Of a stretch of 64,000 nt of DNA, positions 1-64,000 are shown in pieces. Position 1 is the stretch's first letter; the number at the start of each line of letters is the position of its first letter. The notes beneath the pieces are model-generated. The model ran no database searches. It was not told the origin of the DNA and saw only the letters and a list, made by a program, of their open reading frames with translations. Source of the stretch: Candidatus Roizmanbacteria bacterium (GTDB lineage Bacteria; Patescibacteriota; Microgenomatia; UBA1406; GWC2-37-13); contig JACRPE010000007.1 of assembly GCA_016214055.1 (NCBI GenBank), positions 1-64,000 on the forward strand, in the 5' to 3' direction. Made by a program: the position numbers and the translations under genes.

Positions 1-1
1 T

Positions 2-148
2 AATATACCACCCTATTCTTACTTGCAAAAGACAACAACTGGCATCGATGATACAATCAAATATGTTCCTCCCATTTTTCTTGACAAAGTCTCAGCCCAA
101 TTAGGGGCATGGAGTGGATACCAGGTGCTGGCTCAGAACCATGTATAA
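2..148 (+). CDS. C-terminal end of an unidentified protein (5' truncated)
   Basis: An open frame runs in from the left edge and ends at a TAA at 146-148, giving the last 48 residues of a protein that starts outside the window. The tail ends in ...YQVLAQNHV and has no hydrophobic segment or recognisable motif. The next gene begins 6 nt further on, and its -10 box (TATAAT, 144-149) overlaps this stop codon. I do not recognise the family. Confidence 0.5.
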   Translation, partial: NIPPYSYLQKTTTGIDDTIKYVPPIFLDKVSAQLGAWSGYQVLAQNHV

Positions 149-154
149 TACATA

Positions 155-712
155 GTGATGGACGATCTACAGACCTCTCACAAATTATTTCACTCGTTTT
201 GTATCAAACCGGCGACCCGTTTCGATACACAGGGTGTGGATGAAGAAGTGATCTTGGTCCTCCGTGCTCATCCGGTGACTCTTGTTCCCATACTGATTAA
301 CGGTCTCGTGTTATTTTTTATTCTGTTCTTTACTAATTTCTTTTTCCCTTCTTTTTTAACTTTATCCCAGATTCTATTCATCAACGTATTTTTTCTGGTA
401 TTCATAGGCAATTATCTCTGGTTTGGATTTCTTAACTGGTATTTCAATGTGGGGATAATTACCAACAAAGGGATAGTCGATGTTGATTTTAATCTGATCA
501 TCTATAAAGAGACAACTTATACGCTTTTGTCTCATGTGGAGGATGTTACGGCAAAATCAGGAGGTTTTTTTGAATCAGTATTTGATTTTGGAAATTTATT
601 CATTCAGACTGCGGGGACAGAGCGTAATACTGAGTTTTTGAATATTCCCCATCCTTCCTCCGCCGCTAAAATTATAAATGCCCTCGTGCAAAAAGAAGAT
701 ACCCATGTTTAA
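155..712 (+). CDS. Membrane-anchored bacterial PH-domain protein
   Basis: A 185-residue protein with two adjacent membrane segments (about residues 47-95) followed by a soluble domain. The region around residues 100-180, including VEDVTAKSGGFFESVFDFGN and a closing helix ending in ALVQK, resembles the bacterial PH (DUF304/YdbT-like) fold common in CPR membrane proteins. The start is GTG at 155 or ATG at 158; a TATAAT at 144-149 lies 5 nt before the GTG and there is no ribosome-binding site. The next gene overlaps its last codons. Function is unknown; the family call is moderately sure. Confidence 0.7.
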   Translation: MMDDLQTSHKLFHSFCIKPATRFDTQGVDEEVILVLRAHPVTLVPILINGLVLFFILFFTNFFFPSFLTLSQILFINVFFLVFIGNYLWFGFLNWYFNVGIITNKGIVDVDFNLIIYKETTYTLLSHVEDVTAKSGGFFESVFDFGNLFIQTAGTERNTEFLNIPHPSSAAKIINALVQKEDTHV

Positions 713-944
713 TACTGATATTGTGTCATTTTTTACCGGCCGTTCCCTTGGCTTTTTTTTCATAAAATCTTTCAGCATTGTGTTTTCCCTCTTATTTACC
801 GTGTATGCGGTGGTTACCTTTAAGCAGGTGCAGGACATCACAAAAGCGGTACTGAATGAGCGGAACCGGTTTATCATGCTGTACTCGTGGATACAGATTA
901 TGATCGGTATTGCATTGTTGCTCTATGCAATTTTCTTTATTTAG
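705..944 (+). CDS. Small two-TM membrane protein
   Basis: A 79-residue protein starting at ATG 705, which overlaps the stop of the PH-domain gene by 8 nt; an in-frame ATG at 678 would lengthen the overlap and is less likely. It has two hydrophobic helices (about residues 18-38 and 57-78) joined by a short polar hinge. Small two-helix proteins of this kind are common beside secretion and pilus genes in CPR genomes, but I cannot assign a function. It probably shares a transcript with the upstream gene. Confidence 0.6.
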   Translation: MFNTDIVSFFTGRSLGFFFIKSFSIVFSLLFTVYAVVTFKQVQDITKAVLNERNRFIMLYSWIQIMIGIALLLYAIFFI

Positions 945-958
945 GCTATCATCATAGT

Positions 959-2722
959 ATGCTACGCCCGATTTTTGACGGATATACCGGAAAGATGGAA
1001 GAGGGATCTTTTGTTGGGTACAGAGGGGGGTCGGGTTTTTTCTGTATATTGGAAGTCCTGGGAGGTTATTCGGAGGTCCAGGGAAATGCTCTCATTGAAC
1101 ATATCAGTCAGACCGTAATATCGGTCAATCCGTCCAATCTTAAAGAGTTTGACGAGGCGTTAAACTCTCTTATCCAAAGTGCGGATTTGCCCATCGAATT
1201 TTCTCTCTCAGCCGGGTACTTTACCTCGCAAGTTCTGTATCTCAAGACGGTCGGGACGGGGGAAATATATATAAAACGGGGGGCACATTTTGAGCGGATT
1301 ATTCAGGGTGATACCACTGCATCAGGTCATATACAGGAGCATGATATTTTTATTTTCTCTACCTCACTTTTCATGGAAGGCACACGGGGAATTGAGATTT
1401 TGAAGAGCCTTCTGCACCATAAACGACAGCCCACCGTGATCGTGGAAAGTCTGAAGGAAGTGGAGGGAGACAAAGAAGAAACGGGTACGGTACTTTTTGT
1501 TTCTTTTGTAAAGCCTCTTGAAGAAGTTAACACCGCAATTGAAGAACCCGGATTTGAGGTTCAGCCGCCGCCACAACAAGTTATTGAGAAACCATCAGCT
1601 ACTCCTTCTATGCTTGTAACCAAACTTACCTTATATTTTCGGGACAATCAAAAAAAAAGAATATTGCTTGTGGGGGTAATTCTCATTTTTGTCATCTTGT
1701 TACTCAATATGGGAAATATGTTCGGAAAAAAACAGCAGGAAGTAAGTAAAAAAGGCGTTGATTCTGTAGGGCAGAAGATTGAGGCGGATTTGAAGGCCAT
1801 AGATATGAGCGGCGATATGGAACGCTCCCTTGGCATTATCTCCCAATCCCGTCAAAGCCTGGATGAGCTGAAAAAAACGGATAAAAAATTAAAAAGCACT
1901 GATGTCAAGAAACTAGAAGATCTTATCACCGACTATGAGTCGAAAGTGATACGGAGAGAGGACAAACAGACTGCTGAATTTTATGATTTAGCTCTTGAAG
2001 AAAAAGATTCAAAGGCAGACAAGATGTATTTATCCGATGGGAAAGTGTCCTTATTAAACAGAGAAGGGAAAATATATGTGTTTTCCCTGGATAATAAATC
2101 TGTTGAGAAAAAAGTATATGGGGAGATTGCCAACGCCGGCAGTATTGCCTCTTTTGACAAGGCGGTATATTTCTATAAACAAGGAGCGGGTATCTATAAG
2201 ATAAACGACAAAGAAAAACCCGCGCGGATAATTGAGGATGATCCAGCATGGGGGAATATCATCGACCTCAATGTCTATAACGGCAATATCTATCTACTTG
2301 ACTCGGGGAAGGATGAAGTATATAAATATCTGGTTGCGGAGAAAGGATACTCGGAAAAGAATTCATATATGAAACCAGGAAGTACTTTACAGTTAAAACG
2401 AGCAAATTCCCTGGCAATTGACTCTTCCCTTTATATCGGTTTTGATACTTTTATAGCCAAGTATATTGCAGGTGTTAAGGATTCATTCACTATAAAGTAT
2501 CCGGAAAGTGATATCAGTCTCGTGAAGATTTATACCAATAAGGATCTTGACAATATATACGGACTGGATAAATCCAAGGGGACGTTATATATCTTTGGAA
2601 AAGACGGCCAGTATATAAAACAGATAAGGTCTTCTGACCTGAATAAAACCGATGATTTTGTGGTATACAAAAATAGTGTTTATCTTCTTAACCAAACCAA
2701 AATCCTGAAAATCGATCTGTAG
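959..2722 (+). CDS. PP2C-like domain, one TM helix, beta-propeller-like C-terminus
   Basis: A 587-residue protein. Residues 1-190 resemble a degenerate PPM/PP2C phosphatase fold, with the pattern GTGEIYIKRG...D...HDIFIFST typical of the last strands, but I cannot see the metal-binding aspartates. A single TM helix (about residues 235-255) follows a Pro-rich linker. After a coiled-coil stretch, the C-terminal 300 residues alternate short strands with NGNIYLLDSG- and NSVYLLNQ-like turns, as in a beta-propeller. ATG 959 is preferred over an upstream start because TATCAT (947-952) lies 6 nt before it. It may be an envelope sensor; that is inference. Confidence 0.6.
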   Translation: MLRPIFDGYTGKMEEGSFVGYRGGSGFFCILEVLGGYSEVQGNALIEHISQTVISVNPSNLKEFDEALNSLIQSADLPIEFSLSAGYFTSQVLYLKTVGTGEIYIKRGAHFERIIQGDTTASGHIQEHDIFIFSTSLFMEGTRGIEILKSLLHHKRQPTVIVESLKEVEGDKEETGTVLFVSFVKPLEEVNTAIEEPGFEVQPPPQQVIEKPSATPSMLVTKLTLYFRDNQKKRILLVGVILIFVILLLNMGNMFGKKQQEVSKKGVDSVGQKIEADLKAIDMSGDMERSLGIISQSRQSLDELKKTDKKLKSTDVKKLEDLITDYESKVIRREDKQTAEFYDLALEEKDSKADKMYLSDGKVSLLNREGKIYVFSLDNKSVEKKVYGEIANAGSIASFDKAVYFYKQGAGIYKINDKEKPARIIEDDPAWGNIIDLNVYNGNIYLLDSGKDEVYKYLVAEKGYSEKNSYMKPGSTLQLKRANSLAIDSSLYIGFDTFIAKYIAGVKDSFTIKYPESDISLVKIYTNKDLDNIYGLDKSKGTLYIFGKDGQYIKQIRSSDLNKTDDFVVYKNSVYLLNQTKILKIDL

Positions 2723-2731
2723 ATTTTAGAC

Positions 2732-2830
2732 TGTCATTGCGAGTCCTGATTTAAATCGTGGACGAAGCAATCTTAAAAACTTTGAGATTGCCACGTCGTC
2801 CTCCGATTCGGAGGACTCCTCGCAATGACA
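2732..2830. repeat. Palindromic intergenic repeat (TGTCATTGCGAG family)
   Basis: The element opens with TGTCATTGCGAG and closes with CTCGCAATGACA, a 12-bp perfect terminal inverted repeat. An inner palindrome, CCTCCGATTCGGAGG, sits near its right end. It lies between two convergent genes and may also end transcription. It belongs to the same broad class as the other TGTCAT...ATGACA elements in this window. Confidence 0.85.
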
Positions 2831-2842
2831 TAGGGTTAGACT

Positions 2843-3724
2843 TTACTCCAAGAAATCTTTCTCTTGTTTTTGAAGTGAGGCCACATTCACCTCCGGAATA
2901 AGGAAAAGCCAGGGATATGAAGAGGACTTCATCGCGTATGATTTGTCGTCATATTTAACAAAATCGATTGTGTTTTCCTGCTTTTGGGTTTTCAATCGTA
3001 TGGTGAGAGCAGGATTTGTATCAGTCACTTTTGTGTTTGCCTCAACGATGTCAGTTGCGGTCAGATTTTTTAAATCATTGATGTAATAACTTACGGTCCC
3101 ACTTTTCGTTTTTTTATTCCCCATAGACCACTCATCTTTACTCTTTGTCAGCTGGGTCTTGACTCCGTTCATGTCAATCTCCATTGATTGAAGAGATGAA
3201 TCATCGTCCAGCGCATGTGTTTTCAGGTCTCGAAAATCACTGTTTATCAGAATTGACTGCAAATTATCACCCACAAACACCTCTTCCTGTTTATCCATTC
3301 GTGCATAGCGCGCGCTTGACCCGTATGGTTTTCCTAAATAGAGAGTGCGTTCACGTTCAGGTGTTTTAACCACGACGATTTCTGTACCGATACCAAAATC
3401 CGCATGTTTATTTTTGTTTTTTGACACGATGGTACCTTCGGTCAGGCCGTTGAGTGTTTGAATAAGGTTAGATACTTTTTCCGGGTCTGCGGTAAACTGT
3501 TTGCCCTCCTTTTCAACAAACCATTTACTTCCGTTTTTGATTAATTTTTGAGAGAGGGATTCTCCGGTCAATAAAAACTGTGACGAATTTTCATTGGTGA
3601 GTGAAAAAAGAGTTACGGTCTTGGGAGTCATATTTTTCTGGATGAGGTCTTTTGAATAAAATAAGGCAAGGAACAATATGAGCACAAAACTGAGTAAAAG
3701 TAATCTTTTGCGGTTATGGTTCAT
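2843..3724 (-). CDS. DUF4340 domain protein, N-terminal membrane anchor
   Basis: A 293-residue protein with an N-terminal TM helix (residues 7-24) and an extracytoplasmic region matching the DUF4340 pattern: a repeated wedge of Lys/Trp-containing strands (NGSKWFVEKEGKQFTADPEKV...LIQTLNGL). DUF4340 genes usually lie directly after gldA-gldF-gldG-type ABC genes. Here those genes are at 15837-18708 on the same strand, so the operon appears split by the isoprenoid island. A weak TATTTT box lies 7 nt before the ATG. Its role would be as an accessory of that ABC exporter; this is inference from family context. Confidence 0.75.
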   Translation of the reverse strand: MNHNRKRLLLLSFVLILFLALFYSKDLIQKNMTPKTVTLFSLTNENSSQFLLTGESLSQKLIKNGSKWFVEKEGKQFTADPEKVSNLIQTLNGLTEGTIVSKNKNKHADFGIGTEIVVVKTPERERTLYLGKPYGSSARYARMDKQEEVFVGDNLQSILINSDFRDLKTHALDDDSSLQSMEIDMNGVKTQLTKSKDEWSMGNKKTKSGTVSYYINDLKNLTATDIVEANTKVTDTNPALTIRLKTQKQENTIDFVKYDDKSYAMKSSSYPWLFLIPEVNVASLQKQEKDFLE

Positions 3725-3750
3725 AGATGATAAAATATCATATAACCTTT

Positions 3751-4296
3751 ATGTTTGTCAACGAGGAAATTATAGTAAAACAGATAATAAAACGGAATGA
3801 AAAAGTGCTACTTTCCTTCTATCGTACGCATCATGCATCGATTCTTCAATTTATCTATAAACAGGTGGGGCAAAAGGACGTGGCCGAGGAGTTGGCCCAG
3901 GATTCTTTCTTAGACTTTATTGAAGGATTACGGAATTTCAGGGGGGAATCTTCGCTCAAAACGTACTTGTTTTCGATTGCCCGTTTCAAGATCATAGATC
4001 ATATCAAAAAAAAGAAAATAAAAAAGATTCTGTTTTCCGCGCTTCCCAAATCTATGGTGGAAAATATGGCTTCAGTATTCATCGATGACCAGCTAGAACA
4101 AAAGGAATTAGCACAGAAAATTGAAAAAGTCATTAACCTCCTTCCGAATGATTATCACCTCATCCTCAGACTCAAGTATATAGACGGGCGCCGTGTCCAG
4201 GAAATTGCACGCAGACTTGCTCTGACCTTTAAAGCGACGGAAAGCCTATTGTACCGGGCACGGCAAGCATTTATCAAATCGTATTCAGCGGTATGA
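3751..4296 (+). CDS. ECF-type RNA polymerase sigma factor
   Basis: A protein of about 181 residues with sigma region 2 (HASILQFIYKQVG..DVAEELAQDSFLDF...SSLKTYLFSIARFKIIDHI) and region 4 (LPNDYHLILRLKYIDGRRVQEIARRL...SLLYRARQAF), and no regions 1 or 3, as in ECF sigma factors. ATG 3751 fits a TATAAC box 4 nt upstream; an in-frame ATG at 3727 is possible. The next gene overlaps by 4 bp and encodes a one-TM protein, which could be the anti-sigma partner. Target promoters are unknown. Confidence 0.88.
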   Translation: MFVNEEIIVKQIIKRNEKVLLSFYRTHHASILQFIYKQVGQKDVAEELAQDSFLDFIEGLRNFRGESSLKTYLFSIARFKIIDHIKKKKIKKILFSALPKSMVENMASVFIDDQLEQKELAQKIEKVINLLPNDYHLILRLKYIDGRRVQEIARRLALTFKATESLLYRARQAFIKSYSAV

Positions 4297-4526
4297 AATC
4301 AAACATCATTCAATTGCGGAGAAAGTTAAACGAAGTATATGTAGTTGAACCCAATGATCTGGGTTTGCCGTATCTCACCGCTTTTTACCGGAGGGTGAAC
4401 GTCTTTTTTAAGAGGATGCCGTTCATCATCATCGTCCCCGCAGCACTCCTTGGCGCATTATTTTTGTCAGTGTTTTTTGGCTATCTGGTTGTCCGTTTGA
4501 CCTCCATGCTTCAATATGGATTTTAA
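4293..4526 (+). CDS. Small one-TM protein behind the sigma gene (possible anti-sigma)
   Basis: A 77-residue protein with a polar N-terminal half (residues 1-43) and one TM helix (about 46-68). It starts in an ATGA overlap with the sigma gene, so the two are almost certainly co-translated. ECF sigma factors are often followed by membrane-bound anti-sigma factors with a cytoplasmic N-terminal domain; the topology fits, but I see no zinc-binding HxxxCxxC motif, so the role is inference. Confidence 0.6.
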   Translation: MKSNIIQLRRKLNEVYVVEPNDLGLPYLTAFYRRVNVFFKRMPFIIIVPAALLGALFLSVFFGYLVVRLTSMLQYGF

Positions 4527-5127
4527 AACAGTCTTCATAGAACTGATTACTTCACTCCTTATTATAATCAGACGGATCATACTTCTTATATTTTATCCGT
4601 ATAAAACCATGAGGGACATTGCGCTCAATGGGAAAAGCTATCAAACAATCATCATTCTTGTTATTGCCTTACTGTATTTTTTATTTTCTTATTCACTTCG
4701 GGGATCTCCATGGTGGGGTGGAGTAGTTTATATTGTGTTTCTTCTGACTTTTATCACCACCGTTACTTTTTTTTATCATCTCTCAAAACAGTTTAAAAAA
4801 GATATCAGGTTCCGCAGTTTTATTTATACTTTTTCCTATACTCTCATACCAACTTTATTTTGGTTCATTTCGAATCTGGCTCTTTTTATCATCCTTCCGC
4901 CACCGCGTACGATGTCAATCTTAGGCCGGGGTTTCAGCATTTTTTTCATCGCTTATTCGGTGAGCCTTTTGGTATGGAAACTGATCTTAGTTTATCTTGC
5001 TATTCGATTTTCCTCCCGTTTGGGTTTGTATCGGATTATTTACATGTTTCTTTTGTATACGATCATTTTTGTTCCCCTCTCACTCCTTCTGTATTACTTT
5101 AAAATCTTCAGAATACCTTTTATATAA
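4516..5127 (+). CDS. Multi-TM membrane protein (Yip1-like)
   Basis: A 203-residue protein with about five hydrophobic helices and a short basic N-terminus. The pattern of an amphipathic start with FYPYKTMRDIA followed by paired TM helices resembles the YIP1 family. It overlaps the previous gene by 11 bp and closes the sigma operon. The 110-bp hairpin element begins 14 nt after its stop. Function unknown; it may be a target or regulator of the sigma system. Confidence 0.55.
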   Translation: MDFKTVFIELITSLLIIIRRIILLIFYPYKTMRDIALNGKSYQTIIILVIALLYFLFSYSLRGSPWWGGVVYIVFLLTFITTVTFFYHLSKQFKKDIRFRSFIYTFSYTLIPTLFWFISNLALFIILPPPRTMSILGRGFSIFFIAYSVSLLVWKLILVYLAIRFSSRLGLYRIIYMFLLYTIIFVPLSLLLYYFKIFRIPFI

Positions 5128-5141
5128 ACCCGCTTAATATA

Positions 5142-5251
5142 TTGTTCTCGAATACATCTTTTCGCACATGCATCAAGCTAGTAAGCGTTAATTAGATTAT
5201 CATATTGGTAGCCACGCGTGACATGTGCTCAAATCTGCATTCTTCGAACAA
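5142..5251. repeat. 110-bp covarying hairpin element, copy 1
   Basis: An imperfect palindrome that opens with TTGTTCTCGAAT and closes with ATTCTTCGAACAA; the arms also pair through GCACATG and CATGTGC. A second copy lies at 15714-15824. The two copies differ, but changes in one arm are matched in the other: outer TT/AA becomes AC/GT, CA/TG becomes TG/CA, and GCACATG/CATGTGC becomes GCAAATG/CATTTGC. The inner AAGCTAGTAAGCGTTA is identical in both. It lies between the sigma operon and the HMG-CoA reductase gene and is followed by a T-rich stretch. Confidence 0.85.
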
Positions 5252-5304
5252 TTTTATTGTATAAAAAATCGAATGATTTTTTTTTACCCACGGACTCATA
5301 TAGT

Positions 5305-6396
5305 ATGGACCTGAAAAAACTTGAAGATATTCTCAAAATCAAACTTCCCCACATAGGAGGGGTGAGCTTTCAAAAAGATGACGTCATTCACTGCGAAAAC
5401 CGCATCGGGGGAACCGTATTACCTCTTGGAGTTGCCGGTCCTTTACATATAAATGGTCAACATGCAAAAGGGGATTATTACATCCCGCTTGCAACCACCG
5501 AAGGGGCACTCGTTGCCTCAGTTAACCGGGGGAGTAAGGCAATAAGCGCCTCAGGAGGAGCATCAAGCGGCGTTGAATTAGTCGGAGTCACAAGGGGTCC
5601 TGTATTTGAAGTAAAGAACATCTCACAAGCATTATCTTTTAAAAAATGGCTGGACGAACACCTGTCTTTGCTAAAAAAGGAAGCAGAAAAAACATCATCT
5701 CACCTGAAACTTTTAAAGTTAGGGGCCCGGATTACCGGAAATTATGTATATGTCCGTTTTTATTTTAATACCGGTGAGGCAATGGGGATGAATATGGCGA
5801 CGATTGCCACAGATAAGATTGTTTCATACATTGAAAATAAAACGAAAGCGTCCTGCTTGGCAATATCAGGAAATTTCTGTGTTGATAAAAAACCCGCTTG
5901 GTTGAATTTTATTTCCGGTCGCGGAAGGCGTGTTTGGGCAGAGGCAATCATAAAAAAAGACTTAGTTAAAACAATTTTAAAAACATCACCGCAGAAATTA
6001 TTTGAAGTATGGCTTGCAAAATGTATGATGGGGTCAATCATGAGCGGAGGCATGGGTTTTAACAGTCATTTTGCGAATGTGGTTGCCGCCTTTTTTGCCG
6101 CAACCGGACAGGATTTAGCTCATGTGGTTGAAGGGAGTATGGGGGTTACCACGATGAAAGTTCTTGAAAATGGCGACCTCTATGTAAGCGTGTATCTTCC
6201 TGCGGTCATGCTTGGTACCATCGGGGGAGGAACCAAACTTGCAATAAAAAAGGAAGCACTATCAATTATGAAAGTTACCAGTTCTGATGCGTTAGCGGAA
6301 ATACTGGGTTGCGCCGTATTGGCTGGAGAATTATCACTTTTATCCTCCCTTGCCGAAGGTTCACTTGCTAAAGCTCACACCCGTTTGGGGCGGTAA
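5305..6396 (+). CDS. Hydroxymethylglutaryl-CoA reductase
   Basis: It reduces HMG-CoA to mevalonate, the committed step of the mevalonate pathway. The 363-residue protein shows ENRIGGTVLPLGVAGP (from residue 31), the catalytic Glu in TTEGAL (about 64-69), the GEAMGMNM motif (about 157), the catalytic Lys in DKKPAW (about 194), Asp in GQDLAHVVE (about 268), LGTIGGGTKLA, and a C-terminal His (AKAHTRLGR). These are class I (archaeal/eukaryotic-like) features without the N-terminal membrane domain. I chose ATG 5305; the longer frame to 5218 runs into the hairpin element. It heads the isoprenoid operon, with 3-nt spacing to the next gene. Confidence 0.95.
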   Translation: MDLKKLEDILKIKLPHIGGVSFQKDDVIHCENRIGGTVLPLGVAGPLHINGQHAKGDYYIPLATTEGALVASVNRGSKAISASGGASSGVELVGVTRGPVFEVKNISQALSFKKWLDEHLSLLKKEAEKTSSHLKLLKLGARITGNYVYVRFYFNTGEAMGMNMATIATDKIVSYIENKTKASCLAISGNFCVDKKPAWLNFISGRGRRVWAEAIIKKDLVKTILKTSPQKLFEVWLAKCMMGSIMSGGMGFNSHFANVVAAFFAATGQDLAHVVEGSMGVTTMKVLENGDLYVSVYLPAVMLGTIGGGTKLAIKKEALSIMKVTSSDALAEILGCAVLAGELSLLSSLAEGSLAKAHTRLGR

Positions 6397-6399
6397 ACT

Positions 6400-7422
6400 A
6401 TGGTGGGTATTGTTTCGTACGGATACTACACTCCCTCGTTTCGCATAAAAATTGCAGACATTGCCGGTATGTGGGGGAAAAATGCAACCGATGTAAGTTC
6501 GTCACTCCAAGTTAAGGAAAAGGCAGTATCATCCCAAGATGAAGACGCCCTTACCATGGCATATGAGTCAGCATCTCAAGCACTGCAGGGAATTTCGATT
6601 GATAGAAAAAAAATAGGGGGAGTATTTTTTGGTACGGAAAGTCCTCCGTATGCGGTCAATCCTTCATCCACCATCCTTGCTGAGTTTTTAGGAATAGAGG
6701 GTCATTATTTAGCTTCTGATTTGCAGTTTGCATGCAAGGCGGCAACAGGGGCAATTATAACCGCATCCGGCCTCATCGCATCCGGCAGGACTCCCTACAC
6801 GCTTGTGGTTGCCTCAGATAAAGCAACTGCCAAGCCGCATGATGCATTGGAATATACCGCATCCTCCGGGTCGGTAAGTCTTTTGCTGGGTAAAAAGAAC
6901 CCCCTTCTTGAGATAGTGGATATGGAATCTTTTTCCTCCGATACCCCTGACTTCTGGAGGAGGGAGGGGATACGGTACCCCTCACATGGAGGACGATTCA
7001 CCGGTAAACCTTCTTATTTTCATCACATTATGAACTCATCGCAAACGATTCTTAAAAGGTGCAAGATCAAGCCTTCACAATTTGCCCATGCAGTTTTTCA
7101 TATGCCCAATGGCAAATTTCCCCGCCAGGTTGCGTCATTTCTCGGATTTACTTTGGAGCAAATAAAAACGTCACTTGTCATCGAATCATTGGGTAATTCT
7201 TATACCGCCTCATCCCTCATGGGGTTGGTTGCGGTTTTGGAAATTGCAAAACCGGGGGAATATATTTTTCTTGCCTCTTATGGATCAGGGGCGGGGAGTG
7301 ACGCCTTTATTTTCCGCGTGACAAAAGAAATATTAAATCGGAGAAAAGTTTTTCAACAAAAAATAAATGAAAAAAAATATATCGATTACCAAACCTATTT
7401 GCGTTACATGAACATTATTTAA
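6400..7422 (+). CDS. Hydroxymethylglutaryl-CoA synthase, archaeal type
   Basis: It condenses acetoacetyl-CoA with acetyl-CoA to HMG-CoA. The 340-residue protein has the nucleophilic Cys in FACKAATGA (about residue 112) and the HMPNGKFP motif (His about 234; archaeal enzymes usually read HQPNGKFP). Length and motifs match the archaeal family rather than the longer eukaryote/Firmicutes type. It is followed after 2 nt by thiolase and then DUF35. In archaea these three proteins form one complex that passes acetoacetyl-CoA directly between active sites. Confidence 0.93.
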   Translation: MVGIVSYGYYTPSFRIKIADIAGMWGKNATDVSSSLQVKEKAVSSQDEDALTMAYESASQALQGISIDRKKIGGVFFGTESPPYAVNPSSTILAEFLGIEGHYLASDLQFACKAATGAIITASGLIASGRTPYTLVVASDKATAKPHDALEYTASSGSVSLLLGKKNPLLEIVDMESFSSDTPDFWRREGIRYPSHGGRFTGKPSYFHHIMNSSQTILKRCKIKPSQFAHAVFHMPNGKFPRQVASFLGFTLEQIKTSLVIESLGNSYTASSLMGLVAVLEIAKPGEYIFLASYGSGAGSDAFIFRVTKEILNRRKVFQQKINEKKYIDYQTYLRYMNII

Positions 7423-7424
7423 CT

Positions 7425-8576
7425 ATGATTTCCGTCATTGGGTATTACACTACAAAATTCGGTGAGTTGTGGGAAAAGTCACTCTTTGATCTGGTTGAGG
7501 AAGCATTATTTGGCGTGTTAAAAGAATGTCATATTGAAAAGGGGAAGATTGATGCGATTTTTTTCGGTAACATGATGGGGGGAACGCTTGAAAACAACCT
7601 TCACAGTCCTTCAAAGATAGCTGAAATTATGGGGACTCATATTCCGGTGTTTCGCGCTGAGGCGGCCTGTGCCTCGGGGGGGGCGGCGTTTCACTTAGCA
7701 CATACATATCTTGAGGCAAATACAGGGAAAACGGTTCTTGTGATTGGAGCTGAAAAGATGACCGATTATTCACCTGAGGAAGTTATCTCTGCCTTGACTG
7801 CGGCCTCATCAGGTGAAGAACAGGAGTCAGGACTCACTTTTCCCGGACTGTATGCCATGATGGCACAGGTATACCTGCAAAAATATAACTACTCAAAAAT
7901 AGATTTAAGTTATGTAAGTTATAAGAATCATTATCACGGGAGTCTGAATGATAAGGCGCATTTCCGGAAAAAAATCTCTCTCCAGGAAATTGAATCAAGT
8001 CCTCTCGTGGCTTATCCTTTAGGAGTATTAGATTGTTCACCGATCTCAGACGGGGCCTCCGCAATCATCATGACGTCCGATAAAACGTTACTTTCAAAAC
8101 AAAAAAAAGCAATACGGGTACTATCGACCGAAGTTGCCACTGATACCATCTCTTTAAAGAACAGAAAATTCATTGACGGCATTGAGGCAACTCAAATCGC
8201 GGGTAAAAAAGCGTTTCATAAAGCCGGCATAGAACCTGACAGCATACAAATTGCTGAACTGCACGACTGTTTTTCCATCGCGGAACTATTTGCCATGGAG
8301 GATCTTGGATTTTGGAAAAAGGGAAGCGCGGGGAAACGGATTTCACTTCTTGAGACCATGCTTAACTCAGGAAACTCTCTCACAACAAATACTTCAGGAG
8401 GACTTAAGGCAGCCGGACACCCGGTAGGTGCAACCGGAATAAAACAAATTGGGGAGGTATACCTTCAGCTCACTAAGCAAGCGGGTTCACGTCAGGTTAA
8501 GAATGCGAAAAAGGGGTTAACTCATAACATAGGCGGCTCAGGCGGCACGGCGATTGTTAGTATTTTTGGAGTGTAA
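7425..8576 (+). CDS. Acetyl-CoA C-acetyltransferase (thiolase), archaeal type
   Basis: It joins two acetyl-CoA to acetoacetyl-CoA. The 383-residue protein shows the acylated Cys in EAACASGG (about residue 83), GHPVGATG (His about 331), and the C-terminal HNIGGSGG in place of the CxGGG of classical bacterial thiolases; this marks the SCP2/archaeal subgroup. It lies between HMG-CoA synthase and DUF35 with spacings of 2-3 nt, the same order as the archaeal thiolase/HMGCS/DUF35 complex. Confidence 0.92.
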   Translation: MISVIGYYTTKFGELWEKSLFDLVEEALFGVLKECHIEKGKIDAIFFGNMMGGTLENNLHSPSKIAEIMGTHIPVFRAEAACASGGAAFHLAHTYLEANTGKTVLVIGAEKMTDYSPEEVISALTAASSGEEQESGLTFPGLYAMMAQVYLQKYNYSKIDLSYVSYKNHYHGSLNDKAHFRKKISLQEIESSPLVAYPLGVLDCSPISDGASAIIMTSDKTLLSKQKKAIRVLSTEVATDTISLKNRKFIDGIEATQIAGKKAFHKAGIEPDSIQIAELHDCFSIAELFAMEDLGFWKKGSAGKRISLLETMLNSGNSLTTNTSGGLKAAGHPVGATGIKQIGEVYLQLTKQAGSRQVKNAKKGLTHNIGGSGGTAIVSIFGV

Positions 8577-8579
8577 TAT

Positions 8580-8891
8580 ATGATGATAAGTCCGGTCAAA
8601 ATTTGGAGAAGGCAAAAAGAAATACGTTCACTGTTACACAAAAAAGGGACAGTGCTGTCATGGACCTTTATCTATGCCCCTCCCGAGGAGTTTAAAAAAA
8701 ATGCGCCCTATGCGGTAGTACTGGTTGCGCTTGATAATGGAGAAAGAGCTTTCGGACAACTCGTTGAATGTGATAAAGATAGTATTAAAATAGGTATGCC
8801 CGTGTATTCGATATTGAGAAAAGTCCGTGAAGTATCTGCCGAAGATATCATCGCCTATGGTCTAAAATTCAAACCCTATGAAAAAAATTAG
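8580..8891 (+). CDS. DUF35 OB-fold protein lacking the zinc ribbon
   Basis: A 103-residue protein with an OB-fold-like core (GTVLSWTFIYAPPEEFKKNAPY...VVLVALDNGERAFGQLVE) typical of DUF35. In archaea DUF35 scaffolds the thiolase-HMG-CoA synthase complex and helps form the shared CoA tunnel. The usual N-terminal four-Cys zinc ribbon is missing; the only cysteine is in VECDK. The start is ATG 8580 (or the next codon). Its end overlaps the mevalonate kinase start by 14 bp. Its position strongly supports the scaffold role. Confidence 0.85.
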   Translation: MMISPVKIWRRQKEIRSLLHKKGTVLSWTFIYAPPEEFKKNAPYAVVLVALDNGERAFGQLVECDKDSIKIGMPVYSILRKVREVSAEDIIAYGLKFKPYEKN

Positions 8892-9816
8892 TTATTCAGC
8901 ACCAGCAAAAGTTATTTTATCCGGAGAACACGCCGTAGTGTATGGTAAACCGGCATTGGTGAGCGCAATTGACATAAGATTAACAGTAAGTATCATCGAT
9001 GGCAAAAATAAGAAATTGGACACAAAGATGGAAGAAATAATTTTGATTGTAAAAAAATATTTGCGTGATAAAAATATTTCCATAAAAGAAAAAGATTGTC
9101 ACATTTCAATCCAATCGGATATCCCTATTGGTCGTGGATTGGGATCCTCGGGGGCATTGTCTGTTTCCGCCGCCGCGGCCCTCATGGAATTTTTCAGCGG
9201 GAGACAATATAATCCAGAAGAAATTAACAACTGCGCGTATCAGATTGAAAAATTATTTCATAAAAATCCATCAGGCGTTGATCCAACCACCTCCTGTTTC
9301 GGCGGGCTTATTTTTTACCGGAAAGAGTTTGAGTTCCTGAAAACCATATCAAGCCTCCATGCCAAAATTCCTGAAAGAATTGCTGAAAATTTATTCCTCA
9401 TTGATTCGGGAGAACCGCATGAGAGCACTGCGGAGATGGTGCAACAGGTAGGTAAACTGTATAATAATAAGAGTAAGTTTACTGAGGGAATCTTTCAAAA
9501 GATTGAAAAAATTACCAAGCGTATGGTTGTTTCTCTCATGAAAGAAGACAGTGAATTTTTTAAGCAGACGATTGCAGAAAATGAAGTATTGCTGGAAAAA
9601 ATTGGCGTAGTTTCATCGTCAACAAAAAAACTTTTAGAAACACTCCATTCATTTGGAGTTGGTAAGATTACCGGCGCAGGAGGGAAAAAAAGCAGTTCGG
9701 GATACGTATTATTTTACGCCACGGAGAAAGAGAGACTGGAAAAGTATTTACGAGAAAAAAGTATTTCCTATTTAACATTTAACCCTTCTCAAGAGGGAGT
9801 AAGCAAGATTTTATGA
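8878..9816 (+). CDS. mvk: Mevalonate kinase
   Basis: It phosphorylates mevalonate at C5. The 312-residue GHMP kinase has the N-terminal PAKVILSGEHAVVYG (residues 9-23), the ATP-binding GRGLGSSGALS (about 85-95), the catalytic Asp in SGVDPTTS (about 134), and the third GHMP motif near residue 266, here changed to GAGGKKSSSGY. HAVVYG next to the first motif is characteristic of mevalonate kinase. It overlaps both neighbours, so translation is probably coupled. Confidence 0.9.
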   Translation: MKKISYSAPAKVILSGEHAVVYGKPALVSAIDIRLTVSIIDGKNKKLDTKMEEIILIVKKYLRDKNISIKEKDCHISIQSDIPIGRGLGSSGALSVSAAAALMEFFSGRQYNPEEINNCAYQIEKLFHKNPSGVDPTTSCFGGLIFYRKEFEFLKTISSLHAKIPERIAENLFLIDSGEPHESTAEMVQQVGKLYNNKSKFTEGIFQKIEKITKRMVVSLMKEDSEFFKQTIAENEVLLEKIGVVSSSTKKLLETLHSFGVGKITGAGGKKSSSGYVLFYATEKERLEKYLREKSISYLTFNPSQEGVSKIL

Positions 9817-10727
9817 GTATAAAAGTATCGGCACCGGGAAAGTTGATGTTGCTTGGGGATCATGCGGTTGTCTATGGCTATCCCTGTTTGGTCACTGCCG
9901 TTGATAAACGACTCTATGTGGAGGCGGAGATTATCGAATCTGACAATGACGACATCATTACTCCCCAAGTGAAAGAAAGCCGGTTTGTTCTGGAGTCGAT
10001 TGCCTATTTCAAAGAACAGTTTCAAATAAAGGAATCCGTCCGCATAAAAACAAAGGGGGATTTTTCACATCAGGTTGGTCTTGGTTCCTCATCTGCGGTG
10101 ACGGTTGCAACATTTAAGGCTTTAGGATTATTATTCAATAAGCCGATGAGTTTAAGCGAGTTATTCCAAATGAGTTACCGCGTGAATCTTCTCATCCAGG
10201 GAGTCGGGTCGGGGTTTGATATTGCCGCGGCTACCTATGGCGAAACGCTTGAGTATGTCATGGGAGGAAAAGTCATTGAACCCTTACATATAAAATCATT
10301 ACCACTTGTAGTGGGATACTCGGGATTAAAGGCCGATACCCCCTTTTACATCAGGCGTGTAGCTGAAGCTTTCAAATCAAAAAAAGAAGAAATGGAGAAA
10401 ATATTTAAGTCAATACAAATATTAGTTGAGTCGGCAAAAAAAGGACTTCAAACAGGAGACCTTTCTGAGGTTGGAAGATGTATGAATGAAAATCAGAAAC
10501 TACTTGTCCAGCTTGGGGTATGCACACCCAAATTAGATAATATGATCTCATCAGCCATTACAGCCGGTGCCTATGGGGCGAAATTATCAGGCGCGGGTGG
10601 GGGAGATTGTATGATTGCGCTTATCGATGAAGCGAAGCGTCTCAGCATTGAAGAATCTATTGAAAAGGCCGGGGGGGAAATAATACATGTGAATGTCAAT
10701 ACGATAGGTGTTACTATAGAATCATAA
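9813..10727 (+). CDS. GHMP kinase, probable phosphomevalonate kinase
   Basis: A 304-residue GHMP kinase with PGKLMLLGDHAVVYGYP (from residue 8), VGLGSSSAVTV (about 88), QGVGSGFDIAAATYG (about 129) and SGAGGGDCMIAL (about 257). The GSGFDIAA and GAGGGDC forms resemble bacterial phosphomevalonate kinases. With mevalonate kinase upstream and a decarboxylase downstream, the missing step is phosphorylation of phosphomevalonate, so this is the best call. A second mevalonate kinase-like activity cannot be excluded. It overlaps mvk by 4 bp. Confidence 0.75.
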   Translation: MSIKVSAPGKLMLLGDHAVVYGYPCLVTAVDKRLYVEAEIIESDNDDIITPQVKESRFVLESIAYFKEQFQIKESVRIKTKGDFSHQVGLGSSSAVTVATFKALGLLFNKPMSLSELFQMSYRVNLLIQGVGSGFDIAAATYGETLEYVMGGKVIEPLHIKSLPLVVGYSGLKADTPFYIRRVAEAFKSKKEEMEKIFKSIQILVESAKKGLQTGDLSEVGRCMNENQKLLVQLGVCTPKLDNMISSAITAGAYGAKLSGAGGGDCMIALIDEAKRLSIEESIEKAGGEIIHVNVNTIGVTIES

Positions 10728-10728
10728 T

Positions 10729-11232
10729 ATGCAAACTACTGATAATCAAAAAGAACTGTTCATCGTGGTTGATGAAAAAGATAATATTTTAGGTTATAAA
10801 ACGAGATATGAGTGTCATCATGATAAAAATTTAATACACCGCGGTGTGGGAGTTGCATTGTTTAATTTAATAGGAGAAATCGCTTTTCAAAAACGGAGCA
10901 AGACGAAAGATCACTACCCAGGATTATACACATTGACCTCTTCAGGTCATGTTTCGAAAGGTGAGTCATATCATCGAGCGGCCACACGAGAACTGAAGGA
11001 GGAAGTTGGAGTCGAAAATATCAAACTCGAGTTTGTTTCAAAACGGTTAATTGTATTTGAAAAAGAAAAAGGAATGGACACCTTTTATAAAGGAACGTAC
11101 AACGGTGAATTTGTGATTGACAGAAAAGAAGTCGATGGAATATATTATTTCAGCAAATCACAAATTCTTACAATCAAACACCAGATGACCTCTTATTGTT
11201 TAAGTAGTTTAGAAGTTCTCGGTTGGATATGA
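10729..11232 (+). CDS. Nudix protein resembling type 1 isopentenyl-diphosphate isomerase
   Basis: A 167-residue Nudix protein of the IDI type 1/YfcD branch: VDEKDNILGYKTR at the N-terminus, QKRSKTKDHYPGLYTLTSSG, then a complete Nudix box GHVSKGESYHRAATRELKEEVG (key Gly, Glu, Arg-Glu and Glu-Glu all present, about residues 69-90). True IDI-1 has a catalytic Cys in TNxCCSHP; here the aligned segment is LTSSGH, with Ser. Its place inside the mevalonate operon argues for IPP/DMAPP interconversion, but the missing Cys makes Nudix hydrolysis an alternative. Confidence 0.7.
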   Translation: MQTTDNQKELFIVVDEKDNILGYKTRYECHHDKNLIHRGVGVALFNLIGEIAFQKRSKTKDHYPGLYTLTSSGHVSKGESYHRAATRELKEEVGVENIKLEFVSKRLIVFEKEKGMDTFYKGTYNGEFVIDRKEVDGIYYFSKSQILTIKHQMTSYCLSSLEVLGWI

Positions 11233-12206
11233 AAAAAACTGCTATTGCTCCAACAAACATTGCCTTCATCAAATATTGGGGAAGAAAAGATGAAGTTTTG
11301 AGACTGCCGACGAATGGAAGTGTTTCGATGAACTTGAGCGGTTTGTCAACGACGACTACGGTCGAATTTGATAAAAAATATTCAAAAGATGAGGTGACAA
11401 TAAACGGTATTCAAAATGAAAAAGAATCGTTGAGAGTCATAAAGCATCTTGACCGAATCCGAAGGCTTGCAAATATTTCAGAAAAAGCGAAAGTTGTTTC
11501 AACTAATAATTTTCCCTCCGCAACAGGACTTTCCTCATCTGCATCAGGCTTTGCCGCCCTGACTGTAGCCGGATGTGCCGCCGCGGGTCTTAAATTAAAT
11601 ACAAAAGAATTATCCATTCTTGCCCGTCAAGGTTCCGGTTCTTCCTGCCGTTCAATACCTGATGGATTTGTTGAGTGGGTTGATGGGGACACAAGTGATA
11701 CTTCATATGCTGAGTCAATTTTTCCATCAGACTATTGGGACATTGCCGATATTGTTGTAATAGTGAGCAATGAAAAAAAAGACGTATTATCAAGCGAAGG
11801 ACAACGGTTAGTGGGGACAAGCCCATTCATGCCGGCTCGATTAAAACACATGTCCGACAAAATAATACAGTGCAAAAAATATATAAAAGAAAAAGATTTC
11901 AAATCATTTGGAGAATTAGTCGAAAGCGAAGCGCTTGAACTTCACGCAATCATGCTAACCTCTCAACCTTCACTCATTTATTGGCTTCCTGCGACCATAA
12001 GCATGATGAAGCTGGTTAAAAAATGGAGGAGCGAAGGATTGCCCGTATATTTCACGGTGAACACCGGTCAGGATATTCATTTGATCTGCGAAAAAAAAGA
12101 CATTTCAAGTCTTGAAGAAAAACTGAAGACGGTTCAAGATATAAAAAAAATAATCATAAACTACCCATCGCACGGAACCGCTTTGACGGAGCAACATCTT
12201 TTTTAG
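11229..12206 (+). CDS. mvaD: Diphosphomevalonate decarboxylase-like GHMP protein
   Basis: It would decarboxylate mevalonate 5-diphosphate to IPP. The 325-residue protein has TNIAFIKYWGR (about residues 9-19, with the active-site Lys), NFPSATGLSSSASGFAALT (about 93-110) and RQGSGSSCRSIPDGFVEW (catalytic Arg, about 138). The usual FTMDAGPN motif reads FTVNTGQD (about 275), so the aspartate expected there is Asn. ATG 11229 overlaps the Nudix stop by 4 bp and is preferred over a TTG at 11223. It closes the first isoprenoid run and converges with the next gene. Confidence 0.85.
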   Translation: MKKTAIAPTNIAFIKYWGRKDEVLRLPTNGSVSMNLSGLSTTTTVEFDKKYSKDEVTINGIQNEKESLRVIKHLDRIRRLANISEKAKVVSTNNFPSATGLSSSASGFAALTVAGCAAAGLKLNTKELSILARQGSGSSCRSIPDGFVEWVDGDTSDTSYAESIFPSDYWDIADIVVIVSNEKKDVLSSEGQRLVGTSPFMPARLKHMSDKIIQCKKYIKEKDFKSFGELVESEALELHAIMLTSQPSLIYWLPATISMMKLVKKWRSEGLPVYFTVNTGQDIHLICEKKDISSLEEKLKTVQDIKKIIINYPSHGTALTEQHLF

Positions 12207-12211
12207 TGGAA

Positions 12212-12592
12212 TTAAGGACCTATTCGGGGTAGTGTAATCTGAAAGTCTCCTCCGATTCCAAACTTTCCTCCGAGCACCGTACCCATGACAAATGAGAAAA
12301 TGGTAAAGGCGGCTACCATTAGGATGAGTCCGATGACCGCATTCATCATCTTATTTTGTGCCTTGGTTAACTTTTCCTTTTCGCCCGATGAGTTTATCCA
12401 ATCAAACGCGCCCCATAATAAGTAGAGAAGCGCGGCCAAACCTCCTATAAATAATACAATTTGAATGAAAAAAGCAATTAGATTACCCAAGCCCTGTACG
12501 GGGTCATTCCCCACAAACTCACTTCCCGGAGGTTTATTTACCGTACCGAAAATATTTTTAACTTGTTGATCCACGTCTGCGAGTAATCTCAT
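12212..12592 (-). CDS. VirB2-like pilin/membrane subunit
   Basis: A 126-residue protein with two long hydrophobic helices (about residues 35-60 and 82-106) separated by the polar loop NSSGEKEKLTKAQNKM. This helix-loop-helix with a GEKEKxxKAQ loop is the VirB2/TrbC-like or CPR 'pilin' pattern seen three more times in this window (12589, 51114, 59974). It overlaps its upstream partner by 4 bp. These two genes run against the isoprenoid genes around them, so they look inserted. Confidence 0.65.
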   Translation of the reverse strand: MRLLADVDQQVKNIFGTVNKPPGSEFVGNDPVQGLGNLIAFFIQIVLFIGGLAALLYLLWGAFDWINSSGEKEKLTKAQNKMMNAVIGLILMVAAFTIFSFVMGTVLGGKFGIGGDFQITLPRIGP

Positions 12593-12888
12593 ATGGGTAA
12601 TTCAATTTTAAAAAACCAACTGATAAGTTTTGCCACCAAGTAAGCCGAAATAACAATTACTAACCCCATAACGGCCGAGAACATGGTCGCTTGAGCTTTT
12701 TTCACTCCTTCGGCATTATCTCCACTGGTTACATACATGAATGCTCCGGTTATAAGCATCATCAGGAATATAAGTCCAGCCCCGACAGTCATAAAGGGTA
12801 TAAGAATGTTTAAGATTGACCCCAATGAGGAGATCTTGGCAACCGGATTATTGTTTGGATCAGCAAAATTCACTCCATACACGTCCAT
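12589..12888 (-). CDS. VirB2-like pilin/membrane subunit
   Basis: A 99-residue protein with a short N-terminal stretch, TM helix 1 (about residues 25-52), a loop TSGDNAEGVKKAQATM, and TM helix 2 (about 70-92). The loop motif and topology match VirB2-like subunits of type IV secretion-related systems. ATG 12888 has TATAGT 6 nt upstream (12895-12900, minus strand), giving a leaderless transcript for the pair. Confidence 0.65.
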   Translation of the reverse strand: MDVYGVNFADPNNNPVAKISSLGSILNILIPFMTVGAGLIFLMMLITGAFMYVTSGDNAEGVKKAQATMFSAVMGLVIVISAYLVAKLISWFFKIELPI

Positions 12889-12944
12889 ACCTAAACTATA
12901 TATAAATTACTTATTTCTGTCAAGCATGGGCACGCTGGACTTGA

Positions 12945-12950
12945 TATAAT
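12945..12950 (+). promoter_or_regulatory. Extended -10 promoter of uppS (leaderless)
   Basis: TGATATAAT (12942-12950) is an extended -10 box. The TATAAT ends 6 nt before ATG 12957, so transcription should begin at or next to the start codon. There is no ribosome-binding site. It separates the uppS transcript from the mevalonate operon. Confidence 0.7.
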
Positions 12951-12956
12951 TACTTC

Positions 12957-13655
12957 ATGGATAAGATGAAAGTACCCGTTCACATTGCTATTATTGCGGA
13001 CGGGAACCGCAGGTGGGCAAAAGAACGGGGATTACCGACTCTTGAGGGCCACAGGAGAGGTGCGGAGGTTGTGAAGCAGCTCAGTAAAAAAGCAAAAGCA
13101 CTCGGCGTAAAAATAATTACGTTTTGGGTTTTTTCAACAGAGAACTGGAAGCGTACGGTTGAGGAAACAGGCTATCTCATGAATTTATTTGATACCTTCG
13201 TCGATCTCGAACGGAAAGAGGCAGTTAAAGAAAAAACGCGCATCATCCACATGGGGAGGAAAGACCGCATCCCGGAAGGTCTTAGAAAAAAAATCATACA
13301 AGCTGAGGAAGAAACAAAACATTTCACGGATTATTATTTTGTGGTAGCTTTGGATTATGGAGGAAGAGATGAGGTAGTAAGAGCAGTACAAAAGATACAT
13401 AACGATGGATTATCAATGAGCAATTTACAAGAGAGTGATATTGATAATTATCTTGATACAAAGGATCTTCCTCAACCGGACCCGGATATAATTATTAGGA
13501 CGAGCGGAGAATCACGATTATCCGGTTTTATGAGTTGGCAATCTGCGTACAGTGAATATTGTTTTTCACCTCTTATGTTTCCTGACTTTGGCCCAGACAA
13601 ACTGGAGGAAGCAATTAAGGAATACGGAGAACGTAAACGGAGATTTGGGAAATGA
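12957..13655 (+). CDS. uppS: Isoprenyl transferase (undecaprenyl diphosphate synthase)
   Basis: It elongates farnesyl diphosphate with IPP in cis to make the polyprenyl carrier for cell-wall precursors. The 232-residue protein has HIAIIADGNRRWA (residues 8-20, with the catalytic Asp), GHRRGAE, FWVFSTENWKR (about 56-66), and the C-terminal DIIIRTSGESRLSGFMSWQSAYSE pattern, all diagnostic. The polyprenyl synthase gene overlaps by 4 bp, so the two prenyltransferases are co-expressed. Confidence 0.95.
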   Translation: MDKMKVPVHIAIIADGNRRWAKERGLPTLEGHRRGAEVVKQLSKKAKALGVKIITFWVFSTENWKRTVEETGYLMNLFDTFVDLERKEAVKEKTRIIHMGRKDRIPEGLRKKIIQAEEETKHFTDYYFVVALDYGGRDEVVRAVQKIHNDGLSMSNLQESDIDNYLDTKDLPQPDPDIIIRTSGESRLSGFMSWQSAYSEYCFSPLMFPDFGPDKLEEAIKEYGERKRRFGK

Positions 13656-14650
13656 AACATCTAAAAGTATTTAAAAAAGAGTTTGACACTGCGCTCCACT
13701 CCTATCTTGATGGAAAATCACAATTCTTTAATAAAACCGTGCCTCATGGTGGGGAAATGATTGAATGTATCCAAGAGTTTATCAGATATGGAGGTAAGAG
13801 ATTTCGACCTGCGCTATTTCACTACGCGTATGAAAGCTTTAGCAAAACAAACGACTTAAACTCCATCCAATTTTCATTTATTTTCGAACTCTTCCAATCA
13901 TTTGTACTTATCCACGATGACATAATCGATCATGCGAAACTTCGAAGAGGCAATCCAACGATTCATGCCAAGTATGGGATGGAAATGGGAATATTGGCAG
14001 GAGATTTTGCCCTTACGCTTGCTGATGAACTTTTCATGGATATTATTTATGCTTCAAATTTTTCTCAATCAATAAAAAAACCGTCGATTAATCTTTATAA
14101 CCAATATAAACAAGAGCTTCTTATTGGACAGTATTTGGATTCAAAGCACTTGGGTTCACCTGAAAAAATAATGTTATTAAAAACAGCACAATATTCTTTT
14201 GCACGTCCGGTTGTATTCGGGTTATTATTAGCAAGTGTTTCGAAGGAAATTATTAAGAAATGGGAGGCGTGGATGACGAAGGCGGGTATAACTTTTCAAC
14301 TAATGGATGACTATGAAGGGGTTATGGGGAATGAATCGAAAACCGGAAAATCAGTTAGCTCTGATACCGAAGAAGGAAAGAATACACTCATTGTTGAGTT
14401 ATTCAAAAAGAAGGCAAATAAACGAGAATTAGATCGTTTTCATTCATTTTTTGGAAAACACAGTATGACAAAAGAGGATGTCAATTGGTACAAGAATAAA
14501 ATTCAAGAGAAACTAATCGATATTGAAATCAAGTCACGAATAAGTTCTTCATGCAAAGAATTACTCCAAGAATTACATACAACTCTTGGTGCCCATACCG
14601 ATCTTCACATTCTTGCACAGGAAATACTTGACCACATTCAAATGATATAA
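13652..14650 (+). CDS. Polyprenyl (trans-isoprenyl) diphosphate synthase
   Basis: It condenses DMAPP and IPP to short- or medium-chain prenyl diphosphates. The 332-residue protein has the first Asp-rich motif in IHDDIIDHAKLRRG (DDIID, about residues 89-93) and the second in QLMDDYEGVMG (about 218), where the last Asp of DDxxD is Gly. GGKRFRP near residue 47 binds diphosphate. It supplies the allylic primer for UppS, completing a route from acetyl-CoA to the polyprenyl carrier within this island. Confidence 0.9.
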   Translation: MKHLKVFKKEFDTALHSYLDGKSQFFNKTVPHGGEMIECIQEFIRYGGKRFRPALFHYAYESFSKTNDLNSIQFSFIFELFQSFVLIHDDIIDHAKLRRGNPTIHAKYGMEMGILAGDFALTLADELFMDIIYASNFSQSIKKPSINLYNQYKQELLIGQYLDSKHLGSPEKIMLLKTAQYSFARPVVFGLLLASVSKEIIKKWEAWMTKAGITFQLMDDYEGVMGNESKTGKSVSSDTEEGKNTLIVELFKKKANKRELDRFHSFFGKHSMTKEDVNWYKNKIQEKLIDIEIKSRISSSCKELLQELHTTLGAHTDLHILAQEILDHIQMI

Positions 14651-14658
14651 TAATTGCT

Positions 14659-15702
14659 ATGTTCAACCCCACCTTCAATATCACCAATAAAACTCTCAAC
14701 AACATTTCTAAGATTGAAGCGGCGGAGGAAGTAATCCGTCACTCACCCCTTCTTCCCCTCTGGGAAAAACAATTTAAAGAGGATGCCATCATACGGTCGG
14801 CCTATCACGGTACTCATATTGAAGGTAACATGTTAAAACAGGATGAGGCAAAAGATGTACTTTTGGGAAAAGATGTCTTAGGACGTCCGAGGGATATCCA
14901 GGAAATCATCAACTACCGGAAAGTGATTGAGCTCATCGACGAGGAGGCGCAGAAAAAGATTGATAAAATCACCGAGCAACTTATCAAGAAACTACATCGA
15001 ACCATTACTTCAAAAATTCTGAATCTCGAGCAAACAGGGGAGTACCGACTCAAACAGGTTGTTATCCGCAACTCATCCAACGGGGAAATTACTTTTAAGC
15101 CACCCACACCAATGGAAGTTCCTTTCCTCATGCGTGAATTTGTGTACTGGATTAATAAGGAAAATGCGGACGAAATACACCCGGTCTTGCGGGCTGGGAT
15201 AGTACACCATGAATTGGTCCGCATCCATCCCTTCATCGACGGGAATGGAAGAGTTGCTCGGGTACTTGCAAGTCTAATTCTCCTTCTTGGTGGGTATGAT
15301 ATCCGACGGTTTTTTTCACTTGAGGAATATTATGATCGCGATGCTGTCGTATATTATGAGCACTTAGGAAAAGCTACGGCGGGAGATCTCACCTCATGGC
15401 TTGAATACTTTACTTATGGGGCGGCTATTGAATTTACTAAAACGAAGGAAAAAATATTAAAGCTATCAAAGGATGTTAAATTGAAAGAGCGAATGGGGGG
15501 CAAGCAAATATTTTTGACCGAACGGCAGATTAAAATAATTGAGTATATTCAGGAAGTCGGCTATCTGCAAAATAAATCCTTCAGTACGTTATTTGCCGAT
15601 ATTTCAGAAGACTCGGTCCTTCGGGATGTGCAGGATCTTATAAAAAAAGGAATCATCAAAAAAGTCGGAAGCACTAAGTCTGCAAGGTATGTTACTGTAT
15701 GA
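14659..15702 (+). CDS. Fic-domain protein (AMPylator-like) with C-terminal winged helix
   Basis: Fic proteins transfer AMP or other groups from nucleotides to protein hydroxyls. The 347-residue protein has HPFIDGNGRVAR (about residues 190-201), the full HPFx[D/E]GNGRxxR core. Near residue 49, HGTHIEGN resembles the inhibitory-helix motif of class II Fic proteins. The last 70 residues (TERQIKIIEYIQEVGYL...LRDVQDLIKKGIIKKVG) form a winged helix, suggesting DNA binding. TATAAT (14646-14651) sits 7 nt before the ATG. It is the last gene before hairpin copy 2; whether it belongs functionally to the isoprenoid genes is unknown. Confidence 0.9.
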   Translation: MFNPTFNITNKTLNNISKIEAAEEVIRHSPLLPLWEKQFKEDAIIRSAYHGTHIEGNMLKQDEAKDVLLGKDVLGRPRDIQEIINYRKVIELIDEEAQKKIDKITEQLIKKLHRTITSKILNLEQTGEYRLKQVVIRNSSNGEITFKPPTPMEVPFLMREFVYWINKENADEIHPVLRAGIVHHELVRIHPFIDGNGRVARVLASLILLLGGYDIRRFFSLEEYYDRDAVVYYEHLGKATAGDLTSWLEYFTYGAAIEFTKTKEKILKLSKDVKLKERMGGKQIFLTERQIKIIEYIQEVGYLQNKSFSTLFADISEDSVLRDVQDLIKKGIIKKVGSTKSARYVTV

Positions 15703-15713
15703 TGTAAGATCCT

Positions 15714-15824
15714 ACGTTCTCGAATATGTCTTTTCGCAAATGCACAAAGCTAGTAAGCGTTATTTCAGATAATAACCTTGGTTACCTCGCATGTCATTTG
15801 CTCAAATCCACATTCTTCGAACGT
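15714..15824. repeat. 110-bp covarying hairpin element, copy 2
   Basis: The copy opens with ACGTTCTCGAAT and closes with ATTCTTCGAACGT, in the same orientation as 5142-5251, and keeps base pairing through paired substitutions. The inner AAGCTAGTAAGCGTTA is identical; the apical GTTATT...AATAAC can form an extra stem here. It lies between the Fic stop (12 nt before) and the gldG stop (12 nt after, convergent) and is followed by TTTTTCTT, so it could also act as a terminator. Confidence 0.85.
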
Positions 15825-15836
15825 TTTTCTTAGAAT

Positions 15837-17318
15837 TTACTTTCTTCTCATCAGTCTGACTCCTCCGTAGAGGGCAAGCAGTACCGGCAAAAGGAGAATA
15901 TCAAGATATTTAACCGTATCTTTTGTGTTATCGGATAACTCAGGGAGCGGATAAAAAGTTATGGTGCGCGAGCGGATCCCGGACAAAGCTCCGCCTGAGG
16001 CAAGATTATTTATAAGGTTAAAGATGAAGTCCACATTGCCGCTATTTTTACTCAAGTATTGCACATTGAGAAAGCGGGATGAGGGGATAAGGACAGCGGT
16101 TCCGCCCTCACGGGTTTGCACTTGACCAACGAGAGAGAATTCATTTATATCTTTCAATTCAGGCTGTTTAATTTTCTGAGGAAGAAGCTCGTATGAATCT
16201 TTTTGCTCCCAGGAATTTTTAGGTGATGATATGAGAGTCTGCATTTCCAAGCCGCTTTTCTTATTCATCGAAACGGAGGAAGTCCAAGGGAAGGTAAGCT
16301 GTGCGACGTTGGTGAAATATCCGCTTTTCTGATTGAAATTATTTGTCTTGATCCAAAAAGGATACGGTGTCATGAATTGATACGTTTCATTTCCAAAGTT
16401 GACATACTCGGCACTTGAGGAAAGGACAAAATCCTTATTCAGCGTGATTCCCCATTCTTCAAGCAGAGAAAAAAGATCATGAGTTGCGGCTTCGGTCGTA
16501 AGATTGTCGTTTATCCCAACCCCATCCAGGAGAAAAACAATTTTGCCTTTATTTGCAACATATTTTTTAATTTTTTCTATTTCTTTTTCGCCATATTTTT
16601 TCTTATTTGAATCGATGAGGATAACCGTCTTATACGAGGAATCAATTTCTTTCACCGAGTCGGGTGTGAGATCGAGGGGGACAATATCATACTGTTGGCT
16701 TAGTATGTTTCTGAACACTGCATATGGATCCTGCTGTGGATTCGTTGCTTGTTCCATACCCACAACTGCAATCTTGGTTGACTCCTTCTTGGTCAGTTTA
16801 TAGATAAGTGAGGTTGTGTTGTATTCGAGATTCCCCAAGTCAGTCGCCTGAGGAAGTATTTCTTTTTTATCTGAGAAAAATATGCCAAGGGCAAAGTACG
16901 CATTTGATAACTGATATTTATTTTTCTCCAGTTGAGAGTACTGAAGTTCAGGTATACCCAGCTCTCTTATCTCAGTCAAACTTGAGGGATCTTTTTTCGG
17001 ATCAATAATCTTCACAATGATTTTATTTCTGCTTTCTTTTTTATATTCATTGAGCAGATCCTCAACCTCTGCCTTAACCGGGAGGAGGGGAGTCGGCAAG
17101 TCTGAGGAAACGAAAAACTTAATATTTACCACATCATCAAGGGAGTGAAGGATTTTTTTGGTTGAAGGTGAGAGAGTGTAGGCGCTTCCTTTTGAAAAAT
17201 CAAGCCGGAGGGATACCACCCCGATTAAAAGATTAGTAACTACGAGAAGTGCAAGACTCATCAATACAATAATCTGTTTATCGATATTGGTTAAGCGGAA
17301 CAAGCGGGTAAATTTCAT
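15837..17318 (-). CDS. GldG-like ABC auxiliary protein
   Basis: A 493-residue protein with an N-terminal TM helix (residues 17-38), an extracytoplasmic region beginning RLDFSKGSAYTLSPSTKKIL (the GldG/ABC_transp_aux signature), and a C-terminal TM helix (about 470-487) before a basic tail. It is the third gene of an ATPase-permease-GldG unit with 3-5 nt spacing. Such units export unknown substrates in CPR and gliding Bacteroidetes; the substrate here is unknown. Confidence 0.85.
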   Translation of the reverse strand: MKFTRLFRLTNIDKQIIVLMSLALLVVTNLLIGVVSLRLDFSKGSAYTLSPSTKKILHSLDDVVNIKFFVSSDLPTPLLPVKAEVEDLLNEYKKESRNKIIVKIIDPKKDPSSLTEIRELGIPELQYSQLEKNKYQLSNAYFALGIFFSDKKEILPQATDLGNLEYNTTSLIYKLTKKESTKIAVVGMEQATNPQQDPYAVFRNILSQQYDIVPLDLTPDSVKEIDSSYKTVILIDSNKKKYGEKEIEKIKKYVANKGKIVFLLDGVGINDNLTTEAATHDLFSLLEEWGITLNKDFVLSSSAEYVNFGNETYQFMTPYPFWIKTNNFNQKSGYFTNVAQLTFPWTSSVSMNKKSGLEMQTLISSPKNSWEQKDSYELLPQKIKQPELKDINEFSLVGQVQTREGGTAVLIPSSRFLNVQYLSKNSGNVDFIFNLINNLASGGALSGIRSRTITFYPLPELSDNTKDTVKYLDILLLPVLLALYGGVRLMRRK

Positions 17319-17322
17319 AAGA

Positions 17323-18024
17323 TTAATCTCGTTTTTCCAGGTTCACAACAGTTAAAAACAAAAAGAGTACGGCAATACTCACAAAATAATATACTGACCG
17401 CAGGTCAACAATTCCTTTTGCAAAATTCTGAAAATGATAGATTGGGCTAAAATATACGAGCATGTCCTGAATAAATTTGGGAAGCAGGGTGGATAACAGG
17501 TCGGAGGATATTCCCAGTAAGACAAAAAGAACTAGAAGCGATGAAAGAAAACTGACGATCTGGTTTTTAGTCAAAGTGGAAAAGTACATGGCAATTGCGA
17601 TGAATGAAGCTCCCATGAGTACCGCCCCTGCGTATCCTACTATCACTTCAGGTAGGTAGATATGGGCAAGATAGTAAAATGAAGCGGGGAGCGAGAAAGT
17701 CAGTAAAAGCGCCAGCATAACCAGAACGATATAAGTAAAAAATTTTGCTATGACAATCTGTGCTTCCGAAACGGGAAGGGTGAGGAGAAGTTCAATTGTA
17801 TTCAGTCTTTTTTCCTCGGAGAATGCGCGCATGGTGATGGCGGGTATAAAAATAAGAAACAGCCAGGGAATAATACCAAAAAATGATTTCATCGAAACGG
17901 ACCCGTTCAAAAAAATATCCTTTACATAGAGGAAGTTAACAAATACCGCAAATAGTATGACGACGATATAACCGACCGCATTATTCAGATAATAATCAAG
18001 TTCTTTTTTGAAAAGGGTAAACAT
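17323..18024 (-). CDS. ABC-2 type permease (GldF-like)
   Basis: A 233-residue integral membrane protein with six predicted TM helices. The N-terminus (FKKELDYYLNNAVGYIVVIL) and the cytoplasmic segment SEEKRLNTIELLLTLPVSEAQIVIAKF are characteristic of the ABC-2/GldF permease family. It lies 3 nt after the ATPase gene and 4 nt before the GldG gene and should form the membrane channel of the transporter. Confidence 0.9.
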   Translation of the reverse strand: MFTLFKKELDYYLNNAVGYIVVILFAVFVNFLYVKDIFLNGSVSMKSFFGIIPWLFLIFIPAITMRAFSEEKRLNTIELLLTLPVSEAQIVIAKFFTYIVLVMLALLLTFSLPASFYYLAHIYLPEVIVGYAGAVLMGASFIAIAMYFSTLTKNQIVSFLSSLLVLFVLLGISSDLLSTLLPKFIQDMLVYFSPIYHFQNFAKGIVDLRSVYYFVSIAVLFLFLTVVNLEKRD

Positions 18025-18027
18025 ATA

Positions 18028-18708
18028 TTAATCCTTAACTACTTTTTTAAATAACGTCGCAACGGCACCTTTCTTCTTCGGTTTAAATCCGTCAAACACC
18101 TTATTTCCCCGGTGTATGATGATGACTTTATCCGCAATTTCCTCGATCTCAGACAGAATATGTGTTGAAAAAATAATCGTTTTATTCTTGGAAAGTTTTT
18201 TTATCAAATCCCGAATCTTTTCCTGCTCAATGGGATCAAGACCTGAGGTGGGCTCATCCAACATGAGGATATCAGGATTGCCGCACAAAGCGGCGGCAAG
18301 ACCTACGCGCTGTTTATAACCGCGTGACAATTCTTCAATTTTAGTATTTAATACTTCCTTAAGCGCTACGGCAGTCAAAATATCATCGACATTTTTTTCC
18401 TTTTTCAATGAGGCGATAAACTGGATATATTCCTTTACTTTCATCTCGGGGTAGAGGGGATTGTTCTCGGGTAAATAGCCGACGGATGACAAAATCTTTA
18501 TCCGGTCTTCCTGAGGGTTGAGGCCGTTTATTTTCACCGAACCCGAGGTTGGAGTAAGGTACCCGAGTATGATGCGCATGGTGGTCGTCTTACCGGCACC
18601 GTTTGGTCCTAAGAAACCAACGATTTCCCCCTTTTTAGCCTCAAAGGTAACATTATGAAGAGCTGTTTTATCCTTAAATTTTTTTGTTACTTTATCGACC
18701 GAAATCAT
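18028..18708 (-). CDS. ABC transporter ATPase (GldA/CcmA-like)
   Basis: A 226-residue ATPase with Walker A GPNGAGKTT (about residues 34-42), the signature LSRGYKQR (about 133), Walker B DILMLDEPTSGLDP (about 147-160), and the switch His in FSTHILSEIEE. It ends in a basic Lys-rich tail that differs from longer family members. A TATAAC box 8 nt upstream marks the promoter of the whole operon. It powers the GldF/GldG-like transporter. Confidence 0.93.
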   Translation of the reverse strand: MISVDKVTKKFKDKTALHNVTFEAKKGEIVGFLGPNGAGKTTTMRIILGYLTPTSGSVKINGLNPQEDRIKILSSVGYLPENNPLYPEMKVKEYIQFIASLKKEKNVDDILTAVALKEVLNTKIEELSRGYKQRVGLAAALCGNPDILMLDEPTSGLDPIEQEKIRDLIKKLSKNKTIIFSTHILSEIEEIADKVIIIHRGNKVFDGFKPKKKGAVATLFKKVVKD

Positions 18709-18753
18709 AGTTACAAGTTATAACATACCGTATTTTTTTTGGCAAGAGGTATA

Positions 18754-19350
18754 TTATTTTTTAAAGTTTGCACCCACCGCATCCCAATTAACATTTTCAA
18801 GGAATGCGTCAATGTAACTACCCCGATTGACTCCATAATCGATAAAGTATGCATGTTCATATGTATCGAGTGCAAGAATTGGTTTTATCTCCCAGGCAAG
18901 GTAGGTATTTTGTGAATCTCCCACATAATTAAAGAGTCTTTTCTCTCTCATATTCCAGCCAGTCCATACCCATCCCCGGGCCGCGATACCGCTTGCTTTC
19001 AGATCTTTTTTATATCCATCATAGGACCCGAAATCTTTTTCGATTTGTTTGAGAAGGTCACCGGTTGGCAGGCCACCCTTGCCTCCGAGATGTGCAAAAT
19101 AAATCTCATGGTTTACCACTCCACCCCATGCAAAACTTAACTCGACTTTCAATTCCCGTAAAGTTGAAAAAACCTGATTCGCTTTTGTGTAATCGTCATC
19201 GGTTAATAGACCAAGTTTTTCATTTATTTCATTGTATTTATTCACATATCCTTGGTAGAGTTTGAGGTGTTCTTCAACAGTTTTTTTTGAAATTCCCTTC
19301 ATGGAAAAGAGAGCGTCGGAAAAAGTTTGCGCAGTTATTTTGGTAAACAT
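18754..19350 (-). CDS. Superoxide dismutase (Fe/Mn type)
   Basis: It dismutates superoxide to oxygen and peroxide. The 198-residue protein has the metal ligands in EEHLKLYQGYV (His about 27), VVNHEIYFAHLG (His about 80), LALDTYEHAYFIDYG (Asp and His about 161-165), and the GWVWTGW motif. Sequence alone does not settle Fe or Mn. There is no signal peptide, so it is cytoplasmic. TAATAT lies 5 nt before the ATG and an 8-bp inverted repeat overlaps this promoter, suggesting repressor control. Confidence 0.95.
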   Translation of the reverse strand: MFTKITAQTFSDALFSMKGISKKTVEEHLKLYQGYVNKYNEINEKLGLLTDDDYTKANQVFSTLRELKVELSFAWGGVVNHEIYFAHLGGKGGLPTGDLLKQIEKDFGSYDGYKKDLKASGIAARGWVWTGWNMREKRLFNYVGDSQNTYLAWEIKPILALDTYEHAYFIDYGVNRGSYIDAFLENVNWDAVGANFKK

Positions 19351-19360
19351 AAGAAATATT

Positions 19361-19382
19361 ACTTAACTCGTAATAGTTAAGT
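19361..19382. promoter_or_regulatory. Inverted repeat at the sod promoter (operator-like)
   Basis: ACTTAACT-N6-AGTTAAGT is a perfect 8-bp inverted repeat. On the minus strand it abuts the TAATAT -10 box 5 nt before the sod ATG, the position expected for a repressor site. The regulator is unknown. Confidence 0.6.
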
Positions 19383-19398
19383 TTAACAAAAAAACAAA

Positions 19399-19413
19399 CA
19401 CATTGTCAATGTG
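19399..19413. promoter_or_regulatory. Palindrome CACATTGTCAATGTG
   Basis: A perfect 7-bp inverted repeat around a central T, between the divergent sod and slipin genes. Its compactness suggests a dimeric protein site; it is not followed by a T-run, so it is not a terminator. Confidence 0.45.
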
Positions 19414-19436
19414 AGAAAACTACTTAACATAAATGC

Positions 19437-19458
19437 TCCAGTGAAACACTTCACTGGA
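19437..19458. promoter_or_regulatory. Hairpin with 9-bp stem in the sod-slipin gap
   Basis: TCCAGTGAA-ACAC-TTCACTGGA forms a perfect 9-bp stem with a 4-nt loop. It is the third palindrome in this 193-bp divergent gap. It could be an operator or part of the slipin leader; no T-run follows. Confidence 0.45.
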
Positions 19459-19543
19459 TCAAGTTATCCACATTCCTGACAGGCACCCACAACTACTACT
19501 TGACTTGATGACCACGAATCACTTAGAATGATTATCAAGAAAT

Positions 19544-20302
19544 ATGTTTACTTATTCACTTGTGATAATCGGTTTTCTCATTGCGATTTTAGCAATACTT
19601 GTTCCCCGCATTTTGGTTATCATAGACCAATATGAAAGGGGAATAGTGTTAACTCTCGGAAAATATTCTCATACCCTTCAACCAGGACTGAATATTCTCG
19701 TTCCCATCGTCCAACGTGTTATCCGTACTGATATACGCATCACCACTTCCGATATTCCCTCTCAAGAAGTCATCACCAAAGACAATGTTCCGGTTGGCAT
19801 CAATGCCGTTGTTTACTTCCAGGTAATAAAACCGGAGGATGCAGTCTTAAAAATCCAGGACTACAACTATGCCATTACTCAATATGCCCAGACCGCACTT
19901 CGTGATGTAATTGGGGGAGTCGAGCTTGATACTTTGCTTGGTGAACGGCAAAAATTAGCCGATGAGATTAAAACTATCGTTGATCAGGAAACTACCACGT
20001 GGGGTATCGACGTAACAGCCATTAAAATTCAGGATATAGAAATTCCGGCAGACATGAAAAGGGTCATGGCCAAACAGGCAGAGGCTGAGCGGGAAAGAAG
20101 AGCAACCATCATACGTTCGCAAGGAGAATTGTCAGCGGCGGATAATTTGGATAAGGCCATGACCATGCTTTCAAAAAGCGGAGCCATTTCAATCAGAACG
20201 CTACAGACGATTGAGGCAACTACCGCTAATCCATCAAACACAGTCGTGTTCGCTCTCCCCATTGAAGTACTTGAGGGCTTTAGGAAGCTGGCAGGAAAGT
20301 AA
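19544..20302 (+). CDS. Slipin/stomatin-like SPFH protein
   Basis: A 252-residue membrane-anchored scaffold protein. An N-terminal TM helix (residues 4-26) is followed by the SPFH signature DQYERGIVLTLGKYSHTLQPGLN, the core VPVGINAVVYFQV, and a charged coiled-coil (AEAERERRATIIRSQGE, about 182-200). The C-terminus matches bacterial slipins. It organises membrane domains; no partner protease gene lies next to it here. A second SPFH protein is at 34457. Confidence 0.92.
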   Translation: MFTYSLVIIGFLIAILAILVPRILVIIDQYERGIVLTLGKYSHTLQPGLNILVPIVQRVIRTDIRITTSDIPSQEVITKDNVPVGINAVVYFQVIKPEDAVLKIQDYNYAITQYAQTALRDVIGGVELDTLLGERQKLADEIKTIVDQETTTWGIDVTAIKIQDIEIPADMKRVMAKQAEAERERRATIIRSQGELSAADNLDKAMTMLSKSGAISIRTLQTIEATTANPSNTVVFALPIEVLEGFRKLAGK

Positions 20303-20303
20303 T

Positions 20304-20975
20304 CTACTTAATCTCTTTCAAAAACTCTGTTGCGAGACCACCCGTGTTATTTGAAGTTTTATAAAACTCTTTCCAGACGACTACAATATTTGCCCCGTTA
20401 AAAATTGCTCTTTGGACTTCGCGAACTGAGTTACCTCCCGCAATTGACAACATGACATTGTAACTACTCAGTACTTTATTTATCTGTACGTATGGAATGG
20501 GTTTGTTTTTATTGAATTTTTCTTCATCCACTCCCCGGTGTAAGATGATTACATCGGGCTGTTTTTTTAGTTGGCGCAAGATTTTAACAGGATATTCGAT
20601 ATTCATCATATCAAGCATACTGTCAATCTTTTCTTTTTGGCAACTGTCAATAAAGCTATTGATTGTTTCAAGAGATGCCTGACCCAAACAGACAGCGGCT
20701 GATGCACCCGCATTTTTTACAAGCTGTACTTCCGTTTCCGCACGGTCCATCGTCTTCAAGTCGGCAACAATATAAGGCGCTCCGGACAAATCACCCTGAG
20801 TCCAATACTCCACAAGTTGTCTTATCACATCAACACCATATTCCTTGATAAGGGGAGTGCCCGCCTCGATGATAATCCGGTCACTTTTAGGTAAGGATTG
20901 AATTATGGAATAGGCATCATCTAAGTTTGAATTTAAAGCAATTTGAAGATATTTTTTTTTACGATTAAGAATCAT
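20304..20975 (-). CDS. HUMPS/OMPDC-superfamily TIM-barrel enzyme
   Basis: A 223-residue TIM-barrel protein. YIVADLKTMDRAETEVQLV contains the D-K-T-x-D active-site pattern of the orotidine-phosphate decarboxylase/HUMPS superfamily, and IAGGNSVREVQRAIFNGANIVVVW is the C-terminal phosphate-binding loop. IDMMN-like changes from pyrF (no DxKxxDI with PyrF spacing) favour a hexulose-6-phosphate synthase-like role, but the substrate is not certain. It lies 2 nt after trmD. Confidence 0.75.
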   Translation of the reverse strand: MILNRKKKYLQIALNSNLDDAYSIIQSLPKSDRIIIEAGTPLIKEYGVDVIRQLVEYWTQGDLSGAPYIVADLKTMDRAETEVQLVKNAGASAAVCLGQASLETINSFIDSCQKEKIDSMLDMMNIEYPVKILRQLKKQPDVIILHRGVDEEKFNKNKPIPYVQINKVLSSYNVMLSIAGGNSVREVQRAIFNGANIVVVWKEFYKTSNNTGGLATEFLKEIK

Positions 20976-20977
20976 AT

Positions 20978-21709
20978 CTATTTATACAACAAATCGGGTC
21001 GTTTATTCTTTGTCACCTTAAGTGCCTGTGCTTTTCGCCAGTCGTCAACACTTTTATGGTTACCGGAAAGCAATATTTCCGGAACCTTTTTACCTTCAAA
21101 TATTTCAGGGCGGGTATACTGAGGGTACTCCAAAAGAGTTTTTCCTTCAACCTTTGAAAAACTTTCCAACTGTGTAGCTTCCTCTCTTTTTAAAACACCG
21201 GGAATGAGGCGCGTGATTGAATCGGCGATGATGCAGGCGGGGAGCTCGCCCCCGGTTAATACATAATCTCCAACCGATATTTCTTCATCCACATATTCTA
21301 GCACCCGCTCATCCACTCCCTCATAATGTCCGGCAATGATGATGAGATGGTCAAGTTTGGAATATTCCTGAGCGGTCTCTTGCTTATAAGTCTTGCCCCG
21401 AGCAGAGGTCAAAATAATTTTTTGTTTGTCATGCTGAACTTGTTTCAGCATCTGTTTTGAAGAAAGATCCCGAAACAAGTTCGGGATGACATGGCAAAGC
21501 GCCTTATGTATCACGTCGACCCTCAACACCATCCCCGCTCCACCCCCATATGGCCTGTCATCCACGCTGCCATAGTCATCAATCGCAAAATCCCTCAAAT
21601 TGATTACTTCAATCTCAACCAGTTTTTTTTCCTGCGCGCGTTTCAGAATGCTTTCACTCAGGAAGCCGGAAATCATTGAAGGGAAGAGAGTAATAATGGA
21701 AATTTTCAT
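20978..21709 (-). CDS. trmD: tRNA (guanine-N1)-methyltransferase with an in-frame repeat insert
   Basis: It methylates G37 of tRNAs. The 243-residue protein has the SPOUT knot motifs IIIAGHYEGVDERVLEYVDEEISVGDYVLTGGELPA and the N-terminal MKISIITLFPSMI, from which I take the start at 21709; an upstream in-frame start at 21742 adds only poorly conserved residues. About 20 residues (around HVIPNLFRDLSSKQMLKQV) between GMVLRVDVIHKAL and KIILTSARG are encoded by a palindromic repeat at 21427-21491. The insertion lies in a surface loop, and the frame stays intact. Confidence 0.92.
   Translation of the reverse strand: MKISIITLFPSMISGFLSESILKRAQEKKLVEIEVINLRDFAIDDYGSVDDRPYGGGAGMVLRVDVIHKALCHVIPNLFRDLSSKQMLKQVQHDKQKIILTSARGKTYKQETAQEYSKLDHLIIIAGHYEGVDERVLEYVDEEISVGDYVLTGGELPACIIADSITRLIPGVLKREEATQLESFSKVEGKTLLEYPQYTRPEIFEGKKVPEILLSGNHKSVDDWRKAQALKVTKNKRPDLLYK
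21427..21491. repeat. Palindromic repeat translated inside trmD
   Basis: It opens with TGTCATGCTGAACTTGTTTC and closes with a GATGACA arm; the inner GAAACAAGTTCGGGAT mirrors the opening. It is 65 bp and is read in frame in the minus strand. The same family occurs inside valS (45212-45270) and before yidC (45743-45796). Confidence 0.85.
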
Positions 21710-21713
21710 GAGA

Positions 21714-22118
21714 TCAAAGAGAAATGATAAGAAATCCAGCAATCATAAAAACCCCTCCGATAATCGCTTTTTGAGTAAGCGGTTCTTTCAAAAAAACTGC
21801 TCCCATAACGAGGGCACAGAGAGGAAGAAAGAGTACGGCTAGGGTCGAAAGCACAGCACTTTCACTTCTTTGGATACCGGTAACATAAAAAAGTTGCCCT
21901 AAAAACCAAGAGGTAAATCCAAGAATAGCAAGTACAATCCAGTCCTGAAGGGTGAATTTGACCCTTTGCAGAAGAAATACCGGCATATAAAAAAATGCCG
22001 CAAATAAACAAGTTACTGCCGAAACCACAAATGAATTTTGGGTGGGAAAGAATTTGCGAATCAGGATAAGCTCAAGCGCCCACAAGAATTCCGCAATAAG
22101 AATAAATATTAACCCCAT
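21714..22118 (-). CDS. EamA/DMT-family half transporter
   Basis: A 134-residue protein with four to five TM helices, about half the size of a ten-TM DMT transporter. [32 protein letters not shown] and [27 protein letters not shown] are EamA-domain features. It probably works as a dimer like small multidrug-resistance-type proteins. TATAAT on the minus strand lies 6 nt before its ATG. Substrate unknown. Confidence 0.85.
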
Positions 22119-22124
22119 ACATGG

Positions 22125-22132
22125 ATTATACT
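22125..22132. promoter_or_regulatory. Overlapping divergent -10 boxes (EamA gene and yidD)
   Basis: ATTATA at 22125-22130 reads TATAAT on the minus strand, 6 nt before the EamA gene ATG. TATACT at 22127-22132 on the plus strand is 6 nt before the yidD ATG. The two -10 boxes overlap in a 20-bp gap, so one melted region could serve both directions. Confidence 0.7.
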
Positions 22133-22138
22133 ATACCT

Positions 22139-22378
22139 ATGCTTAAAAAAGCCATTCTGAAGCTCATCCGGCTGTACCAAAAAACGTCCTTTTTCCATGG
22201 ATATATTGCACGCTCTCTTTTCTTGACGGATAAAGTATGCCGCTTCACCCCCACCTGTTCACAGTATACTTATGAGGCGATTGAAAAATATGGAGTGATA
22301 AAAGGATTTTTTATAGGATTGGCCCGTGTCGTCCGCTGTCATCCATGGTCGAAGGGGGGACCTGATCCATTGAAGTAA
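22139..22378 (+). CDS. yidD: YidD membrane insertion efficiency factor
   Basis: A 79-residue protein with the YidD signature [19 protein letters not shown] (three Cys pattern) and [16 protein letters not shown]. It assists YidC-mediated insertion. yidD normally sits between rnpA and yidC; here it is 23 kb away from yidC. ATG 22139 is chosen over ATG 22121 because the TATACT box lies 6 nt before 22139 and within the longer frame. Confidence 0.93.
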
Positions 22379-22754
22379 GAGGGGAGGCAATCTCTTTCTG
22401 ATATTTTGTGTAGAAAACCACGGTTGAGATAAACAGAATAAAAGCTACACCGCCTACGACCGCCAACAATAGCTTGTATGTCTGAGTCTGATTTTCAGAC
22501 CGTTTAACTTCTTCCTTGAGCATATTATTCAGAAGTGTGTTTGTCTTCAGACAGTTTTGAGCCGTGGTATTGATTTCATCTTTTTTCTTGTTACAATCAT
22601 TTATTTCCTTCACATCTTTTATAACAATCGATTCCTGTGGCTGTCCGAATACATAATTAAGTTGCCCTTGGACTGCATAGGTCTGACGGGCTACTACAAG
22701 AAAAAATAGAACCATTGAAAGGAGTTTAATAGTTTTGAATAGAGTCTTGCTCAT
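22311..22754 (-). CDS. Secreted/membrane protein of unknown function
   Basis: A 147-residue protein with an N-terminal signal-like helix (residues 9-27), a polar region with two cysteines ([10 protein letters not shown]...AQNCLKT) forming a likely coiled coil, and a TM helix (about 94-115). Its last 22 codons overlap the yidD end in antisense (68 bp). I do not recognise the family; the Cys pair may be extracytoplasmic. Confidence 0.55.
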
Positions 22755-22781
22755 AGCTATACTATTATTATAGTCGATAGT

Positions 22782-24434
22782 ATGGAAAAAGCGATAAAAA
22801 AATATTCCGTATATTTTGTCCTGTTCTTTCTTTTTTGCCTGTCATTTTCAACCAGTTCCGATTTTTCTCAAGATTTAGGGCGGCATTTAAAACTGGGAGA
22901 AATCATCTGGCAGACAAGGACGATTCCAAGTATTAATTTATTTTCCTACACCCATACAGCTTTTCCTTTTATCAACCATCACTGGCTGGCCGAAGTATTT
23001 TATTTTTTATTGAAAAGCACGGCTGGTTTATTTGCCCTTCAAATTTTAAAACTAGGTCTGATATTTTTTGCCGGTTGGATAAGTATCAAATCAGGATTGG
23101 CAAAAAGTAGCTCTTTAATTGTTTTTTTTGTCTCATTATTCTTATTTCCCTTGCTGCTTGATCGTTTAGATATCCGTCCTGAGCTATTCGGTTTTTTATT
23201 TTTTTCTCTTCTATTATATATTTTATTTTTCCAAAAACAGAAAAAATTATATTATCTTGTTCCTTTTATTTTATTGCTTTGGGTGAACATCCACATCACT
23301 TTTATTTTTGGGATAGGACTCGTTTTATTAAGGCGAAAAAAACTTCTTTTACTATCACTTCTCGTGTTATTACTCAACCCCCATGGACTTACAGGAATTT
23401 TATATCCCCTAAACATCTGGAAGAATTATGGTTATACCATCGCTGAGAATCAAAATCTTTTCTTCCTCAAATCGGTCATGTTGAATCCTCTCATTCAATA
23501 TTTTCTATTAAGCATCCCTTTCATTTTTGTTGCGCTTTTTATCTTATTTGCACGGAAGAAATATACTTTTTTCATACTCCTATTAGCTTTTTTTGTTCTT
23601 CCTTTTTGGCAGATCCGCCATATGCCTTTTTTTGTGTTTGTTGCTATCCCAACAGTCTCTTATGCATATTCCCTGGTCTTATTTAGCTCAATGATAGAGA
23701 GTCGCATTGAACAGTCAAGGAATATTTTTTATGTGGTATTCATTTTGTTTTGTTTATTATTTTCTTCCGCATTTATTTTCAACACCTACTATCAAGTTTT
23801 TGATAAAAATAAGTCATTTGGCACCGGTTTTGATGAACCGCAGAAAAAGGCAACTGATTTTGTTTTATCATCAAAAATGAGAGGAAATATATTTAACAAC
23901 TTTGATATAGGGGGGTATGCTATTTATCGGTTATTCCCGACGTACAAAGTATTTGTTGACAACCGGCCAGAGGCCTATCCTGCAGAATTCTTTCAGAAAG
24001 TATACATCCCGCTTCAGGAGCAAAAAGAATTACGAGAAAAGATTTTCAAACAATATAACATTCATACCGTATTCTTTTCTCATACTGACATGACTCCGTG
24101 GGGGAGGACATTTTTGGATCAGATATTAAAAGAGCCTCAATGGAAGATGGTCTATCTTGATGATTCAATCGTCATATTGACTGATGAGGAATCGTTCCCT
24201 GATATAAGGTCAAATGATGCATACATGATGCAACTTGTTTCCTCTCAAGACAACTATCTTTCCCTTCTTCGACTTATCTCTGTTTTGTCCGGCCTGGGAA
24301 GGGGCGATCTGAGCAGACAGGCTTTTATAAAAGCTCAAAAAATAAATCCTTCATCATGTACCATACAGTGGGCTTCCTATGAAATTGACCCCACAAATAA
24401 GTCATGGGTATGTTCGTCATTTTTTTCCTTTTGA
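22782..24434 (+). CDS. GT-C-like polytopic membrane protein
   Basis: A 550-residue protein with about ten TM helices. The first loop, SDFSQDLGRHLKLGEIIWQT...IPSINLFSYTHTAFPFINHHWL, has the Asp/His/Trp pattern of GT-C-fold mannosyl/arabinosyltransferase-like proteins that use polyprenyl-phosphate sugars. The C-terminal soluble part includes VFVDNRPEAYP and a TPR-like tail. It may modify envelope sugars with carriers made by the isoprenoid genes; that link is inference. Confidence 0.65.
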   Translation: MEKAIKKYSVYFVLFFLFCLSFSTSSDFSQDLGRHLKLGEIIWQTRTIPSINLFSYTHTAFPFINHHWLAEVFYFLLKSTAGLFALQILKLGLIFFAGWISIKSGLAKSSSLIVFFVSLFLFPLLLDRLDIRPELFGFLFFSLLLYILFFQKQKKLYYLVPFILLLWVNIHITFIFGIGLVLLRRKKLLLLSLLVLLLNPHGLTGILYPLNIWKNYGYTIAENQNLFFLKSVMLNPLIQYFLLSIPFIFVALFILFARKKYTFFILLLAFFVLPFWQIRHMPFFVFVAIPTVSYAYSLVLFSSMIESRIEQSRNIFYVVFILFCLLFSSAFIFNTYYQVFDKNKSFGTGFDEPQKKATDFVLSSKMRGNIFNNFDIGGYAIYRLFPTYKVFVDNRPEAYPAEFFQKVYIPLQEQKELREKIFKQYNIHTVFFSHTDMTPWGRTFLDQILKEPQWKMVYLDDSIVILTDEESFPDIRSNDAYMMQLVSSQDNYLSLLRLISVLSGLGRGDLSRQAFIKAQKINPSSCTIQWASYEIDPTNKSWVCSSFFSF

Positions 24435-24452
24435 AACAATCTAAAAAGCTAT

Positions 24453-24475
24453 TTTTGTAGCATATACACCCTGGT
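24453..24475 (+). promoter_or_regulatory. Shared 23-bp element upstream of dprA
   Basis: The core GTAGCATATACACCCTGG with flanking T-run is repeated without mismatch (23 of 23 bp) on the minus strand upstream of comM (32185-32207). In both cases exactly 30 nt separate the element from a GTG start, and a -10-like hexamer (TAACAT here, 24495-24500) lies 5 nt before the GTG. The element covers the -35 region, as expected for an activator or alternative sigma site. Confidence 0.8.
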
Positions 24476-24505
24476 GGTTTTCCAGAAACGTCTTTAACAT
24501 AGGGA

Positions 24506-25606
24506 GTGGACGAAAAAAGCATCTATCATATCGGATTCTCTCATTTTTATGGTATCGGGCCGGTAAAATATACGGCGCTGAAAGAACGTTTCGGTTCGGC
24601 TAAAGATGCCTATAATGCCCCCATAACATCGTTGGAGGAAGTAATCGGACCTCTTTGGGCTTCACGTTTCAATCAGTTCAGAAAAAGCGTAGATCTTAAA
24701 AGGAAATATGAAGAGATAAAAAAGAAGAGTATTACCATATTGACGGTTGATGATGCATCTTACCCCAAAAAACTCAAAGAAATATCAGATCCGCCCATTT
24801 GTCTCTATGTAAAAGGAGATCTTCGTACGGTTAATTTTTCCCAAGATCTGTTCTTTGGGGTTGTAGGGACACGAAAACCCACCTCATACGGTCAACAAAT
24901 CACCTACAAATTTTCAACCGAGTTGACCGAGGCAGGGTTTGTAATCGTATCAGGGTTAGCGCTCGGAGTTGATACGATCGCACACCGGAGTGCACTTGAC
25001 GCAGGAGGAAAAACAATTGCAGTATTGGGATGCGGAGTTGACATCGTGTATCCGCCTTCCAATTTTGAATTATATAAGCGGATCATCGAAGGTGGAGGGA
25101 TAATCATGTCCGAATTTCCACCCGGTTTAACCGTCCTGAAAGGATTATTTGTGGCACGCAACCGTATCATCTCAGGTCTTTCGATAGGGGTATTGGTTGC
25201 TGAAGGCGCCAAAGAATCAGGCGCCCTTATAACCGCGCGCTATGCGGCGGAGCAGGGGAGGGAAGTATTTGCGCCACCCGTGCCCCTAACTTCTCAAATG
25301 TCTGAAGCCCCCAATATATTATTGAAGCAAGGGGCAAAATTTGTTACAACGGTCGACGATATTCTTGAAGAGTTTCAAATGAAAAAAGGAATGATAAATA
25401 AAAAAATGATGCAGACGCTTCCGCCCGATGAGGCACATATCGTCGAGATACTTTCCAAAGAGTCAAAATCAGCGGACGAACTTGTTCTTGATACCAAAAA
25501 ATCCATCAACTCACTTTCCTACATTCTCTCAACTCTTGAAATAAAAAACATCATAGAAAAAGATGAAGAAGGGAGGTATCAAATAAAACTAATGGGCGAG
25601 GGATAA
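24506..25606 (+). CDS. dprA: DNA processing protein DprA
   Basis: It binds incoming single-stranded DNA and loads RecA during natural transformation. The 366-residue protein has an N-terminal helix-hairpin-helix region, the Rossmann core with GVVGTRKPTSYGQQ (about residue 117), SGLALGVDTIAHRSAL, GGIIMSEFPPG, RNRIISGLS and AKESGALITARYA, and a C-terminal winged helix (from about 300). The only fitting start is GTG 24506, since an in-frame TAG lies 2 codons upstream. It ends overlapping the convergent rpiB by 18 bp. Confidence 0.95.
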   Translation: MDEKSIYHIGFSHFYGIGPVKYTALKERFGSAKDAYNAPITSLEEVIGPLWASRFNQFRKSVDLKRKYEEIKKKSITILTVDDASYPKKLKEISDPPICLYVKGDLRTVNFSQDLFFGVVGTRKPTSYGQQITYKFSTELTEAGFVIVSGLALGVDTIAHRSALDAGGKTIAVLGCGVDIVYPPSNFELYKRIIEGGGIIMSEFPPGLTVLKGLFVARNRIISGLSIGVLVAEGAKESGALITARYAAEQGREVFAPPVPLTSQMSEAPNILLKQGAKFVTTVDDILEEFQMKKGMINKKMMQTLPPDEAHIVEILSKESKSADELVLDTKKSINSLSYILSTLEIKNIIEKDEEGRYQIKLMGEG

Positions 25607-26041
25607 GGTATCGATTTGTTTTATCCGTCTTGCGTATTTTTCATCCTGTTTGGGTTGTGTATTTAAGAATATATCAATCAATTGTTTCGTATTTTCAAAA
25701 TCAATATAGTCTGAGGGGAGTGCTAAGACATTAATATTGTCATTTTCCCTCGCATGCACGACCTGTTCAACCTTAAATCCAATAGCACATCTTATCCCGG
25801 GAAACCGATTTGCAACGATGGAGACGCCCACCCCTGATCCGCATATCACAATGCCGAAAAACTCTTGGGTATTTTGAAGAACCGCCTGGGCAACTTTGCG
25901 TGCAAAATCGGGATAATCATCCTGCGGGTCATACTGATAATTTCCCAAATCTTCAATGCGGATATTTTTTTCATGGAGATACTCGATGATCTTATTTTTC
26001 AGCTCAAACCCCCGATGGTCTGCGGCTATAAAGATAGTCAT
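25589..26041 (-). CDS. rpiB: RpiB/LacA/LacB-family sugar-phosphate isomerase
   Basis: It interconverts ribose 5-phosphate and ribulose 5-phosphate. The 150-residue protein has AADHRGFELKN at the N-terminus, the active-site Cys in VICGSGVGVSIVANR, GIRCAIGF and ARENDNINVLAL (usually ARxHNDANVL, so the His is changed). TATACT 6 nt before the ATG gives a leaderless start. It belongs to non-oxidative pentose-phosphate metabolism. Confidence 0.9.
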   Translation of the reverse strand: MTIFIAADHRGFELKNKIIEYLHEKNIRIEDLGNYQYDPQDDYPDFARKVAQAVLQNTQEFFGIVICGSGVGVSIVANRFPGIRCAIGFKVEQVVHARENDNINVLALPSDYIDFENTKQLIDIFLNTQPKQDEKYARRIKQIDTLSLAH

Positions 26042-26076
26042 GTTATGAGTATAGCAAGAATATATGTCAAATACAA

Positions 26077-26103
26077 AAAACCCCTCCGATTCGGAGGGGT
26101 CTT
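26077..26103 (-). terminator. Rho-independent terminator after hupB
   Basis: CCCCTCC-GAT-TCGGAGGGG-type hairpin (26081-26098) reads on the minus strand as a GC-rich stem followed by TTTTTT. It ends the HU transcript, and the A-run/T-run on both sides may let it also work on the plus strand. Confidence 0.8.
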
Positions 26104-26116
26104 TATACAGAATAGA

Positions 26117-26389
26117 TCACTTAACCATTCTCTTCAGGCTTTTTCCTGCTGTAAAACCTGGAGTTTTTGTTGCTGGGATTTGAATCTCAGCACCAGTTTG
26201 GGGATTGCGTCCTTTCCTGGATGCTCTTTTTCGGACCATGAATGTACCGAATCCGGTCACGACCACTTTCTCTCCTCTTTTGAGAGCATCAGTGACTGAA
26301 CCGAAGACTGCATTCACTGCATCCTTGGATGCTTTGGCGGTTAATCCCGCTTTTTTTGTTACTTGTGCGACGAGGTCTGCTTTTGTCAT
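26117..26389 (-). CDS. hup: Histone-like DNA-binding protein HU
   Basis: A 90-residue nucleoid protein. MTKADLVAQVTKKAGL, VTGFGTFMVRKRASRKGRNPQTG and AGKSLKRMVK are HU/IHF motifs, with the DNA-binding arm around residues 55-75. The start at 26389 follows an AGGTGAT ribosome-binding site; a longer frame to 26470 has no support. It is one of the few genes here with a clear Shine-Dalgarno sequence, so its mRNA has a real leader. Confidence 0.95.
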   Translation of the reverse strand: MTKADLVAQVTKKAGLTAKASKDAVNAVFGSVTDALKRGEKVVVTGFGTFMVRKRASRKGRNPQTGAEIQIPATKTPGFTAGKSLKRMVK

Positions 26390-26561
26390 AGGTATCACCT
26401 GCCTTTCGTAGTGACGATAATAATTACAACTAAACACCAATAGCTTAATGAGTTTGAAGCCTCTTGTCAATCTATATTAAGAATATCTTATTATAACAAT
26501 CTATATCAATTTTAGATTGTTGGAGTAGGCTAAAAAAATAGAAAATGGAAGAGCCAAAATT

Positions 26562-26592
26562 TGTAGAGACGACCCGACGGGTCGTCTCTACA
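26562..26592. terminator. Perfect 15-bp palindrome after the RNase Y gene
   Basis: TGTAGAGACGACCCG-A-CGGGTCGTCTCTACA is a perfect hairpin 7 nt beyond the RNase Y stop. On the minus strand it is followed by AATTTT, so it probably ends that transcript. Its sequence looks like a stand-alone palindromic repeat rather than a simple terminator. Confidence 0.65.
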
Positions 26593-26598
26593 TTTTAA

Positions 26599-28050
26599 CT
26601 ATATTTTAGTCCGGTCTTCAGCCCGGAATTCCCGAAGCACGGTGATTTTTATTTGTCCGGGAAACACCTCGAACTTTTCTTCAAGTTCCTGTTTGATTTT
26701 TCCGGCAAGTATAACCGCTTCATCATCTGATATCTCATCAGGCTTTACAATCACGCGAAGCTCGCGTCCGGCTTGGAGCGCATATGCTTCCTTCACGCCT
26801 TTTTTTGTCTTAGCCGCGTCCTCGATGGTCTTAATTCTTTTTAAGTATTCTTCCAGATCCTCATGCCGTGCGCCCGGTCGTCCTCCCGATACCGCATCAG
26901 CAATGTAGACAATAATTGCTTCAATGGAGGTAAAGGGAACATCCTCATGGTGGGAAGCGATACAGTCCACAACCTTTTGAGGGAAACGGTACTTCTTCGC
27001 AAGTTCAACTCCCAGGTCAATATGCGACCCTTCCTTCACATCAATTACTTTTCCGATATCATGCAGAAGACATCCAAGTTTCACCACGTTCACATCCGCT
27101 TTCAATTCATGGGCGAGCGCAACTCCGATGCGCGTCTCCTCAAGCGTGTGGATGATCATATTCTGTCCATAGGAGTAGCGGTATTTGAATTTTCCCAACA
27201 GTTGGGTGATCTCAGGAGGAAGATTGAATATGCCGACTTTGTGGGCCAATTCTTCTCCCGCTTTGAAAATAACTTTTTCAATCTCTTCTCTCGTCTTTGC
27301 CACAATTTCTTCAATTCGCAACGGTTGGATACGTCCATCCTTGATAAGGCGTTCAAGAGCAACCCGTGCAATCTCGCGGCGCACCGAATCAAATGAGGAA
27401 AGCTTCATGACTCCTTCTTCTTCCAGGTCCACATCAACCCCGGTTGCAATTTCAAATGCGCGGATATTGCGCCCTTCTTTTCCAATAATTCTTCCCTTAT
27501 AATCATCACTGGGAAGATGTACCACTGACAACGTATACTCGGCTACATAATCGGTTGCTCCGTAACGCATTGCATCGACTAATATTTGTTTCGCTTTTTC
27601 ATCTGCCGTTTGCTTAACTTCTTCATCAGCCTGTTTAATACGCTTGGCAACATCAGCTTTCAATTTTTCTTCCCAACCTTGTAAAAGTAAAGTGCGCGCT
27701 TGGTCTTTGGTCATCTGCGCAATTTTTTCAAGTTTTTGCAGGACAGCATCACGCTTCTCATCGATATCACGCCGGGCGTCATTCAGGCTTTGTTTTTCCC
27801 GTTCGATCTGTTGTTTTTCCTGGGTAAAGCCCTGTTCTTTCGATGCAATCTGTTCTTCTTTTTTTGATAACGATTTTTCAACCTCGAGAGCTTCGGTGAG
27901 GGTTTTCTGAGCTTCCTGTTTAATACGGAGCGCTTCTTCATTCGCACGGAGGGTTATTTCTTTTGCCTGTTGTTCAATACGAGTGAGTCGATTCGCCTCA
28001 GCTTCCCGTTTCTGATTCCCAAACAAAAGATTTTTAATAAAGTCAAACAT
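26599..28050 (-). CDS. rny: Ribonuclease Y
   Basis: An endoribonuclease that starts mRNA decay. The 483-residue protein has a long coiled coil (about 15-150), a KH domain (GRIIGKEGRNIRAFE, about 187) and an HD domain (CLLHDIGK, about 330; IASHHEDVPF; IVYIADAVSGGRPGARHE). Typical RNase Y starts with a TM helix; here the N-terminus MFDFIKNLLFGNQKRE is only a short amphipathic stretch, so it may be soluble or weakly membrane-bound. Confidence 0.94.
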   Translation of the reverse strand: MFDFIKNLLFGNQKREAEANRLTRIEQQAKEITLRANEEALRIKQEAQKTLTEALEVEKSLSKKEEQIASKEQGFTQEKQQIEREKQSLNDARRDIDEKRDAVLQKLEKIAQMTKDQARTLLLQGWEEKLKADVAKRIKQADEEVKQTADEKAKQILVDAMRYGATDYVAEYTLSVVHLPSDDYKGRIIGKEGRNIRAFEIATGVDVDLEEEGVMKLSSFDSVRREIARVALERLIKDGRIQPLRIEEIVAKTREEIEKVIFKAGEELAHKVGIFNLPPEITQLLGKFKYRYSYGQNMIIHTLEETRIGVALAHELKADVNVVKLGCLLHDIGKVIDVKEGSHIDLGVELAKKYRFPQKVVDCIASHHEDVPFTSIEAIIVYIADAVSGGRPGARHEDLEEYLKRIKTIEDAAKTKKGVKEAYALQAGRELRVIVKPDEISDDEAVILAGKIKQELEEKFEVFPGQIKITVLREFRAEDRTKI

Positions 28051-28226
28051 ATGAACATCGGTTATGATGTTCCAAGGAGTTTTACCAAGCCGCTTTGTCT
28101 TGTACTATCTGGATATATTGCATCATGACAGTTAATATAAATTGAGTTTTTTACCGCGACTTTCCCTGGAAACAATTGCTAATAGTCCTCATTTTACCTT
28201 TTTTCTATGAAATCTGCAAATGGATT

Positions 28227-28781
28227 TTACAGACAGTTTGCCCAAGCACGTTCCCCCTTATTCGCAATTTTGTAAGCCGCCGTTTCAATAGCCTCTTTTG
28301 CACCAAACCGCAGATCCGGATTGGGGTCGGCGCCCATTTGCCTTCGCGTAGCCTGCCAGGTCTCAACCGTGAACTGAAACATACCTCCATAGGGTCCATT
28401 GACTGCCCCCGGACTGATACCGGACTCGCAGTGGGCAATTTTTTTGAGCAAATCTATACTTACCTGATATTTCGCACTGTATTCAGAAAAATAGGATTCA
28501 AATTCGGTAACTGGCCAGGGAGTTGGAGTCGCGGTAGGTTGCGGCGTGGGTGTGGGAAATGGGGTAAGTGAGGGGGTGGGAGTATCGGTGGGTATAGGAG
28601 TAAGGGTTGCGGTTGGGATGAGGGTGGGTGAGGGAGTGATGATTTGAGGAGAAAGTACTTGAGTATTGATGGGTTTTTTGCGGTTCAGAATAAATAAAAC
28701 AGTTGCGAGTATAAGAGATGAAATAAGTAATATTAAGCCGAGCGGTATTTTCTTTCGAGAAGACTCCAGAGCAATGTACAT
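28227..28781 (-). CDS. Membrane-anchored lytic transglycosylase-like protein
   Basis: A 184-residue protein with an N-terminal TM helix (about residues 15-33), a Pro/Thr-rich spacer (about 45-90, repeated TPTP/PTAT units) and a C-terminal SLT/lysozyme-like domain: LLKKIAHCESGISPGAVNG (catalytic Glu in CESG), GPYGGMFQFTVETWQ. The spacer would carry the catalytic domain across the cell wall. TACAAT lies 7 nt before the ATG. It may open peptidoglycan for pili or DNA uptake; that is inference from neighbouring genes. Confidence 0.85.
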   Translation of the reverse strand: MYIALESSRKKIPLGLILLISSLILATVLFILNRKKPINTQVLSPQIITPSPTLIPTATLTPIPTDTPTPSLTPFPTPTPQPTATPTPWPVTEFESYFSEYSAKYQVSIDLLKKIAHCESGISPGAVNGPYGGMFQFTVETWQATRRQMGADPNPDLRFGAKEAIETAAYKIANKGERAWANCL

Positions 28782-28794
28782 GTACGTTATTGTA

Positions 28795-29268
28795 TCAAGT
28801 TAGAAAAATCCCCTCATATGCTTTTTTGGCCACATCGTAGGTAAAGCCTTTTCTCAAAAGATAGGAGATGGCTTTTTTGAAGCGGGTTTTTTCATCCTGA
28901 CGGAGGAGAGATGTTTTTCTTGTGTTTAAGGTTTTTAAAGCAAGGGCAGATTCATCTGTTTCATGTTGTGAAAAGTATTCTTCAATCAAATCTTTCGATA
29001 CCCCAAGATGCAAAAGCTCCCTTTGCAATAAAAAAGTACTGCGGGGTTTGAGAAGTGTACGGTCCTTTACATACATGTCGACAAATTTTTTGTCGTCAAC
29101 ATATCCTTGTTCTTTCAATTGTTTAATGGTCTCTTGAATTGTTGCAGTGTCAAAGTGAAAGCGGGGAGATTTCTTATCCAAATAACATTTAACCTCTTTT
29201 TCAGTACGGGCGCGAAACTTGAGAAAAAAATAAGCAAGACTCAGGGCCTTGAGAACAAGATTATCCAT
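28795..29268 (-). CDS. recX: Regulatory protein RecX
   Basis: A 157-residue all-helical protein that modulates RecA filaments. The three-helix repeats are visible: ALSLAYFFLKFRARTEKEVKCYL, TIKQLKEQGYVDDKKFVDMYV, and AISYLLRKGFTYDVAKKAYEG. The RecX hallmark LKEQGYxDDxxF is present. It lies directly downstream of recA on the same strand, the usual arrangement, with a palindromic repeat between the two. Confidence 0.92.
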   Translation of the reverse strand: MDNLVLKALSLAYFFLKFRARTEKEVKCYLDKKSPRFHFDTATIQETIKQLKEQGYVDDKKFVDMYVKDRTLLKPRSTFLLQRELLHLGVSKDLIEEYFSQHETDESALALKTLNTRKTSLLRQDEKTRFKKAISYLLRKGFTYDVAKKAYEGIFLT

Positions 29269-29278
29269 TTAATATATT

Positions 29279-29395
29279 TGTCATTCCCGTGAAGACGGGA
29301 ATCTAGACTATAATCTCAATAATTGTATTTTTAGCATGGATCCCCTTCACGGTGAACCTCGGTTCAGGGTGAACCCGGCCTACGCGGGGATGACA
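29279..29395. repeat. Palindromic repeat between recA and recX
   Basis: The ends are TGTCATTCCCGTGAAGACGG and a matching CGGGGATGACA arm, with an inner ATGGATCC block. A small extra palindrome (GGTGAACCTCGGTTCA...) is nested in the right arm, so this copy is longer than its relatives. It lies in the recA-recX spacer. Confidence 0.85.
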
Positions 29396-29414
29396 TTAGT
29401 ATCGTGAATGTTTG

Positions 29415-30443
29415 TCATTTTTTCACCGCGAGTTTTTCCTGCACGGCTTTCGTGATATGAGCTTTTAGTTTCTCATCTGCCATAAGAGTTTCTTTGACTT
29501 GATCTTTTCCCTGTCCGAGCATCCGGTCTTCATAGCGGATGAAAGAACCGCTCTTCGTAAGTACGCCGCATGCGATGGCCGCGTCCACAATTCCCTCCAG
29601 TTTATCAATACCGTCGGCAGTTATGGTAAACTCCGCATCCTTGAAAGGGGGTGCGATTTTATTTTTTACAATCTTTACGCGTACTCGAGTACCATAGGGC
29701 ATATTATTTTTTTTCAGTGTTTCAATTTTTCGCACATCCATACGTATTGATGCATAAAACTTGAGAGCAAGACCGCCTGATGTTGTCTCCGGATTTCCAA
29801 ACATGATGCCAATCTTCAAACGGAGTTGGTTGGTAAATATAATTGTTGTTTTTGATTTTGATAAAATACCAGTGAGTTTACGAAGGGCCTGAGACATGAG
29901 TCGCGCCTGCATACCCATCTGGGCATCACCCATCTCGCCTTCAATTTCCGCCTGAGGGACGAGGGCGGCGACTGAGTCAACTACAACCAGATCAACACCT
30001 CCTGAACGAATCAGTTGTTCGGTTATTTGAAGTGCCTGTTCGCCGGTGTCGGGCTGGGATACGAGAAGATTCTCGACTTTGACTCCCAGTTTTTGGGCCC
30101 ATGCAGGGTCGAGAGCATGTTCTGCATCGATGAACGCAACTACGCCATCATATTTTTGAACTTCGGAAATGAGAGAAAGACAAAGAGTCGTCTTTCCTGA
30201 TGATTCGGGTCCGTATATTTCAATAATTCTTCCTTTTGGAATTCCTCCGACTCCGAGTGCCACGTCAAGAGGAAGAACGCCCGTTTTTATAACATCAATA
30301 GCTACAATGGCATGATCTCCCAGGCGCATGATGGCCCCTTTGCCAAACTGTCTTTGAATTTGGTCTATCGCTAAATCAACCGCCTCGGTCTTGGGATTTT
30401 TAACTTCCTTTGTTTCTTTTACATCCTTCGTGTCTTGTTTCAT
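29415..30443 (-). CDS. recA: Recombinase RecA
   Basis: The strand-exchange protein for homologous recombination. The 342-residue protein has Walker [10 protein letters not shown] (about residue 74), [20 protein letters not shown], Walker [21 protein letters not shown] and [13 protein letters not shown]. The N-terminus is Lys/Glu-rich. A strong promoter (TTGACA-16-TACAAT) lies upstream and gives a 5' leader of about 20 nt without an obvious ribosome-binding site. It sits in a block with recX, dprA and comM. Confidence 0.98.
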
Positions 30444-30470
30444 ATTTTTGTTTATAAATTTAATAACACC

Positions 30471-30498
30471 ATTGTACTAAGTACTATAGTATTGTCAA
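30471..30498 (-). promoter_or_regulatory. recA promoter
   Basis: On the minus strand TTGACA (30493-30498) is followed after 16 nt by TACAAT (30471-30476). The spacer carries a partial palindrome, ACTATAGTACTTAGTAC, that could be an SOS-type operator; it does not match the known GAAC-N4-GTTC LexA box. Confidence 0.75.
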
Positions 30499-30529
30499 TT
30501 TGAAATTTTACTATTTACAATTTATTCAT

Positions 30530-30613
30530 TGTCATTCCCGCGAAGGCGGGAATCCATGCTACCATTTCAAATTTGTAATTTTAGACTGGATCCCGGCCTA
30601 CGCCGGGATGACA
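30530..30613. repeat. Palindromic repeat upstream of recA
   Basis: Ends TGTCATTCCCGCGAAGGCGG and CCGGGATGACA with an AT-rich middle that includes TTTGTAATTTTAGACTGGAT. This 84-bp form recurs at 40710-40793 and 61780-61863. It lies between the convergent-to-upstream ends of comM and the recA promoter. Confidence 0.85.
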
Positions 30614-30621
30614 CACAGTCA

Positions 30622-32154
30622 TTAAAAACCAATCTCCTCTTTAACCCTATATTGCAAAGCTTCGGCAATATGGGGTGCTTCGATATTATTTTTTTGCTCC
30701 AGGTCGGCGATGGTTTGGGCAACTTTAATGATTTTAAAATAGGAACGGGCGGAAAGGGAAAGGCGTGAAATTGCCTGTTTCAACATAAGATTTGCATCAT
30801 CAGTCAAGACACATAAATTCCTGATATGTTTTGGTGTCATCTCTCCGTTCATTTTTATGTGATACTTTTCAAACCGTTTTTTTTGTTGTATACGGGCGGA
30901 TAATACTCTATTCCGGACGTCACTGCTTGATTCCGAATTAATTTGAGAAATGAGTTTTTCCTGAGCAACGGGAGGGACGTCAATATGTAAATCAATGCGG
31001 TCAAGGAGGGGGCCGGACAATCTTTTTTTATATTTCAAAACTGCACCAGGCATGCAGTGACATTTTTTTGTGGGATGCCCAAGGAATCCGCATGCACAAG
31101 GGTTTGATGCGGCGAGTAAAAGAAAACGGGTGGGAAAATTGATGGACCCCGATGCACGGGATATGGAAATATTTCCATCCTCCAGAGGCTGACGGAGGGA
31201 TTCCAAAACCGAGCGGGGGAACTCGGGCAACTCGTCTAAGAATAATACTCCGCGGTGAGCGAGGGATATTTCCCCTGGAGTAGGGTTTGTCCCACCCCCG
31301 ATGAGACCAATACGTGAAGTGGTGTGATGAGGACTCCGGAACGGCCGTTGAGTGATAAATCCATGATTGCTGATGAGCCCGATTGAGGAATAAATTTTTG
31401 ATACGTCCAAAATCTCATCTTTATCCATCGGCGGTAATATCGAAGGGAAAGCCCGTGATAACATGGTTTTTCCCGCGCCCGGAACCCCCTTGAGATGCAA
31501 ATTATGGAAACCACTCGCGGCAATCTCAAGGGCCCTTTTTGCCTGATTCTGTCCTTTTATCTCCGAAAAATCAAATTCCCAAACGGTGTTACAAGTGAGT
31601 GCGTCAAGATCGACGGCAGGGTGCGGGTCAATCAATTTCTGTCCATTTATGTGAAGTACTAAGTCGGCAATGGTAAAAACAGGATATACGGTCAACCCCT
31701 CAACCATCGCGGCCTCTTTTGCATTCTCGGCAGGGACAAAGAGGTGTTCAATTTTCATCTTTTTTGCCATGAGAGCAATCGAGATAACTCCCGGAACCTC
31801 GCGCACTTTTCCCTCAAGGGATAGTTCGCCGATAAAAAGCGCATTTCTCAACATTTCTTTTTCCAACATTCCTGAGGCGGCGAGGATACCGACTGCGATG
31901 GGGAGGTCAAAACTTGACCCCGTCTTGGGAATATCTGCTGGCGCTAAATTCACCGTAATCCGCGAATCTGGCATTTCAAATGAAGTATTTACAATTGCCG
32001 TTCTCACCCTATCTTTTGCTTCCTCAACCGCTTTATTCGGGAGACCGACGAGATTAAAAGTGGGGAATCCCCGGCTTGCCACATCCACCTCCACTTCAAT
32101 GAGGACTCCGTCCAGTCCCATCGTCGCCCCTGAAAGTATTTTTGCAAGCATCAC
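30622..32154 (-). CDS. comM: ComM/YifB-family Mg-chelatase-like helicase
   Basis: A hexameric AAA+ helicase that drives branch migration during natural transformation. The 510-residue protein has the N-terminal Lon-like domain, Walker A GVPGAGKTMLSRAFPS, HRGVLFLDELPEF (Walker B), RPFRSPHHTTS, a zinc-type cluster NPCACGFLGHPTKKCHC, and the C-terminal SARSYFKIIKVAQTIADL. The GTG at 32154 precedes an ATG; the GTG is 30 nt from the shared 23-bp element and 5 nt after TATACT. Confidence 0.95.
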   Translation of the reverse strand: MMLAKILSGATMGLDGVLIEVEVDVASRGFPTFNLVGLPNKAVEEAKDRVRTAIVNTSFEMPDSRITVNLAPADIPKTGSSFDLPIAVGILAASGMLEKEMLRNALFIGELSLEGKVREVPGVISIALMAKKMKIEHLFVPAENAKEAAMVEGLTVYPVFTIADLVLHINGQKLIDPHPAVDLDALTCNTVWEFDFSEIKGQNQAKRALEIAASGFHNLHLKGVPGAGKTMLSRAFPSILPPMDKDEILDVSKIYSSIGLISNHGFITQRPFRSPHHTTSRIGLIGGGTNPTPGEISLAHRGVLFLDELPEFPRSVLESLRQPLEDGNISISRASGSINFPTRFLLLAASNPCACGFLGHPTKKCHCMPGAVLKYKKRLSGPLLDRIDLHIDVPPVAQEKLISQINSESSSDVRNRVLSARIQQKKRFEKYHIKMNGEMTPKHIRNLCVLTDDANLMLKQAISRLSLSARSYFKIIKVAQTIADLEQKNNIEAPHIAEALQYRVKEEIGF

Positions 32155-32184
32155 CCACGAGTATATATATACTATATAAAGAGT

Positions 32185-32207
32185 ACCAGGGTGTATATGC
32201 TACAAAA
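32185..32207 (-). promoter_or_regulatory. Shared 23-bp element upstream of comM
   Basis: The minus-strand sequence includes GTAGCATATACACCCTGG and matches the dprA element (24453-24475) at all 23 positions. It ends 30 nt before the comM GTG; TATACT (32160-32165, minus strand) sits at the same place as TAACAT in front of dprA. The rest of the two 30-nt spacers is unrelated, so the conservation is not due to recent duplication. Confidence 0.8.
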
Positions 32208-32360
32208 TAGGTTGTTTATATTGTTACAACAACAAAAAAAGTTAGATAGTAGTCTCTAAGCACTTATAAGTAAGAATAATTTAGTGGTAAAATACAATAT
32301 TTGCTTAATACAATAAGCTAAATCTCATTTTTTTATTTGTTTTAATATAATACTATAACT

Positions 32361-32789
32361 ATGCAAATGGAGTTAAGAGAGTACGTAGCTCATCAAAAAA
32401 AGACAGGTTCTTTTTTCTGGGCAAGATATGGCGGAGATAATAATTTTACTGTCTGCGACCGAAGTGCTTTTTTTGATTTATGCAGATGGGATGACGGAGG
32501 TCGTGGAAGGATGTTTCGTTCACCTCATAAAATAACCCTACTATTAGATAGTCTTGAAGCTAAAACCGAACAAGATCACGAAATAACACTCAAAGCTGTT
32601 GACAACATATTGAAAGTGATACCAGAATTGCATCCTTATGCAATATCAGTCCTGTCTCTCGGCCCAACGCAGAAATTATTAGAAAATGACCGCGGGAACG
32701 GAAATATTCTTTCAGGCACAAATTTTGATATCAAGAAACACTTTCTGAGAAGATATAAAAACAGACTAAAAGGATATAAAATAATCTAA
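32361..32789 (+). CDS. Hypothetical protein
   Basis: A 142-residue soluble protein without recognisable family. It is rich in aromatic and charged residues (FFWARYGGDNNF, FFDLCRWDDGGRG) and ends in a basic segment HFLRRYKNRLKGYK. TATAAT lies 9 nt before the ATG, followed by a TATAACT just before it. It opens the AT-rich accessory stretch after comM and converges with the next gene. Confidence 0.5.
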   Translation: MQMELREYVAHQKKTGSFFWARYGGDNNFTVCDRSAFFDLCRWDDGGRGRMFRSPHKITLLLDSLEAKTEQDHEITLKAVDNILKVIPELHPYAISVLSLGPTQKLLENDRGNGNILSGTNFDIKKHFLRRYKNRLKGYKII

Positions 32790-32791
32790 CC

Positions 32792-33442
32792 TCAGAGATG
32801 AGTGCGATTCATCGAATTGGTTCCCCTTCCTAACCAATCATTAAATGCATCGTTGAATGGTGTTTTTGGTGGGTCGTTTGCTATTCCTTTCACGTTTTTT
32901 ATTGATTGGCTAATAAATGCACGGGCTTGCAGAATGGGAAGATGAACGATTTTTACGTGATTTGAATTAACTGCTAAATTCATATTTCCTTCATCTTGCC
33001 AATCGATAAGCGGAAAACCTCTTTCACTCATTTTCTTATCCCATGTTGCATCAATAATTGAGCGTCTCCCATCTTTTTCCGCGTATAGAAACATATGGTG
33101 TTGAATGGGTGATTGTAATAAAGCTAATATCTCAGACGGAATGGGGAGATCTCTCCAATCAAATATTGCAAGCCCTATATCAACTTTATATCCAAGTTTT
33201 CTGAATCTGGGAGCTAAAAATAAGTGTTTTCTCGTACATTCACCATGATTATCCCTTATGAGAGCTTCGGGATCCCCCCCAGCCAATTTATAGGGGATAT
33301 CACGGACTAATGTAAAAAGTTCACGCGGTGAAAGTCTTTCAGTTGTATCTTCTCTTCTATCTAATATCATTTTTATGATTAAGTAATAGATATTTTTTCC
33401 AAAATAAGTCTTAATTATAGCTTCGGGATATGCTAAAGTCAA
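32792..33442 (-). CDS. Transglutaminase-like fold protein
   Basis: A protein of up to 216 residues with a probable Cys-His-Asp triad in transglutaminase order: NHGECTRKHLFLAPRFRKLGYK (Cys), SPIQHHMFLYAEKDG (His) and RSIIDATWDKK (Asp). There is no signal peptide, so it would be cytoplasmic. The start is unsure: TTG 33442 keeps the plausible helical N-terminus, while ATG 33370 would be shorter. Substrate unknown; such folds may be proteases or amidases. Confidence 0.6.
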   Translation of the reverse strand: MTLAYPEAIIKTYFGKNIYYLIIKMILDRREDTTERLSPRELFTLVRDIPYKLAGGDPEALIRDNHGECTRKHLFLAPRFRKLGYKVDIGLAIFDWRDLPIPSEILALLQSPIQHHMFLYAEKDGRRSIIDATWDKKMSERGFPLIDWQDEGNMNLAVNSNHVKIVHLPILQARAFISQSIKNVKGIANDPPKTPFNDAFNDWLGRGTNSMNRTHL

Positions 33443-33547
33443 ATATAGCTATGCAATATAATAATCCCACTCAGAGGTGGAAGTTAATTGCCATAAAAAA
33501 TATTTTTATATATATTACTTATAGACATCGCATTCTGTATTATTCTT

Positions 33548-33829
33548 ATGGGAGAAAAGGAAACAGGAGGAAAAGAGATTATGGTATGGGGAGATGATAC
33601 CCGGGAAGCATATGAAATTGCAAAACTAAATAGAGAGATACCTCCGTGGATGTCTTATAAACAATTTAAACAAAGATCGGAAGGAAATCGTGAGTATCCC
33701 AAATGGGAACCATACTGGAGTCCTTATCCAAATGCCAACTCAACAAGTATCCCAGGGCGACTTATACCAAAATGGCTTCGTCGATTAGTACAAAGACAAC
33801 GGAGCGGTAAGGTGGCACCAAAAAAATAG
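33548..33829 (+). CDS. Hypothetical protein
   Basis: A 93-residue basic protein rich in Trp, Pro and Arg (IPPWMSYKQFKQ, YPKWEPYWSPYP, RLIPKWLRRLVQRQR). No known domain. TATTAT lies 4 nt before the ATG. It converges with the next small gene. Confidence 0.4.
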   Translation: MGEKETGGKEIMVWGDDTREAYEIAKLNREIPPWMSYKQFKQRSEGNREYPKWEPYWSPYPNANSTSIPGRLIPKWLRRLVQRQRSGKVAPKK

Positions 33830-33851
33830 AAAAGAGCAACAAAAGAGTTCT

Positions 33852-34109
33852 TTATTTTGGTTTTCCACGTCCTTTGATATGCCGCTCCATATTTCGAGGT
33901 GTCTTTGAATGCCTATAAGGCAAAAAGTGATGAATTAAGGAAAATGGAAACATCCAGCGAGGTGTTCCTGGTTGAATTTCTTCAGTAGCCCCTCCGACAA
34001 ACTCAACCTGCTGACCGTTATGTGCTCCTCCGCAAGAAGGCATACCGCATGATCCCCAAACCTCGATTATTTTCAGTGCTCTTTCTCCGATTTCTTTACT
34101 TTTTACCAT
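33852..34109 (-). CDS. Hypothetical protein with a CGMPSCGG motif
   Basis: An 85-residue protein with CGMPSCGGAHNGQQ near the N-terminus, which could bind metal or form a disulfide, and a basic C-terminus (RNMERHIKGRGKPK). TATAAT on the minus strand is 5 nt before the ATG, supporting a real gene. I do not recognise it. Confidence 0.45.
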   Translation of the reverse strand: MVKSKEIGERALKIIEVWGSCGMPSCGGAHNGQQVEFVGGATEEIQPGTPRWMFPFSLIHHFLPYRHSKTPRNMERHIKGRGKPK

Positions 34110-34184
34110 GCTATATTATAGCATAGCAAAAGGATATTCTGAGAAATTTCGATAGATAGTGATTTATGTTATAATAAAACAACT

Positions 34185-34436
34185 ATGGTAAACCCTTTGG
34201 TAATTCAGATGAAATTTGATGTATTTTGTTCTGTACATGATGAAATAGTTGGAAAAGCTCCATCTTTGGCAATTGCTCGTAAGATAAGGAGGGATCATAT
34301 TAATGACCCAAAAGAAATAGCTAATAGATTAACTTGTACATTGGCCGTGCGAATATTTCATGCCGGAACAAAAAAAGATGCTGAAAGAGGAGACTCAGAA
34401 ATTGAAGGAAATAGTGGTATAGGTGGGGAGAGATAA
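34185..34436 (+). CDS. Hypothetical protein
   Basis: An 83-residue protein without known motif. The middle (SLAIARKIRRDHINDPKEIANRL) suggests two helices and the C-terminus is Gly/Glu-rich. TATAAT lies 9 nt upstream. It is followed after 20 nt by the prohibitin gene. Confidence 0.4.
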   Translation: MVNPLVIQMKFDVFCSVHDEIVGKAPSLAIARKIRRDHINDPKEIANRLTCTLAVRIFHAGTKKDAERGDSEIEGNSGIGGER

Positions 34437-34456
34437 ATTATAAATTTTTAAATTCT

Positions 34457-35248
34457 ATGAACAAGGGAGAAAATGGATTCAGAAAAGTTTTATCAATCAT
34501 AGGTGTCATTGTCATTGTTATATTTATTTTTTCCATCAATCCTTTTGTTCAGATCGGGGCGGGTGAGCGGGGAGTGGTGATGAACTGGGGTCAGGTGCAG
34601 GATAAGATTCTTTCTGAAGGGTTGCATTTGCGTGTTCCAGTGATGCAATCGGTCCGGAAAATTTCGGTACGGGTTCAAAAATCAGATGTAAAGACAAGTG
34701 GTGCTTCAAAAGATTTGCAGGATGTGGGTCTTGAGTTGGTGGTGAACTGGAAGATAAATACCGCCAAAGTGAACAAGGTGTATCAGACCATCGGCGACGA
34801 GCAGGCAGTTTTGGATAACATCATCATCCCCGCAGTATCGGAGATGGCAAAAGCCGCATCTGCAAAAAAAACAGCTGAAGAAATTATTACCAAAAGACAG
34901 GAATTAAAAAGAGACATCGATGAGTTACTCGTTTCCCGGCTTGCCAACTACGGAATCGTGTTGAGTGACGTGTCTATCATTGACATCAAATTTTCAGACG
35001 AATTCAATAAAGCAATCGAGGCAAAGCAAGTTGCGGAACAGGAGGCCAAACAGGCAATCTTCAAAGCAGAGCAGGCGAAAAATGACGCCGTGGCACGAGT
35101 AAATATGGCAGAAGGACAAGCCAAGGCGCAACAGCTCCAACAACAAGCCCTGTCACCTGAACTGTTACAAAAGATGGCGATAGATAAATGGGACGGCCGA
35201 TTCCCGACCTACATGGGAGGCACCCTTCCCTTTTTACAGATAAAGTAA
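34457..35248 (+). CDS. Prohibitin-family SPFH protein
   Basis: A 263-residue membrane protein. A TM helix (about residues 9-28) precedes the prohibitin signature IGAGERGVVMNWGQVQDKILSEGLHLR, the core VGLELVVNWKIN, and a long Ala/Gln/Glu coiled coil (about 175-230). The C-terminus GGTLPFLQIK fits prohibitins. These ring scaffolds often hold membrane proteases; a signal peptidase gene follows after 4 nt. It differs clearly from the slipin at 19544. Confidence 0.9.
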   Translation: MNKGENGFRKVLSIIGVIVIVIFIFSINPFVQIGAGERGVVMNWGQVQDKILSEGLHLRVPVMQSVRKISVRVQKSDVKTSGASKDLQDVGLELVVNWKINTAKVNKVYQTIGDEQAVLDNIIIPAVSEMAKAASAKKTAEEIITKRQELKRDIDELLVSRLANYGIVLSDVSIIDIKFSDEFNKAIEAKQVAEQEAKQAIFKAEQAKNDAVARVNMAEGQAKAQQLQQQALSPELLQKMAIDKWDGRFPTYMGGTLPFLQIK

Positions 35249-35252
35249 ATTT

Positions 35253-35915
35253 ATGTCATTACTTAATTCACAGAAAGAAAATTCATATAAAACAAGGCAA
35301 ATCATTACTATCATTTTCCTTCTTTTAACATTCATTAAGCCATTATTAGGTGTCATTGGGATTATCCTTATGTGGTTATGGATGAAATGGAAAGTATGGA
35401 TAAAAATAATAATTACACTTCCTTATTTAGTGATATTTGTTTTTGCTCCACTCCTGGTAATAAATTATCTTTTTTTCATGAAGCCTGTTCAAATAAAAGG
35501 ATCGACGATGCTCCCAAATTACAAAGCTGGGGAATATTATATCTCAATAGTTCTTAATAAAAACAGTGAAATTAAACGAGGAGATGTCGTTATTTTTACT
35601 CCTCCAACAAACTCTAACATTGATTATATTAAAAGGGTTATAGCTCTTCCTTACGAAAAAATCGTGATTAGGGAGGGAAATGTTTATGTCAACGGGGAAT
35701 TGGTTAACGAGAATAAGTATTTACAAATGAATACATTTACACGGGTATTTCCAGGAGGAATGGTGAGGGAGGGAGAGGAAATTGTCATACCAGACAACTC
35801 CTATTTTGTGATGGGAGATAATAGGAAAGGAAGTGTAGATTCCAGAGATTTTGGTCCGATTTCACGTGATCTCATTAAAAGCAAAGTTGTTTTTTGCTAT
35901 TTCAATTGCAAGTAA
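35253..35915 (+). CDS. lepB: Signal peptidase I
   Basis: It cleaves Sec signal peptides. The 220-residue protein has two or three N-terminal TM helices (residues 15-80), the catalytic Ser in QIKGSTMLPNY (about 85), the Lys in NIDYIKRVIALPYEK (about 129), and the C-terminal boxes DNSYFVMGDNRKGSVDSRDFGPI. The multi-helix anchor is longer than usual. It sits among small exported proteins that could be its substrates. Confidence 0.92.
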   Translation: MSLLNSQKENSYKTRQIITIIFLLLTFIKPLLGVIGIILMWLWMKWKVWIKIIITLPYLVIFVFAPLLVINYLFFMKPVQIKGSTMLPNYKAGEYYISIVLNKNSEIKRGDVVIFTPPTNSNIDYIKRVIALPYEKIVIREGNVYVNGELVNENKYLQMNTFTRVFPGGMVREGEEIVIPDNSYFVMGDNRKGSVDSRDFGPISRDLIKSKVVFCYFNCK

Positions 35916-35975
35916 TAAGTCTCCGATGGTTAACTTAATTGACTAATTTACTTAATAAGTATAACATCATTATTA

Positions 35976-36467
35976 ATGAAGGTGAAAAAGATTCTAATCA
36001 TCTCCGTTTCAATTTTCTTTTTTTCTATTTTTTTATATGTAACTGATTGGGGATTTGTTAATGGAGGTATTACTGCCTATCCCATAAGCTGTCCTCGTGG
36101 TGATTATATAAATAGTGGGTGCTATATAGACACAAACAACCTCATAGACACAAACAACCTCATAGACACAAACTACATCATGGACAATCGAATTCCTATT
36201 ACATTTTTTCCCAATAAAAACTCTCAAACGGTCATAACAAAACATCCTCTAGGACCACTTGGTAAGCTTGATGATTGTATCGTTGTAGATAGAACAAGTT
36301 GGCAGTGTTGGCTTTATAACAGGGAAGTAGGAATTCGTTCTTTCGATGGAGAGTTCAACTTAATAACCTCATCTTTAAAAAGAACAGATGAGGAGGAAAA
36401 AAGAATATTAATTACCAGATTTGTTCCCCGCTGGAGATGGTTGTTTTTGAAAATATTTAAAAAGTGA
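35976..36467 (+). CDS. Secreted protein with a tandem repeat
   Basis: A 163-residue protein with an N-terminal signal/TM helix (residues 5-24), Cys-containing segments (YPISCPRGDYINSGC), and a tandem repeat IDTNNL-IDTNNL-IDTNY encoded by 18-bp units. A basic C-terminus (RWRWLFLKIFKK) follows. Not recognised. It overlaps the next gene by 4 bp. Confidence 0.5.
   Translation: MKVKKILIISVSIFFFSIFLYVTDWGFVNGGITAYPISCPRGDYINSGCYIDTNNLIDTNNLIDTNYIMDNRIPITFFPNKNSQTVITKHPLGPLGKLDDCIVVDRTSWQCWLYNREVGIRSFDGEFNLITSSLKRTDEEEKRILITRFVPRWRWLFLKIFKK
36126..36176 (+). repeat. 18-bp tandem repeat inside a coding sequence
   Basis: The unit ATAGACACAAACAACCTC occurs twice in full (36126-36143, 36144-36161) with a third partial copy to 36176. 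Each unit adds six residues, so changes in copy number keep the frame. Confidence 0.85.
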
Positions 36468-37327
36468 ATATCTTGCTCAGTAGAAAAGATAAGATTTTAA
36501 TAGCTGTATCAGTTGTAATCTACTTGGTCGCGCTAGTTTTTATCCGGAATATATTTGCTCACATTTTTCTTGTTTTACCCTTTTTTCTATCAATAGCACT
36601 AAAATTTTATACAAATAAACGTCTTCCTGTTGTAAGAGTAATCATGCTCGACATTTTATTGCTATCAATTATTTTTGTTCGCGTTTATCAACTATATAAA
36701 ATAATAAAAACCGTTAATAGAGATCCACAAATAAGTAAATCGTCACAAATTATAGTTCCGTCGATTGTACCTGAAGCAGGATTATCAAAACTTAAAGTTA
36801 TTCTTCCGCCAGTTGGGCCTTATTGCAACGGCTGTTATAGTGGGGCACCAGGAGGTCTTACTACTTCACCCATAACAAACAATTTATTAATATCAGAAGG
36901 TCAATGGGTTTCTGGAGAATATTTCACGCCAAATGAGGAAAAACAATGGAATTATATATATTACGTTTTCAAAAATTTACTTCCTGAATTACCTCAAGAT
37001 ACGAAGATGATTATGCCAGGAAGTAATTTTTTTCAAGACGTTATAAAAATAGCCGTAAATAGTTCACAAGAATTTAAAAAATCAGATCCTGACAACAAGG
37101 GAAATATATTAATTTATACCTATAAAAAATTAGCGGAAAAAACAAATAAAGAGGGGATAAAAATATATATTTTTGAGGTTCGTCCAACCTTCGATAAGGG
37201 CTCATTAAATAGACGAGATGCGATTTTTATTAAGAACGGCGCCACTTTTTATATTATGTTTGATTGGAAGACAAGGGATTTTGACGGAACATTTGACAAA
37301 ATAATTGACTCGATAAGATTTGAATGA
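36464..37327 (+). CDS. Membrane protein with extracytoplasmic domain
   Basis: A 287-residue protein starting at GTG 36464 inside the previous stop. Three TM helices (about residues 11-85) are followed by a secreted domain with CNGCYSG and a C-terminal part of alternating strands (FKKSDPDNKGNILIYTYKKL). Function unknown. It ends the accessory stretch. Confidence 0.5.
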   Translation: MNILLSRKDKILIAVSVVIYLVALVFIRNIFAHIFLVLPFFLSIALKFYTNKRLPVVRVIMLDILLLSIIFVRVYQLYKIIKTVNRDPQISKSSQIIVPSIVPEAGLSKLKVILPPVGPYCNGCYSGAPGGLTTSPITNNLLISEGQWVSGEYFTPNEEKQWNYIYYVFKNLLPELPQDTKMIMPGSNFFQDVIKIAVNSSQEFKKSDPDNKGNILIYTYKKLAEKTNKEGIKIYIFEVRPTFDKGSLNRRDAIFIKNGATFYIMFDWKTRDFDGTFDKIIDSIRFE

Positions 37328-37345
37328 AATTTATTTTTATTGTAT

Positions 37346-37385
37346 TATTAGACTGGTGGATCCCCGGCCTTCGCCGAGGATGACA
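37346..37385. repeat. Partial palindromic repeat
   Basis: Only the right half of the TGTCAT...ATGACA element is present: AGACTGGTGGATCCCCGGCC and GAGGATGACA. The left arm is missing, so it is a decayed copy upstream of the ligase promoter. Confidence 0.7.
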
Positions 37386-37420
37386 CTCTGTGATTTATCT
37401 TCATATAGTACAATTAGGTC

Positions 37421-39160
37421 ATGAAATTTGCGGATTTAGCGACTTATTTTGAGAAAATTGAGGCGGTATCTTCGCGCCTCACCATCACCTCACTTCTTGC
37501 TGAGCTTTTTCAAAAACTAACTCCTCTTGAATTGGAGAAGACGGTGTATTTATTGCAGGGAAGAGTCGTTCCCGCATTCCAAGCAATCGAGTTTGGTATG
37601 GCGGAAAAGACGGTGGTGAAGGCAATTGTTTCCGCACTCAACATGGAAAAGGCATACTTTGACCGAGAGGCGAGAAAGATGGGGGATTTGGGAAAGACGG
37701 TTGAGTTTTTCAAAAAACAGTTTTTATCATTCGAAGCAAAGGATTTGACCATTCTTGAAACATACGAGGCGCTATACAAGGCGGCAACAGCGCATGGAGA
37801 TAAATCTCAAGAATTCAAAATAAATATTCTCTCTCTTTTGATACGCCAACTTGATCCGTTATCAGCACGTTACCTGGTACGCATTCCTCAAACCCTCATG
37901 CGATTGGGATTCTCGGATATGACGGTACTGGACGCTTATTCATGGATGCTAACCGGTGATAAAAGTTTGCGGCCTGCAATTGAGGCGGCATATCATGTGC
38001 GTCCTGATTTAGGATATATCGGTCGCATATTGAAAGAAAAAGGAGTGAAAGAAATGGCAAATATTCAGCCCCACATCTTTACCCCCATCATCATGATGCG
38101 TGCGGAAAGGCTCTCATCAGGCGAGGAAATCATTGCACAGATTGGCACCTGTGCGGTCGAACCGAAGTACGATGGATTTCGTTTACAAATTCATTACGAT
38201 AAAAAATCAGGAGTGGTCAAATTATATTCACGAAGTCTTGAGGATGTCTCACTCATGTATCCTGACGTCATTGAAGGAATTAAAAAACAAATGAGCGCGG
38301 ATGAGGTAATACTGGAGGGAGAGGCGATTGGGTTTGATCCGGCGACGGGGTCTTTTTTGCCCTTTCAAGATACGGTACAGAGAAAACGGAAATATGACAT
38401 TGCGGAAAAGGCGCTTGAAATTCCTCTCAAATTATTTTGTTTTGAATTGCTTTATGCTGATGGGAAGAATTATGTCCACACCCCTTTCATTGAACGCAGA
38501 AAATGCTTAGAAGAAATTATCCATACCACAAAGGATATTTCAAAAGATACCGTACTTATTGCTCCCCATGAAATTATTTCTGAAGGCGTCAAAATTGAAC
38601 TCAACTTTGAAGACGCAATAGCACGAGGGTTGGAGGGAATCATTGCAAAAAAACTTGACGGAATTTATCAACCCGGTGCGCGGGGGTGGAACTGGATCAA
38701 ATTTAAACGGAGCTACTCTTCTAAAATCGAAGACACCATCGATTGTGTGGTGATGGGATATGACGCGGGGAAGGGGAAGCGGACCGATTTTGGGATCGGA
38801 GCATTCCTTGTGGGTATATATGACAAAACTAAGGAAAAATATGTAACTATTGCAAAAATCGGCACCGGCTTAACCGATATAGAGTGGCGAGAAATATTTG
38901 CTAAAAGTCAAAAGTTAAAAGTCAAAAGTAAACCGTCAGTCTATGAGGTCGAGAAGGGGATGGAGTGTGACGTGTGGCTTGATCCATACTTGGTAGTTGA
39001 GATCAAAGCCGACGAAATAACTAAATCACCCATCCACACGGCACATCTTGCACTTCGTTTTCCCCGTCTGCAAAGATTCCGTGATGATAAAAAGGCTGAA
39101 GACGCCACCACTCTTTCTGAAATGGAGTCGATGTTTACGGGGCAAGGAAAGACGAAATAA
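37421..39160 (+). CDS. ATP-dependent DNA ligase, archaeal type
   Basis: It seals nicks with ATP. The 579-residue protein has the DNA-binding N-terminal domain, the adenylated Lys in VEPKYDGFRLQIH (about residue 248), SRSLEDVS, EGEAIGFD, FELLYADG, EGIIAKKLDGIYQPG and WIKFKRSY, all in the order of archaeal ligases. TACAAT lies 6 nt before the ATG. A short AAAAGTCAAAAG-type repeat near 38905-38930 encodes SQKLKVKSK in a loop. CPR bacteria usually also have an NAD-dependent ligase, so this is probably an additional repair ligase. Confidence 0.93.
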   Translation: MKFADLATYFEKIEAVSSRLTITSLLAELFQKLTPLELEKTVYLLQGRVVPAFQAIEFGMAEKTVVKAIVSALNMEKAYFDREARKMGDLGKTVEFFKKQFLSFEAKDLTILETYEALYKAATAHGDKSQEFKINILSLLIRQLDPLSARYLVRIPQTLMRLGFSDMTVLDAYSWMLTGDKSLRPAIEAAYHVRPDLGYIGRILKEKGVKEMANIQPHIFTPIIMMRAERLSSGEEIIAQIGTCAVEPKYDGFRLQIHYDKKSGVVKLYSRSLEDVSLMYPDVIEGIKKQMSADEVILEGEAIGFDPATGSFLPFQDTVQRKRKYDIAEKALEIPLKLFCFELLYADGKNYVHTPFIERRKCLEEIIHTTKDISKDTVLIAPHEIISEGVKIELNFEDAIARGLEGIIAKKLDGIYQPGARGWNWIKFKRSYSSKIEDTIDCVVMGYDAGKGKRTDFGIGAFLVGIYDKTKEKYVTIAKIGTGLTDIEWREIFAKSQKLKVKSKPSVYEVEKGMECDVWLDPYLVVEIKADEITKSPIHTAHLALRFPRLQRFRDDKKAEDATTLSEMESMFTGQGKTK

Positions 39161-39833
39161 TATTCTTTTTATGATGCATAAGCGTCTTCATAAACCTGAC
39201 CGGGTATTCACCAAAAAATGACTGGGGATTTTTTTTGATTCGGCGTCCGGAGATATACACAATGAGGTCATGGTCGCGTAATATAGTGCCATGGGCGGCA
39301 GTGATATGTATGGAGAGATCAATGTCCTCATGTACTTTTTTATCATTCAAACACACATCATTTTTTACCTTATTCCACATAGACCGGCTCAGTATCATAT
39401 TCGGTCCTGAGAGAACTTCATTGTGGAATATGGGTTTGATGAAATCAAAATAGAGGTTAATGATGGGCATCGCCTTTACGTTCAGGTCATAGAACTCAAC
39501 CGGTCCCGTAAGGGCATCAATTTTTTTGGTTTCAAAATTATCTTTCACCCTCTTTATCCAATCGGGGGGAAGATGTGTATCGGCGTCACAGCGGGCTATG
39601 ATATCACCTGTTGCGGTATTAAAACCCTTATTTCGTGCGGCTATCATCCCCTGGACCGGTTCTTTTACGATGGTGACGGGAAAAAGCTTTGCAATTTTTA
39701 TGGTTTTATCGGTGCAGTTATTGTCTACCACAATGATTTCATCGGGCCGTACTTGCTGTGCCATAATATGCACGAGACAGTCTTTCATATATTTTTCTTC
39801 GTTATATGCGGGGATAACCAGGGAAATCTTCAT
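39135..39833 (-). CDS. Family 2 glycosyltransferase
   Basis: A 232-residue GT2 enzyme with LVIPAYNEEKYMKDCL, VDNNCTDKT, ARNKGFNTATGDIIARCDADTHLPPDW (DxD metal site) and a C-terminal catalytic segment EDIDLS. No TM helix, so it is cytoplasmic or peripheral. TACAAT on the minus strand sits 6 nt before the ATG. It is divergent from a second GT2 gene 35 nt away. Confidence 0.9.
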   Translation of the reverse strand: MKISLVIPAYNEEKYMKDCLVHIMAQQVRPDEIIVVDNNCTDKTIKIAKLFPVTIVKEPVQGMIAARNKGFNTATGDIIARCDADTHLPPDWIKRVKDNFETKKIDALTGPVEFYDLNVKAMPIINLYFDFIKPIFHNEVLSGPNMILSRSMWNKVKNDVCLNDKKVHEDIDLSIHITAAHGTILRDHDLIVYISGRRIKKNPQSFFGEYPVRFMKTLMHHKKNIISSFLAP

Positions 39834-39868
39834 ATCCTCATTGTATCAAATGATATAATGTTGGGATT

Positions 39869-40693
39869 ATGAAGCCATTTTTCTCGATAATCGTCCCTAC
39901 TTTAAACGAAGAACATTTTCTTCCCCTCCTTCTTTCTGACCTGGAGCGCCAAAAAGAAAAGAATTTTGAGGTCATTATCATCGATGGGGCATCTGCCGAT
40001 AAAACAGAAGAGATCGCAAAAGAATTTTCAAAAAAGCTGGAACTCAGTTTTTTCCAGGTAAAAAAGCGGAATGTTTCTTTTCAAAGAAACTTGGGAGCAC
40101 AAAAATCAAATGGAGCATTTATGGTTTTTTTGGATGCGGACTCAAGCGTGTCGCCTTACTTTACCAAAAAGCTTCACTCATATATCCTCCGCACAAAAGG
40201 ACTGGTCTTTTTACCCGCAATCGCACCCGATGAGGTAAACTCCCAAACGAAAGTGGTATTTAACTTTACCAATTTCATTGTGGAGATGTCCCAGAGCATA
40301 GGGAGACCTTTTTCATCGGGAGGCTCAATGATATTTGAGCGGAATTTTTTCCATTTTATCGGTGGATTTCCCGAGAATGTGTTTATGTCCGAAGATCATC
40401 AGATCATACAGAAGGCATACAAACACGGGGTAAAGGCGCGTTTTATGCGGGGTATAAAGGTTAAAATGTCCATGCGCCGCATGAAAAAAGAAGGAGAGCT
40501 GAAGCTTCTGTATAAATATGTACTGACCGCGGCACAATATTTAATAAAGGGAAAAATAGACAAAAAAATTATCGAATATCAGATGGGGGGTCATTTTTAT
40601 CTTCAAAAGGAAAAGAATAAATCAGTCGAAGACAAAGCACAGGAATATTTAAATGAGGCTAAACGATTCTTCAGAAAGATCTTTCTTCAATAA
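39869..40693 (+). CDS. Family 2 glycosyltransferase
   Basis: A 274-residue GT2 enzyme: FFSIIVPTLNEEHFLPLLLSD, DGASADKTEEIA, FQRNLGAQKSNGAFMVFLDADSS, and GGFPENVFMSEDHQI with the catalytic ED. A basic C-terminal tail may touch the membrane. It pairs with the divergent GT2 gene; acceptor unknown, probably an envelope glycan. Confidence 0.9.
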   Translation: MKPFFSIIVPTLNEEHFLPLLLSDLERQKEKNFEVIIIDGASADKTEEIAKEFSKKLELSFFQVKKRNVSFQRNLGAQKSNGAFMVFLDADSSVSPYFTKKLHSYILRTKGLVFLPAIAPDEVNSQTKVVFNFTNFIVEMSQSIGRPFSSGGSMIFERNFFHFIGGFPENVFMSEDHQIIQKAYKHGVKARFMRGIKVKMSMRRMKKEGELKLLYKYVLTAAQYLIKGKIDKKIIEYQMGGHFYLQKEKNKSVEDKAQEYLNEAKRFFRKIFLQ

Positions 40694-40709
40694 TTTAATA
40701 TTGATTTAT

Positions 40710-40793
40710 TGTCATTCCCGCGCAGGCGGGAATCCAGTCTTAAAATACAATTTTGTAATTGTAGCATGGATCCCCATCTTCACGGGGATGACA
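40710..40793. repeat. Palindromic repeat (84-bp form)
   Basis: Ends TGTCATTCCCGCGCAGGCGG and CACGGGGATGACA, with the middle TTTTGTAATTGTAGCATGGAT. It is almost the same length and layout as 30530-30613 and 61780-61863. Confidence 0.85.
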
Positions 40794-40914
40794 TTTGAGT
40801 GATAAATAATTATCCACAAAATACTTTACATATTTTTACGGCTTTGGAGAGCTCTATTGTATTATTAAAATAATATAGGATGTCTTATAACATATATGAT
40901 TTATTCTATAGGCC

Positions 40915-40943
40915 TTGACAAAATAAAACCAATACTTTATATT
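40915..40943 (+). promoter_or_regulatory. Consensus sigma-70 promoter of the 50-aa gene
   Basis: TTGACA (40915-40920), a 17-nt spacer and TATATT (40938-40943). The ATG at 40950 lies 6 nt after the -10 box, so the transcript should begin at the start codon. It is one of the best promoters in the window. Confidence 0.85.
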
Positions 40944-40949
40944 AGTGAT

Positions 40950-41102
40950 ATGAAATCCCAAGCGATCTACATGCAGACAGATAAATCTCAGGACAAGCAC
41001 GAGCTAAGCCAGAAGAATGAGTTTATCCGATTTGTGGGAGGTCAGTTTAAGCAGCTTACCCGTCGTAATCTCGGGTTACCGATGAAGTTATACCATCTCT
41101 AA
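40950..41102 (+). CDS. Small basic protein, probably highly expressed
   Basis: A 50-residue protein beginning MKSQAIYMQTDKSQDKHEL and ending RRNLGLPMKLYHL. The start at 40950 is set by the promoter; an upstream ATG at 40896 would precede the transcription start. Charge pattern and helix-forming middle (QKNEFIRFVGGQFKQLTRR) suggest binding to nucleic acid or ribosome. It is not recognised. A hairpin follows 22 nt after the stop. Confidence 0.7.
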   Translation: MKSQAIYMQTDKSQDKHELSQKNEFIRFVGGQFKQLTRRNLGLPMKLYHL

Positions 41103-41124
41103 ATTCTGCCCAAAAAAAAGAAGA

Positions 41125-41166
41125 GCATCACTACCGCTCGTATAAGGGGACGACGAGTAGTAATGC
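41125..41166. terminator. Hairpin after the 50-aa gene
   Basis: GCATCACTACCGCTCG pairs imperfectly with CGAGTAGTAATGC around a loop containing TATAAGGGGA. No T-run follows directly, so it may stabilise the mRNA end rather than terminate. Confidence 0.5.
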
Positions 41167-41207
41167 CCTTCGCATACATTAGCAGATAGTATTTTTAATG
41201 TCAAGGT

Positions 41208-43352
41208 CTACTTATTTTTTACTTGATACAGAGCCCCAAACCCACTTGATGAAGTAAATATTTTATCTGCAAGTTTCATAAATTTTTCTTCAAATAGATT
41301 TTTGTATTTATCGCGTTCCATACGTGAGACTACGATGTATTTAATGTTATATTTACTGATTAATTCGACTGTTTTATCGACATCTTTGGACTCATAGAGC
41401 GCGACAATATCGGGTATGCGGTTACCCACTACATTTGCCGATCCGCGCCATAACCATTCATGAACCCACCACCCCGCGACCGTCGGAAGGCCTGTGTTGG
41501 CCGAAATGCGGGCGAAATCCGTGTAAGAATCACCCTGTGCTTCGAGGATAGTGGGTTGACCGGTTACTTTATCATTCATAAAATCAACAATCTCTTTATC
41601 TTCCGCAAATGTTGTCTCCATCCACTTAATCCCATTCAATTCAGGTGTCTTTTTTAATGCTCCGTAGTATGAAGGGAATGAATAAAAAGGATAGATAAAT
41701 ATGAATGAAAAGAAGAATAAAAATATGCAGGATAAGATAAAACGGGGGAGGCGGGTAAGAAGAGTTATCCGGAAAAAAGTATAGGTTGAGGCAATCCCCA
41801 TGATCATAAAGGCCTGGTAGCCGAGTTTAAACATGGTATTCGCCCTGAAGTGCGCCGGATAGATATCTTTAATGTAAAAGAATTCGGGTATAAAGATAAG
41901 TATTGTTCCGAACACGAAGCAGATAAAAATAAAGTCATCAATTGCGGTATGAAGCGGGGTAGGATGCTCTTTTCTTTTTTGTTGAATATATTTCACGATA
42001 AAAAATAGGAGAAAACTCACCCAGAAAAATCCCCATAGCACAAACAACATCCACAAAGGGTCAGGCTGACAGTTTCCTTTTTCAAATAAGAAAGGTCCGA
42101 CCTTAACCATAGCAACCAAAAAGTCCGGACTGCAATTCACGCCAATGCCTGATACGAAAGGTGAAAAATGAGAGGAGAAAGGAAATGAAAACAGTAAAAA
42201 TGAGAGTATCATCACTCCCCCTAATATAAAAAGCTTCCGGCTGAACCCAAACAGGGCAAGAAATAAGAGTCCTGCAAGAAGGATATATATGGGTCCGTCG
42301 AAGGCGTTGGTCATGTAATGGATAGCGGCGAGGAAACCGAGAAGGATTGAATTTGAAATTAGAAATTTGTTTACCCTGAGGAACGTAGGGAAATTTGAAA
42401 TTTTTCTATCCTGAGATTGTTTGATAAACATTAAAAACAACACCGATATCGTCAACAGGACAAAGGGGATGTCAAATACGTGTCCGTGCAGGTCGGCAAC
42501 CACGTAGGAATAGGAAGGGAACTCATGGATGGTAAACGGAATAAACCGGGTTGCGTTCGGGTACCAGTATTTCGTGGGATTATATTTGCTAAGAATTTGC
42601 CAGAAAGGAATAGGTTTATCGGGGCTATACCCTGAGGTGAAAAGATAGACAGTATGCAGATTTCCTGCGAGATTGACGATGAGCGTTCCCAGCAATCCTC
42701 CAAAGATTGCATGACGCAGCGATTTGTAAAAGAGATAGATAATATTTCCAACAAGAGAAAAAACCATAGTAATGCTTTGGGCAAATATAGTGGCAAGAAT
42801 GAGGTTGTAGCCCATAGCTGACGGAATATCAGTTAACTTGATGAGAACTGCTCCCGTCAAGTGTCCGAAATAATAGTAGTTAATCGGATTGTTTCCCGAA
42901 AACCACATATCCAGAGGGGGGAAAAACCGAGATCGAAGGATGGACTTCATAAACCCATAATCCATGAATTTTTCCAAACCCCGGATGGATGGCTCCTGAC
43001 CCCTTATATATGCAAGAAAAAAAAGGGATGCGATAAAAAGTAATTCCTCAAAAAGAAAAATAAAAAAATCATTATTCAAAATAAGTCGGGGAAGGCGTGC
43101 CCGTTTGAAATATATATACCCGACCACAAAGAAGGTAATGATCAAAACAAGACTTGTTTGGGTAAAGGGGAGAAGTTTATATATCCCCAAGATAAATACA
43201 ATATAGCTCAACGCAAGAATGGCAATAGTTTTGGCAAAAGGGTATCCCCGGTCAAAGAATTGGTGAAAGAATGTACGGGTGAGAGGAAACACGATAATCC
43301 CGAGGGCAAAAAGTACTACATACCAGTTTAACGTCGTTATAATCCAGTCCAT
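41208..43352 (-). CDS. DUF2298 (YYY-family) polytopic membrane protein
   Basis: A 714-residue protein with about 15 TM helices. The segments FMDYGFMKSILRSRFFPPLDMW, NPINYYYFGHLTGAVLIKL and HEFPSYSYVVADLHGHVFDIPF are typical of the DUF2298/Chlor_Arch_YYY family, thought to be GT-C-like. The C-terminal domain is soluble. TATAAT on the minus strand is 8 nt before the ATG. A segment near 42350-42405 (KISNF...NKFLISNS) is encoded by an AAATTTGAAATT-type repeat. Confidence 0.9.
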   Translation of the reverse strand: MDWIITTLNWYVVLFALGIIVFPLTRTFFHQFFDRGYPFAKTIAILALSYIVFILGIYKLLPFTQTSLVLIITFFVVGYIYFKRARLPRLILNNDFFIFLFEELLFIASLFFLAYIRGQEPSIRGLEKFMDYGFMKSILRSRFFPPLDMWFSGNNPINYYYFGHLTGAVLIKLTDIPSAMGYNLILATIFAQSITMVFSLVGNIIYLFYKSLRHAIFGGLLGTLIVNLAGNLHTVYLFTSGYSPDKPIPFWQILSKYNPTKYWYPNATRFIPFTIHEFPSYSYVVADLHGHVFDIPFVLLTISVLFLMFIKQSQDRKISNFPTFLRVNKFLISNSILLGFLAAIHYMTNAFDGPIYILLAGLLFLALFGFSRKLFILGGVMILSFLLFSFPFSSHFSPFVSGIGVNCSPDFLVAMVKVGPFLFEKGNCQPDPLWMLFVLWGFFWVSFLLFFIVKYIQQKRKEHPTPLHTAIDDFIFICFVFGTILIFIPEFFYIKDIYPAHFRANTMFKLGYQAFMIMGIASTYTFFRITLLTRLPRFILSCIFLFFFSFIFIYPFYSFPSYYGALKKTPELNGIKWMETTFAEDKEIVDFMNDKVTGQPTILEAQGDSYTDFARISANTGLPTVAGWWVHEWLWRGSANVVGNRIPDIVALYESKDVDKTVELISKYNIKYIVVSRMERDKYKNLFEEKFMKLADKIFTSSSGFGALYQVKNK

Positions 43353-43403
43353 AAGTACCTATTATAATTGCTTTTTATCATTTAAAATGAGAGAATTACC
43401 CTC

Positions 43404-45590
43404 ATGGAAAGCAAATTTACTCCATCACTTTTTGAAGGACGCATTTATGAATTCTGGGAAAAGAAAGGTTTATTTACCGCCCAAATTGATAAAAAGAAAA
43501 AACCATTCTCCATCATTCTTCCTCCCCCAAACGCCAACGGAAGTCTGCATCTGGGACACGCGATGTTTACCTATGAGGATATCCTTATCCGATTCCATAA
43601 GATGATGGGATATGAGACACTATGGCTTTTAGGTCTTGACCATGCAGGATTTGAGACCCAATATGTATTTGAAAAGCATTTAAAAAAACTGGGGAAGAGC
43701 CGTTTTGATTATAAACGGGAAGAACTTTTTCAAATGATCCTGGATTACGTGAATGAGAATAAAAAAAATATTAAGGGGCAGTTGAGAAGATTGGGTTTTG
43801 CCCTCGATTGGAGTCGCGAAAAGTTCACCATGGATCCGGCTATCGTAAAAATTGTTCATGGAACTTTCAAAAAATTGTTTGAAAAAGGATTGGTGTATCG
43901 GGCAAATCGTTTGATCAATTACTGCACTTACTGCGGGACATCACTCTCGGATTTGGAAGCGGAAAATGTAGACCGTGAAGGATTGCTGTACTTTATTAAC
44001 TTCCCCATTAAAACAGGAGGGACGATCCAGATTGCAACCACCAGGCCCGAGACGATATTGGGCGATGTTGCGGTCATGGTAAATCCGAAAGATAAACGAT
44101 ACCAATCCCTCATCGGAAAAACAGTTGTATTGCCCGTATCCAAGAGAGAAGTTCCCATCATTGCCGACGAATATGTTGATATGAAGTTTGGTACAGGAGC
44201 AGTGAAAGTAACACCCAATCATGACTTTAATGATTTTGAAATTGCCAAAAAACACAACCTGTCTTATCCTCCCATCATCAATTTTGCAGGGCGCATCCAA
44301 AACACCAACTCACCATACGACGGATTAAAGGTAACATCCGCCCGTGAGAAGATTCTTTTGGATCTGAAAGAACTCGGACTTTTTGTTAAAGAAGATAAAC
44401 ACCAAATGGTCATAAAGACCTGTTACAAATGTTCCCGCGTACTTGAACCTCTTCCCAAAGAACAATGGTTTATTAAAATTAAACCCCTAGCGGACGCAGC
44501 TAAAAAATTAATTAAGGAAAAGAAAACGGTTATCTTTCCCAAACGGTTTGAAAAACAACTCATTCGCATCTTAGACAACTTCATCGACTGGAATATTTCC
44601 CGCCAAGTTGTATGGGGTATCAGAATTCCTGCCTATTATTGCAAAAATTTCAAATTTCCCTACGTTCCTCAGGGTAAACAAATTTCAAATTTCAAATTAA
44701 ACCAAAACAATGGATGGTTCGTGAGTGCGGAGAAACCTGAGAAGTGTCTGATTTGCGGTGCGTGTGATTTTGTACAGGATGAAGACACTTTTGATACATG
44801 GTTTTCTTCGGCTCAGTGGCCGTTTGCGACTCTTCAGACGGAGAGCAAAGAATTTTCTGATTATTTCTACCCCACTTCTGTTATGGAAACGGGACATGAT
44901 ATCATGCGCGCATGGGTTGCCCGCATGATGATGATAGGAGATTTTGCAACGGGAAAACAACCCTTTAACACCGTATTTTTGCATGGAATGGTACGGGATG
45001 GGAAAGGACAGAAAATGAGTAAAAGCAAGGGGAATGTAATCGATCCGATTCTTCTCATGGATAAATATGGAACGGATGCTCTTCGTGCGGCCCTTATTTT
45101 CGGTACCAAAGAAGGGGGAGATGTTTCATTATCCGAGGAAAAAGTAAAGGGGATGAGGAATTTTGCGAATAAGATTTGGAATGTGGGAAGGTTTATTGAA
45201 TTAAATAGTTCTGTCATCCTGAACTCGTTTCAGGATCTTCAAAAGATTCCGAAACAAGTTCGGAATGACAAAGAAGCTCAGGAAATAATAAAACAATTAC
45301 AAAAAGAGGCGAAAGAATTAAAAAAGAGATATATGATCAATATGAAAAAGTATCGGTTTTCGCAGGCTTTAAACGATCTGCACGAGTTTATTTGGCACCG
45401 ATTGGCCGATTATTATGTAGAGCAGTTGAAAGATGAACTCAAAAATGGTAATATGAGTGCTCTTGATACGGTAAAGTCAGTGTATCTGGAGAATATCAAA
45501 ATGCTTCATCCATTCATGCCCTATGTGACCGAGGCGGTGGGACAAGTATTTTACGGAAAAGAAACATCTTTGTTACAAATTGGATTATAA
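43404..45590 (+). CDS. valS: Valyl-tRNA synthetase, shortened, with an in-frame repeat
   Basis: It charges tRNA-Val. The 728-residue protein has the HIGH-box region PPPNANGSLHLGHA (about residue 40), the editing domain (TTRPETILGDVAVMVNP, GTGAVKVTPNHDFNDFE), DTWFSSAQWPF, and KMSKSKGN (about 537). ValRS is usually near 880 residues; the C-terminal coiled coil is missing. A palindromic repeat at 45212-45270 is translated (SVILNSFQDLQKIPKQVRND) in the anticodon-binding domain. A second AAATTTCAAATT repeat near 44680 encodes KQISNFKLNQ. Confidence 0.95.
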   Translation: MESKFTPSLFEGRIYEFWEKKGLFTAQIDKKKKPFSIILPPPNANGSLHLGHAMFTYEDILIRFHKMMGYETLWLLGLDHAGFETQYVFEKHLKKLGKSRFDYKREELFQMILDYVNENKKNIKGQLRRLGFALDWSREKFTMDPAIVKIVHGTFKKLFEKGLVYRANRLINYCTYCGTSLSDLEAENVDREGLLYFINFPIKTGGTIQIATTRPETILGDVAVMVNPKDKRYQSLIGKTVVLPVSKREVPIIADEYVDMKFGTGAVKVTPNHDFNDFEIAKKHNLSYPPIINFAGRIQNTNSPYDGLKVTSAREKILLDLKELGLFVKEDKHQMVIKTCYKCSRVLEPLPKEQWFIKIKPLADAAKKLIKEKKTVIFPKRFEKQLIRILDNFIDWNISRQVVWGIRIPAYYCKNFKFPYVPQGKQISNFKLNQNNGWFVSAEKPEKCLICGACDFVQDEDTFDTWFSSAQWPFATLQTESKEFSDYFYPTSVMETGHDIMRAWVARMMMIGDFATGKQPFNTVFLHGMVRDGKGQKMSKSKGNVIDPILLMDKYGTDALRAALIFGTKEGGDVSLSEEKVKGMRNFANKIWNVGRFIELNSSVILNSFQDLQKIPKQVRNDKEAQEIIKQLQKEAKELKKRYMINMKKYRFSQALNDLHEFIWHRLADYYVEQLKDELKNGNMSALDTVKSVYLENIKMLHPFMPYVTEAVGQVFYGKETSLLQIGL
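45212..45270. repeat. Palindromic repeat translated inside valS
   Basis: Opens TGTCATCCTGAACTCGTTTC and closes with the complementary GAAACAAGTTCGGAATGACA arm. 59 bp, in frame, and the reading frame continues normally on both sides. The related trmD copy is read in the sense that also yields a QxLFRDL/KQVQHD peptide. Confidence 0.85.
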
Positions 45591-45596
45591 AATAAT

Positions 45597-45740
45597 ATGG
45601 CAACCAAAAGAACATATCAACCAAAAAAAGGAAAACGAGTAAGGACACACGGATTTCTCAAACGCATGAGCACTCATGACGGACGCGACGTCCTGAAAAG
45701 AAGAAGATTAAAGGGAAGAAAAAAATTAATTGTAGTATAA
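45597..45740 (+). CDS. rpmH: 50S ribosomal protein L34
   Basis: A 47-residue basic protein: [20 protein letters not shown] and [15 protein letters not shown], an unmistakable L34. It is 6 nt after valS. In most bacteria rnpA follows; here only a palindromic repeat separates it from yidC. Confidence 0.97.
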
Positions 45741-45742
45741 AT

Positions 45743-45796
45743 TGTCATCCTGAACTCGTTTCAGGATCTAGATGCTGAAATAAATTCAGCATGACA
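45743..45796. repeat. Palindromic repeat between rpmH and yidC
   Basis: Opens TGTCATCCTGAACTCGTTTC and closes ATTCAGCATGACA. It begins 2 nt after the rpmH stop and occupies the place where rnpA would be expected. It supplies an ATG at 45791 that could be mistaken for the yidC start. Confidence 0.85.
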
Positions 45797-45817
45797 AATG
45801 AAGTTCAATTATTCCAT

Positions 45818-46657
45818 ATGCAAGTCATCGGTCAATTTTTTAATACGGTGTTTTTTAATCCCATATTGAATTTGTTGGTTGGTTTTTATCAACTGTTCAA
45901 CTACGTCAAATTACCGGGCTCATTTGGATTTTCCATCATCGCCCTCACCCTTTTTGTACGCGGACTCCTTCATCCTTTCTTTAAACAACAAATGGACACA
46001 GCCAAAAAAATGCAGGAAATGAAGCCGCATTTGGACAAACTTCAGGATAAGCATAAAAAAGATCCAAAAAAACTTCAGGAAGAACAACTTAAACTCTATC
46101 AGCAGGCGGGTATCAATCCTGCATCAGGTTGTCTTTTCATGATTATCCAAATGCCTGTTTTTATCGCCCTTTATCAGGTGTTGGGTAAATTTTTGGAAAT
46201 CAATCTGCCCAAGACGATTATGCAAATTAACGGCGCTCTTTATTTCAGTTTTTTGAAAATTAATACCATTGATCCCTGGTTTTTTGGTATAAATCTCGCA
46301 ACTACTCCTGAAAAAGGAGGAAACATGTTTTATTATCTCGTTCCGGTTATTACCGCAATTTTGCAGTATTTTCAGGTACAGACAGCAACGCCTGCCGCCC
46401 CTTCAACCTCCGCGGTTGAGGAGCGAAGCGGGAAAACCGCGGAGGTTAATGGAGGCAAAGACAAGAAGAATGATGGCGGCGACTTCCAGAAAGCCATGAA
46501 CACACAAATGAAGTATATTTTTCCTCTTATGATCGGATGGTTTTCCATGCGGATGCCCCTTGGGCTTTCTCTTTATTGGAATATCTTTTCGTTGTTTAGT
46601 ATAATCCAGTACAAACGAATTCAAGTAAATAAACCAGTTAACAAATTAACGGGTTAA
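45818..46657 (+). CDS. yidC: Membrane insertase YidC/Oxa1
   Basis: It inserts membrane proteins. The protein (about 279 residues) has an Oxa1 core: PGSFGFSIIALTLFVRGLLHPFFKQQMDTAKKMQEM, the charged loop, QAGINPASGCLFMIIQMPVFIALYQ, and the last helices FPLMIGWFSMRMPLGLSLYWNIFSLFSIIQY. It lacks the large periplasmic domain of Proteobacteria. ATG 45818 is preferred to 45791, which lies in the repeat. The loop near residues 195-212 (STSAVEERSGKTAEVNG) is encoded by a separate palindrome at 46405-46447. Confidence 0.93.
   Translation: MQVIGQFFNTVFFNPILNLLVGFYQLFNYVKLPGSFGFSIIALTLFVRGLLHPFFKQQMDTAKKMQEMKPHLDKLQDKHKKDPKKLQEEQLKLYQQAGINPASGCLFMIIQMPVFIALYQVLGKFLEINLPKTIMQINGALYFSFLKINTIDPWFFGINLATTPEKGGNMFYYLVPVITAILQYFQVQTATPAAPSTSAVEERSGKTAEVNGGKDKKNDGGDFQKAMNTQMKYIFPLMIGWFSMRMPLGLSLYWNIFSLFSIIQYKRIQVNKPVNKLTG
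46405..46447. repeat. Perfect palindrome translated inside yidC
   Basis: AACCTCCGCGGTT (46405-46417) and AACCGCGGAGGTT (46435-46447) form a 13-bp perfect inverted repeat around GAGGAGCGAAGCGGGAA. It is in frame in the cytoplasmic loop before the last TM helices. Confidence 0.85.
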
Positions 46658-46685
46658 CGAATTCGTTAATCTTTTAATTTGTTAA
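46638..46685. repeat. Nested palindrome at the yidC end
   Basis: Outer arms TTAACAAATTAA and TTAATTTGTTAA enclose the inner palindrome TTAACGAATTCGTTAA. It encodes the last residues (NKLTG) and the stop codon of yidC and continues into the gap before jag; it may end or stabilise the yidC mRNA. Confidence 0.8.
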
Positions 46686-46705
46686 TTATTTAATTTTTTA
46701 TCTAT

Positions 46706-47188
46706 ATGGAAAAACAGGAAGTTGTGAAAACAGAGGCCGAGGGACTTTTATCAAAGTTAATCAATGAGTACACATTGGAAGTGACCGAAAGCAACGGAGC
46801 ATTTCAAATTGTTATCAAGACTGAGGAAGCTCCCACCATCATCGGTCGTCATGGCGAAACCATTCGTGCCATTCAGAAAATTCTCGAAGTTATTTTATAC
46901 AAAAAACTTCAGGAATCGGTGCATGTTCTCATCAACGTAAATGATTACCGTGAAAAACAACAGGAAAGACTTGAGTATATGGCCGGTCAGTATGCGGATA
47001 AAGTAACCGAATCACGTCAGCCGGAAAATGTGTTCCATCTTTCCTCATATGAAAGGCGCATCATCCACCAGTATATAACCACGAACTATCCCGAATTGGC
47101 AAGCTATTCCGAGGGTGAAGGGCGGGATCGCAAATTGATCATCGACCTCAAAGAAAATGCCCCCGCAGGCGCAACAGAAACAGTTTAA
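46706..47188 (+). CDS. Jag/KhpB RNA-binding protein (KH-R3H)
   Basis: A 160-residue RNA-binding protein. The KH domain has IIGRHGETIRAIQKILEVIL (GxxG loop, about residues 52-71) and the R3H domain has LSSYERRIIHQYITTNYPELASYSEGEG (about 112-140). The N-terminal Jag domain is reduced to a short helix. It follows yidC, as in most bacteria, and probably binds mRNAs of envelope proteins. Confidence 0.93.
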   Translation: MEKQEVVKTEAEGLLSKLINEYTLEVTESNGAFQIVIKTEEAPTIIGRHGETIRAIQKILEVILYKKLQESVHVLINVNDYREKQQERLEYMAGQYADKVTESRQPENVFHLSSYERRIIHQYITTNYPELASYSEGEGRDRKLIIDLKENAPAGATETV

Positions 47189-47357
47189 TCCGCTGTTTAT
47201 TCTTTTCCTCCCTGCAATATTTGTTTTTGACCTGGTGTATTACATGTACACCCGTTCAACCTGCTTTCAATGCGGAGGGGTGAGTGAATTCATCAAAACA
47301 TCTTCCTTGACCTTTTATACGCTTTCGCAGACGATTCAATTATTAAAAAGGAGATAA
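47157..47357 (+). CDS. Possible small membrane protein
   Basis: A 66-residue frame overlapping the jag end by 32 bp, with one hydrophobic stretch (FILFLPAIFVFDLVYYMYT) and a CFQCGG pair. It lacks an upstream promoter or ribosome-binding site. It may be translated by coupling to jag or may be spurious. Confidence 0.3.
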   Translation: MPPQAQQKQFNPLFILFLPAIFVFDLVYYMYTRSTCFQCGGVSEFIKTSSLTFYTLSQTIQLLKRR

Positions 47358-47367
47358 TTGATTTGGT

Positions 47368-47421
47368 AGTCATTCTCGCGAACGCGGGAATCCATGGATC
47401 CCCGTTTTCACGGGGATGACA
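47368..47421. repeat. Short palindromic repeat
   Basis: GTCATTCTCGCGAACGCGGG and CACGGGGATGACA around CATGGATCC. It is a shorter version (54 bp) without the AT-rich middle. It lies just before the promoter of the 1215-aa gene. Confidence 0.8.
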
Positions 47422-47446
47422 ATTGGTTTTCTGCTACAATATAGTC

Positions 47447-50400
47447 ATGACTGCCCAACAGGAAAACAATCCCGTTAATCCGGAAATAGCCGAGCGGCAA
47501 GCCGCGGCTGATCAAAAAACCGGACAACAACTAGCCGAGGAACTTCTTCGTATGGCGGCAAAGGCAGAGGAAATAAAAAAAACGATTAATGATTCAATAA
47601 AAAAAGGCGAAAAGGTATCTGATGCTTTGGAGGGCTTTAAGGATAATAAATCAACCCCAAAAGGAAAAGCAACTGATGTAAAAAATATGGTACAGGAGGT
47701 ACTTCTTGCGGTGAAAGGCGGCAAAGTGGTATCATCTGAAGCTCAAACAGCCACAGACTCATCAAGTGATTTTGCACAAACAGCACTGAAACAATTGAGT
47801 TCCAAAATGGGGAACGTGGGCGATGTCACCGAGTCTTCTTCTCCCTACTTCTACGAGTTAATTTCCGACATCATCAAAGGTGAAGTAAAAGATAACGCAA
47901 GCTTAGAAGCAGAGTTTAAAAAGATCGGAAACTTAAAGACAGCCTCTCCCGATTTATATAAAAAAGTTCAGGACGCCATGGTACAGACGGTATTATCCAG
48001 TTCAAACATAAGTGAGCAAGAGGCAAAACAGAAGTTTGATGTGGCCCCTCCGCCAATACCTGAGCAACCGGCTCAAAAAAAAGATGAGATTATTCAGAAG
48101 CAGGATGAAGCAGAACAAAAGACAGACGTATCAAAACTTACGGAAAAGGTTGAAAAGCTTACTGATCAAATAGGTGGCCAAAGCAGGGACCCCTTTGAAG
48201 ATATATGGGGACAATATTTTTCAAATTATTTTAATTCAACCGGAGATAAAGTCTTGGTGAGAGCTATTTTTGATCCTGAAGTCTTCAAAACATATATAGA
48301 TGAAAGTAAAGGAGAGGTTGCAAAAAAAATGGGAGTGGATAAAAGTAATGATGATGTGGGTATGAAAGTATCAAAAGACATCGAAAGCAAAATAGTTAAT
48401 CTTTTTGGAAAGTTGTATAAGCGCCTTGATCATGAACGCGCAAGTGAGTTCTTTGAGCAGATAGAGCAACAAGACATCATGAGAGGTATACTACCTGCTA
48501 AAAATATATTGAAACAACGACTTCTTCAACTTGCCAACGGACAGAGTGATGAAGAAAGCTTTGGACTCTATCGGGATGGTGAGCTTGCCTCAGGAACGAA
48601 AGAAATACCCTTTAAGGATAAGGAAGGTAATACAGTATACAAACCTCGTGTCATTATCAGTCCTTATCCAAGACCGGAACCTTCTTCGGTATCAGATTTC
48701 GTCCATTTTCTTGATCAGAAGATTGATACCTATATTGATGCCAGAAGGTATTTTCATGATGCGCGGGCCATATTCTTACATCCAGTCGATAAGGATAAAG
48801 GTTTCTACGCGCAACTGGCGGGTTTTTCAGAACGCATGACCACTGTTGACTTTGATCAAGTGTTTCTCCTTCCTGATGCGAATATTTTTCAGGATGCACT
48901 TGATATATATGAAAAACATGTGGATGAAATGTTCGCGAAAAATGACTGGATACATGCTCCCACCATGTTTCAACAAAAATTAGGGGAAGTTCGCAGTCAA
49001 CTAGAAAATGATGTGTTAAAACAACTTAAACTTGTATATAAGGACGAGGATATGGATGAAGCTAGACTTGAAGCGGCCGTTACGATGGCTGTTGGCGCTT
49101 CACGGGGCATGTTTCTAACTGAAATTGAGAAGGCAGCTTTAGCCGACCCTGCAGTTAATGAAGACGGAAGCATCGCATACTCGAGTTACTATAATAATGA
49201 TACTTCAGCACTCACTCCTTTTAATCCCATGCATAAGTTTTTCCGTTTTCAGGGACCAACAACCACCGATCCCATTCTTTATATGCCTGTGGGGGGAAAG
49301 GATTTCAAGGGTTCTGTTTTTAGCGACCATAGAGAATTATATAAAAAGATGCAGGGATATAAAGATTCCTATATCAATGGCCGGGGGGGGAAGAATTCAG
49401 ACCTCAACGAAGGTGAAGTACTTTTTGCAGATTTCTTGGAAAATATTGGTAAGGTGGGAGGACCCTTACAGCGTAAAGGTTGGAGAACAACCTACATGTT
49501 ACAGCCACTTTACTATAAAGATACAGCGGGAATAAGTGAAGGAAAACAAACAAGTGAAATATTTGATTTTTGTAAAACATGGAAGAGGTTTGAAAATATT
49601 GGCTATGAGGTAGTACAGGATTTTGTCACTAAACTAAAGCCAGATTTTCAGGGCGCATACGAAGGGGGAAAAGGGCTTGCAAATGGACGGTATGTTATAC
49701 AAAAAAAAGAACTCTTTGATTATATTTATACACGGTACTTCAATAATACCGCCGATGGAGACGTGAATCACTATCTCAAAGGTATCCGAAGTGAGATGGA
49801 GAAAAATGTATGGCAGGATATAAAAGCCGGTAAACCTGCCCCGGATGATATCGAGGCGGAAATAGAAACCCGTACTACGATGTTATTCCTCAATCGAACC
49901 CTTGCGCGTCTGGTAGCTCAACGCATACCTTCAAAGATTCTCAGAGTTGATAGAGGCAGATTAAGTAAGGATGGAGTGAGTAAATGGCGAAAAATTGCTG
50001 AGGAAATGTTTTCGGTGAAAGAGTTTGGAGATCAACGAACGGAGAAGTTTGATGTAGTAGTAAAAGATTTAATGTTCGCCGAACAACTGCTCCGAAATAA
50101 AGTTAGTACTCAAATGAGAGAAATAAAAAAATTACCGGAAAGTGAGCACTATAAACTCGGAGAAGTACCATATGAACTAACTCAACAAACAGCAAGAAGT
50201 TTATTGAAAGAGAAAGGATATACGGATGACCAGATACAGAATGTATGTACCTTATTGGGTAAGATTGAAGCTCATTATACCCATGGTAAAGATGGTACCA
50301 AATATCTTGACGGCACATTGCTGAACATGGTACAGGCAGGAGATACCGTGAAAAAAGAATATAAATATACTTTTGGACTTGAAGAATTGGACTTGAGTTT

Positions 50401-51094
50401 CATTCCCTGGCGCGCGGGTGGAAACCGGATGCTACCGCGGGCCATAAGTGATATATCTGATGTTGAGAAAAATGTGGCGGGGGAGATCATGAAATTTCCT
50501 GACGCTTTAAGAAAGATGGCCATAGACGGTAAACATGATATTGGTCCAGTTCTTGAAATACTTGAAAAAGTATATGGATCCTTAATAGGCATCATAAACC
50601 CCGACTATGCACATCGCATGGTGCATCATATGGCCGCCTTGACCATGCAATATTATAAAAAAGATTCACAAGCACGTTGGGCTTATGGATTGTTTGGATT
50701 TGGAAGGAAGAACTCGCTTGCCGCAGAGCGTGCGGGAGGCACTTCTCGCGTATGGGAGTGGGATAGTACTGATATTGACCGCTTCTGCGTAGCGCTTGAA
50801 TCAAGAAATCTCCTTCCCCGATCTCCACATAATCCAAGCAATCCAAAGCCAAGTTATGCACCAGTATATATCAATGTGCCATTTCTAAACAGGGCTATCA
50901 AGCTTCCTGATATATTCAAAAAACGAAAACCCGACTTTGAATGGAGTATAAAAAATCTTAGGGATCAATTTGGAGGTAATTGGAAAGACATTACGTTTGA
51001 CTATATAAACAGATATCTTCCCCTTGTCATCGCCTGGCTCCTCTGGAAATATATCCAAGACGCCCAAAAAGAAGCAGAGGGTAAAAAAAAGTAA
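47447..51094 (+). CDS. Giant tail-anchored protein of a T4SS-like locus
   Basis: A 1215-residue protein. The first 240 residues are Lys/Gln-rich with coiled coil (LTEKVEKLTDQIG) and a Pro-rich patch (PPPIPEQPAQ). The rest is a long globular region rich in Asp, Lys and aromatic residues without recognised motifs; a Trp-rich end (WRAGGNRMLPR, WEWDSTDIDRF) leads to a single C-terminal TM helix (YLPLVIAWLLWKY) and a basic tail. ATG 47447 has TACAAT 6 nt upstream. It precedes a VirB2-like gene, so it may be a cytoplasmic platform. No family recognised. Confidence 0.7.
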   Translation: MTAQQENNPVNPEIAERQAAADQKTGQQLAEELLRMAAKAEEIKKTINDSIKKGEKVSDALEGFKDNKSTPKGKATDVKNMVQEVLLAVKGGKVVSSEAQTATDSSSDFAQTALKQLSSKMGNVGDVTESSSPYFYELISDIIKGEVKDNASLEAEFKKIGNLKTASPDLYKKVQDAMVQTVLSSSNISEQEAKQKFDVAPPPIPEQPAQKKDEIIQKQDEAEQKTDVSKLTEKVEKLTDQIGGQSRDPFEDIWGQYFSNYFNSTGDKVLVRAIFDPEVFKTYIDESKGEVAKKMGVDKSNDDVGMKVSKDIESKIVNLFGKLYKRLDHERASEFFEQIEQQDIMRGILPAKNILKQRLLQLANGQSDEESFGLYRDGELASGTKEIPFKDKEGNTVYKPRVIISPYPRPEPSSVSDFVHFLDQKIDTYIDARRYFHDARAIFLHPVDKDKGFYAQLAGFSERMTTVDFDQVFLLPDANIFQDALDIYEKHVDEMFAKNDWIHAPTMFQQKLGEVRSQLENDVLKQLKLVYKDEDMDEARLEAAVTMAVGASRGMFLTEIEKAALADPAVNEDGSIAYSSYYNNDTSALTPFNPMHKFFRFQGPTTTDPILYMPVGGKDFKGSVFSDHRELYKKMQGYKDSYINGRGGKNSDLNEGEVLFADFLENIGKVGGPLQRKGWRTTYMLQPLYYKDTAGISEGKQTSEIFDFCKTWKRFENIGYEVVQDFVTKLKPDFQGAYEGGKGLANGRYVIQKKELFDYIYTRYFNNTADGDVNHYLKGIRSEMEKNVWQDIKAGKPAPDDIEAEIETRTTMLFLNRTLARLVAQRIPSKILRVDRGRLSKDGVSKWRKIAEEMFSVKEFGDQRTEKFDVVVKDLMFAEQLLRNKVSTQMREIKKLPESEHYKLGEVPYELTQQTARSLLKEKGYTDDQIQNVCTLLGKIEAHYTHGKDGTKYLDGTLLNMVQAGDTVKKEYKYTFGLEELDLSFIPWRAGGNRMLPRAISDISDVEKNVAGEIMKFPDALRKMAIDGKHDIGPVLEILEKVYGSLIGIINPDYAHRMVHHMAALTMQYYKKDSQARWAYGLFGFGRKNSLAAERAGGTSRVWEWDSTDIDRFCVALESRNLLPRSPHNPSNPKPSYAPVYINVPFLNRAIKLPDIFKKRKPDFEWSIKNLRDQFGGNWKDITFDYINRYLPLVIAWLLWKYIQDAQKEAEGKKK

Positions 51095-51113
51095 AATAGG
51101 GTATACTCAAAGT

Positions 51114-51881
51114 ATGAGAAAAAATGCAGTTATTTTTTCATTATCGATCTTACTGTTTATTTTTGTTCGTGGACTGCACGCTCAAGTTCCCACAAATATT
51201 CCGAATTGTGCGGCTGTGCCCACACTTGCGGTGCAGGCACTAGGTATCAGTTGTGGAGACAGTAATAATCCTTGTGCGAATACCTGCTGTGTTGATAGCA
51301 ATCCCCAAACCGCAAAAAGGGAGAGAATAGGTGCTGATTTACCCGTTATTCGTGAAGTACTTAAATTTGTGAATTTGCCAAATCCATTGGATTGGTTATT
51401 TGAATACAAGACGCAAATAAATACAAATCCTTGTGCAAATGGTTCACCCAGTACCCCTGGAGATCTTACAAACCCTTCATGTAGATGTATCAAGCCCACG
51501 GAGGCACCTCTTGAAACACTTATCAATATGTGTGAAAATATTAAAACTGACGGGGAAAAGGCTTCATGCAAAGATTGTATGAAAGGTATCGGTCAATCTG
51601 TAGGAGTGTGGACAGGTGTGGGGTGTATTCGATCAAATATAGGATCATTTATTCAGGAGACTCTTCTTGGTTGGGGTGTGGGGCTTGCCGGTGGAATTTC
51701 CATACTATGTATCATGTATGCGGCTTTTATGATGCAGACTTCGGGAGGTGAGGCAGAAAAAATAAAGAAAGCTCAACAGCTTATGACTTCATGCATTACA
51801 GGCCTGATGCTAATCATATTTTCAGTCTTTATACTTCAGCTAATAGGAGTAAGAATACTTCGGATACCAGGGTTTAATTAA
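51114..51881 (+). CDS. Cys-rich VirB2-like exported protein
   Basis: A 255-residue protein with a signal peptide (residues 4-22), a Cys-rich extracytoplasmic part (about 14 cysteines, including CANTCC and CRCIKP), then two TM helices around the loop QTSGGEAEKIKKAQQLMTS, the VirB2/TrbC-like pattern. TATACT (51102-51107) is 6 nt before ATG 51114. The Cys-rich domain suggests a disulfide-linked pilus or envelope subunit. It converges with the VirB6-like gene. Confidence 0.7.
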   Translation: MRKNAVIFSLSILLFIFVRGLHAQVPTNIPNCAAVPTLAVQALGISCGDSNNPCANTCCVDSNPQTAKRERIGADLPVIREVLKFVNLPNPLDWLFEYKTQINTNPCANGSPSTPGDLTNPSCRCIKPTEAPLETLINMCENIKTDGEKASCKDCMKGIGQSVGVWTGVGCIRSNIGSFIQETLLGWGVGLAGGISILCIMYAAFMMQTSGGEAEKIKKAQQLMTSCITGLMLIIFSVFILQLIGVRILRIPGFN

Positions 51882-51889
51882 GGAATATA

Positions 51890-53701
51890 TTATTTCGATG
51901 GTGTTCCAGGAGGAACAGGAGTATTTGATTGTTGCTTATTTCTTTCAGTCTCAGGTGCTCCTGCTCCTCGACCAAACGCATTAGACCATTTATTACCAAA
52001 TACAGCTGTCATACCCAAATTGGCAGTACTAAGTTGGCCAAGTAAACTCATACCACCTGCGCCAGCCGATCCAGCTCCTGCAAAGAAAGTACCGAATCCA
52101 AAGTTGAGAGGTAGATCTTTAATACCAAAGAGCTGTTCTTTGGTTAGTTTAACTAAATCAGGAGTCATAAATACAACTCCCATGCCGATAAAAATAGGGA
52201 GAAGAGAAGGGTCTATAACATTTAAAAAAGGTGGTCTCCAAAAATCACCCACTGATGAAAGTTGATTTGATAACACAAAACCGATGGTAAGAATGGCTAT
52301 CACGATGGGAAAAGTGAAGATGTCAGCCATGAGATGTTTGATCCATGTAGAAAAACTTGATTTACCCGGTACCGCTTCAAACAACAACATAAAAGGAGCT
52401 ATAACAATAAGAAATATAATTTGAAGATAAGCTTTAAAAAGCATAAAAAAAATACGGAAAAAGAGAAATAAAATAGTAAAAAAAATAGCGATTCCAAACA
52501 AGATTGCAAGGAATAATGGTACGAGTTGGAACCCAAGTGAAAAAGATATGGAGCCAATAAGGGGGACGGTTATCAATCTCGTAAGCTTTCCGGTTCCAAA
52601 CGATATAGCTTGTAAATTTTCAACTGATGTACCAGCGGTAATTTGAAGACCAAAATATACTAATGTCATAATAAGGAAACCTCCAACGGTGATTGCTATG
52701 ACTTGAATTAAACCGGATATAAAAGGGGGTAAAGCCGCAAGCATGGTAGTCATGACGGAAGTTCCAATAAAATTTAATTGTCCCCAGCCTGAAAGGAAAG
52801 ATACTCCACCATTTAATGTTGTGTCAACGGCATCAATACCTGTATTAATATTCTGAAAATTAGTATGCTTCATAACATCTAAATTTGCAGGATTATTAAA
52901 AATACTATCCCATAGACTGGTGGCATTACCATTCAAATAATTGTTTTGCATCTTTCCAATATCATAAAAAGCTCCGTTTCCGCTAATCAGGGAGATAATG
53001 ATGGCAATCAACACATACATCATGTCGATTAAAAATCCAGCTATGGCAAATGAAAAAGTGATGAGGAGCATGGCGACGACTATTCTCGGTAATGCATTTT
53101 CAATATTTATTACAGTTTGGGGATTTATTTTCATGCGGAACATGATCATGAAGCCGATTGCGATGAGGACGACGACTAAGAGCATGTAGGAGACATCCCG
53201 AAATACTTTCCAGAGATTCATGATGGGCCGGAGGGACGAAAAACCGATTCCTTCAGATGCATAGGTTTGCGGTACAAATCCGGCATCTTGCAAAGAAGTA
53301 TAAGCCCAGTAGACTCCTGAGGCGGGAGGATTCATGAGAGGGAGCATAAAAAGATTAGTAAGTTGACCAGTCAAACTTTTCGCTTGATATTTGTATGCAT
53401 CAGCCGGATTATCAGTGCAGGTATCTCCCGTAAGGCCACAAATAATGGAGCGGTAGAGTGCGAGCGTTTTCTTTCCCTCTTTTGTTTTTTTCAGTTCAGG
53501 GTTGTTTACCAGTGTATAGAGTTTCAGTCGATTTTGTTGGTAGGTTGTCTGAGCGGGTTTGTTTAAAGTTTTCTTATCTGCTCCGATAAAATGAATAAAT
53601 AAGCTTACTACTATCGCATAAACAAATACTACGAGAAATAGTTTCTTTCCCCATGAAACCGCCGTTCGCAGAATAATTTTCAGGTCAAAAAGAGAGAACA
53701 T
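51890..53701 (-). CDS. VirB6/TrbL-like polytopic protein
   Basis: A 603-residue protein with an N-terminal TM helix (about 16-38), an extracytoplasmic segment with a Cys pair (CGLTGDTC), then six or seven TM helices and a Gly/Ala-rich cytoplasmic tail (FFAGAGSAGAGGMSLLG). The order and the long helix pairs (FPIVIAILTIGFVLS) match VirB6/TrbL-type channel proteins of type IV secretion systems in CPR. Two genes downstream share its strand. Confidence 0.72.
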   Translation of the reverse strand: MFSLFDLKIILRTAVSWGKKLFLVVFVYAIVVSLFIHFIGADKKTLNKPAQTTYQQNRLKLYTLVNNPELKKTKEGKKTLALYRSIICGLTGDTCTDNPADAYKYQAKSLTGQLTNLFMLPLMNPPASGVYWAYTSLQDAGFVPQTYASEGIGFSSLRPIMNLWKVFRDVSYMLLVVVLIAIGFMIMFRMKINPQTVINIENALPRIVVAMLLITFSFAIAGFLIDMMYVLIAIIISLISGNGAFYDIGKMQNNYLNGNATSLWDSIFNNPANLDVMKHTNFQNINTGIDAVDTTLNGGVSFLSGWGQLNFIGTSVMTTMLAALPPFISGLIQVIAITVGGFLIMTLVYFGLQITAGTSVENLQAISFGTGKLTRLITVPLIGSISFSLGFQLVPLFLAILFGIAIFFTILFLFFRIFFMLFKAYLQIIFLIVIAPFMLLFEAVPGKSSFSTWIKHLMADIFTFPIVIAILTIGFVLSNQLSSVGDFWRPPFLNVIDPSLLPIFIGMGVVFMTPDLVKLTKEQLFGIKDLPLNFGFGTFFAGAGSAGAGGMSLLGQLSTANLGMTAVFGNKWSNAFGRGAGAPETERNKQQSNTPVPPGTPSK

Positions 53702-53712
53702 AATTCATTGTA

Positions 53713-54159
53713 CTATTTAAAACTAAATCTATCTAACGGTATTCCCGGGTAATTTTTTTTAAGCCATTCATTGAAGACCGTCTGGTTAGTATTTTTTGGC
53801 GCATTTAACACAACGATAAATTGATCGGTTGAAAAATCAAACGTCATGGTAAAAGACGATTGTGTAAGTGGAGTTTTTTTTCGGAGTTCTCTTTTTTGGG
53901 TAGCCAAATCGGTTTCTTCCTTTGATATATTTTGCTCATCAGATGCTCCGGTACCAATTTTAGGATGAGGGATGAGAGTTGGGGCACGTGACGGTACCGT
54001 TTTGTTATCGAGCTGGACTCGGGTCGGAAGTGGTCCCTGAGTAGGTATCACGACACCGGGCGTTTCGCTTTTATTTTTCGGCAATAGTAAGACCACCACA
54101 ACAAGAATGACTAAAAAGATTGCTGGAATTATGTAGTAGAGTTTTATTTCGGGTTTCAT
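53713..54159 (-). CDS. Anchored protein with a small alpha/beta domain
   Basis: A 148-residue protein with an N-terminal TM helix (residues 9-28), a Pro/Thr linker and a C-terminal domain KRELRKKTPLTQSSFTMTFDFSTDQFIVVLNAP. The same domain occurs in the C39 protein encoded just upstream ([28 protein letters not shown]), so the two are paralogous partners. It overlaps the C39 gene by 4 bp. Function unknown. Confidence 0.65.
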   Translation of the reverse strand: MKPEIKLYYIIPAIFLVILVVVVLLLPKNKSETPGVVIPTQGPLPTRVQLDNKTVPSRAPTLIPHPKIGTGASDEQNISKEETDLATQKRELRKKTPLTQSSFTMTFDFSTDQFIVVLNAPKNTNQTVFNEWLKKNYPGIPLDRFSFK

Positions 54160-55340
54160 TTTTTAACCGCAAAGGCGGCGGCATATTTGGGAAATGGATA
54201 ACGCACGTTCTCATTTATAGGGGGACTTTGGCTTGCACCATAATACGGGTCATACGCCAGCACATTGCCGTTTTCATCGAGACCGGTGACCCAGAAGTAA
54301 TGACCTCCTCCTTTTCCCTCCCTGAACCAAGCTAACACAAAAATAGTCCATCCATTATCCAAGTATGATTTAAAATCACCCCGCACTTCCTCGATACTGT
54401 ATTCAATTCCTGAATAGGGAAGTATATAATCTGATGTCTTGACTCCTCGACTCGTTAATACACTTTTTGCATAACTTAAACCGGTGCCGCAGGCGGCCCA
54501 ACCGTTGGATTTATATATTTCAACCACTTCAGGCGGGGTATATTTTTGATCAATATAGCTTGATAGTATCATCGATACCGTCACCGGTCCGCATCCTGCC
54601 TGACACACGTTACAGCCTTCAGCCAGGGGATAGGAATCATAGGAACCCTGGCACTGAGAGTAATAGACATATCCATTTTGGTTTGACCCGCTGGAAGATA
54701 GATTGATAGACGATTGAGAGGATTGACTTGAAGATAAGATCGGTGTTGCCGTTGGAATTAGAGTTGGGATAAGTGTTGGTACAGGAGTATTTATAACAGG
54801 GGGTTGCAACAATAAGTTAAAAAGAGTCACAATAGTTCCCAACTGTTGCTCCGGACTTTTCGTTGCATAAGGAGTCTGGACTTGTTCCATGGTCTTATCC
54901 GAGATGATAGTTGTTTTTGGGTTGTCAACCAAGAGGGGATAATTTTTTCCTGTAGCAAAAGATGAAAAAGCCTGATCGGCAGAAGGAGTTTTCCTTGTTA
55001 CCACGAGTTTATCTAAGTTTGGGGAGTATTTTAAAATAAAATCGTTTGTCTCAAGGGGTAGCTTCTTCTTCAGTTCATTCATCTGTGAAGTTGCCCTTTC
55101 ATCAGTCAAGTCAACAGAGTTAGAAACGACTGAAGAATTGTTGCCTTGATTTATCGAAGAGGAGGAGCCTCTTGTACGGGTTGATCCGCCTGAGTATTGA
55201 TTCGTTGACACAGAGGTTGGAAAAGGGGAGTTGGGAGGGATATTTTTTGGGGCGGTGAGTGATTGGAGGAGGGAAAGAATGATGAGAATAAAAACGAGAA
55301 TAAAAACACCGACAGCTAAATATTTTTTTGAATTATTCAT
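54156..55340 (-). CDS. Membrane-anchored C39-family peptidase-like protein
   Basis: A protein of about 394 residues: N-terminal TM helix (about 7-28), Ser/Thr-rich linker, the small domain shared with its neighbour, a second Pro/Ser-rich linker, then a C39-like papain fold with [12 protein letters not shown] (Cys about 250), [13 protein letters not shown] (His about 345) and AYDPYYG (Asp about 366). The catalytic triad looks intact. C39 peptidases often cut leader peptides of exported proteins. ATG 55340 is chosen; ATGs at 55370-55373 are alternatives. Confidence 0.82.
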
Positions 55341-55347
55341 GATTGTG

Positions 55348-55376
55348 TTGACAACGGACCGACTTTTCATCATAAT
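55348..55376 (+). promoter_or_regulatory. Sigma-70 promoter of the ClpC-like gene
   Basis: TTGACA (55348-55353), 17-nt spacer, CATAAT (55371-55376), then 6 nt to ATG 55383. A near-consensus leaderless promoter inside the 42-bp divergent gap with the C39 gene. Confidence 0.85.
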
Positions 55377-55382
55377 GAAAAC

Positions 55383-58300
55383 ATGGCCGGCTTCTTTGAT
55401 TTTATAAAAAAACCAACTCAGAATGCAAGTGCAGGTACAGCACCTCAACCCCAAATACCTCAAGTGGTAAAACCCGTCATTCCTCAATCTCCCCAAGTGC
55501 AAAATATCAATAACATCATTGCATCGGTCAATTCTTCAGTGTCTCCACCCGTTAAGCCTGTCAGCGTTCAATCGGTGTCACCCGGTCAATCCGTCAAGCC
55601 ACTCGTGACCCCTGCAAATATCGGCACAAAGCCACTTACATCAAACATTGATGCTCAAAAGAGAGCGGCATTGGATCTCATGACACATCTTACTCAACGT
55701 TCCAACCGTGTATTTTTGTCTGCCCAAACGAAAGCAAAAGAGTTGGAAGATGAGTTCATTGATAGTGAACATTTACTTCACGGCCTGCTTTCAGACGGGG
55801 AAATATATAAGCTTCTTACCGAATTGAAGTTACAACCACAGTTGGTTGAGGCGGAAATTGCGCCACTCTATAAACGGGGAGGAAATAAATTAAACCCACC
55901 GCAAAATTCACCTCGATTAAAAAGGATTTTAGATAACTCACTCGTGGTTGCGCGCAAATTGGGATTTGAATTTATCTCACCCGAACATCTTCTTCTTGCT
56001 TTGTTTGAAGAAGGTGAAGGGATCGGCGCTCGTGTCTTGTCAAAGCTTGGCTTGAAGAAAGAGGATCTAAATAAAATAATTGTAGGAAAAAAAGAAGGCC
56101 TCATGGAAGATCAAAAGGCCGCCGAGAAGAAAAAAAGCAGTATTGAACAGTATACTATCGACTTGACCGCCAAAGCGGCACAAGGCTTACTTGATCCGGT
56201 AGTTGAAAGATATGAGACCATTGAGCGCGTCATCCACATCCTTTCCCGGAGATCAAAAAATAATCCTGCATTAGTTGGAGAGGCGGGTGTGGGAAAGACC
56301 GCAATCGTGGAAGGACTTGCCGAAAAAATAGTTGCAAAGCAAGTTCCCGAGTCGCTTTTGAATAAACGTATTTTGTCACTTGATCTCATGGCGGTGTTAG
56401 CAGGTGCGTCACATCGGGGCGAGTTTGAAGAACGGATGAAGAATCTTCTTGATGAAGTGAAAGCAAACAAAGGTCAGATTATTTTATTCATCGACGAAAT
56501 TCATAACATCATGGGGGCAGGAGGGGGCGAAGGATCCTCTGATGCTGCTAATTTTTTAAAGCCCGCCTTATCTCGGGGTGAGATGCAACTTATTGGCGCA
56601 ACGACTTTGACTGAATATCGAAAATATATCGAGAAAGACCCGGCACTTGAACGGAGATTTCAGCCCATTGTTGTTCCTGAACCGACGGAAGAGCAGGCGA
56701 TTAAAATGTTGAAAGCCATCAAGGGAAAGTATGAAGCATTTCATCGGGTTCAGATTCCCGACTCGGCAATTGAGGCGGCAGTCAAACTTTCCAAAAGATA
56801 TGTGGGAGATAGATTTTTACCGGATAAAGCAGTCGACCTCATAGACGAGGCGGCCTCCGCAGTACGCCTTCCCCTTCTTTCGCTTCCTGAAAATATCAGG
56901 TCCCTTGAGACGCGTATCGCAGAATTAAATCAGGAGACAAAAGAAAGTGAAAAATCGGGAGACCCGGTCAAGGTGCGCGTACTCCATTCAAAAATTGCGG
57001 AGATTACTTCGGAATTAAATGAAAAAAAAGATGATTACAACACGAAAAAGGCGCAGACGACCACTGCCATCTCCGAACAGATAATCAAAGACATCGTATC
57101 CCGTTGGACGGGAATTCCCATCTCAAAAATTACGGGGACCGAGATGGATAAACTTGCCCATCTTGAGGATATCATGCATAAACGGTTAATCGGACAGGAA
57201 GATGCGGTCTCCTCAGTTGCACAAGCGGTGCGGCGTGGTCGTGCAGGACTCAAATCAAGCCAACGTCCGATCGGAAGCTTTGTCTTCTTAGGTCCAACCG
57301 GAACCGGAAAGACTGAGCTTGCCAAAACATTAGCAGACATCCTTTTCGGACAAGAGGAAGCTATGATTCGCTTCGATATGACCGAGTATATGGAAAAACA
57401 CGAAGTTGCCAAGCTCTTAGGGGCACCCCCCGGTTATGTAGGATATGAGGAGGGGGGGAAATTGACTGAGGCGGTGCGACGCAAACCTTATTCAGTAGTG
57501 CTTTTTGATGAAGTAGAAAAAGCGCATCCGGATATTTTCAATATTTTGCTCCAAGTACTTGATGATGGACGTTTAACAGATAATAAAGGTCATACCGTAA
57601 CTTTCAAAAATACCGTTGTTATCTGTACCTCCAACATCGGGTCGCAAGTCATCCAGGCCGAGCTTATGAAATCGGGAAAAGACCAGATTGAGGAACCCAA
57701 CGTTCTTTCAACCTATACTTTTTCTCCCCGAGGGCGCGAAATACTGACAATTGGAAGTAAGGTATTTGAAAAAGAAGGCGAGACCGGGAAGTGGGAAGAA
57801 AAAATGCTCCTCGATTATTTTGCCGGTCAGGAAATAACCGGTGAAGAAAAAGCGGCTTTTCCCATTCACGGCTTTGACACGCAAGCCATGTCAGGAAGCG
57901 GGGTCGAGGCAGTTACCAAAGCCGCTGAGATGTATTACCGGACTTCAACAACAGGTAAATCATGGACTAAAACCACCCTCATTGAATATTTCAAAAAGGG
58001 AGTTGTAATAAACGCACTTCCTGACGCGCCCGATGAACAACTTCCAACCGCGAGTCTCAAGACGCATTGTTTTTCTCCCGATGAAAATGAAACAGTTACC
58101 TACAAAGATAGGTACTGGAAACGGAAGATGAACGCAGACGACTGGCAGACAGGCTTTTTGAAAGATTATTTTGAAGGTCAAACCATTGAAAAAGGAACTT
58201 TTCCTACAACCTATTGGGATATCCATACTTTTTCACCCGCAGGTAAAGAAATTATCGTGGTTGGAGAAGTGGTTTGGTTTAGGATGCCTACTGAAACCAG

Positions 58301-59018
58301 ATGGACCATGCAAAGAACTGATGAGTACTTCGGGAAAGACTTCCCACTTCAAAAACAGGTTGAGGAAAAACTCAAAGTTGACGATGAGATTGAGAAGAAA
58401 AAATTCGGGTTGTTAAAAGAAAAGGTGATGGCGGAGTTACACAAATTTTTCCGCCCCGAACTTATCAACCGGTTTGATGAAGTTATTATGTTTGAGCCGC
58501 TCCGCTTTATTCACATGAAACGCATCGTTGAAATTCAATTAAAGAGTGTTGTGAAGGCTATGGAGGAGCAGGATATGGGATTTAGTTGTACTGAGGCGGC
58601 TGTCAAAGAAATAGTCCGAAACGGCTTTGACCCGGTGTTTGGAGCACGACCGCTTCGACGTGCTATTCAAAAACTGGTTGAAAATCCCATTTCCAGCCTC
58701 ATTATCGAAAAGAAAATGGGCCCGGGAAATCAGGTGGCAGTAGATTTTGACGGTCAGAATTTTGTATTTAACCTGGATAAAGCCGATGGGTCAGCCAGTA
58801 GTTCTAGCAAGAATGCAATAAAAAAATATGTGTGTGAAGTTTGCGCAAACCGGTTTGAAACAGAAATAATCCCGAACTCAACTCCCATATGTTCCAAATG
58901 TGCCAGCAGTAAATTACAGGAATTATATGAAGATGCGGGAAACGCTCCTCCGGTCAAACCTGAGCCTGAAGCGCCGGTCCAAGTCCAGGATCCATCCCTT
59001 CAACCCTCCAAGAGTTAA
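55383..59018 (+). CDS. ClpC/ClpA-like AAA+ unfoldase with a repeat insertion and zinc ribbon
   Basis: A 1211-residue Hsp100 protein: Pro/Gln-rich N-terminus (1-85), Clp N domain (about 90-235), D1 with Walker [14 protein letters not shown] (about 300), a middle coiled coil, and D2 with Walker [14 protein letters not shown] (about 637), [10 protein letters not shown] and sensor CTSNIGS (about 748). Between CTSNIGS and [11 protein letters not shown] (about 1022) there are about 274 residues, against about 40 in B. subtilis ClpC. The extra part holds four imperfect repeats with TFSP-like starts and DYFxGQ-like ends. The usual ClpP-binding VGF/IGF tripeptide is not visible. A C-terminal CxxC...CxxC zinc ribbon (about 1142-1172) is added. 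Confidence 0.92.
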
Positions 59019-59033
59019 TGTATAATCACTGGT

Positions 59034-59195
59034 ATGGATAAGAACTTTACTCCCCTTGATCACAAAAAATGGGGCATAAAAGAAGAAAATCATTTTGAAA
59101 GCACCTTCAACACGGTTCTCTTATTTTTGGCGACATTAACTGCCCTTATTGCGAGTATCGTCCTGTTTCTGCTCATCCAAAAACAAATCCACTAA
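59034..59195 (+). CDS. Small one-TM protein downstream of the ClpC-like gene
   Basis: A 53-residue protein: polar N-terminus (MDKNFTPLDHKKWGIKEENH) and one TM helix (about residues 28-49). TATAAT (59021-59026) lies 7 nt before ATG 59034, so it has its own promoter although it is only 15 nt after the ClpC-like stop. It may tether a cytoplasmic partner to the membrane. Confidence 0.65.
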   Translation: MDKNFTPLDHKKWGIKEENHFESTFNTVLLFLATLTALIASIVLFLLIQKQIH

Positions 59196-59228
59196 AAAAA
59201 CTCAGATTTGTTTTGTTTTTTCAGTGTC

Positions 59229-59299
59229 TACCCATCTAATCCACTTTTTCCCCTGGAAAATAGGCATTTTCTAGGGTTCAAATTGGAGTAAGATGGGTA
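59229..59299. promoter_or_regulatory. Nested hairpins ending 3 nt before an ATG
   Basis: Outer arms TACCCATCT (59229-59237) and AGATGGGTA (59291-59299); inner arms CCCTGGAAAAT (59251-59261) and ATTTTCTAGGG (59266-59276). The structure would occupy the whole leader of the HExxH protein gene (ATG 59303). Confidence 0.6.
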
Positions 59300-59302
59300 T
59301 AC

Positions 59303-59977
59303 ATGGATAGTTTTTTATTCGCATTCTTTCTGTTTATCATCGCAATTCCTATACTTTATGCAGTCTCACGGTATATGCTCACTGAATTATTTCTTTTTTT
59401 ACACTTATTTATCCGCAGACGTGACCTCATCTTTTCAACGATTGCCGTCATATTCTTGCCGGGCACGATTCTACACGAACTATCTCATTACCTTACCGCA
59501 ACCATTCTCTTTCTTCAAGTGGGGGAGGTACATATCATGCCATCCTGGAAAGAAAACCATTTACAACTCGGAAGAGTCACCTATAGAAAAGCCGATGTGG
59601 TGAGGTCAATCATCGTGGGAGTTGCCCCTTTTTTTGGAGCTCTTTTTTTCTTTTGGTTCGTGGGAGCATTCCATTTATTCCCCAGTGTTCATATTGCCAT
59701 AACTTTATTTTTCGGTTATCTGTTATTTTCAGTCTCCGCCAACATGTTTTCATCAAAACAAGACCTCATAGATCTCATCTATGTAATACCGATCTGCCTC
59801 ATCGCAGGAGCAGTCTTCTATATCACCAATGTGAAAATATTCGTTTCTATTCCTGACGCATGGCTACAAAACACGGCTGACCTCTTGCAGAGAGTTAATA
59901 TTTATATTACTATTTCAATAGCGATACACACGGTCTTAATTATGGTATTTAAAAGTTTTAAGATCTTCAGAAGATGA
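59303..59977 (+). CDS. HExxH integral membrane protein (M50-like)
   Basis: A 224-residue protein with about six TM helices. LPGTILHELSHYLTATIL carries HELSH (His about 58) in a TM helix, the zinc motif of M50/site-2-type proteases. A second metal-ligand motif like NxxPxxxxDG is not obvious; GVAPFFGALFF is the nearest. It may cut membrane proteins of the same locus. It overlaps the next gene by 4 bp. Confidence 0.7.
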   Translation: MDSFLFAFFLFIIAIPILYAVSRYMLTELFLFLHLFIRRRDLIFSTIAVIFLPGTILHELSHYLTATILFLQVGEVHIMPSWKENHLQLGRVTYRKADVVRSIIVGVAPFFGALFFFWFVGAFHLFPSVHIAITLFFGYLLFSVSANMFSSKQDLIDLIYVIPICLIAGAVFYITNVKIFVSIPDAWLQNTADLLQRVNIYITISIAIHTVLIMVFKSFKIFRR

Positions 59978-60291
59978 GCACTCGTTTACTGGCACAAAAT
60001 ATAGGCGTGGGGGGAGTGCAGATAAAAGGCCCGCTTGAGGGAATCAGTACAATCGGGGATGTAATAAATATTCTTATCCCTTTTGTCATGTCACTTGCCG
60101 GAGTCATGCTATTTCTTGTACTTATCTGGGGCGGGTATGATGTGATGATGTCCCAGGGCACGCCTGAAAAGATGAAGTCTGGTCGGGCAAAGATAACCGC
60201 CGGAGTTGTAGGATTTATCCTCCTCGTCCTTTCGTATTTTTTCACCAAGCTATTAAGCTATATATTTAATATCGGGCAGGGAATATTATGA
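59974..60291 (+). CDS. VirB2-like pilin/membrane subunit
   Basis: A 105-residue protein with two TM helices (about residues 28-55 and 72-98) and the loop MSQGTPEKMKSGRAKITAGV. This is the fourth VirB2-like gene in the window and is most like the one at 12589 (INILIPF near the first helix in both). It is co-translated with the HExxH gene. Confidence 0.65.
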   Translation: MSTRLLAQNIGVGGVQIKGPLEGISTIGDVINILIPFVMSLAGVMLFLVLIWGGYDVMMSQGTPEKMKSGRAKITAGVVGFILLVLSYFFTKLLSYIFNIGQGIL

Positions 60292-60316
60292 CGGAAGACA
60301 TATGGTCTTTGGGGTA

Positions 60317-60345
60317 TTGTATTCTGCCGATTGAAGGTGTATAAT
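60317..60345 (+). promoter_or_regulatory. Promoter of the kinase-methyltransferase gene
   Basis: TTGTAT (60317-60322), 17-nt spacer, TATAAT (60340-60345). Start of transcription is expected near 60352, giving a leader of about 86 nt, unlike the leaderless genes around it. Confidence 0.7.
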
Positions 60346-60358
60346 ATACATATTGAGT

Positions 60359-60388
60359 ATGTTAAGAATAATTTTTATTTTTAAGTAA
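60359..60388 (+). CDS. Possible 9-codon leader peptide
   Basis: ATG at 60359 opens MLRIIFIFK and ends TAA at 60386-60388, just before the terminator hairpin. The codons are U-rich (ATTTTTATTTTTAAG). Layout matches attenuation leaders; there is no direct proof that it is translated. Confidence 0.35.
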   Translation: MLRIIFIFK

Positions 60389-60400
60389 CCAAATAATATA

Positions 60401-60427
60401 ACCCCGCGAGGACGCGGGGATTTTTTT
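60401..60427 (+). terminator. Terminator hairpin in the leader of the kinase-methyltransferase gene
   Basis: CCCCGCG-AGGA-CGCGGGG (60402-60419) followed by ATTTTTTT. It is a textbook intrinsic terminator, placed after the promoter at 60317 and 10 nt before ATG 60438, so it must be bypassed for the gene to be read. Confidence 0.85.
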
Positions 60428-60437
60428 GCACATTTTT

Positions 60438-61766
60438 ATGTTTAGATATAAAGAACCGCCCATAGTCATCTCGGTCGGAGGCAGTCTCATCGTCCCCAAT
60501 GGGGGAATTGACACTGATTTTGTTAAGAGACTAAATGTGTTTATCCGTGAAGAGGTGGAAAAAGGTAAGAGGTTCTTTCTTGTGGCTGGTGGGGGAAAGC
60601 TTGCCCGTACCTATCGTGACGCAGGAAAGACGGTGGTTGGCACGATGACGAATGAAGATTTGGATTGGTTAGGTATCCATGCCACACGACTAAACGCCCA
60701 CCTTCTTCGTACCGTATTCCAAGATATTGCCCACCCAAGAATCATTTCCGACTACGATAAAAAACTTAATAATTGGAAAGAACCGGTTGTAATCGCCTCA
60801 GGCTGGAAGCCGGGTTGGTCAACTGATTATTGTATGGTAAAAGTAGCTGAGCTGTATGATGCTCAAATCATGATCAATCTTTCAAATGTAGATTGGATTT
60901 ATGACCTTGACCCAAATAAATTTAAGGATGCAAAAATCATAAAAAAGTTAACCTGGGAAGAGTGTGAGGATTTAGTAGGCGACAAATGGACCCCGGGAAT
61001 GAATCTCCCTTTTGATCCTATCGCAACTATACTCGCTAAAAAGCTTCATTTGACCGCGGCAGTTGCCAACGGTCATGATTTTGAGAATTTACGAAAAATT
61101 ATTGACGGAGATGAATTTAAGGGCACGGTCATCATGCCCTATGAGATTGATGCCGGATTCTATGACCGCGAATACTATCACGGAAAAAAAAGCGGATACA
61201 TTTTTCATTCCCGGGAATCATACATGGGACGTTTCCTGCAGAATCTTGCATCCATCTATCGGGCTCTTCTTATAAAAATCTATATTAATCCAAAAAATTG
61301 TCTGGATGTAGGGTGTGGAACCGGGCGCCTGATCCGTGCCCTTCGTTCTTTCGGCATTGATGCATACGGGGTTGAAATATCCAAGACTGCCCGAGAAATT
61401 GCGCATGAAACGGTTGGGCCATATGTAAAAGAGGGGAGCATCATGGATCTTCCTTTTAAAGATAATGAGTTTGAACTGGTTATCACCTTTGATGTTTTGG
61501 AGCGAATTGAGCGGTCAAAAATTGCCAAAGCAATTGAGGAATGCACTCGCGTCTCAAGCAAATTCGTACTTCATAAGATCTATACGGTTGAGAACAGGTG
61601 GATGAGTCTTTTCCATAAAAGAGATTTCTCCCGCATATCCGTCTTCCAGAAAAAATATTGGTACAACCTATTTACCTCCCTCAAAAATGTCTCCATTTTG
61701 CGCAGGTCTTTTTTCAAGCTTCCCATCTTCTTTGAGACGATATACCTCCTCAAAAAGAAATCGTAA
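60438..61766 (+). CDS. UMP kinase-like (amino acid kinase) domain fused to a methyltransferase
   Basis: A 442-residue fusion. Residues 1-240 match archaeal-type UMP kinase: VISVGGSLIVP, FLVAGGGKLARTYRD, ASGWKPGWSTDYCMVKVAEL, NLSNVDWIYDLDP, FDPIATILAKKL. Residues 285-400 are a class I SAM methyltransferase: CLDVGCGTGRLIRAL (motif I), DAYGVEIS, MDLPFKDNEFELVITFDVLE. A helical tail with FHKRDFSRISVFQK follows. ATG 60438 is chosen over a TTG at 60426, which lies in the terminator. The kinase part could make UDP or bind a nucleotide for the methyltransferase. Confidence 0.88.
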   Translation: MFRYKEPPIVISVGGSLIVPNGGIDTDFVKRLNVFIREEVEKGKRFFLVAGGGKLARTYRDAGKTVVGTMTNEDLDWLGIHATRLNAHLLRTVFQDIAHPRIISDYDKKLNNWKEPVVIASGWKPGWSTDYCMVKVAELYDAQIMINLSNVDWIYDLDPNKFKDAKIIKKLTWEECEDLVGDKWTPGMNLPFDPIATILAKKLHLTAAVANGHDFENLRKIIDGDEFKGTVIMPYEIDAGFYDREYYHGKKSGYIFHSRESYMGRFLQNLASIYRALLIKIYINPKNCLDVGCGTGRLIRALRSFGIDAYGVEISKTAREIAHETVGPYVKEGSIMDLPFKDNEFELVITFDVLERIERSKIAKAIEECTRVSSKFVLHKIYTVENRWMSLFHKRDFSRISVFQKKYWYNLFTSLKNVSILRRSFFKLPIFFETIYLLKKKS

Positions 61767-61779
61767 TCATTTTTTCTTC

Positions 61780-61863
61780 GTCATCCCGGCGGAGGCCGGG
61801 ATCCAGTCTATAAATACATTAATTGTAATTTTAGTATGGATTCCCGCCTACGCGGGAATGACA
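61780..61863. repeat. Palindromic repeat (84-bp form)
   Basis: CGTCATCCCGGCGGAGGCCG at the left and CTACGCGGGAATGACA at the right, with TTAATTGTAATTTTAGTATG in the middle. Same layout as 30530-30613 and 40710-40793. Confidence 0.85.
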
Positions 61864-61916
61864 TGAGGCCTTATTTCATAAAAAGAATTATAATTATGTA
61901 TAATCTTTAAACTTTT

Positions 61917-62960
61917 ATGTTACTCCAAAAACTCGTACTTCAAAATTTCCGCAATAGAGATTCTGAGGTATTTGACCTGAGCCCTCATTTAACCATTTTT
62001 TTAGGAGAAAATGCTCGCGGTAAGACAAATCTTCTTGAATCCATCTACTTTCTCATAAATGGAGTTGGTTTCCGCGAAAGTCGTGAAGAGGAATTGTTGC
62101 AGATTGGAAAGAGTGAAGCATATGTGGAGGGAAGATTTAAGATGGAACATGGTCATCAGGATTTTAAGATACATATTGCAAAAAAAACAGGGACAGTAGA
62201 AAAAGTATATTTCCTTGAAAGGTCAAGACGACGCCATGCACAGTATATGGAAGACCAGACCAAGGCCATCCTGTTTGCACCGGAGCATATTGAGATTATC
62301 AACGGTTCGCCTGATATACGGCGGGATTATTTCAATAAAGTCATTTCCTTTTATGATTTGGAATATAAAAAAAAGATCATCAATTTGGAAAGTGCACTCC
62401 GTAGACGTAATAAAATATTTGAACGTGTGCACGATGATGAAAAACTGCATGAGGAGTTATCTTTTTGGAATACGTATATCGAAGAACAGGCAACCTACAT
62501 CACTAAAAAAAGAATTGAGTATGTAGCTTATCTAAATAGTCATCCAAAACTTGATCACAAAGAGTTTCAGATGGTATATATGAAGAATGAGGCGACTGTT
62601 GCCCGCTTCAAGGAAGTCTTTGAAGAAGAAAAGAGATGGCATCGCACGATAATCGGCCCGCAAAAAGATGAGTTCCAGATCATTATCAAAAGCTCAACAC
62701 CAAAGAACGTGCACCATTACGGCTCCCGAAGTGAGCAGCGATTCGCAGTATTTTGGCTGAAGATGAATGAGATAACCTACCACGAGGACACCTATCACAA
62801 AAAACCCATTCTCCTGTTAGACGACGTCTTTTCCGAGTTTGATCAGCAAAACAAACAACTCATCCTTGAGCTCATAAAAAAATACCAGACGGTTCTTACC
62901 ACGACGGAAGATGAGCTGGTAGAGCATATCGATATACCGAAAGTGGTTATCGAGGTATAA
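61917..62960 (+). CDS. recF: DNA replication and repair protein RecF
   Basis: It loads RecA at gaps. The 347-residue SMC-like ATPase has LQNFRNRDSEVFDL, Walker A LGENARGKTNLLESIYFL (about residues 30-46), a central coiled region, signature SRSEQRFAVFWLKM, and Walker B PILLLDDVFSEFD (about 298-310). TATAAT lies 12 nt before the ATG. Genes usually beside recF (dnaA, dnaN, gyrB) are not in this window. Confidence 0.93.
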   Translation: MLLQKLVLQNFRNRDSEVFDLSPHLTIFLGENARGKTNLLESIYFLINGVGFRESREEELLQIGKSEAYVEGRFKMEHGHQDFKIHIAKKTGTVEKVYFLERSRRRHAQYMEDQTKAILFAPEHIEIINGSPDIRRDYFNKVISFYDLEYKKKIINLESALRRRNKIFERVHDDEKLHEELSFWNTYIEEQATYITKKRIEYVAYLNSHPKLDHKEFQMVYMKNEATVARFKEVFEEEKRWHRTIIGPQKDEFQIIIKSSTPKNVHHYGSRSEQRFAVFWLKMNEITYHEDTYHKKPILLLDDVFSEFDQQNKQLILELIKKYQTVLTTTEDELVEHIDIPKVVIEV

Positions 62961-62984
62961 TATAGCTGTTAGCCATTAGCTGTT

Positions 62985-62996
62985 AGCTAATAGCTA
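62985..62996. repeat. Left AGCTAATAGCTA direct repeat
   Basis: AGCTAATAGCTA lies inside a short degenerate run of TTAGCTGTTAGC units (62963-63000), just before the four-helix-bundle gene. The same 12 bp recur at 63368-63379. Confidence 0.75.
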
Positions 62997-63015
62997 GGAG
63001 CCCAAAGCTGATCTT

Positions 63016-63366
63016 ATGTACAAGTTTGAGAAATTGATTGTTTGGCAAAAGGCTCTATCATTATTAAAAAGCGTCTATTTGCTTTGTAATAAGTTGCCAA
63101 CAGATGAAAAGAATAATATTGTTAATCAGATAAAAAGAGCCACTTTATCAATAAGTCTCAATATCGCCGAAGGAAGTGGAAGTGAAAATGATAAAGAATA
63201 TAAGAGATTCTTGTTTATAGCTAAAAAATCACTATTTGAAGTAATTGCGACTTTAAAAGTAATTAATTATCTTTATAAAATAAATGTTGACGAACAGATT
63301 CAAATGACCGATGAGGTAGGAAAATTACTTAATGGTTTCATAAATAAGCTAAAAACCGATAGCTAG
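63016..63366 (+). CDS. Four-helix-bundle protein (S23/IVS family)
   Basis: A 116-residue all-helical protein: FEKLIVWQKALSLLKSVYLL, LSISLNIAEGSGSENDKEYKRFLFIAKKSLFEV and a last helix to LINKLK. This is the family first seen in 23S rRNA intervening sequences and related to the Avd protein of diversity-generating retroelements. No reverse transcriptase or variable gene lies nearby. Its stop codon lies at the edge of the right-hand repeat. Confidence 0.92.
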   Translation: MYKFEKLIVWQKALSLLKSVYLLCNKLPTDEKNNIVNQIKRATLSISLNIAEGSGSENDKEYKRFLFIAKKSLFEVIATLKVINYLYKINVDEQIQMTDEVGKLLNGFINKLKTDS

Positions 63367-63367
63367 A

Positions 63368-63379
63368 AGCTAATAGCTA
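63368..63379. repeat. Right AGCTAATAGCTA direct repeat
   Basis: AGCTAATAGCTA directly follows the four-helix-bundle stop and precedes the tRNA by 5 nt. With the left copy it bounds a 371-bp unit that contains only that gene. Confidence 0.75.
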
Positions 63380-63384
63380 ATATT

Positions 63385-63471
63385 GGAGAGGTGTCAGAGC
63401 GGTTGAATGAACAGGTTTCGAAAACCTGCATGGCCGCAAGGTCATCGAGGGTTCGAATCCCTCCCTCTCCG
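63385..63471 (+). tRNA. tRNA-Ser (anticodon CGA)
   Basis: Acceptor stem GGAGAGG/CCTCTCC, anticodon arm CAGGT-TTCGAAA-ACCTG with CGA at the centre, T-arm GAGGGTTCGAATCCCTC, and a long variable arm (TGGCCGCAAGGTCA), as in class II tRNAs. It reads the UCG codon. The CCA end is not encoded in full (GCAG follows the stem). Confidence 0.95.
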
Positions 63472-63567
63472 CAGCGATTTTGAGCATTCATCTTTCCTAT
63501 TTTTCCTCCTCTTTAGTACAAGGTCTTTTGATAACTTTTTCCTGTATCATATAGATTCATAAATCAT

Positions 63568-64000
63568 ATGAATGATATTAAGCAAAAATTTGCCAAACTG
63601 AGAAAGGTATTTGGCCCTGCGTGGTTGGTGATGATGGCCGATGTTGATGCGGCAAGTATCATCACCGCAATGCAATCCGGCGCCACTTTCAAATATCAAT
63701 TTATTCTCATACTCATTGCGCTGATTATTCCCCTCTATTTTATTTGTGAGGTAGCAGGGAGAGTAGGGGCGGTTACAAAGAAAGGTCTTGGTGAACTTAT
63801 TCGCGAAAACTTTTCTAAAAAACTTTCTGTGGCATTGAGCTTCCCGATGGCTATCACCGACCTTTTAAGTTATGTTGCAGAGTATGTTGCTATCGGGGTC
63901 GGATTGAGTATGATTGGAATACCACCCATCATTTCTCTTCCGGTCGTCTACATTGTACACATCATATTAGTATTCAAAAAAGAATATAAGACAACCGAAA
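63568..64000 (+). CDS. NRAMP-family metal transporter (3' truncated by window edge)
   Basis: The first 144 residues of a polytopic transporter. The N-terminus GPAWLVMMADVDAASIITAMQSGATF aligns with helix 1 of NRAMP proteins, where Mn/Fe carriers read GPGxxxxxxxxDPGN; here the metal site reads DVDAAS. This form occurs in NRAMP-related transporters with other selectivity, such as magnesium. Four hydrophobic helices are visible before the edge. Substrate is therefore uncertain. Confidence 0.85.
   Translation, partial: MNDIKQKFAKLRKVFGPAWLVMMADVDAASIITAMQSGATFKYQFILILIALIIPLYFICEVAGRVGAVTKKGLGELIRENFSKKLSVALSFPMAITDLLSYVAEYVAIGVGLSMIGIPPIISLPVVYIVHIILVFKKEYKTTE

What the first reader, a model, noticed from the sequence alone, without database searches (positions are those of the whole stretch)
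22119..22138. One 20-bp gap serves two divergent leaderless genes with overlapping -10 boxes
Seen: TATAAT (minus) and TATACT (plus) overlap by 4 bp, each 6 nt from its ATG. Inference: a symmetric -10 promoter that fires in both directions from the same melted DNA, an extreme case of compaction.
Basis: seen in the sequence. Interest (0 to 1): 0.55.

Follow-up and report, generated by a model that had tools for sequence, protein, structure and literature searches.

The report
Two genes share one tiny promoter
Two neighbouring bacterial genes that run in opposite directions appear to be switched on from the same 20-letter gap, with no room for a leader on either message; many related bacteria keep a similar compact arrangement, a neat example of a kind of two-way promoter already known from other bacteria.

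Summary
The letters are as reported: eamA ATG (minus, 22118) and yidD ATG (plus, 22139) lie 20 bp apart; TATAAT(-) and TATACT(+) overlap by 4 bp, each 6 nt from its ATG. The register is absent from 100 shuffles of the window. The genome is a Microgenomates/Roizmanbacteria-like CPR bacterium with a leaderless promoter class: TATAAT 6 nt from ATG, pyrimidine at -1, no -35. In 33 of 74 yidD-bearing genomes of the order, yidD faces trmD (or eamA-trmD) across 30 nt or less; in 29 of the 33 both sides carry a -10, and in 21 the hexamers overlap. Best reading: a bidirectional promoter of the Warman/Grainger kind whose two start sites are the two start codons. 'Same melted DNA' is wrong in detail: the predicted bubbles share about 2 bp. 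The yidD side is weaker and less fixed than the trmD/eamA side, and a same-genus relative has a 44-nt gap with separate boxes. No RNA data exist here. It is a leaderless variant of a known kind.

The parts
22119..22138 (.). 20-bp gap between the two start codons; proposed bidirectional leaderless promoter
   Evidence: sequence; window register unique against shuffles; homologous short gaps in relatives
22125..22130 (-). -10 hexamer TATAAT for eamA(-trmD), 6 nt from ATG
   Evidence: facing-gene spacing of 6 nt in 30 of the 33 short gaps of the order
22127..22132 (+). -10 hexamer TATACT for yidD, 6 nt from ATG
   Evidence: kept in G001; over the order the yidD-side spacing varies 5-8 nt
22124..22136 (.). 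13-nt core GATTATACTATAC identical in the sister species G001
   Evidence: third-codon identity only 36% in yidD and 50% in eamA
21714..22118 (-). eamA: single-domain EamA transporter, 134 aa, first gene of the minus unit
   Evidence: Pfam PF00892
20978..21709 (-). trmD, tRNA m1G37 methyltransferase, 4 nt after eamA; probably on the same mRNA (inferred)
   Evidence: NCBIfam NF000648/TIGR00088 (scanned as the longer ORF 20978-21742)
20304..20975 (-). OMP-decarboxylase/hexulose-phosphate-synthase-like gene, 2 nt after trmD
   Evidence: PF00215
22139..22378 (+). yidD, membrane protein insertion efficiency factor, 79 aa
   Evidence: PF01809, TIGR00278

Best explanation
The gap is one bidirectional sigma70-type promoter without -35 boxes. 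RNA polymerase can engage it in either orientation through overlapping -10 elements (ATTATACT). In one orientation it starts RNA at the A of the eamA ATG (22118), giving a leaderless eamA-trmD message; in the other it starts at the A of the yidD ATG (22139), giving a leaderless yidD message. The two orientations cannot be occupied at once, so initiation alternates; the bubbles open away from each other and share about 2 bp. Shown: the letters, the gene identities, the genome-wide leaderless signature, and the recurrence of the arrangement in the order. Inferred: the actual start sites, activity in both directions, co-transcription of eamA with trmD, and mutual exclusion.
For: Leaderless class: hexamers with at least 5 of 6 matches to TATAAT peak 6 nt before ATG, 46 of 308 genes in a 356-kb sample of the own genome (reversed-hexamer decoy 10) and 44 of 340 in G002 (decoy 22). 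The 90 such genes show T or C at -1 (83%), TG at -15/-14 in part, and no -35. Both window promoters have T at -1. Conservation: 33 of 74 yidD genomes have trmD or eamA divergent within 30 nt; 29 of 33 have a -10 on both sides (shuffled gaps: mean 3.0, maximum 9 in 1000); in 21 the hexamers overlap. Nine genomes share a 14-nt gap that is 10-14 of 14 identical although TrmD is only 52-72% identical. The sister species keeps the 13-nt core. General: in about 2 Mb from five genomes, 14 of 316 divergent pairs have good hexamers on both sides within 8-60 nt (decoy 2); 6 overlap (decoy 1), one of them with the same ATTATACT and 21-bp register between two other genes.
Against: No TSS or RNA data. G002, same genus, has a 44-nt gap with separate hexamers; 25 of the 74 genomes have the facing gene further than 30 nt away and 16 have none in the stretch held. 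The yidD side is weaker: 4 of 33 without a -10 of at least 4 matches, and spacing spread over 5-8 nt, so yidD may have a 1-2 nt leader or another promoter in some species. The window promoters lack the TG at -15/-14 of their class. The close/apart state changes at least 18 times on a weakly supported TrmD tree.
Confidence: 0.72

Rival explanations
1. One-way promoter: only the eamA/trmD side is a real promoter; the yidD hexamer is a by-product of the inherent near-symmetry of TATAAT, and yidD is expressed from a start inside eamA/trmD or only weakly.
For: Over the order the trmD/eamA side is fixed (spacing 6 nt in 30 of 33; 32 of 33 with at least 5 matches) while the yidD side varies.
Against: 29 of 33 keep a yidD-side -10 together with the facing one against about 3 expected from shuffles; in G001 TATACT is kept at exactly 6 nt from the yidD ATG while flanks diverge.
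Confidence: 0.17
2. Chance in AT-rich DNA: the hexamers are not promoters, and both genes are transcribed from within each other's coding sequence with ordinary leaders.
For: The stretch 20001-24000 is 38.9% GC, so TATA-like hexamers are common; other exact or near matches to the register have no gene pair.
Against: Shuffle controls, decoy controls and conservation.
Confidence: 0.06
3. YidD starts at ATG 22121 (six residues longer), so the plus message would not be leaderless from TATACT.
For: The ATG is in frame.
Against: The sister species has no in-frame start there and relatives align from the MLKK/MKK start.
Confidence: 0.05

Closest known systems
Bidirectional promoters of prokaryotes (Warman, Grainger and colleagues; PMC12825309 abstract, introduction and discussion read; PMC10268837 several sections read; the 2021 founding paper is not held)
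   Same: Near-symmetric -10 read in both orientations, divergent TSSs 7-25 bp apart, polymerase exclusion; the predicted 21 bp lies inside that range.
   Different: E. coli prefers 18 bp, with 10 and 23 also common; here 21 bp, and mostly 15, 23 and 25 in relatives. Both messages would be leaderless, so the whole intergenic region is the promoter.
Leaderless genes with a TANNNT box about 12 bp before the start codon (PMC3160421, passages read)
   Same: Same -10 to start-codon spacing and same inference of a leaderless message.
   Different: The groups named in the passages I saw do not include CPR; here two such genes share the box.
Divergent leaderless pair prpD/Rv1129c of Mycobacterium tuberculosis (PMC3898074, figure legend read)
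   Same: Two divergent genes with mapped starts at start codons on both sides.
   Different: The passage seen does not say that the -10 boxes overlap or how long the gap is.

Membership tests
Bidirectional promoter (Warman/Grainger) | Divergent TSS pair 7-25 bp apart | not testable with these tools
   Predicted 21 bp from hexamer positions; no RNA mapped
Bidirectional promoter (Warman/Grainger) | Reciprocally overlapping -10 elements on opposite strands | tested here: met
   4-bp overlap, A at -11 and T at -7 in both directions
Bidirectional promoter (Warman/Grainger) | The commonest (not obligatory) 18-bp register with T at -18 | tested here: not met
   21-bp register; -18 is A (plus) and G (minus). 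The class allows other registers (PMC12825309)
Leaderless gene | -10 box about 6-7 nt before the start codon, no Shine-Dalgarno | tested here: met
   both genes, 6 nt; no SD-like motif before eamA or, by eye, in the 20 bp before yidD
Leaderless gene | Message begins at the start codon | not testable with these tools
   needs 5'-end mapping

The most novel reading that the evidence does not exclude
Across this CPR order a bidirectional, doubly leaderless promoter of 14-25 bp between yidD and trmD (or eamA-trmD) is under selection as a unit, and its mutually exclusive firing balances a tRNA-modification transcript against a membrane-insertion transcript; because both messages are leaderless, the -10 register alone sets where both proteins begin.
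Probability: 0.25. Interest if true: 0.6.

Novelty: new variant of a known kind. Interest (0 to 1): 0.4.

Why it matters
If both genes start where predicted, gene boundary, promoter and transcription start collapse into 20 bp or less, near the lower limit for a divergent pair. The yidD/trmD gaps give dozens of natural variants of one bidirectional promoter in different registers, a ready set for testing how -10 overlap sets direction and polymerase competition in an uncultured group for which my searches found no promoter work on this point.

Tried and rejected
A -35 element on either side: nothing TTGACA-like at the right distance, and the class as a whole shows none. The first genome pattern used the wrong 5-nt spacing and hit a site with a long ORF on one side only; corrected. 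A preferred 18-bp register as in E. coli: only 1 of 29 yidD-type pairs by the best-hexamer rule, with 18 possible as another reading in 7 of 33. A single inherited register: rejected, since the order of the two hexamers changes at least 8 times on the TrmD tree, though that tree is weakly supported (6 of 54 inner branches starred). The pair list lacks the window pair itself, apparently because the overlap filter dropped yidD (it overlaps the 3' end of the ORF 22311-22754); one search uses a looser filter and lists it. The shuffle control held the start codons fixed while the observed count allowed a choice of ATG within 12 nt of the facing gene's start, which favours the observed count slightly. 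Paper searches for leaderless with CPR/Patescibacteria, for leaderless with bidirectional or divergent promoters, and for yidD with trmD found no description of this arrangement; only that library was searched.

Full report
Observation. The sequence at 22116-22141 reads CAT, 20 bp, ATG. The minus hexamer TATAAT (22125-22130) and the plus hexamer TATACT (22127-22132) share 22127-22130, and each ends 6 nt before its ATG. The minus gene is a single-domain EamA transporter (134 aa), followed after 4 nt by trmD and then by an OMP-decarboxylase-like gene; the plus gene is yidD (79 aa). The TrmD search over named genomes puts the window with Candidatus Microgenomates/Roizmanbacteria records (best 66%, 57% and 60% identity). 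The genome has 1.205 Mb in 26 contigs.

Chance. The exact register occurs once in the window and in none of 100 shuffles. In the genome there are two exact places, of which only the window has long ORFs on both sides. With one mismatch allowed there are 7 places against 3 for the reversed control pattern.

Leaderless promoters in this genome. In 356 kb of the own genome and 400 kb of G002, hexamers with at least 5 of 6 matches to TATAAT are most frequent exactly 6 nt before the first ATG: 46 of 308 and 44 of 340 genes, against 10 and 22 for the reversed hexamer. A lesser excess is seen at 7-8 nt. The 90 genes align to a class with T at -17 and -15, G at -14 (51%), TATAAT at -12 to -7, C or T at -1 (83%) and the A of ATG at +1, and no -35 signal. 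A pyrimidine before a purine start is the usual initiator preference of bacterial polymerase (recalled), so this supports +1 at the ATG. The window's two promoters have T at -1 on both sides, T at -17 on both, T at -15 on the minus side only, and no TG at -15/-14. The 16S 3'-end motif with the anti-Shine-Dalgarno letters is present once, so leaderless and SD-led translation probably coexist (inferred).

Relatives. A search of 83 genomes of the order (own included) found yidD in 74, and the surroundings of all 74 were read. The nearest divergent trmD or eamA start lies within 30 nt in 33, at 31-60 nt in 4, further in 21, and was not found in the stretch held in 16. Among the 33, a -10 of at least 4 matches with A at 2 and T at 6, 5-8 nt from the start, is present on both sides in 29 (1000 shuffles of the gap: mean 3.0, maximum 9); the hexamers overlap by at least 1 bp in 21 and abut in 7. 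The facing-gene spacing is 6 nt in 30 of 33; the yidD spacing is 6, 7 or 8 nt in 28 of the 29 scored. Hexamer-based start separations are 13 (3), 15 (12), 18 (1), 21 (2), 23 (6), 25 (4), 26 (1). Nine genomes share a 14-nt gap (for example CATGATAGTATTGTACTATG) with 10-14 of 14 letters identical at 52-72% TrmD identity. In the sister species G001 the core GATTATACTATAC is unchanged although third codon positions are 36% (yidD) and 50% (first part of eamA) identical. In G002, same genus, eamA is absent from the gap, trmD faces yidD directly across 44 nt and the hexamers are separate. So the shared promoter is common but labile; on a weakly supported TrmD tree of 57 rows close/apart changes at least 18 times and hexamer order at least 8.

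Not only yidD. In 1.956 Mb of stretches from five genomes of the family (G000, G002, G027, G086, G011), 316 divergent pairs were called; 73 allow ATG-ATG separations of 8-60; 14 have at least 5 of 6 on both sides at 6-8 nt (decoy 2), 6 of them with overlapping hexamers (decoy 1). The six are the window pair; a cytidylyltransferase-like/DUF4012 pair in G011 with the same ATTATACT and the same 21-bp register; a ruvC/M24-peptidase pair in G086; and three further pairs of the own genome, among them HAD/PAP2 and a pair with tatD.

Mechanism. With +1 at 22139 and 22118, -11A and -7T are right in both directions. The -11 bases of the two promoters are neighbours (22128, 22129). Polymerase should not be able to sit in both orientations at once. 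In E. [quoted passage not shown]). Whether competition matters here is unknown.

Known kinds. Bidirectional promoters are defined by divergent starts 7-25 bp apart with reciprocal -10 overlap (PMC10268837, several sections read). Leaderless genes with a TANNNT box about 12 bp before the start are long known (PMC3160421, passages). A divergent pair with both messages leaderless is shown in M. tuberculosis (PMC3898074, figure legend). The window joins these: a bidirectional promoter whose two start sites would be two start codons. In the held library I found no description of this in CPR bacteria or between yidD and trmD.

Verdict. The missing piece is RNA 5'-end data.

Noticed in passing
window 21431-21487, inside trmD: A dispersed palindromic repeat (GAACTTGTTTC, three copies in the window, 0.07 expected) sits in frame inside trmD, where the window protein has 12 or more residues that four relatives lack; it resembles in-frame palindromic elements of other bacteria (recalled).
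   Followed up: partly
window 22754(-)/22782(+): The next divergent pair, 27 bp apart, has a near-palindromic gap (CTATACTATTATTATAGTC) with -10-like hexamers toward both starts.
   Followed up: no
window 3724(-)/3727(+): Divergent ORFs only 2 bp apart; any promoter of one must lie inside the coding sequence of the other.
   Followed up: no
L006 (G001), eamA: In the sister species eamA has lost its middle: about 68 N-terminal residues run into the last few residues and the stop, with promoter and start kept.
   Followed up: partly
L256 2923(-)/2944(+) (G011): A different gene pair (cytidylyltransferase-like and DUF4012) uses the same ATTATACT in the same 21-bp register.
   Followed up: partly

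Follow-up and report, generated by a model that had tools for sequence, protein, structure and literature searches.

The window, a 64,000-nucleotide stretch of DNA from a Roizmanbacteria-like genome (Patescibacteria), encodes a ClpC-type double-ring AAA+ protein of 1211 amino acids (aa) in a single uninterrupted open reading frame (ORF; positions 55383 to 59018, forward strand, as are all features of this gene given below). On balance, we favor the view that it is a ClpP-independent Hsp100 unfoldase of the ClpC type, in which the ClpP-docking site holds one four-bladed, hemopexin-like propeller that binds a partner or the emerging polypeptide chain. The insertion site, the four repeats, the intact ATPase motifs, and the failure to find ClpP or a proteasome were read from sequence, and the closed propeller is taken from a structural model. 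No propeller domain was found described for any Clp protein in the open-access literature searched, and the propeller-bearing ClpC thus appears to be a real, new, and undescribed domain architecture of a known machine.

The assignment of the protein is based on the translated ORF, on Pfam matches (Clp_N, AAA, AAA_lid_9, AAA_2, and ClpB_D2-small), and on an orthologue whose best continuous PDB match was ClpC/MecB. The Walker motifs of both AAA+ modules (D1 and D2), the sensors, and the arginine-finger segment are all intact, and the D2 Walker A (GPTGTGKT), pore loop (GYVG), and Walker B (LFDEVEK) motifs lie at positions 57291 to 57521. The M-domain region is short and of ClpC length (92 aa, from DEAAS to WTGIP; 56844 to 57119), and a CxxC..CxxC zinc-ribbon-like motif in the C-terminal part (58833 to 58901) is retained in most orthologues. 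The usual Tyr-type D1 pore loop reads KYRG; at the corresponding position of the D1 pore loop (56400 to 56435), most orthologues, with or without the insert, have a His in place of the Tyr. In one relative (G498, locus L174), the ClpC gene is split over two frames (701 and 635 aa), which reflects either a frameshift or an assembly error.

The insert comprises 230 aa (57687 to 58376) and is located in a region bordered upstream by the D2 sensor 1 segment TSNIGS (residues 749 to 754; 57627 to 57644) and downstream by the arginine-finger segment FRPELINR (residues 1023 to 1030; 58449 to 58472). The distance from TSN to FRPE is 274 aa in the window ClpC versus 48 to 79 aa in most insertless orthologues; two insertless orthologues (G009 and G059) carry 123 and 156 aa of charged low-complexity filler at the same site. 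The preliminary description of this DNA had reported about 230 extra residues in four imperfect copies after the segment CTSNIGS, and the repeats R1 (57708 to 57836), R2 (57873 to 58010), R3 (58056 to 58187), and R4 (58215 to 58346), each 43 to 46 aa long, confirm it. The similarity between repeats was higher than in all 1000 shuffles for five of the six pairs (z, 5.4 to 12) and was weak only for R2 and R3 (z, 2.8; 16/1000 shuffles). Every one of the 41 complete homologues carries all four repeats, even where its insert is only 28% identical to that of the window, and the repeats are therefore not due to chance. The shuffle test and this recurrence rule out a chance or low-complexity repeat, and the presence of the insert in 41 separate genomes rules out an assembly or frame artifact. 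The linkers between the repeats vary in length among these homologues. The linker between R2 and R3 (58011 to 58055) is the most highly conserved part of the insert (mean, 3.25 bits, versus 2.6 to 2.9 bits for the repeats themselves), but it is not universal, since it is missing from G006, G036, and G075. No significant match to the insert of the window was found in Pfam, PHROG, or PDB sequences, and a domain already known by sequence was thereby ruled out.

AlphaFold2, supplied with an alignment of the 41 homologues, predicted with high confidence (pLDDT, 94.3; pTM, 0.90) that the insert forms one compact, closed four-bladed propeller resembling hemopexin, in which each repeat is a blade of four strands and a short helix. 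The D2 portion of a combined model was of low confidence. Hemopexin-fold proteins were top-ranked in the Foldseek search with the insert model (1qhu, E value of 7.6e-9; 6ix1, TM of 0.67/0.68), and vitronectin and the hemopexin domains of matrix metalloproteinases (MMPs; TMt of about 0.7) also matched. Among viral models, the best three matches are insect-virus proteins with the annotation matrix metalloprotease or metalloproteinase. Other propellers, such as Pizza6 and YCF48, matched too, at lower TM values. The modeled insert shares with the hemopexin-fold domains of MMPs, hemopexin, vitronectin, and plant seed albumins a build of four blades, each with four strands and a short helix (TM of about 0.6 to 0.7), but it is only 9 to 13% identical to them and sits in a cytosolic AAA+ protein, not in an exported one. 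The PF00045 profile did not match the insert of the window and gave two marginal matches among the 41 homologues (best E value, 0.048). Typical of the PF00045 family are a disulfide that links blade 1 to blade 4 and an ion in the central channel; the insert of the window has a single Cys residue and so can form no internal disulfide. The first strand of each blade contains a Tyr or His in an equivalent place (TYTF, DTQ/H, KTHC, and DIHT; 57708 to 58346), and these residues possibly form a ring lining the channel, e.g., as a putative metal site. The initial picture of the insert was one of four small, separate domains displayed below the ring. The four units are indeed plain in the sequence, and the linkers between them differ in length, but the predicted fold is single and compact, the Foldseek matches to four-bladed propellers span the whole insert, and the copy number is four in every complete homologue, making separate domains extremely improbable.

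In ClpC, the loop that docks the peptidase is located on the underside facing it (PMC10149685). When an insertless orthologue was aligned with Bacillus subtilis ClpC by phmmer, the sequence KYVGFNV of the latter was paired with the residues at which the insert starts, and the alignment of the window D2 with ClpB breaks at the same place. The insertion site is therefore that of the ClpP-docking loop, in agreement with the preliminary description. That description had also noted the lack of a VGF/IGF tripeptide, and no conserved [ILVM]G[FLMY] tripeptide was found among 61 segments; such a tripeptide was present in 8 of them, but its location differed from one to another and was mostly within a variable linker, which rules out a conserved hidden docking loop in the insert. 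A conserved docking tripeptide was not found in the insertless orthologues either, and the insert is therefore not the cause of the docking loss. ClpP (PF00574) was not found in the genome of the window, which is 97% complete by estimate, in a search that was positive in 12 of 14 control genomes. A ClpP overlooked in this genome is possible though unlikely, since nearly all relatives are also devoid of it: a strong ClpP was detected in only 1 of 112 relatives (G099). A second Clp ATPase of this genome contains the LGF loop YNLGFGT, and the detection of this loop in a ClpP-bearing control indicates that a docking loop would have been recognized. Thus, of the proposal that the ring has lost or replaced ClpP docking, the absence of the tripeptide and of a detectable ClpP stands, but the role of the insert as the cause does not. 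Other relatives have sporadic, weaker ClpP-like matches, the distribution of which does not track the insert. One member of the genus of the window (G002) encodes an orphan ClpP-like protein with a GxSxA-type motif (L184:932-1522). No proteasome or HslV family member was found in the genome of the window, and docking to either was rejected on that ground.

The window protein resembles B. subtilis ClpC/MecB in having two AAA+ modules, Clp_N repeats, and a short M-domain region but differs in having a predicted propeller in place of the VGF/LGF loop and no ClpP partner that we could find. The ClpIb subtype of ClpI from Actinomycetota has a short ClpC-like M-domain and no LGF motif and is probably ClpP independent (PMC10149685). 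Judged by its sequence description, it is similar to the window protein in both respects, although it belongs to another phylum and has about 5 residues at the loop site instead of a predicted propeller of 230 aa. ClpB/Hsp104 proteins also lack the ClpP loop, and the window D2 is about equally similar to ClpB and ClpC; however, the window protein has no long M-domain and scores 948 bits against an NCBIfam ClpB cutoff of 1232.

In the reading that we prefer, the motor would run free of ClpP, as an unfoldase or disaggregase, and in the hexamer six propellers would ring the D2 exit face. Judged from its fold and position, this crown may offer a surface to which either a partner or the chain leaving the pore binds, and proteins threaded through the ring would be set free or passed along instead of being degraded. 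The exit side of ClpC was probably rewired for a partner other than ClpP. The most promising contact for such a partner is the conserved linker joining blades 2 and 3; the search for candidate partners covered the neighboring genes. A fold best known from exported proteins would here be at the surface that decides where a Clp unfoldase delivers its substrates. It offers a handle on the role of ClpC after the loss of ClpP in a lineage of very small, uncultured bacteria with reduced genomes and little experimental access.

Insert-bearing orthologues were identified in many genera of the family of the window (f1), in two other families of its order (f2 and f3), and in three further families of the class (f4, f21, and f25). 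A profile of the insert matched 47 of 373 genomes of the class, a few of them via other proteins, but only 3 in a phylum-wide sample of 380 genomes; a search of genome contigs with the single window sequence matched only three close Roizmanbacteria loci. Orthologues without the insert are found in genus g20 and in G005, G010, G017, G026, G027, G031, and G103. A tree of the core, built without the insert columns, requires at least nine changes in insert presence, and a single clade of carriers was ruled out (P = 1.2e-6). The identity of the inserts correlates with that of the core (r = 0.79), and this tracking, together with the distribution, favors one old gain with repeated loss as the history suggested by the sequences. 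The core tree was a quick one with several open forks, and a history by transfer is also conceivable. The repeated absence shows that the insert is dispensable in some lineages. As several lineages have no propeller, it adds a function and is not essential to the motor. No relatives were found in viral contigs, plasmids, or phages, which rules out a mobile or phage origin from these sets, and a defense role was rejected because the PADLOC matches were those of generic AAA+ proteins.

In G075, the syntenic position is occupied by a 352-aa protein consisting of a degraded D2 fragment followed by four blades (L131:6668-7726). Its Walker A motif reads GPTGPAKT, the Walker B motif is lost, and the arginine finger is absent; the other Clp ATPase match in this genome is of another type. 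This motor-less remnant suggests an independent function for the propeller.

The genes around the window ClpC include those for a VirB6-like polytopic membrane protein (51890 to 53701, reverse strand; assigned by resemblance, with no Pfam match), a C39-type peptidase (54156 to 55502, reverse strand; PF13529), an HExxH membrane protein that is M50-like by motif only (59303 to 59977, forward strand; no Pfam match; a neighbor in both f1 and f25), and a type IV secretion pilin-like protein (59974 to 60291, forward strand; PF18895). In several f1 genomes, the locus is adjoined by a protein of 1223 aa (47423 to 51094) that ends in a hydrophobic C-terminal segment and matched no family. In f1, genes for a pilin-like protein, the VirB6-like protein, a small protein, the C39 peptidase, the HExxH membrane protein, a pilin, and RecF lie around insert-bearing and insertless orthologues alike, whereas VirB6-like and C39 neighbors are absent from the carriers in f2, f3, f4, and f21. 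The expectation that carriers would always lie beside VirB6-like and C39 genes was thus not borne out; the link belongs to the gene and not to the insert, and a tie specific to the insert was ruled out. In f25, the ClpC gene adjoins the genes for PrgI, a protein without an assigned role, and VirB4, with dnaN and in some genomes a dnaA-like gene (both identified by sequence) beyond them and the HExxH protein gene on the other side; in the genome of the window, PrgI-VirB4 is on another contig. Families f1 and f25 thus place ClpC beside different parts of a type-IV-secretion-like machine, and the position next to PrgI and VirB4 makes a broader tie of the ClpC lineage to such genes plausible. The presence of YidC and KhpB/jag, of RecF in f1, and of dnaN/dnaA in f25 suggests a location close to the replication origin, and part of the adjacency may therefore be inherited gene order. 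The VirB4 protein of G566 (L171:932-4489) contains an intein with a LAGLIDADG domain.

These neighborhoods bear on the possibility, refined from an idea in the preliminary description, that the propeller crown docks the unfoldase onto a type-IV-secretion-like membrane complex, into which unfolded substrates would be fed. The VirB6-like and pilin genes around the f1 gene, PrgI and VirB4 in f25, and the precedent of Plasmodium HSP101 from the PTEX translocon, an Hsp100 unfoldase coupled at its exit side to a membrane channel (PMC7355975), all speak for such docking. Yet insertless orthologues share the f1 neighborhood, carriers in four families have no VirB6-like or C39 neighbors, and the adjacency may in part be ancestral, and we regard this arrangement as fairly unlikely. 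The stronger version, in which ClpC ceased to feed a protease and came to feed secretion, with six propellers clamping the unfoldase on the complex, is to our minds quite unlikely. If the propeller did dock a secretion complex, it would provide a bacterial counterpart of the PTEX unfoldase-translocon. HSP101 docks via its C-terminal domains to EXP2 strands and has no propeller (PMC7355975). The likeness would be one of working principle only, an exit side coupled to something other than ClpP.

A propeller that is a tolerated or regulatory insertion with no dedicated partner, e.g., a spacer closing the exit or blocking stray peptidases, would fit the charged filler accepted at the same site in G009 and G059 and the repeated loss or gain of the insert. 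It is nevertheless distinctly unlikely, given the conservation of four blades and of many residues in several families and the retention of all four blades in G075, which has no working motor at that position. Docking of some other peptidase, such as an orphan ClpP-like protein, is very unlikely: weak ClpP-like proteins do occur in some relatives, including the one with the GxSxA-type motif in the genus of the window, but their distribution does not match that of the insert, and the genome of the window has yielded neither a ClpP-like protein nor a proteasome/HslV member. A ClpP-independent unfoldase whose propeller binds a partner or the emerging chain remains the more likely reading.

Related blades were also identified outside ClpC. 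Within the class, they occur in predicted secreted enzymes, namely, a DUF2961 protein (G500), a pectate-lyase-like protein with a dockerin (G013), and a GH42-like protein with a dockerin (G610), and in another class they occur in a membrane-anchored protein of G387 (loci L164:3-2372, L165:262-3225, L166:3635-6034, and L132:6605-7375). The blade matches are strong in G500 and in the G075 remnant, and they cover only parts of blades in G013, G610, and G387. Judged by these matches, the related blades represent a propeller family that appears to be undescribed.
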